Source: Coriobacteriales bacterium (GTDB taxonomy: Bacteria > Actinomycetota > Coriobacteriia > Coriobacteriales > UMGS124). From it: a DNA stretch of 34,118 nucleotides. Position numbers and translations under genes: made by a program. The stretch is taken from positions 1-34,118 of the forward strand of contig JAFWFL010000061.1 of NCBI GenBank assembly GCA_017515595.1, read 5' to 3'. The notes below the pieces were generated by a model. The model worked only from the letters and a program-made list of their open reading frames with translations. It had not been told where the DNA came from and made no database searches. The first letter of the stretch is position 1, and every line of letters begins with the position of its first letter. Positions 1-34,118 of this stretch are shown here, one piece after another.

Positions 1-36
1 AGATAAAACATGCTGTATTACCAGCATGTTTTATCT
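1..36. repeat. Perfect hairpin at the window edge, possible centre of a family I element
   Basis: The 14-bp arms (1-14 and 23-36) are perfect reverse complements around the 8-base loop GTATTACC. The loop region TATTACCAG fits the centre seen in the other family I elements (xATRCCWGRT). REP-like copies follow on the right, so this could be the right half of an element that begins outside the window. A plain bidirectional terminator is the alternative. Confidence 0.55.
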
Positions 37-46
37 CAAAACCACA

Positions 47-125
47 CATATCCCCCGTCCCTCTGTGTTATTCCCAACCCGTTTCCCTCTGTGTCAAAAA
101 CCTCCGTCCCCATTGGCACACTCCT
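47..125. repeat. REP-like repeat cluster
   Basis: CCCTCTGTGT occurs at 59-68 and again at 85-94, followed by CCGTCCCCATTGGCAC at 104-119. Read on the minus strand this gives TGCCAATGGGGACGG followed by GACACAG. That resembles the GGGACGG...GACAC repeats found as REP sequences in many anaerobes and the copy at 29902-29932. The spacing (26 and 23 bp) is less regular than in the other arrays. No gene is seen in 1-143. Confidence 0.5.
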
Positions 126-143
126 GAGATCTTTTGTCAGATA

Positions 144-1295
144 TTATGACAAATTGGAATTGAGGAAATCACAGAGAAGGCTTATGAGCTCAGGGTTGGG
201 AACATTGGCTTGTGATTTATTGATACCGGCATAAAACTCATCAAGCAATGTGTCATATTCTGCCTGCTTGGCAGGATCGCTTGCCACTCCGTCACGGTCA
301 GGATCGTACTCATCGCAAAGCGCATAAAGTTCTTCTTGCTTTTGCACAATGTATGCATGGGCAGATTCAGAAATGAAATACGAGTTATGCCCGTCCCGGC
401 CTTCGTCGGTAAAGAGATAGTAGCTCACGTTGGGGTTGGTAATGCGATTCTGCTGAGCATAAATAGCTGCTCCTGTGGCCGAGATAACCTTGTCATGGGC
501 TGCGTGAACCACAAGCACGGGCGTGGTGCAGGAGTTAATTCCCGCCACTGCCGAGAGATCGCACTTATCACCGGCAATAAAGCGGTTTGCACACCAAATA
601 AACGGGTATTCCACCTGCACAAGGCTGCCCATGCTGCTAACGGCCTGCTCCATAATAATCCCCATGGGTTCACTGTAGCCCGAGAGGCTCACTACTCCCT
701 GAATATTGTGATTAAAGTTAAGAACAGCTGCAGCTGCGTAACCTCCCCAGCTGTGTCCTATCACAAAAACAGGCATCTGAGCAAAGCGGTCCTGAGCTTC
801 AATAAAGTTTAAAGCCGCATGGGCATCAAGTGCGGATTGCGACATGCTCCCAACCGTCGCACCTTCACTTTCTCCGCTGCCGGTTGCGTCATAGCCAAAC
901 ACAAGCCATCCGTCATCTACCAATTTCAAGAGTATCGCCAGATAGTCCTGATGCCAGGAACCAATGCCGTGGCAAAACACTATGAGTCCTTTTACGGTTG
1001 ATGTATCGCCTGTTTTTGACATGTAGAGATACCCTTGGAGCATGTTTTCTCCGCTCATAAAGGTGAGCGGTTCGCGTGCATAAGAGTCCGAGAAGTCCTC
1101 GTATCGCGTGATGGTGCTCCTGTTGGGAACGTAGCTTCTTGTAAATGATTGCGAGAGAATGAGATAGTCAACCACTAGCGAGACAACACAGAATAAAAGC
1201 AACAGTATAACAGCAATGATGCTTATGATACGCAGCGGGTGTATTCTTTTGGCCGAGGTACTTTGTGCAGAGTGGGCAGGGCTTTGTGTTGCCAT
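144..1295 (-). CDS. Membrane-anchored alpha/beta hydrolase (serine aminopeptidase S33-like)
   Basis: A 383-residue protein. Residues 21-49 form one hydrophobic N-terminal segment with a basic cytoplasmic start, so the hydrolase domain should lie outside the membrane. The alpha/beta-hydrolase marks are all present: HG at 109-110 for the oxyanion hole, the nucleophile elbow GHSWGG with Ser182, acid Asp268 in HDK, and His303 in DGH. The substrate (ester, peptide or acyl group) cannot be read from sequence. The ATG is preceded by AAGGAG at good spacing. It starts 31 bp after the murT stop on the same strand, so the two are probably cotranscribed and a cell-envelope role is plausible by inference. 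The fold is well supported; the exact function is not. Confidence 0.85.
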   Translation of the reverse strand: MATQSPAHSAQSTSAKRIHPLRIISIIAVILLLLFCVVSLVVDYLILSQSFTRSYVPNRSTITRYEDFSDSYAREPLTFMSGENMLQGYLYMSKTGDTSTVKGLIVFCHGIGSWHQDYLAILLKLVDDGWLVFGYDATGSGESEGATVGSMSQSALDAHAALNFIEAQDRFAQMPVFVIGHSWGGYAAAAVLNFNHNIQGVVSLSGYSEPMGIIMEQAVSSMGSLVQVEYPFIWCANRFIAGDKCDLSAVAGINSCTTPVLVVHAAHDKVISATGAAIYAQQNRITNPNVSYYLFTDEGRDGHNSYFISESAHAYIVQKQEELYALCDEYDPDRDGVASDPAKQAEYDTLLDEFYAGINKSQANVPNPELISLLCDFLNSNLS

Positions 1296-1326
1296 GGGTT
1301 CTCCTTACACGCGAGCTGAATCCTGT

Positions 1327-2694
1327 TTACTCAGACCAGTAATCCTGAGGTTTGTAAGATTTTACAAGCTCCAGACGGAATGCCTCAATAGGCGAGCAGT
1401 TTGCGATGACGGTGACCGGCTCTTTTATTGCCGAGATATCTTGTACAAGAGCCGCATAGTCTGTTTGGACGCGGATATTCTGCGGAGCAATTCCGGCTTT
1501 GAGCAGGCGGTCGCGCATGTCTTCATACTTTGGACCGCCCACAATAACCTTTGTATCAGGTGTACAGATTTGCTCCCACTGGACATCCTGAATCCAATCA
1601 GTGGTAAGACCATCCATGATCTCGGCGCCTAAAAGACATACGAGATTCTTGGGAAGATCATTTTCTGAACGGATCATATTAATGAGCTGATTGCAGCCGG
1701 CGGTATTCTTCATGAGAAGCAACCGGGTCTTGGTGCCGTCAATATCAAAGATCTCAAAGCGATGCGCCGCGTGTGTAAAGTGCGAAAGCGCTTTGAATGC
1801 GTCATCCTGTGACATACCGGCAGTAAGCAGGCCTGCTACCGCAGCTACCGCATTGTATACGTCATATCCGGCGCGGATGTTTGCCTCAACCGTATGTACC
1901 TGGCCGCCCAGGCGCAAGGTGAGCGTGCAGCTTTTTTCACGGCGGTTCTCAATTTTGGTGCAGGCGATATCAGGCTTATGGTGTGTGCGTCCGCAGCTTG
2001 GGCACGTATAAACGCCCAGGTGCGCAAAGGTTCGATGTGTGAAGGTAAGCTCAGTGTTACAGTTGACGCAGGTTACGAGCTTGTCATAGTCGCCAATGCC
2101 CTCTTCATACACTGGGCATTCAACACCAAACCAAACCACTTTGTTATCGACTGCCTCCGCAATAGAAGCGGTAACCTGGCAATCTGCGTCAAGCACAAGT
2201 ATGGTATCGGGGGAGCTTTTGGCAGCTTCAATAATATAATCGCGGGCGGTAGTCCATGTTTTGTAGCGGTCTACCTGGTCGCGGTAAAGATTAGTGACAA
2301 CCATAACCTTTGGTTTCATGGCAGGTAAAATGCGCTTGGTTGCGCCTTCGTCGCTCTCAATAACTGCCCATTCGCTTTGATGCTCGCCGCTCACTGTGCT
2401 GTTAAGGCAGAGGGTTGTCGCGATACCCTGGGCGAGGTTCGTTGAGGATGGATCATATGCAGCGCTGCCAAACGTATTAATAACCGCCTGCTGGATAATA
2501 TGCGTTGTGGTAGTTTTACCGTTGGTGCCGGTAATAACAATAGTTTTGTAATCCTGGGCGAGCTCCGCAATAAGTTCCGGGTCAATAGTAAGAGCAATCT
2601 TTCCCGGCAACGCCCGCGCAGTACGTCCCATCAAACGCATCAAACGGTGACTAGCCTTGCAGGCGCCAATAGCAACACTCGATCTCAAAGACAT
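1327..2694 (-). CDS. murT: Lipid II isoglutaminyl synthase, MurT-type Mur ligase subunit
   Basis: A 455-residue Mur-ligase-family protein. It shows the ATP P-loop GTNGKTT at residues 56-62, the ligase segment NLYRDQVDRY near 135-144, a four-cysteine zinc ribbon inserted in the central domain (Cys209, Cys212, Cys231, Cys234), and a C-terminal DUF1727-like region. This combination defines MurT, which with the glutaminase GatD amidates the alpha-carboxyl of D-Glu in lipid II, on the cytoplasmic side. gatD usually lies beside murT; here the next gene is an alpha/beta hydrolase and the upstream side is a repeat array, so no gatD is visible. The ATG is preceded by GAGGAG 8 bp upstream. Length is normal for the family. 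Identification is strong; whether it acts as MurT depends on a GatD elsewhere. Confidence 0.88.
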   Translation of the reverse strand: MSLRSSVAIGACKASHRLMRLMGRTARALPGKIALTIDPELIAELAQDYKTIVITGTNGKTTTTHIIQQAVINTFGSAAYDPSSTNLAQGIATTLCLNSTVSGEHQSEWAVIESDEGATKRILPAMKPKVMVVTNLYRDQVDRYKTWTTARDYIIEAAKSSPDTILVLDADCQVTASIAEAVDNKVVWFGVECPVYEEGIGDYDKLVTCVNCNTELTFTHRTFAHLGVYTCPSCGRTHHKPDIACTKIENRREKSCTLTLRLGGQVHTVEANIRAGYDVYNAVAAVAGLLTAGMSQDDAFKALSHFTHAAHRFEIFDIDGTKTRLLLMKNTAGCNQLINMIRSENDLPKNLVCLLGAEIMDGLTTDWIQDVQWEQICTPDTKVIVGGPKYEDMRDRLLKAGIAPQNIRVQTDYAALVQDISAIKEPVTVIANCSPIEAFRLELVKSYKPQDYWSE

Positions 2695-2836
2695 AACAAA
2701 CGCTCCTCAACCACATAATATCGTAACAGGTAGAGTATAAGGAATCCCCCGCAAGGTTCTCGCGTTGTCTTTTGCTTCACATATTCCTCCATATATCTGC
2801 TCTGCTTAAATAAGCAGGGTTTTTGGACAAGTGCCA

Positions 2837-3240
2837 ATGGCAAAAAGGTGACGACCCGTTGTCCACAAGACAAGCGCGGGCTTCTCGTCCGGAGCTAAAT
2901 GGCAAAAAAGTGATGATCCGTTGCCCAAAAAGGGAGACAGGGGCTTTTTGGAAAGGGCTTGATGGCAAAAAGGTGACGATCCGTTGTCTCTTGGGTTTAT
3001 AAATGCCGTTGGAGCGATGTCAAATGGCAAAAAGGTGAGGATTCGTTGTCTGAAGTGAGTGCAAAACTGAATATCATTTTAATAACAATCAATAAAATGC
3101 CTGATAATAGCTCATTACATAGTTAAAACAAGTGTTAGACTCCTGACAATTGACAACGTATTGTCACCTTTTTGCCATTTGCACCTGTCCGAGAGGAAAG
3201 ATTCTGGCTTTGAGACAACGAATCGTCACCTTTTTGCCAT
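2837..3240. repeat. Symmetric repeat array A (family I)
   Basis: Four forward copies of a 27-bp unit (TGGCAAAAAGGTGACGAT then CCGTTGTC) start at 2837, 2899, 2962 and 3024. Two inverted copies occupy 3152-3178 and 3214-3240. Steps are 62, 63 and 62 bp on the left and 62 on the right. The inner gap, 3051-3151, is exactly 101 bp and A+T-rich, with AAATGCCTGAT at its middle. The 35-bp spacers differ from each other, but the right-hand spacers match those of array B after reverse complementing. The array fills the divergent intergenic region between murT and the LRR gene. Reading frames through it are repeat artefacts. Confidence 0.9.
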
Positions 3241-3340
3241 CAGCCTCTGGCCGAGAAGCCCGTGTTTCTCTTTAATTATGTCATATTGGCGCTTTTAACA
3301 ATATTCACTAATACGAACGAGTACCTCAGTGATTATGGTT

Positions 3341-3371
3341 TTGATATACCTTACGTTCTTTCTGGTATAAT
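3341..3371 (+). promoter_or_regulatory. Promoter of the LRR protein gene
   Basis: An extended -10, TGGTATAAT, has its hexamer at 3366-3371. A possible -35, TTGATA, lies at 3341-3346 with a long 19-bp spacer. The 5' leader would be about 45 bases, ending in a GGGGAGG ribosome-binding site. Confidence 0.6.
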
Positions 3372-3420
3372 TTGACACAGAAGAAAAGGTTACTCTCAAA
3401 TAAAGTGGGGAGGTATGAGC

Positions 3421-5538
3421 ATGAGGTCTGTTATGCGAATGATTGTTGTGGGGATTTGTGTTTGTATTTTGGTATGTTGTTGTGTGGGTGTTGCCTGGGG
3501 CGATGACTCACAAACTCCCGTTGTTTACTCTGACGGTGATTACAACTATATCTTGCTTGATGACGGCACGGTGGAAATTACGTCTTATCAGGGGAAAAAC
3601 CTTGCCAGTCTTGATGAGACCGGCATCGATCTTGTAATCCCGCAAACACTTGATGGCAAGCAGGTCACGTCCCTCGGAGCATATTCGTTTTCTGATTTCT
3701 TTAACCTCAAAAGCGTAGTTATTCCCAATGGTGTTACCGCTATAGGCGACTATGCATTTGAGTACAGCTATAACCTTGCCCAGATTACCTTGCCTGACAG
3801 TTTGATTTCGATTGGAGAAGAAGCTTTTCTCTTATGCTCTTCTCTTACTGAGATTAACCTTCCACAGGGAGTTACCTATATTGGCAACGGCGCTTTTGAG
3901 AGCAGCGGCTTAACCAAAATCGCACTCCCTGATTCTCTTGCATCCATGGGAGCGAACCCCTTTAGATGCTGCCCGTCTCTGACCGAGATTTATGTTACCG
4001 CAGATAACCCTACCTATGCTGTTAAAGATGGTGTTTTGTTCGAGAAGTCCACAAAAACCCTGGTCAGTTATCCTTATTCCTATAGTAATGCATGGTATAC
4101 CGTACCCTTGGGCATCGAGGCTATAGGAGACTATGCTTTTAGCCAAAACACGCATCTTGAAGGTATAGGCCTGCAGGAAGGTACTCTGAGCATTGGTGCG
4201 CATGCATTTGACGGCTGTAATAGGCTTGATTATCTAACGCTGCCTTCAACCCTGCAAGAGATTGGTGAGGAGGCCTTTGCCTGGTGTTCTAACATTACAC
4301 AGCTCGAAATCCCCCAAAGCATAATCAGTATTGGAGCAGGTGCTTTTAGAGGCAGCGGCATCACGCGTATTTCTCTGCCGGAGGGTATGGATTCAATCCC
4401 TTATGGTCTTTTTGCCTATTGTACCAATCTTACGACAGTCGAGATTCCCCAGAGTATTACGTCAATTGACTACTCCGCGTTTAATTATTGTATTAATCTC
4501 AGTTACATTGTACTGCCTGAAGGCGTAACAAGTATAGGTGATTATGCGTTTAGCGACTGTGACTCGCTTACAAGCATTACGATTCCCCAGGCAGTTGAAC
4601 AAATGGGCATCGCGGTATTCTCGTACTGCGATTCTTTAAGCAATGTTTATTTACCTGATGGCCTTACGGCTATCAGCGAAAACATGTTTGCGCGCTGCAC
4701 TTCGCTTACCGAGGTTACCATTCCCAAAGGTGTTACCAGCATTGGTGCAAGAGCATTCGCATGGTGTCCGGATTTACAATTTATCTCGATCCCTGACAGC
4801 GTGACCGAGATAGGCGATGCGGCATTTATTGGCTGCACCTCTTTGCTTGGGTTTATAGTTACGGCAGATCACCCGGTATTTGCAACCATAGACGGTGTCC
4901 TCTTTAACAAGATCGAGAAGAGTCTGGTTTGCTTCCCTGCAGGCAGGGAAGTGGGTACCAGCCATGTTTTACCCGAGGGTATTAAGATTATCGGTGACTG
5001 CGCGTTTGCCAATTGTACCAAGCTCACGAGTATCGAACTCCCCAGCACGGTAACCTATATTGGGGACAGCGCATTTGCCGAGTGTACGTATCTCGAGGAA
5101 GTAGTGATTCCAAGCAGCGTGACCGGTATTGGGAAATATGCATTTGAGTACTGCTCGTCACTTTATGCAGTTGCCATCCCGGAGGTTATTACAGAACTGC
5201 CAGAAGGCGTATTCGAGGGATGCTCAAGCCTGTATTATGTAACGCTCCCGTCAAGCTTGGAATCAATTGGATACAGCGCATTTTATGGGTGCGCATGTAC
5301 AGAAATTGTGATCCCCGAGAGCGTTACCACCATAGACAACTTTGCGTTCGCAAGCGCCTATAACCTTACCAGCGTTACCATCCCCGCTACGGTAAGCAGC
5401 ATTGGGGACTACGCGTTTTATGACTGCGAATCGCTCAAAGAAGTTGTTGTAGAGCATAACAGCTATGCACGCCAGTACTGCATCGACAACAATCTTCCCT
5501 ATATCTACGAAGACTCCAATGATTGGCTTTTGGGCTAA
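3421..5538 (+). CDS. BspA-like secreted leucine-rich repeat protein
   Basis: About 705 residues. A Sec-type signal peptide (basic start, a hydrophobic stretch rich in Val, Ile and Cys, then AWG-D near residue 26) precedes roughly two dozen LRR_5/Treponema-type leucine-rich repeats of about 23 residues with the pattern IxxYAFxxCxxLTxVxIPxxVTxIG. It ends with the SYARQYCIDNNLPY cap typical of this family. No LPXTG, wall-binding repeat or C-terminal membrane segment is seen, so it may be released or held indirectly. BspA-type proteins of oral and gut bacteria bind host or bacterial surfaces, which is the likely role. Another ATG lies at 3415, but the GGAGG at 3408-3412 is only 2 bases from it and 8 from 3421, so I take 3421. 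It converges with the next gene, 8 bp between stops. Confidence 0.88.
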   Translation: MRSVMRMIVVGICVCILVCCCVGVAWGDDSQTPVVYSDGDYNYILLDDGTVEITSYQGKNLASLDETGIDLVIPQTLDGKQVTSLGAYSFSDFFNLKSVVIPNGVTAIGDYAFEYSYNLAQITLPDSLISIGEEAFLLCSSLTEINLPQGVTYIGNGAFESSGLTKIALPDSLASMGANPFRCCPSLTEIYVTADNPTYAVKDGVLFEKSTKTLVSYPYSYSNAWYTVPLGIEAIGDYAFSQNTHLEGIGLQEGTLSIGAHAFDGCNRLDYLTLPSTLQEIGEEAFAWCSNITQLEIPQSIISIGAGAFRGSGITRISLPEGMDSIPYGLFAYCTNLTTVEIPQSITSIDYSAFNYCINLSYIVLPEGVTSIGDYAFSDCDSLTSITIPQAVEQMGIAVFSYCDSLSNVYLPDGLTAISENMFARCTSLTEVTIPKGVTSIGARAFAWCPDLQFISIPDSVTEIGDAAFIGCTSLLGFIVTADHPVFATIDGVLFNKIEKSLVCFPAGREVGTSHVLPEGIKIIGDCAFANCTKLTSIELPSTVTYIGDSAFAECTYLEEVVIPSSVTGIGKYAFEYCSSLYAVAIPEVITELPEGVFEGCSSLYYVTLPSSLESIGYSAFYGCACTEIVIPESVTTIDNFAFASAYNLTSVTIPATVSSIGDYAFYDCESLKEVVVEHNSYARQYCIDNNLPYIYEDSNDWLLG

Positions 5539-5546
5539 GTAACGTA

Positions 5547-7484
5547 TTAGGCGTAGCCGTTGAGCATGAGGAGGTCGCTTACGCCTCCCGGGTCAATGGA
5601 TTCTTGGAATGTGGCATATAGTTCGTTTGGATCTATATCTTGAAAAGCCGATATTCCTTTTTGCATATACATTACCGGTAGCCAGTCTGTCATGACAGAA
5701 TAATAGTGGATGTCAGAAACCCTGTATCCATCTTCGCAGCTTGTAAGCGCAAAGTTGAGGTTTTGCCAGATGCCGGTTTCATTGTTACAGAAGAGAATTT
5801 GGCGTTCCTGCGATGGACCGCCTACATATGACTCGAGGTCAGCCATGGTCTCCGTTGCCGTGCCATCATGAGTGGTATACACAGCTACCGGCTCACCAAA
5901 CAAAGCAAGTCCCTCGTTCAAACAGTGCCAAAGTTCTGCAATAGCTTCAAACGAGAATCCATTAGCTATTTTTATGCGCATTTCCTCGGCCTGTTCCGCT
6001 GTCGCACCATTTAGTATGGAACCTAGCGCATTCGCAGGATTTGCCGTGGTGGGTATTGGCGAGAATACATCGATGAGCTGTAACATGAAGTCAGAATAAA
6101 CCCCTCTTGCATACTCTAAGAAGTGTATTCGCGCGATCCTGTAGATGAACGCAATGAGCTGGTATGCCCCAAACTTGTTTGCAGCCATATAGCTTGAAAG
6201 TGTGCGGTACCCCTTAGCTGTAACTGGAAAGAACGTACCCGATGAGTTTAGAGATAATCCAACGGTCCCAGTGTCCACAAATTCTGTTCGAAGCCTTTTA
6301 AGCGTTGTTGAGCCATTGTACATATTTGCCAGGTCAACAGACTGCATGTATGCATCACCACAGAACAGCCGTCTGAATGTCTGCTCAGTCGAGTTTGGCC
6401 GGCTGCCGGTTCCGGTTTCTAAATCCAAAGCGCTCAATAGTGCGAGGCTCGCGTCTTCTACACTGGCGAATGGGGTGTCTTTTGGCGGAACATACGGTTC
6501 GTAATTAACCTGCGGGAGTTCGCACGAGAGATAAGCGCCTACACCAGAGTGTTCATCGTCATCATACATGTACCAAAACAGCACATTTGGGCACTCATAT
6601 GGCAAGGGGCGCTGAATCTGCCAGGTATTACCATAACGGCAAAGTGGGATTAAAAAGCGCAGAAGTTCTTGTCCGCCTTGTCCTACAGTTATGCAAAATA
6701 TGCGCATGTCATAGCGGGTCTCCGGGTCAAAAGCCGCTGCGATTTGGCTCCCCAGTGCAAATCCAGGCCAGTATACTTGATCCAGCCAATTGAGGTTAAG
6801 TGCGGTTTCCAGGTCATTGCACTGGTAAACCTCCATAACCTCGTATTGTGACAAGTCGAGCGCCTCAAGGGCATTGTTCATATTGACGAGTTGTTGGTTA
6901 ACATTTGCCGGAAAGTCATCTAGGGAGAGCCTCATTCCCTCATTCCCGTCTGCATCTTTTTCTGTGCGAAGCGGTATTGATCTGACATCTGCTCCGGCTG
7001 CGTCTGCGGCAACAGTAGCCAAGAATCGCATAATATCTGCAGCGTAAAGTGCACGTAACCGTACAGCCATAAGTGTGCGTACGAGCCCTTTGGGACGTAC
7101 GGCAGTTGCTTTCCACTCCTCTTCCCAGTCTAACCAGGCATCTTCTCTCAGCTGGCCAATAGGTGTGAGCAACGCAATCATGCTGTCAAGATAATCATCT
7201 ACGGCGCAAAGCGAAAGATACGTCTCAAAATCACGCTTGAACAACGCATCAACCGCAATGGCAGCAATCTCTTTTTCTGAATATCCGCTCCAATCAGGCA
7301 TGGTCCAAGCAGCATCCTGTGTCCCGGTGTCTGAGCTTGCGTTATCCTGAGAAGCTGGTCCTCCACCAAGAAGCGACGCAATCAGTCCGCCTTCTGCATA
7401 CGCAGAAGTTACAGCGGTACCATAAGCGCAAGCACCCGCAAGTGCTGCTGAAGTTACAAAAGTCCTTCTGGTAATTGCTGCCAT
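5547..7484 (-). CDS. Tat-signal protein of unknown function
   Basis: A 645-residue protein starting MAAITRRTFVTSAALAG, a twin-arginine signal with an AYA-E cleavage site near residue 30, so it is predicted to be exported folded. I do not recognise any domain in the rest. It is mixed helical, acidic, with many aromatic residues and no cysteine pairs suggesting a metal centre, no flavin motif and no transmembrane segment after the signal. AAAGGG lies about 8 bases before the ATG. It converges with the LRR gene and is divergent from the wall-binding protein gene, with palindromic element F between their promoters. A surface-exposed or lipid-side accessory protein is possible, but that is a guess. 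Confidence 0.8.
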   Translation of the reverse strand: MAAITRRTFVTSAALAGACAYGTAVTSAYAEGGLIASLLGGGPASQDNASSDTGTQDAAWTMPDWSGYSEKEIAAIAVDALFKRDFETYLSLCAVDDYLDSMIALLTPIGQLREDAWLDWEEEWKATAVRPKGLVRTLMAVRLRALYAADIMRFLATVAADAAGADVRSIPLRTEKDADGNEGMRLSLDDFPANVNQQLVNMNNALEALDLSQYEVMEVYQCNDLETALNLNWLDQVYWPGFALGSQIAAAFDPETRYDMRIFCITVGQGGQELLRFLIPLCRYGNTWQIQRPLPYECPNVLFWYMYDDDEHSGVGAYLSCELPQVNYEPYVPPKDTPFASVEDASLALLSALDLETGTGSRPNSTEQTFRRLFCGDAYMQSVDLANMYNGSTTLKRLRTEFVDTGTVGLSLNSSGTFFPVTAKGYRTLSSYMAANKFGAYQLIAFIYRIARIHFLEYARGVYSDFMLQLIDVFSPIPTTANPANALGSILNGATAEQAEEMRIKIANGFSFEAIAELWHCLNEGLALFGEPVAVYTTHDGTATETMADLESYVGGPSQERQILFCNNETGIWQNLNFALTSCEDGYRVSDIHYYSVMTDWLPVMYMQKGISAFQDIDPNELYATFQESIDPGGVSDLLMLNGYA

Positions 7485-7562
7485 GTTCAGCCCTTTCTGT
7501 TAAAACCAACCCCCGCAATGCCTGAGGTTCTCATATTCTCCCACTATCCATACCTCACACTA

Positions 7563-7590
7563 AATATAGCCCTTTCTCTATAAATTGCAA
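7563..7590 (-). promoter_or_regulatory. Promoter of the Tat protein gene
   Basis: On the minus strand TTGCAA (7585-7590) and TATATT (7563-7568) are separated by 16 bp, about 80 bp before the start codon at 7484. Confidence 0.5.
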
Positions 7591-7678
7591 TGTAGAAAAC
7601 AAACAAGACCTGGCTAAAAAGTACAACGAATTCAAGTAGCATCAGTAGCGATTTACGGGAGACTGGCCAAAGATTTCC

Positions 7679-7872
7679 CTTGCGCACGAGAATCGGTCTT
7701 ATGTTGCTCAATTAATCCAATTAATGAAGTACCTGCATCGCACCAGATATACTTGAAAAAAAGAACGCCCAGGTCGGAAGCGCGGGGGTTTCTCGTAAAA
7801 ATCAATTATGCAATAAATGTGCTCAATTAATTGGATTAATTGAGCGCTAAAAGACCGATTCTCGTGCGCAAG
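7679..7872. repeat. Palindromic element F (family II)
   Basis: Outer 22-bp arms (7679-7700 and 7851-7872) are perfect inverted repeats. Inside each arm is a palindrome built on CTCAATTAATCC: imperfect near 7706-7727, and with 11-bp arms at 7821-7831 and 7835-7845. Palindrome starts are 115 bp apart. At the exact middle, 7761-7785, is the conserved centre (AAGAAC, then CAGGTC, then GAAGCGCGG) shared with elements G and H. Element F lies between divergent genes. Apart from it and the two promoters, 7500-8061 holds nothing I recognise. Confidence 0.88.
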
Positions 7873-8017
7873 ACGATTTGTTGAAACTTTTTTCGTGTCT
7901 CATGCATATTACTGTATGAAGATGTTCTTGCGCTTTAAATTGGAGGTTTGTCTTCTGTCTGTAAAACAATGAGTTTTGCGTCATGACATTGTGATTGTGT
8001 GGTACTTATGTGCATTT

Positions 8018-8028
8018 GTGATTATAAT
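8018..8028 (+). promoter_or_regulatory. -10 region of the wall-binding protein gene
   Basis: TGTGATTATAAT ends at 8028 with a perfect TATAAT hexamer at 8023-8028, and no clear -35 is visible. The same TTGTGATTATAAT string occurs before the symporter leader (hexamer at 19376-19381), suggesting a shared promoter type. Confidence 0.5.
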
Positions 8029-8061
8029 CTAATTTCTCGTGTCCAAACCAAAGGAGGGCCT

Positions 8062-11000
8062 ATGCGTGCGAAAAAGCTCATCGCGGCAGTTGTAAGCGCG
8101 GTTATAGCGTTTTCTATGATGCATGCATACGGTCTGGCAGATGAAGCTCAAGAATTAGCAGGAGAACTGAGCGACCCGATATCTGAGGCAGCAGAGGATT
8201 CTGAGTGTGAGGACATGCCTACCAATACAGAAGCTGCTGTGCCGAACGAAGAGCCACAAGAAGTCGCCGAGACGCCCTCTGAGGATGATAATGCTCAAAC
8301 GCCCGATGCCGGGGAAAATTCTGACGAGGAAGCAGAAGACAACTCTCAGGAAGCACTTCTTGAAAATGAAGAGCAAGAGACTGTCTCTGACGTGCAGGAA
8401 TATGATTTTGCAGACGAAGACCTCGAAGACCCTGAGGACACTGAGGATACCGAAGACCCTGAAAACATTGAAGTCACCGAAGACCCCGGAAATACTGAGG
8501 ACCCCGAAAACACCAAGGACGTCTCTGTCAACGAAGATACCGATGTCGAGAACACCTCTGATGATGAGTCCATAGCAACAGACACAGAAGAAGATGCTGT
8601 CGATACACAGGAAGAACTTTCTGATGACGCTACGTCTTTACAAGATGACGAGAATACCTTAGATGAAATACCGGAAGACACGCCCGAGCCGGCCGATGAT
8701 ACCGAGAACGATATTTTGTCTCAGGAAGCCAACGAAGAAGATGCTGATCTTGAACCCGAAGATATACAAAACCAAGATGAGCCTATCGATGAAGACAGCG
8801 ACAGCACCAGCTCGGATATGGATTCGGAAGAAACGCTTGCCACAGAAAGTGATCTGGACATAGAGGATGACCCTGTTACAGAAGATAACCTTACGACAGA
8901 GGATGACCTTACTACAGATGACAGCCTTCTTACAGAAGATAACCCGGTCACAGAGGATAACCTTCTCGACGAGCAGGGGCAGACGGATGCCTTAGACAGC
9001 GAGTCTTCAGATATTGATGAATCAGATGCAACTCCTGAGGAGCAGCCGGCGCTTCCCGAAGAAACCAATCTTGCTTCCGAAAACTCTGAAGAACAGTTGT
9101 CTGATACTGAACAAACAGAATCCCTTGCAGAAGACTCAGTCACGCCGCAGGAAGAAGTCCCGGCACCGGAACAAACCCAAACACCCAAAGAAACACAAGA
9201 CCCGGCAGATGAACCTGTTGCAGAACCTGTCGCAGAAAAAGAAAAGACACTCGCCCAGACTTCGGGCAAAAACAAAACGGTAAGCGCAGATTCTTTGCCT
9301 TCTTCGGATAAAACCGAAGACTCGGTAAAGGACAAGTCATCTTCTTCTGACACAACAAACGAAAATACTGAAAGCACCGAAAGTACCGAAACTACCAAAA
9401 CCGAAGTTCCGGCACAGCCCATTAAAACCGGTTGGCAAAAAGAGAGCGGCATCTGGTATTACTATAACAATGAAGGCATTAAACAAACGGGCTGGATAAC
9501 CTGGAATAATAAAAGCTACTTTTGTGACGCGGACGGCAAAATGCTTACCGGCTTCCAAGAAATTGACGGCTCTTGCTACTACCTGCACCCATCGGGTGGG
9601 CGTGTGATGACGGGTTGGCAGGAGCTAGGCGGTATGTGGTACTACTTTAGCCCTTCAGATGGCCGCATGATGACGGGATGGAACAGAATCGGGAGCGGTA
9701 CTTACTATCTTGATGCTGATGGCAGAATGCTCACCGGATGGATCGACGGTACTTACTTTTGCAATGCAAACGGCAAAATGGTTACAGGCTGGAAAAAGAT
9801 TGATGGTATTTGGTACTACTTTAATGGCGACGGAGAAATGCATACCGGATGGCTGACTCTGGGCGGTCCGGTTTATTACCTTAATACAGACGGCAGGATG
9901 GTTACCTGCTGGCAAAAGATTGACGGTATTTGGTATTACTTTAACAATAGCGGCAGTATGGCTACCGGGTGGAAGCAGCTTGGCGGGTTTTGGTATTATC
10001 TCGACTCCTATACCGGCGCTATGCTTACCGGCTGGCATGAAGCGAACGGTTCCCGGTATTACCTTCTGTCAAGCGGTAAAATGGCTACCGGTTGGAAGAA
10101 GATCAATAGCACTTGGTATTACTTTAACGATAACGGCAAGATGGCTACCGGCTGGTATATCGAGCAGGACTATACCTATTATCTTAAAAGTGACGGCAGC
10201 ATGGCCACCGGTTGGCAAAAAATAAACAATACCTGGTATTACTTTAACAAAAACGGCAGCATGGCCACTGGTTGGAAGACAATACGCAACAAAACATATT
10301 ATTTCGATACTACAGGAGCTATGCTTACCGGAAATCATGTTATAGATAACAACACCTGTATGTTTGCAGACAGCGGAGCGCTGCTGCATTCATGGACATC
10401 AACTCCCCATGATCCTTCAAAATATATGATATCTGTTGGCCTTGATGCCTCTGATAATAATGATGTGAGGGTTGCTACCTGGACAATAAGGAATGGCCAG
10501 AATGATCTTGCCTGGTATGCTATGTCAAAGCAGCCAAATGGCAATTGGTCGGTAACAATTCCGTTGGAACAGCTTTTGTATCCCGGAGAATGCGTTGCAG
10601 ATGTGTATATCGATGGCGCCTATGTTGAAACCATTTGGTACTCGGTATCTCGCTCAGACTGGATATCCGCGAAGTCTCAGGAATTTAGAGGGAACTGGCT
10701 GTGGGGCCATAGCGCTTACAACTATTGGAATGTAGACTTTATTCAGACGGCAATTAATATCGCAAATAATGATTACATTGGCTATGGGCATACCTGGCCA
10801 TATACCATCAGTTGCGCCGGTCTTGTAGGATTGTCGCTTACGTTCTGCGGCTATGGCGACTTTATTAAGTCTGACCCGCTGGAGTGGAGGTACTGCGACC
10901 TTGGTACCTACAGCGGAGACGGCATAGACTGGACCAAGATCATGACACATGAAGTTGGCGCTTACTGGCACAGTGGTTTAAGCGGCTTGCAAACCGGTGA

Positions 11001-11199
11001 TATTCTCTACTACGATTATGGATACTACAACAATCACACCGGCATCTATCTGGGAAACGGTCTGGCAGTAGAAGCCCGTGGTCCCAGAGGGTCTAACAGC
11101 ACCGACGAAACCAAAAAAGAAGTCGCCATATATGACTACTCCAACATGCCCTGGCAAGGCTACTTTAGATTACCAACTCTTCACACAAACAATTGGTAA
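8062..11199 (+). CDS. Large secreted acidic protein with wall-binding repeats and NlpC/P60-like C-terminus
   Basis: A 1045-residue protein. Residues 1-27 are a signal peptide ending near YGLA-DE. About 28-430 is an Asp/Glu/Thr/Ser-rich low-complexity stretch with a repeating TEDxxxTEDN pattern, probably disordered. About 455-778 holds some sixteen choline-binding-type (GW) repeats, TGWxxxxxxWYYFxxxGxM. About 781-868 resembles a GBS_Bsp-like repeat. The end is NlpC/P60-like, with Cys918 in SCAGLVGL and His992 in NHTGIYLGNG as the probable catalytic pair, so a peptidoglycan endopeptidase or amidase is likely. AAGGAGGG at 8051-8058 fixes the start at 8062; an in-frame ATG at 7999 lacks such a site. 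No sortase motif is present; anchoring would be non-covalent through the repeats. Choline itself is not implied, since such repeats bind other wall polymers too. Confidence 0.88.
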   Translation: MRAKKLIAAVVSAVIAFSMMHAYGLADEAQELAGELSDPISEAAEDSECEDMPTNTEAAVPNEEPQEVAETPSEDDNAQTPDAGENSDEEAEDNSQEALLENEEQETVSDVQEYDFADEDLEDPEDTEDTEDPENIEVTEDPGNTEDPENTKDVSVNEDTDVENTSDDESIATDTEEDAVDTQEELSDDATSLQDDENTLDEIPEDTPEPADDTENDILSQEANEEDADLEPEDIQNQDEPIDEDSDSTSSDMDSEETLATESDLDIEDDPVTEDNLTTEDDLTTDDSLLTEDNPVTEDNLLDEQGQTDALDSESSDIDESDATPEEQPALPEETNLASENSEEQLSDTEQTESLAEDSVTPQEEVPAPEQTQTPKETQDPADEPVAEPVAEKEKTLAQTSGKNKTVSADSLPSSDKTEDSVKDKSSSSDTTNENTESTESTETTKTEVPAQPIKTGWQKESGIWYYYNNEGIKQTGWITWNNKSYFCDADGKMLTGFQEIDGSCYYLHPSGGRVMTGWQELGGMWYYFSPSDGRMMTGWNRIGSGTYYLDADGRMLTGWIDGTYFCNANGKMVTGWKKIDGIWYYFNGDGEMHTGWLTLGGPVYYLNTDGRMVTCWQKIDGIWYYFNNSGSMATGWKQLGGFWYYLDSYTGAMLTGWHEANGSRYYLLSSGKMATGWKKINSTWYYFNDNGKMATGWYIEQDYTYYLKSDGSMATGWQKINNTWYYFNKNGSMATGWKTIRNKTYYFDTTGAMLTGNHVIDNNTCMFADSGALLHSWTSTPHDPSKYMISVGLDASDNNDVRVATWTIRNGQNDLAWYAMSKQPNGNWSVTIPLEQLLYPGECVADVYIDGAYVETIWYSVSRSDWISAKSQEFRGNWLWGHSAYNYWNVDFIQTAINIANNDYIGYGHTWPYTISCAGLVGLSLTFCGYGDFIKSDPLEWRYCDLGTYSGDGIDWTKIMTHEVGAYWHSGLSGLQTGDILYYDYGYYNNHTGIYLGNGLAVEARGPRGSNSTDETKKEVAIYDYSNMPWQGYFRLPTLHTNNW

Positions 11200-11220
11200 T
11201 AACCCAACAACAAGCTTGGC

Positions 11221-11244
11221 CGGCTTACGCTGAGCCGTGTTTTA
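11221..11244 (+). terminator. Weak candidate terminator
   Basis: CGGCT and AGCCG pair around a 7-base loop and are followed by TGTTTTA, 20 bp after the preceding stop. The stem is short, so this is uncertain. Confidence 0.35.
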
Positions 11245-11304
11245 TGACACGGAGATGTGCTAAACTTACTCCTTCAAGGATTCTGACGGTATAAGGGAGT
11301 ATAT

Positions 11305-13185
11305 ATGAGCAAGAAGTCCGGGCCAACATTGAGAGAGCGCATATCATATGCATTCGACAACTATATGTCGCGCGGAGTTATTTCGCTCATCTTCATGCTC
11401 TTTTTGGTTTCGCTTGTGGTTGTTGTTGTAGTTGGGTTCATCAGTGCAGCAATAGGCGGGTCTGACGGGACACATACCTCGCCCTTTGAAGAGATGTGGC
11501 TTGGGCTTATGCATGTGCTCTCAACCGGTGCTCTTGGCAAAGATACCGGCAGCAATACCTATATTGTGCTCATGCTTGTGGTAACGCTCACCGGCATGTT
11601 TGTTACGAGTGCCCTCATTGCCCTTATTAACCAGGGCATTCGCGGCAAAATTGACAGGCTTCGCAAGGGCAGGTCGCTCGTACTTGAAGAAGGGCATATT
11701 GTTATTCTCGGCTTTAACGAGGGTGTACTGGGCATTATAGAAGAGCTGGTTATGGCCAATAAGCGCGGACATAACGCTCCCATTGTGGTTATGGCAGACC
11801 ATGACAAGGTAGACATGGAAGAGCGTATTGCGAAGCGTGTTTCCAACTGGCCGGGTGTTCGCATTGTGTGCCGCACCGGCAAGCTTGACCAGGCAGAAGA
11901 TATTCAGGTATGTTCTCTCGGCACCTGCAAATCAGTGATTATTGAGCTTGATGATGACTTTATGACCATCAAAGCCCTGCTTGCATGCTCGCACTTGCTC
12001 GCAAAGGCCGGTAATACCGAGGCCTATGTAACGGCGGTTATCCATAATGAAGAAAACGTACGTCCCGCAACCATCGCCGGTGGTAAGCGGGCTGAGGTGG
12101 TGTTTTCAAAGAAGCTCGTTTCGAGGCTTATGGTGCAGTCAGCGCTCCAACCGGGTATGCTCCAGGTCTTTGTTGAGCTCCTTAACTTTGCGGGGACCGA
12201 GCTGAGAGTAGCCAGCATAGATGCCTCTATTGGCTATACCATTCCCGATCTCAATGCCCGGCTTTCTTACGAGACGGCAATTGGCGTGGTAAACGATGGA
12301 GTGCCCATGGTAAACCCGCCGGTTGACTACACCATCAGAGCGGCTGACCAGCTCATACTGATTGTCCGCAAAGATGCTCCCAAAAAGACCGTGCTCGAGA
12401 AGCCCGTGCTTCATGAAGACCTGTGGGCCGATATGCAGGAGCCATGGGTTTCTCCGCGAAGAATGCTTGTCTTGGGGAGCGACGAGCTGCTCCCACTTAT
12501 GGTACATGATGCAGATTCCCATTCCCCGTACGGTTCAACCATGGTCATTGCGGCTGCTCCCGGGAGCGTTCGCATAGAAGACCTCATTGGTTCGGAAACG
12601 CTCGACAATATTACCGTTGAACTCAAAGAGTGCGATGTGTTTGGAAAAGGTGTTCTCGAAGATCTGATGCACAACCGTCCGCAAAGTATCATCATTCTTG
12701 CCGACAGGTCGCGCTCCAATGAAGAATCAGACGCACGCGCACTCATGCTCCAGCTCCGCCTCCATGATATTGCCTCCGCCGGCGCGTCGATGTTCACGGT
12801 AGCCGTTGAGATGCGTGATGCTCACAACCAGGGCCTTGCGCAGGTGTCTTATATGACCGACTTTATCACGAGCGACAAAATTAACGCCCTCATCATGGCA
12901 CAAATCGCCGACGAACGACATAAGCGTGCCATTCTCGCCGACCTTCTCGACAAAGAGGGTTCGGCCATCTATATGAAGCCGGCTTTGCGCTATGTCAAAC
13001 GCAATGAGCCGGTGAGTTTTTATGATGTAAGCGCATCTGTTGCACGTTTTGACGAAATTGTCATAGGTTGCCGTAAGCATACCAAAGGCAGCCAATACGA
13101 GATTGTCTTGAATCCTAACAAAGACGACACAGTAATCTTTAGCTCTGAGGATTCTTTGATTGTAATCTCGCATAGCTGGAAGTAA
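11305..13185 (+). CDS. CASTOR/POLLUX-related ion channel protein with RCK-like domains
   Basis: A 626-residue membrane protein. Two strong hydrophobic segments, about residues 22-50 and 88-113, flank a short pore-like loop containing FEEMWLGLMHVLSTGALG. The cytoplasmic part begins with a Rossmann RCK/TrkA_N-like unit (HIVILGFNEG, about 130-139) and holds a second similar unit (about 385-540). This arrangement is that of bacterial relatives of the plant CASTOR and POLLUX channels. The ion is not readable: the pore loop does not show the TVGYG potassium filter. GGGAG 5 bases upstream supports the start. It stands alone, with no obvious operon partner. Confidence 0.82.
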   Translation: MSKKSGPTLRERISYAFDNYMSRGVISLIFMLFLVSLVVVVVVGFISAAIGGSDGTHTSPFEEMWLGLMHVLSTGALGKDTGSNTYIVLMLVVTLTGMFVTSALIALINQGIRGKIDRLRKGRSLVLEEGHIVILGFNEGVLGIIEELVMANKRGHNAPIVVMADHDKVDMEERIAKRVSNWPGVRIVCRTGKLDQAEDIQVCSLGTCKSVIIELDDDFMTIKALLACSHLLAKAGNTEAYVTAVIHNEENVRPATIAGGKRAEVVFSKKLVSRLMVQSALQPGMLQVFVELLNFAGTELRVASIDASIGYTIPDLNARLSYETAIGVVNDGVPMVNPPVDYTIRAADQLILIVRKDAPKKTVLEKPVLHEDLWADMQEPWVSPRRMLVLGSDELLPLMVHDADSHSPYGSTMVIAAAPGSVRIEDLIGSETLDNITVELKECDVFGKGVLEDLMHNRPQSIIILADRSRSNEESDARALMLQLRLHDIASAGASMFTVAVEMRDAHNQGLAQVSYMTDFITSDKINALIMAQIADERHKRAILADLLDKEGSAIYMKPALRYVKRNEPVSFYDVSASVARFDEIVIGCRKHTKGSQYEIVLNPNKDDTVIFSSEDSLIVISHSWK

Positions 13186-13252
13186 GGCTTTTACTGGTTT
13201 TTCATACCTTTGGGAACTATATTTTTCAAAACGGTTCATATGGCGTTCGTCA

Positions 13253-13274
13253 CAGGTTCATTGCAATGAACCTG
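13253..13274. other. Perfect 22-bp palindrome
   Basis: CAGGTTCATTG is followed directly by its reverse complement. It lies 68 bp after the channel gene and about 80 bp before the reductase start, and no T-run follows. It could be an operator for the reductase gene or a weak terminator for the channel gene. Confidence 0.55.
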
Positions 13275-13356
13275 CTTGGTATTTTATGATTTCATCTGTA
13301 CGGTGCAGGCTTGTTCTGCACCTCTTGTTGGGTTGTCCAATTAAGGAGGATTTCAC

Positions 13357-15447
13357 ATGTCGTTTGATTTCTCACGCAGAAGCTTTATTGCCGGTTCTGC
13401 CATGCTCGCAGGCGCAGCTCTGGCAGGTTCAGCCGCAACCGCATTTGCTGCCGGTTCCGGTACTGACGAAGATATGAAATTTGCTGCAACAAGTGAGCAA
13501 AACGGTATTAACACAAGCGGTCCCCGTTACTACAAGCAGGACCCGAGCTTCTTTACCGCTCCCGCTCCTATGACCGAGGCTGACTGCGTCGAGACCAAGG
13601 AAGCCGACGTTGTAATTATTGGCGCCGGTAACTCAGGTTGCGCAGCTGCTGCTTCTTGCGTTGATAACGGTCTCAATGTTATTGTTATCGAGAAGCTCGG
13701 TACCGTTCAGGGCCGCGGCGGCGGTATTGGCCTCTGCAACACCAAGTTCACCAAAGAGTATGGCGAGAAGATTGGCCAAGACCTTACCGTTAACATCGAA
13801 GAAGCTCAGCATCGCTGGATTCGCACCTGCGCAAGCCGTGTTAAGGAATCCCTCGTTTCACAGTGGTTCAACAGGAGTGGCGAAGCCGGTAACTGGCTCA
13901 TTGATAAGGCTGCCGAGTATGGCGTTTTCCCGGACTCCTTCCGTGCTTATGCTCCCAATGCTATCATCCCCGAGAGCTTCTCGTATCATCAGTTCCATCG
14001 TACGGCCGACACCCCCAAGTTCCCGGCCGAGTGCAGCTACTTTGTAGCAACCAGCATTCTTTATGTTGACTCTCAGGATGCCGAGAAGCACGGCGGCGTT
14101 TGCGCAACCTATGACTTCTACACCTGCGCTCAGCAGCTTGTTAAGGATAACCAGGGTCGTGTAGACGGTGTTGTTGCACTCAATGAAGACGGCGACTATG
14201 TGTATTACCGCGGAACCAAGGGTGTTATTATCGCAACCGGCGGTATTGACATGGATCAGGAAATGGTTGACTATTACTGCGAACCTATTGTCCGTCATTG
14301 CCTTGAGAACCAGAACAGCCCTGCCGGTTATTCAACCGGTGACGGCATTAAGATGGGCCTTTGGGCCGGCGCTGCAGTTCAGGGCGGCGACTTCCCGCTT
14401 ATGCTCCATCCTCAGGCAGGCTGCATGTTCCATGGCGCCTTCATGTTCGTAAACAAGGAAGGCCAGCGTTTCTGCAACGAGGGCACCTGGGTACAGGGCA
14501 AGTCCATGAACGTTATGCGTCAGACCGACAACATGGCCTGGTCAATTTTTGATGCCAACTACGGCGAGCAGAACGTCAAAACCCTCGAGAACGGCGTGGG
14601 CGGCGGTATGTTCTGGGATTCCATGGGCGGCGAAGTAGGCGACCCGTTTAAGCCTGAGGATGTAACTTCCATTGTTGACAGCGCTATTGCAGCTGATAAT
14701 GGTACCGCATACAAGGCCGATACCCTTCTTGAGCTTGCCAAGCTTATCAATGTTGACCCGGTTGGCCTCCAGGAGAGCGTTGACCGCTACAACGAGCTTG
14801 TTGCTCAGGGTGTTGACACTGACTTCCATAAGCAGGCCGACTTCCTGTTCCCTGTTGTTGAGCCTCCGTTCTATGCTGCCAAGGTTGGCGTGGCTCTTCT
14901 CGCCATCGTGGGCGGTCTTGAGATCAACAACAAGATGCAGGTTCTCACCAAGGACCGCCAGATCATCCCCGGCCTCTATGCAACCGGCAATGCTTCTGGC
15001 GATCTCTATGCGGTTGACTATCCCATCAATATGGCCGGTAACTCCAACGGCCGCTGCCTCACCTGGGGCTACCTGCTTGGTCAGATTCTCGCCGGTGTGG
15101 ACGACATCAAGGCCGAAATGCCTCCTACCATCCAGGGCGATGTTGACGGCGATGTTCCCGAGGAAGCAGCCGGCGGATTCAAGGACGGCGTCTATGAGGC
15201 AACCGGCAAGGGCATTGGCGGCAAGGTGCCGCTCACTGTTACCATTGAAGGCGGCAAGATTGTAAGCGTTGAGGTTGGCGCAAACGGCGAAACCATGGGC
15301 ATTGGCTCCAAGGCTATCGAGAAGCTCCCGGCTCTCATTGTTGAGGCTCAGGGCATTGAGGGCGTAGACGGCGTCTCCGGCGCATCCGTAACCTCCAAGG
15401 CTATCTTCACCGCTATGGCCGACATTCTCGAGCAAGCACAGGCTTAA
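13357..15447 (+). CDS. Tat-exported FAD reductase with FMN-binding domain (fumarate-reductase fold)
   Basis: A 696-residue flavoprotein. The Tat signal FSRRSFIAGSA opens it (cleavage near AFA-A, residue 32). The FAD_binding_2 domain has its dinucleotide motif VVIIGAGNSGCAAA near residues 86-99. The C-terminal FMN_bind domain (about 605-696) has DGVSGASVT; Thr679 fits the ApbE flavinylation site, so FMN is probably covalently bound. It would pass electrons from the membrane through FMN to FAD and reduce an organic acceptor outside the membrane. The canonical fumarate-reductase segment HGxNRLGGN is replaced here by YAVDYPINMAGNSNGR at residues 551-566, so fumarate is doubtful. AAGGAGG lies well placed before the ATG. 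The next gene is a close paralogue without the FMN domain. Confidence 0.9.
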   Translation: MSFDFSRRSFIAGSAMLAGAALAGSAATAFAAGSGTDEDMKFAATSEQNGINTSGPRYYKQDPSFFTAPAPMTEADCVETKEADVVIIGAGNSGCAAAASCVDNGLNVIVIEKLGTVQGRGGGIGLCNTKFTKEYGEKIGQDLTVNIEEAQHRWIRTCASRVKESLVSQWFNRSGEAGNWLIDKAAEYGVFPDSFRAYAPNAIIPESFSYHQFHRTADTPKFPAECSYFVATSILYVDSQDAEKHGGVCATYDFYTCAQQLVKDNQGRVDGVVALNEDGDYVYYRGTKGVIIATGGIDMDQEMVDYYCEPIVRHCLENQNSPAGYSTGDGIKMGLWAGAAVQGGDFPLMLHPQAGCMFHGAFMFVNKEGQRFCNEGTWVQGKSMNVMRQTDNMAWSIFDANYGEQNVKTLENGVGGGMFWDSMGGEVGDPFKPEDVTSIVDSAIAADNGTAYKADTLLELAKLINVDPVGLQESVDRYNELVAQGVDTDFHKQADFLFPVVEPPFYAAKVGVALLAIVGGLEINNKMQVLTKDRQIIPGLYATGNASGDLYAVDYPINMAGNSNGRCLTWGYLLGQILAGVDDIKAEMPPTIQGDVDGDVPEEAAGGFKDGVYEATGKGIGGKVPLTVTIEGGKIVSVEVGANGETMGIGSKAIEKLPALIVEAQGIEGVDGVSGASVTSKAIFTAMADILEQAQA

Positions 15448-15456
15448 TCCCTCCAA

Positions 15457-15504
15457 GCACATACATCCTTCTGTTTACCCCACAAGACAGAAGGATGTAT
15501 GTGC
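15457..15504. other. Perfect inverted repeat after the reductase
   Basis: The 18-bp arms (15457-15474 and 15487-15504) start 10 bp after the stop. No T-run follows, but the true terminator comes 12 bp later, so this stem may protect the transcript 3' end. Confidence 0.6.
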
Positions 15505-15516
15505 AGCACAGAGCAG

Positions 15517-15555
15517 GGGATTACGAGATGTTCAGTTCATCTCGTAATCCCTTTT
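15517..15555 (+). terminator. Rho-independent terminator
   Basis: The 14-bp perfect stem GGGATTACGAGATG with its complement at 15538-15551 is followed by TTTT. It ends the first reductase transcript. Confidence 0.85.
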
Positions 15556-15576
15556 GCTTTATTGTTTTATGGTTTA

Positions 15577-15606
15577 TTGACAGTTCATAAGACAAAAATG
15601 TATAGT
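15577..15606 (+). promoter_or_regulatory. Promoter of the second reductase
   Basis: A consensus -35 TTGACA (15577-15582) lies 18 bp before TATAGT (15601-15606). With the terminator before it, the second reductase appears independently transcribed. Confidence 0.7.
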
Positions 15607-15659
15607 ATAGGCCAAGAAACACTGAAAGGGGTGTTTCTGACTAACCGAAAGGAGCTCTA

Positions 15660-17267
15660 ATGTCAGTTTCGCGTAGAAGCTTTATTGCCGGGTCAGCTCT
15701 TGCTGCAGGTGCCGTAGCCGCCGGTGCTGTTGCCCCCGTTGCCGCTCAGGCCGAGGAACCGTTTGCTGCCGCACATCCTTGGGAGATTGCTCCCGAACCC
15801 ATTACCGACATTGTAAAGACCGTTGAGACCGAGGTTCTGATCATTGGTGCCGGTATCGCAGGATGTGCCTGCGCATGTTCTGCAGCTGAGAACGGTGCAA
15901 AGGTTATTTGCGTTGAGAAGTCCGAGAAGTGGAACGGCCGTGGCGGCGGTTTTGGCGCCATCAAGAGCCGCTATATGGACAAGCTCGAGGGTTGCGTTGT
16001 TGACAAGGTTAACGCCAAGCAGCACTGGATTGCTCAATGCGCAAGCCGTGCAAACGAAGATCTTATCTCCAAGTTCTTCAATGACTCCGAGGAAGCCTCC
16101 AACTGGCTTCTCGACAAGGCCGAGGCCGTAGGCGCTTTTGTTATGGTAGGCGCTTTCTACAGCCATGACGACGTATATGCAGAGCAGCCCGGTTACCATA
16201 TGGTTATGGGCGGCCAGGGCCTTGAGTCTGCCGGTTTCTGCGGCGCAGAGCTTTGCTACAAGGACGCTGTCGCCAATGGCGCTGAGTTCATGTTCAATTC
16301 TCCCGCTGTTCAGCTTGTCAAAGAGGGCGACCGTGTAATTGGCTGCATCTGCGACACCGAGGAAGGTTATGTACAGTACAACGGCACCAAGGGTGTTGTC
16401 CTTGCTACCGGTGACATTGGTGGCAACCGTGAGATGTGCGAAGCTTACGCTCCCATTTGCGTTAAGTATGCATTTGACCGCACCCAGTACACCCCGCTTG
16501 GTGTAAACACCGGCGACGGCCACAAGATGGGCATGTGGGCAGGCGCCGTTCTTCAGGACCTCCCGCTCCCAACCATGATGCATCCGCAGGCATTCTGCTG
16601 GTTCCATGGCCCGTTCCTCTTTGTTAATACTGAGGGCAAGCGCTTTATGTGCGAGGATACCTGGGTACAGGGCAAGTCACTCGCTATCAACCGTCAGCCC
16701 GGCGGCATCGCATACTCCATCTTTGACGCCAACTGGCCTCAGGACCTCATCAACGGCCTGCCTTACGGCGGCGGTATGTTCTGGGACAGCTTCCGTGCAT
16801 ACGGTTCACCCATTGAGGGCGCTGCTCAGTACTTCGAAGGCGTTATCCCCGGTTATGTGGAGAGCGGCCTTGCTTACCAGTCCGACACCATCGAGGGCCT
16901 TGCCGAGCAGATTGGCTGCGACCCCGAGGTTCTCAAGGCAACCGTTGATCGCTACAACTCCATGTGCGACGCCGGTGAGGACACCGACTACTACAAGAAG
17001 CCCGTCTTCCTGACCCCCGTCAAGGAAGGCCCGTTCTATGCTCTGAGCGTTGGTCCCGCCCTCCTCACCGTCACCGGTGGTCTCCGTGTTACCAAGGACT
17101 TCCAGTGCATCGACAAGGACGAGCAGCCCATCCCCGGTCTCTATGCTCTTGGCAATGTCATGGGCGACATCACCGCTATCGACTATCCCATCAACGTCGC
17201 CGGCAACAGCCATGGCCGCTGCATCACCTTTGGCTACGACCTCGGCCGCGACCTCGCACTGGCATAA
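15660..17267 (+). CDS. Tat-exported FAD reductase, short form
   Basis: A 535-residue paralogue of the preceding reductase, with an almost identical Tat start (SVSRRSFIAGSA) and FAD motif VLIIGAGIAGCACA near residues 59-72. It ends after the FAD domain, so it has no FMN_bind module and must take electrons from a separate carrier, possibly the neighbour or a cytochrome/FMN protein elsewhere. The segment AIDYPINVAGNSHGR (Asp508 region) matches the neighbour and departs from the fumarate-reductase signature, so the two likely act on related non-fumarate acceptors. AAGGAG precedes the ATG. It has its own promoter and terminator despite the tandem arrangement. No heme CxxCH motif is present. Confidence 0.88.
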   Translation: MSVSRRSFIAGSALAAGAVAAGAVAPVAAQAEEPFAAAHPWEIAPEPITDIVKTVETEVLIIGAGIAGCACACSAAENGAKVICVEKSEKWNGRGGGFGAIKSRYMDKLEGCVVDKVNAKQHWIAQCASRANEDLISKFFNDSEEASNWLLDKAEAVGAFVMVGAFYSHDDVYAEQPGYHMVMGGQGLESAGFCGAELCYKDAVANGAEFMFNSPAVQLVKEGDRVIGCICDTEEGYVQYNGTKGVVLATGDIGGNREMCEAYAPICVKYAFDRTQYTPLGVNTGDGHKMGMWAGAVLQDLPLPTMMHPQAFCWFHGPFLFVNTEGKRFMCEDTWVQGKSLAINRQPGGIAYSIFDANWPQDLINGLPYGGGMFWDSFRAYGSPIEGAAQYFEGVIPGYVESGLAYQSDTIEGLAEQIGCDPEVLKATVDRYNSMCDAGEDTDYYKKPVFLTPVKEGPFYALSVGPALLTVTGGLRVTKDFQCIDKDEQPIPGLYALGNVMGDITAIDYPINVAGNSHGRCITFGYDLGRDLALA

Positions 17268-17290
17268 GCTGCAGCGCAGGCGAATTGCCC

Positions 17291-17352
17291 AGTGCAAGTC
17301 TTTCTCGGCACGTACAGTCTTATGCAAAGTGCCCAGCATAAGACCTTGCACT
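17291..17352. other. Nested inverted repeats
   Basis: AGTGCAAG (17291-17298) pairs with CTTGCACT (17345-17352), and inside it GTCTTATGC (17317-17325) pairs with GCATAAGAC (17336-17344). It lies between the stop and the terminator and may form a 3' end structure. Confidence 0.5.
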
Positions 17353-17380
17353 AAATGGCCTAGCCATAAGTAAGACCCCA

Positions 17381-17418
17381 AAACCCGCCGTCACCCTCTC
17401 CGTGCCGGCGGGTTTTTT
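17381..17418 (+). terminator. Rho-independent terminator
   Basis: AAACCCGCCG pairs with CGGCGGGTTT across a 15-base loop and is followed by a T-run. Confidence 0.85.
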
Positions 17419-17473
17419 ACATAGTGTGTGTCCTGCAAAGCGAACAGATAATCTCAAAGGTTAACCAGATCCC

Positions 17474-17622
17474 CAACCAAGTAGTTCAGCCAAACCCCCA
17501 ACTAAGCAGCCAACCATACAGTTCAGCCTGACCCCAACTAAGCAGCCAACCATACAGTTCAGCCTGATCCCCCAACTAAGCAGCCAACCATACAGTTCAG
17601 CCTGACCCCCCAACCAATCAGC
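17474..17622. repeat. Direct tandem repeats of 36-38 bp
   Basis: A unit beginning AACTAAGCAGCCAACC and ending TTCAGCCTGACCC starts at 17500, 17536 and 17574, with degenerate part-copies on both sides. It is C-rich on the plus strand, has no reading frame, and lies directly left of palindromic element G. Slippage would vary the copy number. Confidence 0.8.
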
Positions 17623-17647
17623 CTTCAACACCAAGATCCGTGCTTTC

Positions 17648-17835
17648 GTGCACAGATTTCTCTGATTCGTGACAACTCAAACGCATTTGAGTTGTCATAT
17701 TCTCTCCAATCAGCCCCCTATGCTGAGAAGTCCGCGCTTCTGACCTGCGTGTTCTTCTCAACATGAAATCGCACAGCTCCTCGAGTGACTACTCAAACGC
17801 ATTTGAGTAGTCATGAATCGCAAAAATCTGTGCAC
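17648..17835. repeat. Palindromic element G (family II)
   Basis: Two palindromes, GACAACTCAAA with its complement (17671-17696) and GACTACTCAAA with its complement (17787-17812), start 116 bp apart. Outside them are inverted GTGCACAGATTT/GATTC flanks. The conserved 25-bp family II centre lies at 17732-17756 on the minus strand, at the midpoint. The second palindrome differs from the first at mirrored positions (AAC to TAC), so base pairing is kept. Confidence 0.88.
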
Positions 17836-18005
17836 TGAGGTAATCGGGTCGGATATTCTGTTGCTTTAAGAAGCTCTATTTATGTTTCTGTTTGGGATTT
17901 TCTTTTGGCAATCTATGCAAAATCAGGTTTTAACAGGTACTATGTGTGCATCCCCGGTTTTTGTATCGAAGCAAAAATATGTTGCGATGGAGACGGGGGC
18001 AATAT

Positions 18006-19001
18006 ATGAAGTGTATTCTGAGTCATTTGACCGCTTACAGGCATTTGAGCGATTTTGCTGTAAAGCAGACCAAGAACAAGTTTGCAGCATACTGGGAACC
18101 TCTACGTATAGAAAAATATGCACGGGTTGCCAATCTGCAGGATGTTACTGCTCAATTGGGCAAATTGCCAAATGTGGATCTCGGGAATCTGCAAGTACCT
18201 CTCGATAAGGTTGATCTCCTTGTGGTTGATCCTCATAACAGAAGTAATGCCAAAGGTATTGTCAATCATATTGACGCAGATTTTGAACCAATATACGGTT
18301 CGTTAATAGAAGCGATGCCTAATGTATTTGTTGTATCTCCTGAGCTGCTCTTTTTGCAAATGGCAAGCGAATTTGAGAAGATTGATTTGATTGAATTTGG
18401 TTTTGAGCTTTGCGGAGGTTATAGCCTAAGCGCTTCTCATGAATATGGTTTTGTCAATAGATTTCCTCTGACCTCAGTCAAGAGAATTGATGCGTATCTT
18501 AAACGATGCAAACCATCAAATGCGGTTCATAGAGCAACAGAAGCACTGCGCCATGTGGCAGACCACTCGGCTTCACCAAGGGAAACAACGTTTGTTATGC
18601 TCGCAAGTCTTCCTTCGCGGGACGGTGGTTTTGGCTTGGAATTGCCTTGCATGAACTACAAAATTGAGCTTGATCATGCGGATAAATGGCGGAGGAACAA
18701 TTACTACTGCGATATATTTTGGCCAAAGCACAAACTGGCTGTTGAGTATTCAGGCACGCTTGTACACAACAAAGATAATCTTTTCTCAGATAATGAACGC
18801 GAAAACATTATTGAGCTTGAGAAGATCCGGGTTATACGTATTGACGCGCAGCAACTGTCCAATTACGAATCGCTCGAGATAGTTTTAACGAGAATAGCGC
18901 AGTATATGGGAATAAAATTCAGAAGACCGTCTCCCCAAACCATACAAAGGCGCGAGAATCTGAGATCATACCTCTACGGAACAAAGAGGGCTCCCCGTTA
19001 A
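18006..19001 (+). CDS. DUF559/Vsr-like nuclease-fold protein (AbiEi-like, tentative)
   Basis: About 331 residues. The C-terminal third shows a PD-(D/E)XK-like core: CDIFWPKHKLAVEYSG with Asp236 and Glu247, then HNKDNLFSDNEREN and RVIRIDAQQL, as in DUF559/Vsr-related proteins. The N-terminus, ILSHLTAYRH, resembles Coriobacteriia proteins of this type that begin with an ILSHxSAL-like string; on that basis I choose the ATG at 18006, not the in-frame one at 17946. The protein may be a toxin-antitoxin or defence component, but no partner gene is beside it. Its base composition looks more A+T-rich than its neighbours, and it is bracketed by mirrored elements G and H (H starts 10 bp after the stop), which suggests acquisition. 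From 17836 to 18005 I see no other gene. Confidence 0.65.
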   Translation: MKCILSHLTAYRHLSDFAVKQTKNKFAAYWEPLRIEKYARVANLQDVTAQLGKLPNVDLGNLQVPLDKVDLLVVDPHNRSNAKGIVNHIDADFEPIYGSLIEAMPNVFVVSPELLFLQMASEFEKIDLIEFGFELCGGYSLSASHEYGFVNRFPLTSVKRIDAYLKRCKPSNAVHRATEALRHVADHSASPRETTFVMLASLPSRDGGFGLELPCMNYKIELDHADKWRRNNYYCDIFWPKHKLAVEYSGTLVHNKDNLFSDNERENIIELEKIRVIRIDAQQLSNYESLEIVLTRIAQYMGIKFRRPSPQTIQRRENLRSYLYGTKRAPR

Positions 19002-19010
19002 TTCTGCGGT

Positions 19011-19201
19011 GTGCACAGTTTTTTGCGATTCATGACAACTCAAATGCATTTGAGTTGTCATGCGAGAAGCCGTGTGGCTTCATGCCGAGAAGAACGTCCA
19101 GGTCAGAAGCGCGGGCTTCTCGGCATGAGAGGTTGAATGGAGAGAACATGACAACTCAAATGCGTTTGAGTTGTCATGAATCAGAAAAATCCGTGCATTG
19201 G
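19011..19201. repeat. Palindromic element H (family II)
   Basis: Palindromes at 19034-19059 and 19150-19175 (GACAACTCAAA with its complement, TGCA or TGCG-type centre) start 116 bp apart, the same as in element G. The 25-bp centre lies at 19090-19114 on the plus strand and is enclosed by GCCGAGAAG...CTTCTCGGC. The outer flanks mirror those of G: the right end of H matches the left end of G, and the left end of H matches the right end of G. Confidence 0.88.
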
Positions 19202-19375
19202 GTGGGTCATGTTGCAATACTTGACCGTATGTTTTTCAGGAGATTGAATGAGTGATATTGCTTGTACGGTAATATCAGGAGTGTCCCCCACACCTTGTCC
19301 GAATCAAAACGTGGGTTTTATATGCGTTTGATAAATTGATGCATAATTTTCTTTCTGAGAAGCTGGGCTTGTGAT

Positions 19376-19381
19376 TATAAT
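19376..19381 (+). promoter_or_regulatory. -10 element before the symporter leader
   Basis: TATAAT within TTGTGATTATAAT, identical to the -10 context at 8018-8028. No good -35 is visible. The leader to the start codon would be about 200 bases. Confidence 0.5.
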
Positions 19382-19387
19382 GCGCAC

Positions 19388-19505
19388 ATCTGCAACGCGG
19401 GCCTGCGTAGGGCTTGCGGGTGCGTGGGTTGGCCAGGGGCGTCCGCATTTAGGCGAAGGAAGCGTCTTTTGAGCCACACGCTCAAATCAAAATCAACCTT
19501 ATAGT
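19388..19505 (+). other. G+C-rich transcribed leader of the symporter gene, unclassified
   Basis: This leader is markedly richer in G+C than the flanking intergenic DNA and holds short stems (ACGCGG/CTGCGT near 19394-19407; GAGC/GCTC near 19471-19483). I do not recognise a known riboswitch consensus. The stretch 19202-19375 shows no gene. Confidence 0.3.
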
Positions 19506-19589
19506 ATGTTGTTTGTGGGTTGTGTTTTGTTGCAAGTGTTGCGTGTTGTGCTCAAGTTGATTGGTTTCGAGAAAAAGGACGCGGTTTTT

Positions 19590-21221
19590 ATGGCTATCAA
19601 AATTATCCTCATCTTATGCTTTATTGCCATTGCCATTGGCGTTGGCATCTACACCCGCAAGCGCTCAAACAGCGTTGATGGCTTTGTACTGGGCGGACGC
19701 AATGTTGGTCCGTGGTTGAGCGCATTTGCTTATGGCACCGCATACTTCAGCGCGGTTGTATTTATTGGTTACGCAGGCCAGTTTGGTTGGAAGTACGGTA
19801 TCAGCGCCGTTTGGGCCGGTATTGGCAACGCTATCCTCGGCAGCCTTCTTGCCTGGTGGGTTCTGGGTCCCCGTACCCGCGAAATTACCCAGCGTCTGGG
19901 CGCCTCCACTATGCCCGAGTTCTTTGGTACACGTTATCAGAGCAAGGGTCTGCGCATCGCAGCAGCAGCTATTGTCTTTGTATTCCTTATCCCTTACACC
20001 GCGGGTGTCTATAACGGATTAAGCCGTCTGTTCGAGATGGCCTTTGGCCTGCCCTATGAGGCTTGCATTATTGGTATGGCGGTAGTTACCTGCATCTATG
20101 TTGTACTTGGCGGATACATGGCCACCGTTGTGAATGACTTCTTACAAGGCATTGTTATGCTCTTGGGAATCTCGGCCGTTATCATTGCCGTACTTGAGAA
20201 TAACGGCGGCCTGAGCCAGGCAATTATTACACTTTCGCAGGTAGAACCTACCGTTGGCGACCCGGCTTACTATGGCGCCATTCAGGGCGAATTTGTAAGT
20301 ATGTTTGGTCCGGACCTCTTTAACCTGCTGGGCGTTGTAGTGCTTACCAGCCTTGGTACCTGGGGTCTTCCGCAAATGGTTCAAAAGTTCTATGCGATTA
20401 AGACCGGTCCCGCCATTAAGCAGGGCGCTATTATTTCTACTGTCTTCGCTTTTGTGATCGCCGGCGGCAGCTACTTCTTGGGCGGTTTTGGCCGTCTGTA
20501 TGCAGACAGCATTGCATACAACCCCACTACCGGACTTCCCATTTATGACTCGATTATCCCCACCATGCTCGGCACACTCCCTGATATACTCATTGGCCTT
20601 GTGATTGTTTTGGTGCTCTCGGCATCCATGAGCACCCTGAGCTCGCTCGTGCTTACCTCGAGCTCGGTTCTTACGCTCGACATGATTAAGAACAATGTCA
20701 TTAAAGATATGAGCGAGAAGCGCCAGGTTATTTGGATGCGTGCACTTATTGTGGTATTTGTTGCCATCAGCGCAGGTATTGCCCTTGTACAGTACAACAG
20801 CTCAATCACCTTTATTGCACAGCTCATGGGCTACAGCTGGGGCGCTTTGGCCGGCGCTTTCTTGGGGCCATTCCTTTGGGGTCTCTACAGCAAGCGCATC
20901 AGCAAGGCAGCCGTATGGGCAAGCTTCTTATTTGGCGTATGCCTGACCGTTGCAAACATGATCTTTGGATTCATTGCTTCTCCCATTAACTGCGGCGCTC
21001 TTACCATGCTCGCAAGCCTGGTTATTGTACCTATTGTAAGCCTTGTTACCCCGAGTGTTCCCTTTGAGATGCATCCGCCGCAACCCACGAGCGCAACTGA
21101 CCGTGAGATTGAGGCCAACATTCTTCCCGCCGGCTCAAGCATTGAGCCCATCCCTGCCGAGGCTCTCGCTCAAAAGCCGCAAGCTGCAGATATCGCCGGC
21201 AACCTGGTAGACAAAGACTAA
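19590..21221 (+). CDS. Sodium:solute symporter (SSF family)
   Basis: A 543-residue polytopic protein with about 13 hydrophobic segments. The N-terminal YTRKRSNSVDGFVLGGRNVGPWLSAFAYG region and the GTWGLPQMVQKFYAIK segment are characteristic of the SSF (PutP/PanF-type) family, sodium-coupled importers of organic acids, amino acids or vitamins. The substrate cannot be read; supply of an electron acceptor or carbon source for the nearby reductases is a possibility by context only. AAAGGA 10 bases upstream favours the MAIKII start at 19590 over an in-frame ATG at 19506. The last 50 residues form a Pro/Ala-rich cytoplasmic tail. A strong terminator follows. Confidence 0.87.
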   Translation: MAIKIILILCFIAIAIGVGIYTRKRSNSVDGFVLGGRNVGPWLSAFAYGTAYFSAVVFIGYAGQFGWKYGISAVWAGIGNAILGSLLAWWVLGPRTREITQRLGASTMPEFFGTRYQSKGLRIAAAAIVFVFLIPYTAGVYNGLSRLFEMAFGLPYEACIIGMAVVTCIYVVLGGYMATVVNDFLQGIVMLLGISAVIIAVLENNGGLSQAIITLSQVEPTVGDPAYYGAIQGEFVSMFGPDLFNLLGVVVLTSLGTWGLPQMVQKFYAIKTGPAIKQGAIISTVFAFVIAGGSYFLGGFGRLYADSIAYNPTTGLPIYDSIIPTMLGTLPDILIGLVIVLVLSASMSTLSSLVLTSSSVLTLDMIKNNVIKDMSEKRQVIWMRALIVVFVAISAGIALVQYNSSITFIAQLMGYSWGALAGAFLGPFLWGLYSKRISKAAVWASFLFGVCLTVANMIFGFIASPINCGALTMLASLVIVPIVSLVTPSVPFEMHPPQPTSATDREIEANILPAGSSIEPIPAEALAQKPQAADIAGNLVDKD

Positions 21222-21256
21222 ACGACTCTCGGTTTTATAATATTCCCGCGTCCTTT

Positions 21257-21300
21257 AAGCCCCGCACCTGCGAAGAAGAACCGCAGGAGCGGGGCTTTTT
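21257..21300 (+). terminator. Rho-independent terminator of the symporter gene
   Basis: A 16-bp stem with one bulge (21257-21272 with 21282-21297, AAGCCCCGC/GCGGGGCTT) is followed by TTTTT. Confidence 0.88.
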
Positions 21301-21357
21301 GGTGTAACTTGTGCACGAGGGTAGTTTTGGATAATGTGGCAGAGTGTATCGCGGGAC

Positions 21358-21399
21358 AAAAACGGGCTTCTCGGCAATTTGATTTTGCCGAGAAGCCCG
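21358..21399 (-). terminator. Terminator of the flavodiiron gene
   Basis: Perfect 15-bp arms (21363-21377, 21385-21399) of the GCCGAGAAGCCCG type; on the minus strand a T-run follows. The same stem sequence recurs at several other terminators in the window. Confidence 0.82.
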
Positions 21400-21434
21400 C
21401 TCAGGATTTTATGCTGTTACTAAAAACTTACCGC

Positions 21435-23009
21435 TTAACCTTCGATTTTCTCGAACATGTCGGGGCCTTGGCCGCAGATGGGGCACTTGAAGTCCTCGGG
21501 GAGGGCGTCTCCCTCAACCTCGACCTCATAACCGCAGATCTTGCACTTCCACTTGGTGGTAGCGGCGCCTTCGGCAATCTCGACCTTCTCGGCGGCTTCT
21601 ACGGTGCCGGCGAGAGGCTGGGCGTTATTGCTGTTTGCGGCAATGGCGGTGTTGAGTGACTTGTCACCAAGGACGCTTGCGGCGATGGCGCCGGCGAGGG
21701 CACGCAGGGCCTCAACGTTCTCGGTGCTTGTGGTAGAACGGAGGGTTACCAGGTCGCCGACTTGGAACATGTTGGGCATGGTAGCTACAATGTCCTGCAT
21801 GAGCTGGCCTGATGCGGGAGACCATGAGCCGTTCTCAACAAAGCTCACGCAACGGTTCTGCATGTTGTGAACTACGAGGTCATTGAGGAAGTTCTTCATG
21901 GGGGTAAAGATGCCCATGTTGTAGGTGACGCTCGCAAATACCAGGTGGCTGCAGCGGAATGCCTCGGCGATGAGGTAGCTGACATGAGTCTTGCTTACGT
22001 CGTATACCTTGACGTTGTCAACACCGGCCTGGGAGATTTGGCTCGCAAGGATGTTGGCTGCGTTCTCGGTGCCGCCGTAGATTGAGCCGTAGAAAATCGC
22101 AACGGCGTTGTCCTCGGGGATGTAACGGCTCCACTTGTCATACTTGTCAATGATCCAGCCCAGATCCTGACGCCACATGGGGCCGTGGGTTGAGCAAAGC
22201 ATGGTAATGTCGAGAGTTGCGGCCTTCTTGAGAACATCCTGAACCTGCGGGCCGTACTTGCCTACAATGTTGCAGAAGTAGCGGCGGGCCTCGTCAAGCC
22301 AGGTCTCCTGGAAGTTAACCTGGTCAGCGAAGATGTTGCCGTCAAGAGCGTTGAATGAACCAAATGCATCAGCGCAGAAGAGCACGCCTGTGGTGGCATC
22401 AAAGGTTACCATAACCTCAGGCCAGTGAACCATGGGGGCTTCTACAAAGGCGAGTGTATGAGCGCCGGTGGTAAGGGTGTCGCCCTCGGCAACAATAAGA
22501 GCGCGGTCAGAAATGTCTATCTCAAAGAACTGTTTAATAAGAGCGGCGCTCATGGCGGTGGTAACTACCGTTGCATTGGGGAAGTTGGTGAGCACCTGGC
22601 TAATGGCGCTTGCGTGGTCGGGCTCCATGTGGTTGACTACGAGGTAGTCAAGGTCGCGGCCGTCGAGAACGGCATAGACATTCTCAAAATACTGGCCCCA
22701 GACCGAGCGGTCTACCGTGTCAAAAAGCACGGTCTTCTCGTCAAGCAGGATGTATGAGTTGTAGGCAACACCCTGGGACAGAGGATATACATTCTCGAAC
22801 AAAGCAATACGCTTATCGCTTGCGCCTACCCACCAAAGGTCATCGGTAAGCTGACGGGCGTTGGCTTTGCCGCTAAAGAGATCATTGCCTCCTACGCGCT
22901 TGGCGGCTTCATCTGCGCTTGCTGACTCTACACGCAGTGCATTCAGTGCAGCCAGAGCCGCAACACCGCCTGCAGTAGCCTTAACGAACCCTCTCCTTGT
23001 TGCTTCCAT
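21435..23009 (-). CDS. Flavodiiron protein fused to rubredoxin, with N-terminal Tat-like signal
   Basis: A 524-residue flavorubredoxin. After an N-terminal signal (ATRRGFVKATAGG, about residues 3-34) come the metallo-beta-lactamase diiron domain with all ligands (His127, Glu129, Asp131, His132, His195, Asp214, His275), a flavodoxin-like FMN domain beginning IFYGSIYGGTENAA near 305, and a C-terminal rubredoxin with Cys489, Cys492, Cys509 and Cys512. Such proteins reduce O2 to water or NO to N2O, drawing electrons through rubredoxin to FMN. They are normally cytoplasmic; the twin-arginine signal here predicts export of the folded cofactor-loaded protein, which is unusual. AAAGGAGG placed before ATG 23009 supports this start over one at 23045. 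It is alone in its transcript. Confidence 0.9.
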   Translation of the reverse strand: MEATRRGFVKATAGGVAALAALNALRVESASADEAAKRVGGNDLFSGKANARQLTDDLWWVGASDKRIALFENVYPLSQGVAYNSYILLDEKTVLFDTVDRSVWGQYFENVYAVLDGRDLDYLVVNHMEPDHASAISQVLTNFPNATVVTTAMSAALIKQFFEIDISDRALIVAEGDTLTTGAHTLAFVEAPMVHWPEVMVTFDATTGVLFCADAFGSFNALDGNIFADQVNFQETWLDEARRYFCNIVGKYGPQVQDVLKKAATLDITMLCSTHGPMWRQDLGWIIDKYDKWSRYIPEDNAVAIFYGSIYGGTENAANILASQISQAGVDNVKVYDVSKTHVSYLIAEAFRCSHLVFASVTYNMGIFTPMKNFLNDLVVHNMQNRCVSFVENGSWSPASGQLMQDIVATMPNMFQVGDLVTLRSTTSTENVEALRALAGAIAASVLGDKSLNTAIAANSNNAQPLAGTVEAAEKVEIAEGAATTKWKCKICGYEVEVEGDALPEDFKCPICGQGPDMFEKIEG

Positions 23010-23066
23010 AATGGTTCCTCCTTTTGGTTCATTTGCTCTCCGCAAAAATGGCTGAACATGTCATAT

Positions 23067-23095
23067 ATTGTAGCGTGTTCCCGTGCGCTTCTCAA
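23067..23095 (-). promoter_or_regulatory. Promoter of the flavodiiron gene
   Basis: Minus strand TTGAGA (23090-23095) and TACAAT (23067-23072) are separated by exactly 17 bp, 58 bp before the start codon. Confidence 0.7.
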
Positions 23096-23120
23096 CTAAG
23101 TAACTCAGTGTATACCTAAC

Positions 23121-23909
23121 TCAGTGTCTGCCCAAAACCTCGAGGGCGCCGCTGATAAGAGCGCTAATGAAGTCGTCTGAGCCGGAGTTTTTGGTGCTTG
23201 CTGAGGTTGTTTGCGTGCTAAAGATGCCTCCGGGGAAGCCCGAACCTTGCGAAGCATCAGGCGGCTGAGGGAGTTCTCCCTTGAGGATACCCATAACAAC
23301 CTTCTTGGTGTTGGTATCTGCGTCGCGGTAAAGCTCAACGAGCTTTTTCTCGGTAGCTGTGACCTTAAGCGAAGTGCCGCTGCTCGAAGATGTGGTTGTC
23401 TTTTTGGCAGTCGTGGATTTAGTAGCTGAGCCGGTGGTTGTCTTTTTGGTTGAACTTGCGGTTGACTTGCCGGCAGTAGATTTGCTGGCTGTTGTTTTGC
23501 TGGCTGTGCTCTTACTTGCAGATGTCTTGCTTGTGCTGCTTGCTTTAGTGCCCGTGGTCTTCTTAGCCGTAGAGCTTGTCGTGGTCTTTTTTGCTGTGGA
23601 GCTCGAGGTTGTTTTCTTTGCTGCCGAGGAACCCGTTGTGGTCTTTTTAGCAGTTGTACCGGAAGAACTTGTGGTTTTCTTTGCGGTTGTGCTCACGTTT
23701 TTGGGAGCATTGAGCAAAGACGTTTGGGTGACATCGGTTGCCTTCGCAATTTGCTTGAGCTGGGCTTGGGTAAAGTCGACTTCTCCGCGTTCGAGTTTAC
23801 CGACGTCTGCCGCAGTTGCACCGGTGACCTTGCGGGCAAGCTGTTCCTGGGTAAGACCTTTTGCGGTACGAGCTTCTTTTACCAGTGTTCCGACCTTCTT
23901 TTGCGCCAT
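23121..23909 (-). CDS. XRE-family HTH protein with long Lys/Ser/Thr-rich linker
   Basis: A 262-residue protein. Residues 5-65 form a cro/C1-type helix-turn-helix (VKEARTAKGLTQEQLARKV, LERGEVDFTQAQLKQIAKA). Residues about 71-190 are a low-complexity linker of AKKTT and ASKSTA units, very basic and resembling histone H1-like tails. A short C-terminal domain, about 195-262, contains VTATEKKLVELYRDAD and ends in an amphipathic helix. DNA binding is likely, and the linker could bind DNA nonspecifically, so a nucleoid-associated regulator is plausible. AAGGAGG precedes the ATG. The repeats make the linker length prone to slippage. Its targets are unknown. Confidence 0.82.
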   Translation of the reverse strand: MAQKKVGTLVKEARTAKGLTQEQLARKVTGATAADVGKLERGEVDFTQAQLKQIAKATDVTQTSLLNAPKNVSTTAKKTTSSSGTTAKKTTTGSSAAKKTTSSSTAKKTTTSSTAKKTTGTKASSTSKTSASKSTASKTTASKSTAGKSTASSTKKTTTGSATKSTTAKKTTTSSSSGTSLKVTATEKKLVELYRDADTNTKKVVMGILKGELPQPPDASQGSGFPGGIFSTQTTSASTKNSGSDDFISALISGALEVLGRH

Positions 23910-24205
23910 GGTACATCCTCCTTAGATAGGTTGGCAGCACGTCACGATTCCGCATACCAAAAGGACAAGCCCAATGATTCCGCCTCTAAGGCCAAACTCG
24001 CTCAGGAAGTTTGGCAGGCACATGAGTCTGCCTTTCGCACGCTTTTGGAGCACTTATAGCATCACGTAAAAAGCATACCACAAACACATGCCATGATTTA
24101 TACTTATCGCTGATTTACTATGCATTCGGAGCAGTTTTTCTAAAACGATATGATGTTTGGGAGACCTCATACGTTTTTGGCCCCACGTTTTGAGGAGAGA
24201 AAGTT

Positions 24206-24568
24206 ATGCGTCTTGCAATTCCGAGTGAGACTGATCAGGGTCTCGAAAGCATGAGGAGCGGCCACTTTGGCCACTGCCCGTATTTTACCATCTGCACTAT
24301 TGAAGACGGCAAGATCACCAAGGTCGAGAGCGTCAAGAACGTAGAACATGACGCTGTGGGTTGCGGAGGAGTTATCGATTTTGCCTGCACCCTCAATCTT
24401 GATGCAATTCTCACCATTGGCATGGGCCGTCCGCCGTTTATGCGCTTTACCCAGGCGGGTATTGACGTATACAGCGAGCGTATGTATGCCAAAGTAGGCG
24501 ACGCCGCCAACGCATTTGCCGCCGGTAAATGCATCCACATGCGCCTTGACGAGACTTGTGAACACTAA
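24206..24568 (+). CDS. NifX/NifB-C-terminal-like (dinitrogenase iron-molybdenum cofactor) domain protein
   Basis: A 120-residue, single-domain protein: MRLAIPSE start, RSGHFGHCPYFTICTIEDGKI, then DAVGCGG and a LDAILTIGMGRPPF turn, all typical of the NifX/NifB C-terminal family. In nitrogen fixers these bind iron-sulfur/molybdenum cofactor precursors; in other anaerobes small members are of uncertain role, perhaps metal-cluster handling. No nif gene is nearby. GAGGAG before the ATG supports the start. It converges with hslO, with a very long inverted repeat between them. Confidence 0.85.
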   Translation: MRLAIPSETDQGLESMRSGHFGHCPYFTICTIEDGKITKVESVKNVEHDAVGCGGVIDFACTLNLDAILTIGMGRPPFMRFTQAGIDVYSERMYAKVGDAANAFAAGKCIHMRLDETCEH

Positions 24569-24581
24569 GATCACCTGCTGA

Positions 24582-24722
24582 GTGACAGGGAACAGGTCAG
24601 CTTCATATTTAAGAAGAAGGCAGGTATACATGCCATCCTCCGCTTTCGCTTCATAAAAACGCTTCGGATGGAATGTATACCTGCCTTCTTCTTAAATATG
24701 AAGCTGACCTGTTCCCTGTCAC
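24582..24722. repeat. 57-bp-arm inverted repeat between convergent genes
   Basis: Left arm 24582-24638 and right arm 24666-24722 are reverse complements with a single mismatch; the loop is 27 bases. The right end is followed on the plus strand by a T-rich stretch, so it could serve as terminator for the NifX-like gene and, in reverse, for hslO. The arms are far longer than any terminator needs. Confidence 0.92.
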
Positions 24723-24736
24723 ACGCCCTTTTTACT

Positions 24737-25654
24737 TTATTTTGCTTCTTTGAGAAGCTGTTTTATTTCGTTTACTTCAAAAGTATATTTGTTGTTGCAG
24801 AAGTTGCATACGAGCTCTACAGGTTTGTTCTCGTCTATTAGCTTTTGTAGTTCTTCGGCACCCAGGGTTATGAGCACTTTTTGCGTGCGCTCGTGTGTGC
24901 AGTTGCAATAAAACTTGAGCGGGGAGACCTCCATGGGTTTAAAGTCGAGGCCCTCTAAGGCGTGTTCGAGAATACCTATAGGAGTAAGGCCCGCTTCGAG
25001 CATATCGGTTACAGATGTTATTTTTGAGAGACTCTCTTCGAGCTTGGGGAGAATGGCCTCGTCATAGCCGGGGAGGAGCTGGATAATAAAGCCGCCGGCC
25101 TGGCGAACATTAAGATCAGTGTCCACAAGGACGCCTGCGCCTACAGATGTTGGTACCTGTTCGCTCATGACAAAGTATTCGGCAACATCGTCGCCAATTT
25201 CGCCGGTTACAAGGTCAAGCTGGCTCGAATACGGCTCGCCCCAGGGCTGGTCCTGAATAACCGTGAGAGTTCCCTGTCCCAGAGCTCCTCCAACGTCGAG
25301 TTTTCCGTTGCTCTTGAGAGGTATCCATACATCAGGGTTCGCGGCATAGCCTTTGACATGACCCAGAGAATCGGCCGTTACGGTGAGGCCGCCAATAGGA
25401 CCGTCTCCTCTGATGGCGAGTGTCATGAGTTCACCCTCGTCTTTGAGCATTGAGCCCATCATGGCGCCAACGGTGAGCAAGCGTCCCAAAGCCGCGGTTA
25501 CCACGGGGCTTGTATGATGCCGGTCATGCGCTTCCTGGACGGTATGCAGGGTAATTGTTGCAAAAGCACGAATCATCCCGTTGGCCGCCGTACCGCGCAC
25601 AATGTAATCAGAGCCGTTGAGCTCTGCGATTTGTTGTTCAATTTCAGTACTCAT
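24737..25654 (-). CDS. hslO: Hsp33, redox-regulated chaperonin
   Basis: A 305-residue protein matching Hsp33 along its length: YIVRGTAANGMIRAF start, GPIGGLTVTAD, and the C-terminal redox switch with Cys250-X-Cys252 and Cys283-X2-Cys286, which bind zinc when reduced and release it on oxidation to turn on holdase activity. It is cytoplasmic and protects proteins during oxidative unfolding, fitting an anaerobe that also has a flavodiiron protein. It lies 103 bp downstream of the phosphoesterase gene on the same strand, but a terminator separates them. All key residues are intact. Confidence 0.95.
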   Translation of the reverse strand: MSTEIEQQIAELNGSDYIVRGTAANGMIRAFATITLHTVQEAHDRHHTSPVVTAALGRLLTVGAMMGSMLKDEGELMTLAIRGDGPIGGLTVTADSLGHVKGYAANPDVWIPLKSNGKLDVGGALGQGTLTVIQDQPWGEPYSSQLDLVTGEIGDDVAEYFVMSEQVPTSVGAGVLVDTDLNVRQAGGFIIQLLPGYDEAILPKLEESLSKITSVTDMLEAGLTPIGILEHALEGLDFKPMEVSPLKFYCNCTHERTQKVLITLGAEELQKLIDENKPVELVCNFCNNKYTFEVNEIKQLLKEAK

Positions 25655-25711
25655 ATAATGTCACTTCACCCAAAAACCTAAGCTGTCAGTAAAAATCGCC
25701 CTATTGTACCC

Positions 25712-25753
25712 AAAACCGGAAACCTGACAAAAGGTCAGGCCTTTTGTCAGGTT
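25712..25753 (-). terminator. Terminator of the phosphoesterase gene
   Basis: Perfect 14-bp arms (25721-25734 and 25740-25753, AACCTGACAAAAGG) with a 5-base loop. On the minus strand GGTTTT follows. Confidence 0.8.
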
Positions 25754-25757
25754 AACA

Positions 25758-27218
25758 CTATTCCAGCACCACAAGCCTGCCTTCTACATGGGCATCGAGG
25801 CCTTGGTGGGTGCTAAAGTACTCCTCAACAATGTTTTTAAGCGAGCTTGCGACTATGCGCGGCTTCATATTGGCCGAGACTTCTGCGAGCGGCACGCCAA
25901 AGAAGTCATCAAAATTGAGATAGTGATAGTCTTGGATAGCAATGAGAAGCTCCTGGTTGTCAGTAATATCTGCTCCGTTGAACTTGAATTCTACGAGTTC
26001 GTGGGTAGTTTTGTTGTACACAATGCGTACTCCGCGGGAGAACTGGTAAAACTCGGTATGACCCTCCCATGCTTCATCGCGGAGGATATGCTTCACCATG
26101 CGGCGGAACTGTTCTCCTTTGACTTTGAGCATCCAAATCTTATCGTCATAAGGGGTATTCTCGGACATATCCTGATACTCTACGAGAGGACCGAGCTCGG
26201 TTTTGCGAATGGAACCTGACCCCATAAGCATAATTTCGAACGAGCTGTCCTCTTGGAGTAAGTCGGCATAGAGGTTTCCAAGTTCGGTTTCTTGCGTTCG
26301 GGACGGATGAGTGAGCTTGCGCTTAAAGTAGGTTACCAGGCGTTTGTATTTTGCATCGGTCTCGCCACGGTAGTGCTCTATCATTTCTTGCATAACCTCG
26401 TCAACAGGAGCAGTGTTCTCGTTGATGGGTACGCAATGCCACTCGTAGCTTGCAATACGGTTGGTCATGGTGTTTACCATAAGGTCAAAGCGGCCTATGA
26501 CTCCGGTTCCGGTGCCTGCCTGTGCAATGGGAATACCGTTTACTACCTCGGGTTGCTCCATAAAGGTATGGGAATGTCCGCCAATAATAAGGTCAACGCC
26601 CCAGCTGGGGTCAAGAAGTTCTGCGAGCCGGCGGTCTTCTTCTATACCAATGTGGGTTATAAGCACCGTGAGGTCAGTGTGACGTGTGCGGTAGTTATCG
26701 CAGATAATACCCACGGCGCGTGCTGCTTCTTCAATATCAACAAATGAACCAACTACAGCCTCCTGTTTGGTTGCCGCAATGACTTCATTCGTAAGAATGC
26801 CAATAAAGAGAATGCTCACACCGTCAATATTTAAAACACGGTACGGTTCAAACAAGCGCGTATTGTTGAGTGTAATATACAGGTTAGCGTTAATCAGCGG
26901 AAAATCGGCGCACTTCTCGAGGAACAGCAGGTGTGCCACACCGTAATCTACCTCATGGTTGCCTACAATAGCAACATCAGGTTCCAGCACGTTAATAAGA
27001 TCAATGGTCGAGAGTCCCCGGTACTCGGAGTCTATAACAGAGCCTCTAAACATATCGCCCGCAATGACATACACCACACCTTTTGATTGCTCGCGGACAT
27101 GTTTAACATAGCCGGAGAGCAGCGCAAGCCCTCCCGTTTGGACCCCGTCCTTATCCTCAGGCAAAAAAGCTCCATGCAAGTCATTGGAATGCAAGAGCGT
27201 AATCTTTTTCTCAAACAT
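25758..27218 (-). CDS. 5'-nucleotidase/metallophosphoesterase (UshA-like)
   Basis: A 486-residue protein with the two-domain UshA layout. The N-terminal calcineurin-like part shows LLHSNDLHG (Asp13, His15), AGDMFRGS, GNHEVDYG and GGHSHTF, the bimetal-site motifs. The C-terminal 5_nucleotid_C part contains ETELGNLYADLL and MGSGSIRKTE. It would hydrolyse nucleotides or related phosphoesters. There is no signal peptide, unlike periplasmic UshA, so it appears cytoplasmic (YunD-like). GGAGGG precedes the ATG. A -10 TATAAT lies at 27302-27307 on the minus strand. It is divergent from the MgtE-like gene across array D. Confidence 0.88.
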   Translation of the reverse strand: MFEKKITLLHSNDLHGAFLPEDKDGVQTGGLALLSGYVKHVREQSKGVVYVIAGDMFRGSVIDSEYRGLSTIDLINVLEPDVAIVGNHEVDYGVAHLLFLEKCADFPLINANLYITLNNTRLFEPYRVLNIDGVSILFIGILTNEVIAATKQEAVVGSFVDIEEAARAVGIICDNYRTRHTDLTVLITHIGIEEDRRLAELLDPSWGVDLIIGGHSHTFMEQPEVVNGIPIAQAGTGTGVIGRFDLMVNTMTNRIASYEWHCVPINENTAPVDEVMQEMIEHYRGETDAKYKRLVTYFKRKLTHPSRTQETELGNLYADLLQEDSSFEIMLMGSGSIRKTELGPLVEYQDMSENTPYDDKIWMLKVKGEQFRRMVKHILRDEAWEGHTEFYQFSRGVRIVYNKTTHELVEFKFNGADITDNQELLIAIQDYHYLNFDDFFGVPLAEVSANMKPRIVASSLKNIVEEYFSTHQGLDAHVEGRLVVLE

Positions 27219-27301
27219 AGACCCTCCATTATATATAAAAGAGCAATGGTTGTATCAAAACCAACTGCCTGCTTTTGTGAGCTCCTTACCTTATACCTGA
27301 T

Positions 27302-27307
27302 ATTATA
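27302..27307 (-). promoter_or_regulatory. -10 element of the phosphoesterase gene
   Basis: A perfect TATAAT on the minus strand 84 bp before the start codon, with no convincing -35 at 17 bp. Array D begins 50 bp further upstream. Confidence 0.45.
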
Positions 27308-27357
27308 CGCGATAGAGAGTGTAAAGAAATGGTATAGGTAATATTCTTATAAGTAAT

Positions 27358-27682
27358 GGCGCAAATCCCGGTTTAGAGAAAAGCAACTGGCACAAATCCG
27401 CGTTTAGTGGAGGACTACTGGCTGAGATCCCCGTTTGGGAGAGGCGCTAAGGCACGAACTCGCCCGTTTGCACACCCCGCTGGTTCAAACTCGACCGTTT
27501 GCACGCGGTTAACTGCAAGGGTGTCTCCGTAGGATATTAAAATACCAGATAGTTAAACTCCGGTGCGGAGAAACCCTCGCTATCCATACCTTTAAAGTGT
27601 GCAACGCTCGAGTTCATGCCAAAGGGGTGTACAAACGCTCGAGTTCGTGCCAACGGGTTGTGCAAACGCTCGAGTTTGAACC
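27358..27682. repeat. Symmetric repeat array D (31-bp period)
   Basis: Degenerate 22-23-bp units of the type GGCACGAACTCG-CCGTTTGCAC start at 27358, 27389, 27419, 27451 and 27482 (steps 31, 30, 32, 31). Inverted units begin at 27599, 27629 and 27660. The inner gap is 94 bp, with AAATACCAGAT near its middle, matching the family I centre, and a CTCCG...CGGAG stem around it. Copies next to the centre are better conserved than the left-most ones, which drift. Confidence 0.85.
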
Positions 27683-27761
27683 AGAGCTCCAAGAGCAATC
27701 ATCTTCCCTCGCTGTTTCCAAGCGCGAACTGTGAAACTATCATAGGATGCATGGCTTGTGC

Positions 27762-27790
27762 TTACCATTTTGTTTAAATGTGGCTACAAT
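27762..27790 (+). promoter_or_regulatory. Promoter before the structured leader
   Basis: TTACCA (27762-27767), a 17-bp spacer, then TACAAT (27785-27790). Transcription would begin near 27797. A second possible -10, TACAAT at 28006-28011, lies close to the MgtE-like start. Confidence 0.55.
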
Positions 27791-27837
27791 ACATAAAGTT
27801 TGCTGCGGGTGCGCCACCAACGCAGGTGCATCTGTTT

Positions 27838-27965
27838 GCGTGTTTTATTGGGCGAAGAGAAGGGTCTTATTTTGAAACCTCGACCTCACAGTATGTGCTG
27901 ACCCTTCGCCGTCTCCCTGCCGGGTAGACCGCGTTGGGTCTGTCCGGCCGCTAGGGCACGCTTTT
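27838..27965 (+). ncRNA. Candidate structured RNA upstream of the MgtE-like gene
   Basis: GCGTG (27838-27842) pairs with CACGC (27957-27961), which is followed by TTTT. Inside, GGCGA...AGGGTC (27851-27866) pairs with GACCCT-TCGCC (27900-27909), leaving a bulge. A third stem, GCCGG...AGACC with GGGTCT...CCGGC, lies near 27919-27949. Together these make a three-way junction. I do not recognise the M-box/ykoK or any other known consensus. It may be a cis leader for the transporter or an independent small RNA with its own terminator. Confidence 0.4.
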
Positions 27966-28026
27966 CCTGCGAATGATTTCAAAAGGGCAAAAGCGCGTCC
28001 TCTGATACAATGGGAATGGAGACGGC

Positions 28027-29850
28027 ATGCCATATCTTTCGCAAGTCATTGGAACACCCGTACATGATGCCTCAGGCGCAAAAATCGGAACCGTCCGCGA
28101 TCTGGGCGCTGCAGTGGGAGAAGTATTTCCTCGCATAACCGCACTCGCGTTCGAAGGGCCTGCAAAGGCCCCGCTTATGGTTTCATGGCGCAAATATGTA
28201 GAAAGCTATACCCCTGAGCGCATTGACCTGAATGTCAATGCTGCTGACGTGCGTTTCTCGTACATGCAGGCAGATGAGCTGCTGCTCAAGCGCGACCTTA
28301 TGAACAAGCAGGTAGTTGACACCCAGGGCAAAAAGGCTGTACGGGTAACTGACCTCAAGCTTTCGCTCACAGGCGATGACCAGCTGCGCCTTCTTGGCGC
28401 CGAGGTTGGTATGCGCGGCAGACTCCGCAGTATGCCCTCCTGGGTAGACCGTATTGTAAGCGCGAGCGCAAAAACCCTGGGTATGCCTATTAACGAGCGC
28501 GTTATTGCCTGGAGCTATCTCGACCTTATTGAGAAGGAACTCCCTGAGGGCAAGCTGCCCGTCTCGCACCGCTCGCTTGATGACCTCCATCCTGCAGACA
28601 TCGCAGCCATTGTGCAGCAACTTGACCCTGAGCTCCGTGCCCAGGTGCTTTCACAGCTCGATACCGAGAGTGCCGCAGCCACCATGTCAGAGCTCGAAGG
28701 CGACATTCAGACTGACGTTATTGATGCTCTTGCTCCAAGCGATGCCTCGGCAATGATTGCCGAGATGGACCCTGACGACGCCGCTGACATTATTGGCGAG
28801 CTCGATCCCAATAAGGCTGAGGAACTCCTTTCGCTCATGAACACTGATGAGCAGCGCGCCATTCGCCAGTTGCTCGGCTACTCCAAAGACACCGCCGGCG
28901 GCATCATGACCTCTGAATTTGTCGCGGTTCCAGAGGCGTTTACCGTAGCGCAGGCACGCGCCCGCATCGCGAAGCTCGACGAGGACCTCGAGGCCGTGTT
29001 CTATGTATACACGCTTGACGCGCGCCAAAAGCTCTCGGGCGTTATCCTTATGCGCGACCTCATTATCCATGATGACACCGAGCGCTTGGCAGACTTTACC
29101 AAGCGTGACATCATCAAGGTTTCTCCCGAGGCAGACCAGGCTGAGGTTGCCGAGGAAATGAGCAAGTACAACCTCCTGGGCATCCCGGTAGTTGACGATA
29201 CCGGCAAAATCCTTGGTGTTGTTACCGTTGACGACGCGCTTGACGTTATTGAGACCGAGCACGAGCGTGATCTCCAGCTCGCGAGCGGTACCCGCACAGA
29301 CCGCACCCCCGGAGAAAACCGCAACCGTCTGGTGTGGCTCGCCCGGCGTATGCTCTGGGTGGCCGTATGGGTTCTCGCAAGCGCGATTACCTATTTGGTC
29401 GCTCCGTTTGGTATCGCCACAGCAATTGCCCTCCTTATGCCTCCTGTTTTGCTTGTTGCCGAGAACCTCACCGCCTTTGCCTCAAGTTACCTCATAGATG
29501 ACGATACCCGCCCGCCGTTTGTGGGGCTTATCATTCGCAATGCGTTTATTGGCTGTGTAACAGGCTTTGCAGGCTGGCTCCTCATAACGCTCATGTTCTG
29601 GTGTGCCGGAACGCAAGTGGGCGACCCATCGCTCGAAGCCGAGTTTATAACCAATGCGAAGACCGTCCTTATGTGCTCTATGATTGCGGTAGGCCTGCTT
29701 GTAGTATGTGCCGCTCCATACACACGCCTCATTGAGCACCGCGTAAGACACGACAAAGCCGTCCCCGGCACCCTAGCAACCCTCTGCTGCATGGGCCTCG
29801 CACTGGTAATCTACCTAGGTCTCGCGGCGCTCATGCTCGCAGTGTTCTAA
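28027..29850 (+). CDS. PRC-barrel / MgtE_N / CBS membrane protein, divergent MgtE-like transporter
   Basis: A 607-residue protein. Residues about 1-75 and 85-150 look like PRC-barrel units, about 182-285 is the MgtE N-terminal superhelix (LHPADIAAIVQQLDP, MDPDDAADIIGELDP), about 290-415 holds two CBS motifs (TAGGIMTSEFV, LLGIPVVDDTGKILGVVTVDD), and about 440-607 carries some five membrane segments. The soluble part is that of Mg2+-gated MgtE channels. The membrane part, however, lacks the GGNxGxQ-type motif expected after the first helices; there it reads LLMPPVLLVAENLTAFASS. Mg2+ transport is therefore not assured, and it may carry another ion or act as a sensor. GGAG 6 bases upstream supports the start. 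Confidence 0.8.
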   Translation: MPYLSQVIGTPVHDASGAKIGTVRDLGAAVGEVFPRITALAFEGPAKAPLMVSWRKYVESYTPERIDLNVNAADVRFSYMQADELLLKRDLMNKQVVDTQGKKAVRVTDLKLSLTGDDQLRLLGAEVGMRGRLRSMPSWVDRIVSASAKTLGMPINERVIAWSYLDLIEKELPEGKLPVSHRSLDDLHPADIAAIVQQLDPELRAQVLSQLDTESAAATMSELEGDIQTDVIDALAPSDASAMIAEMDPDDAADIIGELDPNKAEELLSLMNTDEQRAIRQLLGYSKDTAGGIMTSEFVAVPEAFTVAQARARIAKLDEDLEAVFYVYTLDARQKLSGVILMRDLIIHDDTERLADFTKRDIIKVSPEADQAEVAEEMSKYNLLGIPVVDDTGKILGVVTVDDALDVIETEHERDLQLASGTRTDRTPGENRNRLVWLARRMLWVAVWVLASAITYLVAPFGIATAIALLMPPVLLVAENLTAFASSYLIDDDTRPPFVGLIIRNAFIGCVTGFAGWLLITLMFWCAGTQVGDPSLEAEFITNAKTVLMCSMIAVGLLVVCAAPYTRLIEHRVRHDKAVPGTLATLCCMGLALVIYLGLAALMLAVF

Positions 29851-29901
29851 CACAAAGACAGAAAACCTTTGTCTCATGACTGAGGTCGGTCTGTGTGTTA
29901 G

Positions 29902-29932
29902 GGTGTGCCAGGGGACGGTTCTCTGACACACC
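29902..29932. repeat. Solitary REP-like hairpin
   Basis: GGTGTG and CACACC enclose CCAGGGGACGGTTCTCTGA. The GGGACGGTTCTCTGACAC type recurs in many anaerobe genomes and is related in plan to the units of arrays A-C (TGNCA then GACGRT, five bases, GNC). Confidence 0.7.
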
Positions 29933-29941
29933 GGCGCAAAT

Positions 29942-29983
29942 AAAAAAGCTGCCGAGAAGCCCAAAAGGTCTTCTCGGCAGCTT
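29942..29983 (-). terminator. Terminator of the third reductase gene
   Basis: 14-bp arms (29946-29959 and 29970-29983, AAGCTGCCGAGAAG). On the minus strand TTTTTTATTT follows. It is the same GCCGAGAAG stem family as at 21363 and 33793. Confidence 0.85.
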
Positions 29984-30025
29984 GTTGCGATCTTAAGACA
30001 GAAGACTTATCCCTGTCTTATGGAT

Positions 30026-31645
30026 TTATGCAACCGGGTCAAGCTTTGCAATGCTGCGGGCTGCGATACGGCCTGAGCTGATTGCCTCGGAGAGGTTACC
30101 GCCAATGTTATAACGATAGGCATAAATGCAGCCCATCTCGCCTGCAGCATAGAGACGAGGAATGGGCTTCTCGTCCATGTTGAGAACTTCTCCGCCTACG
30201 CCACGCTTGGGACCGCCTTGGGTGTTGAGCAAGGTTGGGCAAAGCTCAACAACATAGTACGGAGGCTCAATAGGCGGAAGCTCGCAGGCCTGAAGCTTGA
30301 CTACATCATCCTCATGTCCGGGGAGGTCAGTACGCTGAGCAAATGCGTTACGTGGCTTTTCGCGCTGATACTCGAGGTCTTCTCCGGCTGCTGCATAGCC
30401 GTTGTATACCTCGATTGTCTTTTGAAGCTTGGCTTCATCAATACCGGTAGCTGCGGCGATGTCGGCTATTGTTTCGCACTTAACGATGATACCGGCTTCC
30501 AGGCCTTCATCATTAGTCTCAATGCCCTTGATGGCTTCAGTGTAGGTTGTGTAGTTGGACGGCTTAAAGAGCGACTCGGCATCATAAAGCGCTTGTCCAA
30601 AAATGCACCATGCGCCGGTTGGCAAGTCAATATGAGCCCAGGTGCCGCTACGGAATACCATGCCATGGCGCTGCAGGTAACCAAGACGTTCATTGGTAAA
30701 GCGGTCACCCTTGGAATCAACGTAAATAAAGTCCTGGCTCTTGCAGCTGCTGTAACCAAATGACGGCCATGTGAGAGCATGCGGGTCATCCTTGCTCAGA
30801 ATCTTGATACCAAGCAGGTTGCCTGACATTGAATTCATATGCCACAGCTTTGCGCCTAAACGCTGGGCCATCTTGATGCCGTCACCACGGTTGAAGTAGC
30901 TGCCTTTACCAAAGGTATGTGCCATACCAATGGGTGAATAAAGCTGCATGAGTTCCTCGTCCTGCTCATAACCGCCACATGCCAAAAGAACGCCCTTGTT
31001 GGCCTTGAAATTGCGGCCATCTTCGCAGGTAACACCAATAACCTCGCCGGCTTCGTTGGTAATGAGATCAATGCCGCGCGCTTCATAATAGAACTTGGTA
31101 TTAAATGAATCCGCGAGAGCTTTCATCATAAGCCAAACGGCCTTGTTCTGGTTTTTGCCCTCATGGAGGTATGAGAAAGCCTCGTCAGCGCAGACTACCT
31201 CGGGATACTCGGCATTGTTGCGGAAATCATGCATATTTGCGCCGCAGTTTTCTTCAAGCCAGTCAACATTCTCAACGATTTCTTCTGCCCAGGCTCGTAC
31301 AAGCTCAGGTTCAACCACATACGGAAGGTTAAGCTCAGTTTGATATGCAATGGCGCCTTCAACACTTGAGGGGCAGAAGATATATTGTCCCGAGACCTTT
31401 GAGTTACCGCCACTGAGCTCCTCAGGTGCTGCCTCAAGTACCAGGCAGGTTCCAAGCTCCTCAAGGCCAACGGTACAAGCTGCGCTTAAGCCGGCGCATC
31501 CTGTGCCCAAGATAACCACATCAGCCTCGTCTGCCCAATCAACTTCGCTTGCGGCTGCTATGGTTGCTCCGGTTGCAACTGTTGCTGCAACAGCTGCGGC
31601 CCCTGTAGTTTTAAGAAAATCCCTACGAGTTACCTGATTACTCAT
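30026..31645 (-). CDS. Tat-exported FAD-dependent reductase paired with LuxR-type regulator
   Basis: A 539-residue flavoprotein with a classic Tat signal (VTRRDFLKTTG) and the FAD_binding_2 motif VVILGTGCAGLSAA near residues 45-58. No FMN_bind domain and no heme motif are present, so it needs an outside electron donor. The usual HGxNRLGGN segment is replaced by YAYRYNIGGNLSE (residues 508-520, with Arg511), so the acceptor is probably not fumarate. It is divergent from a LuxR-type membrane regulator, an arrangement common for single-substrate respiratory reductases in Eggerthellaceae. AAAGGA 8 bases upstream favours ATG 31645 over an upstream in-frame one at 31702. Substrate unknown. Confidence 0.88.
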   Translation of the reverse strand: MSNQVTRRDFLKTTGAAAVAATVATGATIAAASEVDWADEADVVILGTGCAGLSAACTVGLEELGTCLVLEAAPEELSGGNSKVSGQYIFCPSSVEGAIAYQTELNLPYVVEPELVRAWAEEIVENVDWLEENCGANMHDFRNNAEYPEVVCADEAFSYLHEGKNQNKAVWLMMKALADSFNTKFYYEARGIDLITNEAGEVIGVTCEDGRNFKANKGVLLACGGYEQDEELMQLYSPIGMAHTFGKGSYFNRGDGIKMAQRLGAKLWHMNSMSGNLLGIKILSKDDPHALTWPSFGYSSCKSQDFIYVDSKGDRFTNERLGYLQRHGMVFRSGTWAHIDLPTGAWCIFGQALYDAESLFKPSNYTTYTEAIKGIETNDEGLEAGIIVKCETIADIAAATGIDEAKLQKTIEVYNGYAAAGEDLEYQREKPRNAFAQRTDLPGHEDDVVKLQACELPPIEPPYYVVELCPTLLNTQGGPKRGVGGEVLNMDEKPIPRLYAAGEMGCIYAYRYNIGGNLSEAISSGRIAARSIAKLDPVA

Positions 31646-31680
31646 AACAAAGTTCCTTTCTCGAGACCTATATGAACACG

Positions 31681-31720
31681 AATTTACGTTGCAACAACGC
31701 AAATTACGCAGTGAATTATA
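31681..31720 (-). promoter_or_regulatory. Reductase promoter with palindromic operator candidate
   Basis: A TATAAT -10 reads on the minus strand at 31715-31720, with only CACGAT at the -35 distance. Just downstream, 31681-31705 is a 25-bp near-perfect palindrome (AATTTACGTTG, CAA, CAACGCAAATT). The poor -35 fits a regulated promoter, and the palindrome is a candidate site for the divergent LuxR-type regulator. AAGCGC also recurs three times at 31772-31806. Confidence 0.5.
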
Positions 31721-31868
31721 GCGAGTTTTCTGGGTATATCGTGTTTAAATCTACATACTTCCCTGGTTGCAAAGCGCGTAAACAATTAAGCGCCTACTTT
31801 AAGCGCGGGTATATACATAATTGTTGTATCATTACAAGACTTGGTTTGTCAATGAGGGACATGGTGCT

Positions 31869-33242
31869 ATGAAGTATTGGACTGGGATTGCCACACTTGT
31901 CAAAGAAGTGCAAAACAACCAGCTGCCCCTTGTGGCCGGCTTGGGTTTGGGCGTCTTTTTCTCAGTATTCGGACAGGTACTTAATGATGTCTATGCTCGG
32001 AGTGAATTCTTTCCGGAGGGCTTCTCAGCAGCTATTTTTGTAACTGCCGGAGAATTAATAGGATGTCTCGTATTCTTTTTCCTTTATAGGATGTTCGTAA
32101 CCTCTGCTTTTGCCAAGCCGTATATTCTTGTAACTTCATTTATGCTGTTCCTTATAGGCAACTGTATTATACTGGGAGTATCTGCTGACAATCTGCGCGT
32201 GGTATTTATTGTGGGTTGTGTCATCGCAACAGCAGCTCGCTCGCAAATCGAGCTACTCTGGGTTGACCTGTGTTCATCCATGGAACCACGACAGGTAATC
32301 ATCACTTTCTCTGCTGCGTATCTTACGAGACTTTTTATTTACCCCTTCTATTGTGCACTTCCTCGTGAGTATTTGATAGCGGCAAGTATTCTGCTCATCT
32401 TTTTGGCATTGATTTGCATCTCATTTTCTTTTGCTTCGTCATCCCTGGATACATATCCTAATAATATGCCTCAAGTTCGTCCGGTTCATCACGACTTTTT
32501 GTTTTGGGGTATATCGTTCGCTCTGGCATACGGTGTGGTCTCAGGTATTACAAAAATGGGTAATACCGGAGTCTTTATGTGTGTAGGCTGGGCATTACCG
32601 GCAATAATTGTACTCGCTAGCTTAGCAATTCGTCCCGCCGAGTCACAAGCGCTCAGACTTTGTCACACTATTGCGTTGCCTTGTGCTACAGTAGGCGTTT
32701 TAGCAGCAGTATTCTTAACGGGAATGCTCGAGCTTTCACAGGTACTCATGGGAGCTTCGCTTATGAGCGTATATATGTTGACGTTTTCTATGACCTGTGC
32801 CAACGCACGGCTTAATCATACATCAGCTGTTTGTGATTATGCTATTCTGATGGCTGCTATTATTCTCTTTGTGCAGGTGGGAAAATTCTTAAGTTCAACA
32901 GTATTGCAGTCGCATCAAGGGATTTTTATTGTTACTGTTATTCTTCTGATTACCGCGAGCGATCTCATTATTATGCGCGAGCGTAGTTTTATGGGACACC
33001 TTGATAACAGTTCAAAAAAAGAAGATCAGCCAAATCCACTTCAGGAAGCTGCTCAAAAATATGGTTTGACCGGTCGAGAAGCCGAGGTATTCTTCCTATT
33101 GGCAGATGGGCTCTCTACGAATGATATTGCCTCTCGTCTTTATATTACCAAAGGTGCGGCTCGATCTCACATAAGCCGCGTTTACAGCAAAGTAGGCGTC
33201 CATGACCGAGAGGCTCTCAAAGAATTTATACTCGGTTTGTAA
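31869..33242 (+). CDS. LuxR-family regulator with multi-spanning membrane N-terminus
   Basis: About 457 residues. Residues 18-380 hold some 12 hydrophobic segments in an MFS-like arrangement, and the last 60 residues are a LuxR/GerE helix-turn-helix (LTGREAEVFFLLADGLSTND, GAARSHISRVYSKVGV). Membrane-embedded LuxR proteins of this build are abundant in Eggerthellaceae, usually beside one reductase or transporter gene, and are thought to sense its substrate. Here the target is most likely the divergent reductase at 30026-31645. I choose the ATG at 31869, preceded by GAGGGA. No phosphoacceptor receiver domain is present. Confidence 0.88.
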   Translation: MKYWTGIATLVKEVQNNQLPLVAGLGLGVFFSVFGQVLNDVYARSEFFPEGFSAAIFVTAGELIGCLVFFFLYRMFVTSAFAKPYILVTSFMLFLIGNCIILGVSADNLRVVFIVGCVIATAARSQIELLWVDLCSSMEPRQVIITFSAAYLTRLFIYPFYCALPREYLIAASILLIFLALICISFSFASSSLDTYPNNMPQVRPVHHDFLFWGISFALAYGVVSGITKMGNTGVFMCVGWALPAIIVLASLAIRPAESQALRLCHTIALPCATVGVLAAVFLTGMLELSQVLMGASLMSVYMLTFSMTCANARLNHTSAVCDYAILMAAIILFVQVGKFLSSTVLQSHQGIFIVTVILLITASDLIIMRERSFMGHLDNSSKKEDQPNPLQEAAQKYGLTGREAEVFFLLADGLSTNDIASRLYITKGAARSHISRVYSKVGVHDREALKEFILGL

Positions 33243-33385
33243 AATAGGGGTCTGAGCATTTCTTCTGTCTTGAGATACGTAGAATACTCGATTATTTCAT
33301 AGAGATGTTAATATGCCGCCATGTGTATAACCAGCAAAGATGCCACTTTTGGGTATAAGATAGGGGACAGGACGAAAGATGGGTC

Positions 33386-33779
33386 AGACAGAGGATGATG
33401 GGAAGTCCGAGATGGGTACCCAGGACTTTTTGAACAGAGACGGGATGACCAAAAAGAGACAATGGAGAGTCTGAGACGAGCATGCAGGGTTTCTCGGCAC
33501 TGCCATAGTGGCAGAGAAGAGATGATGGAGAGTCTAAAGGCTTCAAAAAAGCCTCCAAGCCAACAAAAAATGTCACAGAAGAGACGATGGAGAGTCCCCG
33601 ATAGGTTCCTTGATATATATTTAAATATTGATAAATGATTATACCAGGCAATACGTTAATGTTTGTCAGAAGTATATCTGTTTTAGGGCCTGCTTCTGAC
33701 TCTCCATCGTCTCTTCTGTGTCATTTTTTGTTGGCACAAAGCCCCATTTAGGACTTTTAGGCTCTCCATCGTCTCTTTT
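33386..33779. repeat. Symmetric repeat array C (family I)
   Basis: Forward units ending GACGATGGAGAGTC finish at 33407 (degenerate), 33471, 33534 and 33596 (steps 64, 63, 62). Inverted units start at 33698 and 33760. The inner 37-bp arms (33560-33596 and 33698-33734) are reverse complements with one mismatch. The gap 33597-33697 is exactly 101 bp, as in array A, with TATTGCCTGGT on the minus strand at the matching offset. Full units read TGGCAGAGAAGAGATGAT and so share their first 19-20 bases in plan with array A. From 33243 to 33385 I see nothing. Confidence 0.88.
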
Positions 33780-33792
33780 CTGCCAACCTGCT

Positions 33793-33832
33793 TCTGCCGA
33801 GAAACCCGCAAGGTCTTCCCGGCAGCTTTTTT
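33793..33832 (+). terminator. Terminator-like hairpin of the GCCGAGAAG family
   Basis: CTGCCGAGAA pairs with TTCCCGGCAG (one bulge) and is followed by CTTTTTTA. It lies about 550 bp after the LuxR-type gene, at the right end of array C, so which transcript it ends is unclear. Confidence 0.6.
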
Positions 33833-33883
33833 ATACGTAAGACCGGGGTACATCCTCTGTCTGATGGCTTGGGCCAAATGCCA

Positions 33884-34118
33884 ATGGCAAAAAGGTGATG
33901 ATTGGTAGTCTCAGACGAGAGCTTGGTGTTTCTTGGCCAGAGGCTGGTGGCAAAAAGGTGACGATCCGTTGTCTCGTAGCCAGAATTTTATCTCTCTGAC
34001 AAGTGCAAATGGCAAAAAGGTGACGATTCGTTGTCTCATGCAGGCTCTTACTCAGATATTGCTTTTTCGACAATCAATATAATGCCAGGTAAAAGCTTAT
34101 TACACTATTAAAACAAAT
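33884..34118. repeat. Repeat array B (family I), cut by the window end
   Basis: Units of the array A type start at 33884, 33947 and 34009 (steps 63, 62). After the last one, TAATGCCAGGT sits at the same offset (49-53 of the gap) as in arrays A and C. The two spacers match the right-hand spacers of array A when those are reverse complemented. The inverted half lies beyond the window. Confidence 0.88.

Follow-up and report, generated by a model that had tools for sequence, protein, structure and literature searches.

The window analysed here is the whole 34,118-nucleotide stretch of contig JAFWFL010000061.1, from a Coriobacteriales bacterium. Array A lies at positions 2837-3240. It consists of four forward and two inverted copies of a 27-bp unit, with steps of 62/63/62 bp on one arm and 62 bp on the other, and an inner gap of 101 bp. 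This number and arrangement of units had been described in the first-pass annotation and was confirmed. The array is adjoined by a gene for a MurT protein, with 75-80% identity to proteins of Coriobacteriaceae/Atopobiaceae MAGs from rumen and sheep gut. The features considered in the window are the following:

2837..3050, forward strand: left arm of array A, units 2837-2863, 2899-2925, 2962-2988 and 3024-3050
3051..3151, no strand: centre of array A, 101 bp, dyad at 3101
3094..3105, reverse strand: dyad core of array A, ATCAGGCATTTT; the family-wide consensus is ACCTGGNNTTTT
3152..3240, reverse strand: right arm of array A, inverted units 3152-3178 and 3214-3240
7679..7872, no strand: non-autonomous element, unit CTCAATTAATCCAATTAATGAGG, which matches the repeats flanking nuclease gene L141
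17648..17835, no strand: symmetric repeat pair of the TGACAACTCAAACGCATTTGAGTTGTCA family, upstream of the nuclease gene
17946..19001, forward strand: putative Vsr-like/EDxHD nuclease homologue gene, 351 aa, paralogue of the putative type-1 partner
19011..19197, no strand: inverted copy of the TGACAACTCAAACGCATTTGAGTTGTCA-family pair, 187 nt, lying downstream of the nuclease gene; complementarity to the pair at 17648..17835 is 86%
27451..27684, no strand: symmetric array with 31-bp steps, unit GGCACGAACTCGACCGTTTGCAC, related core AAAATACCAGATAGTTAAA
33446..33785, no strand: array B, type-2 units TGGCAGAGAAGAGACGATGGAGAGTC at +33446, +33509, +33571, -33698 and -33760; 62/63-bp steps, 101-bp gap
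33885..34118, no strand: array C, type-1 units 33885-33910, 33948-33973 and 34010-34035, half centre with core region 34082-34103; truncated by the contig end

Geometry of the type-1 arrays

The type-1 unit, TGGCAAAAAGGTGACGATYCGTTGTC (26-27 bp), was matched eight times in the window at up to three mismatches, where shuffles predicted none. In the whole genome 86 matches were obtained, against none for a reversed-pattern control, and the repeats are thus not specific to the locus, contrary to what had been supposed at first. About 17 type-1 arrays were counted in the genome (approximately 15 complete, together with several halves cut at contig ends). This count is uncertain because many contigs stop within arrays, at least seven of them doing so (C34, C46, C50, C91, C94, C105 and C115).

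The start-to-start distance between the inner units was 127 bp, equivalent to the 101-bp gap, in 14 of the 15 two-armed arrays and 126 bp in the other one. The inner step was 62 bp in 29 of 31 cases, and the outer step was 63 bp in 16 of 24. These distances place the unit centres approximately 63.5, 125.5 and 188.5 bp from the dyad, and the near-palindromic core sits at the dyad itself. The units shared on average 90% identity and the spacers only ~46-55% in an ungapped comparison, with both steps and centre fixed, in agreement with the earlier claim that spacing is conserved over sequence. Random spacing of the other copies, which had been named at first as the finding that would speak against the array, was not seen in the genome-wide spacing count, with 14 of 15 centres at 127 bp. 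The exact 101-bp gap claimed for two arrays of the window holds for array A and array B (33446-33785), and the array at 33885-34118 is cut off by the contig end before its gap is complete.

When the genes flanking the arrays were compared, no helper gene shared by all of them was found. Flavoproteins, LuxR regulators and ABC proteins occur beside arrays, which probably reflects their own abundance. Three FAD-binding flavoprotein paralogues are located within the 34 kb of the window (13357-15447, 15660-17267 and 30026-31702), and others lie beside many arrays elsewhere in the genome, so that the family looks strongly amplified.

The inverted arms, and the GAGAAACCC...GGGCTTCTC stems that many array spacers contain, could be attributed to RNA-level elements, namely long hairpin transcripts, terminators or attenuators. 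This was considered extremely improbable: with units at ~90% and spacers at ~46-55% identity the arms do not pair throughout, the genes flanking type-1 arrays are convergent, divergent or tandem, no Rfam match was detected in the window, and the step lengths track the DNA helix. CRISPR arrays, characterised by unique spacers and a single repeat orientation, were rejected as well, since here different arrays have related spacers and the repeat orientation is reversed on the two sides of a centre.

MITEs and the ends of Tn7- and Tn402-like transposons carry multiple transposase-binding sites in inverted arms. In the present arrays, unlike these, it is the centre that is conserved and the outer edges that decay, which is the reverse of a transposon, and no terminal duplication was found. 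Neither sharp element ends nor a target-site duplication were seen in the type-1 arrays, whose ends are ragged in the genome of the window. The type-1 unit and core were absent from other species among 60 and 299 relatives, the GTDB r220 contigs and IMG/VR, two collection scans that may omit records very near this genome.

Other array families

The units of array B have diverged from type 1, yet its steps and gap are equal to those of the type-1 arrays, and by eye its centre is similar to theirs. A degenerate outer unit was found at 33382-33407. Further symmetric arrays with other units were detected by a blind search for inverted repeats in parts of the genome; the census of these families is partial, as it covers targeted stretches. 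Arm steps of 31, 41 and 62/63 bp were observed in the genome of the window, and of 51 bp in one relative. The steps of 31, 41, 51 and 62 bp fit a period of 10.3 bp within 0.6 bp, corresponding to 3, 4, 5 and 6 helical turns; about six turns had been assigned to the 62-bp step at first. Several centres of the other families have in common a core like TANAATACCAGGTAA. The centre distance is fixed within each family, and 101 bp is family-specific: the fixed 101-bp centre of the first-pass annotation applies to 14 of 15 type-1 arrays, and the other families have fixed distances of their own. No partner gene was found for the orphan array types (type 2 and the 41-bp step).

In the 31-bp arrays (window 27330-27450, L071 8300-8412, L076 7500-7612) the outer units resemble CACAGATCC..TTTCGAGAGG, the type found at L142. 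It looks as if the outer units were older and the inner ones newer, the unit type having turned over from the centre outwards with the 31-bp step kept. At 24582-24722 the window has a near-perfect inverted repeat of 57 bp (98%) around a loop of 27 bp, which bears no relation to the arrays. In addition, a recurrent GCCGAGAAGCCC...GGGCTTCTCGGC stem was noticed genome-wide, in apparent terminators as well as in array spacers; its positions in the window are 29940-29980, 33794-33834, 7775-7800 and 19096-19129.

Putative nuclease genes and their repeats

The nuclease gene of the window has a copy of its own repeat pair on each side, the two copies being inverted relative to each other, and it has five paralogues in the genome. 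Five of these six genes have their own flanking arrays: L140 and L141 carry them on both sides, L142 has a 31-bp-step array downstream, and L143 (C123:24551-25565) lies ~0.2 kb from the type-1 array C123b. No flanking array was detected at L144. L143 is the candidate cognate enzyme of the type-1 arrays, an assignment drawn from one adjacency among ~17 arrays. A test for a RAYT transposase or DNA-binding gene that co-occurs across related genomes had been proposed in the first-pass annotation. The gene family that was found is that of the putative Vsr-like/EDxHD nuclease (~335 aa); of 100 genomes of Coriobacteriales, 79 contain it, and a genome may have as many as 17 diverged copies. A search for homologues in viruses found none.

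A RAYT transposase as partner, suggested at first, did not withstand the analysis. Inverted pairs dispersed between genes, in a genome with six Y1_Tnp genes, are what would be expected if the arrays were REPINs, single-stranded hairpins moved by a resident RAYT (Y1/TnpA_REP) enzyme. This origin is very unlikely, as no type-1 unit is near any of the six Y1_Tnp genes, the flanks shown of the RAYT genes carry other repeats (for instance TGACTCATAAGAACCGTCCC and GTACAGGGGTCAGGTTATTGTACAC), steps of whole helical turns are not expected of single-stranded hairpins, and the association with nuclease genes explains the repeats better. The alternatives offered at first, a protein assembly or a mobile REPIN-like unit, both pointed in the right direction, except that the arrays are not REPINs of a RAYT.

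In three complete relatives, 23 of 32 nuclease genes had a symmetric pair within 600 bp. Pair density was 0.81 per kb near the genes and 0.039 per kb elsewhere, a 21-fold difference (binomial p ~1e-20); this control consists largely of coding DNA, so the excess relative to intergenic DNA must be smaller, and is estimated at still above tenfold. When every locus is counted, 47 of 71 nuclease genes have a pair and about a third are without a detectable one. The similarity of the genes and that of their units covary (Mantel r 0.33, p 2e-4), part of which is due to common descent, as the close gene-unit pairs found between genomes are for the most part orthologues in synteny. At one syntenic pair of loci (L195/L180) both arms were altered together and the 99-bp gap remained unchanged.

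A match of at least 8/10 to the core ACCTGGNNTTTT was present near the dyad in 26 of 61 pairs, compared with 4% of shuffled gaps, and array C123b, the type-1 array close to L143, has a core that scored 9/10. An exact CCWGG at every dyad proved too strict a definition (7 of 61), and the wider core ACCTGGNNTTTT holds. The 5' part of the unit, TGGCA, was common to 18 of 46 units, against 2.5 in shuffles. Core match and shared TGGCA link the type-1 arrays with the nuclease family even when the adjacency to L143 is left aside.

Dispersal could be followed in related genomes. G031 contains 17 inverted pairs of the unit TGGACAAAATCGGCCTTCGGGACTGA, at a distance of 103-104 bp; two of the pairs enclose one nuclease gene, and the other 15 lie elsewhere. 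Only two such pairs, at the gene, occur in G094, and none in G058. Another relative, G088, carries 46 units, mostly as inverted pairs 110-130 bp apart. The pair-gene-pair cassette, ~1.4 kb long, is present in G094 and G031 and absent between the same two genes in six related genomes; a homologue was found in G066. The gene adjoins complete pairs, and the cassette is polymorphic at one site, where the single empty-site comparison is too diverged to define its junction.

The pairs lie upstream and/or downstream of the genes, as might be expected if the genes were nuclease-toxin or defence loci, the flanking pairs autoregulatory operators and the dispersed arrays regulatory relics or decoys. Multi-copy, diverged nuclease genes do look like conflict systems, and weak PADLOC matches to methyl-directed restriction enzymes were obtained. 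This explanation nevertheless appears rather unlikely, because gene-free dispersed pairs far outnumber the genes and retain the same core and geometry, and many pairs are on the 3' side of the gene. Helical phasing, a fixed centre and strict symmetry would also suit the sites of a chromosome-organising or partition-type protein, forming a fixed nucleoprotein scaffold that is not mobile. Such a scaffold is improbable in view of the absence of the unit from relatives, the several unrelated unit families side by side, a copy number that varies from 0 to 17 pairs between related genera, and the nuclease residues retained by the paired gene family.

The putative enzyme and its proposed mode of action

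Among 40 homologues, E203, D248, E259 and H266 were invariant and D275 was at least 90% conserved, so that the E..D..H..D positions of the EDxHD type are present in the family. The closest solved structure by profile was the catalytic domain of I-Bth0305I (PDB 3r3p), a weak match with E 0.0024. The structure model had a mean pLDDT of 46.6, best in the C-terminal part and poor outside the C-terminal domain; in a fold search with this low-confidence model, which gave weak PDB matches, the I-Bth0305I domain ranked second (prob 0.99), just below AbaSI. Weak Pfam matches at E<=0.01 were obtained to MTES_1575 for 21 of the 40 homologues and to DUF559 for 11. Judged from these matches, the partner family appears to be a Vsr-like/EDxHD nuclease of the PD-(D/E)XK superfamily.

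MTES_1575 has been described as a Vsr-family REase (PMC3710099), and the weak Pfam matches place the present proteins in the same superfamily as Vsr, MTES_1575 and DUF559. The setting is different: MTES_1575 is known as part of giant HEPN/helicase proteins, Vsr is known for its role in mismatch repair, and no repeat family is reported with either. I-Bth0305I has a related nuclease domain with conserved E, D, H and D positions and is a multi-domain protein; the target on which it dimerises is very long, nearly 60 bp (PMC3943268). The genes described here, in contrast, are not in an intron and lie beside, not inside, their presumed targets, which are dispersed arrays of up to ~500 bp. The REPIN/RAYT system (PMC3116915) also has a single-copy enzyme gene flanked by its own inverted pair, many gene-free intergenic pairs with fixed spacing, and several flavours per genome, each with its own gene. 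Dispersed inverted pairs linked to one gene per family were found both in G031 and in the genome of the window. The differences from REPIN/RAYT are that the enzyme is a putative Vsr-like/EDxHD nuclease instead of a Y1 (HUH) tyrosine transposase, whose gene does not accompany the type-1 units, that the units are not GTAG/CGTC-tagged hairpins, that an arm can consist of tandem units in phase with whole turns of the helix, and that a near-palindromic central core is conserved. Of the six RAYT/Y1 genes of the genome (L105-L110), those whose flanks were inspected each have a REP family of their own beside them (for example CTGACAAAAGGACGCACC and those named above), so that the genome contains another partnership of gene and repeats, independent of the first.

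The most likely reading of the arrays is that they are non-autonomous copies of selfish elements encoding the nuclease, REPIN-like in organisation and served by an unrelated enzyme. It is probable that they represent dispersed non-coding copies of the recognition region of such an element. This analysis established the arrays with their geometry, the association of genes and repeats, the common core, the dispersal, and the presence or absence of the cassette at one orthologous site; the binding, cleavage and mobility mechanism of the putative nuclease elements we infer. Each family would comprise one nuclease gene, with its own symmetric element beside it once or twice, and many further copies of the element that lie elsewhere and lack a gene. 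The nuclease may act as a symmetric multimer, its N-terminal part binding the inverted units, which whole-turn spacing would bring onto one face of the DNA. At the dyad, the nuclease domains would then come together on the near-palindromic core ACCTGGNNTTTT and cut it, and repair of the break from another copy would convert or copy elements. The pair-gene-pair cassette could enter a single element in the manner of a homing endonuclease gene.

No earlier description of a link between nuclease and repeats in Coriobacteria was found in the open-licence literature, where this kind of dispersed element, widespread in related bacteria, is previously unreported. With a likelihood just short of even, these may be bacterial mobile elements of a new class that is common in Coriobacteriia, in which an EDxHD/Vsr-like nuclease poly- or multimerises on phased inverted arrays around a ACCTGGNNTTTT core and spreads the arrays by cutting and repair, specificity and units changing together and geometry staying fixed. 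If this is true, REPIN-like partnerships of gene and repeat have at least two origins, involving unrelated enzymes. A large nuclease family of Coriobacteriia from gut and rumen, most of it uncharacterised, would then have a role that can be tested and a predicted target. Every gene would have its own predicted recognition sequence (unit, spacing and core), providing many natural pairs for the study of changes in nuclease specificity. It would also account for assemblies breaking within arrays.

Other dispersed inverted repeats, of the GTTTGTCATCCTGAGCGGAG type and others, were observed in the relatives at a distance from the nuclease genes (L181 517-648, L193 569-700, L202 8990 and L205 8606).
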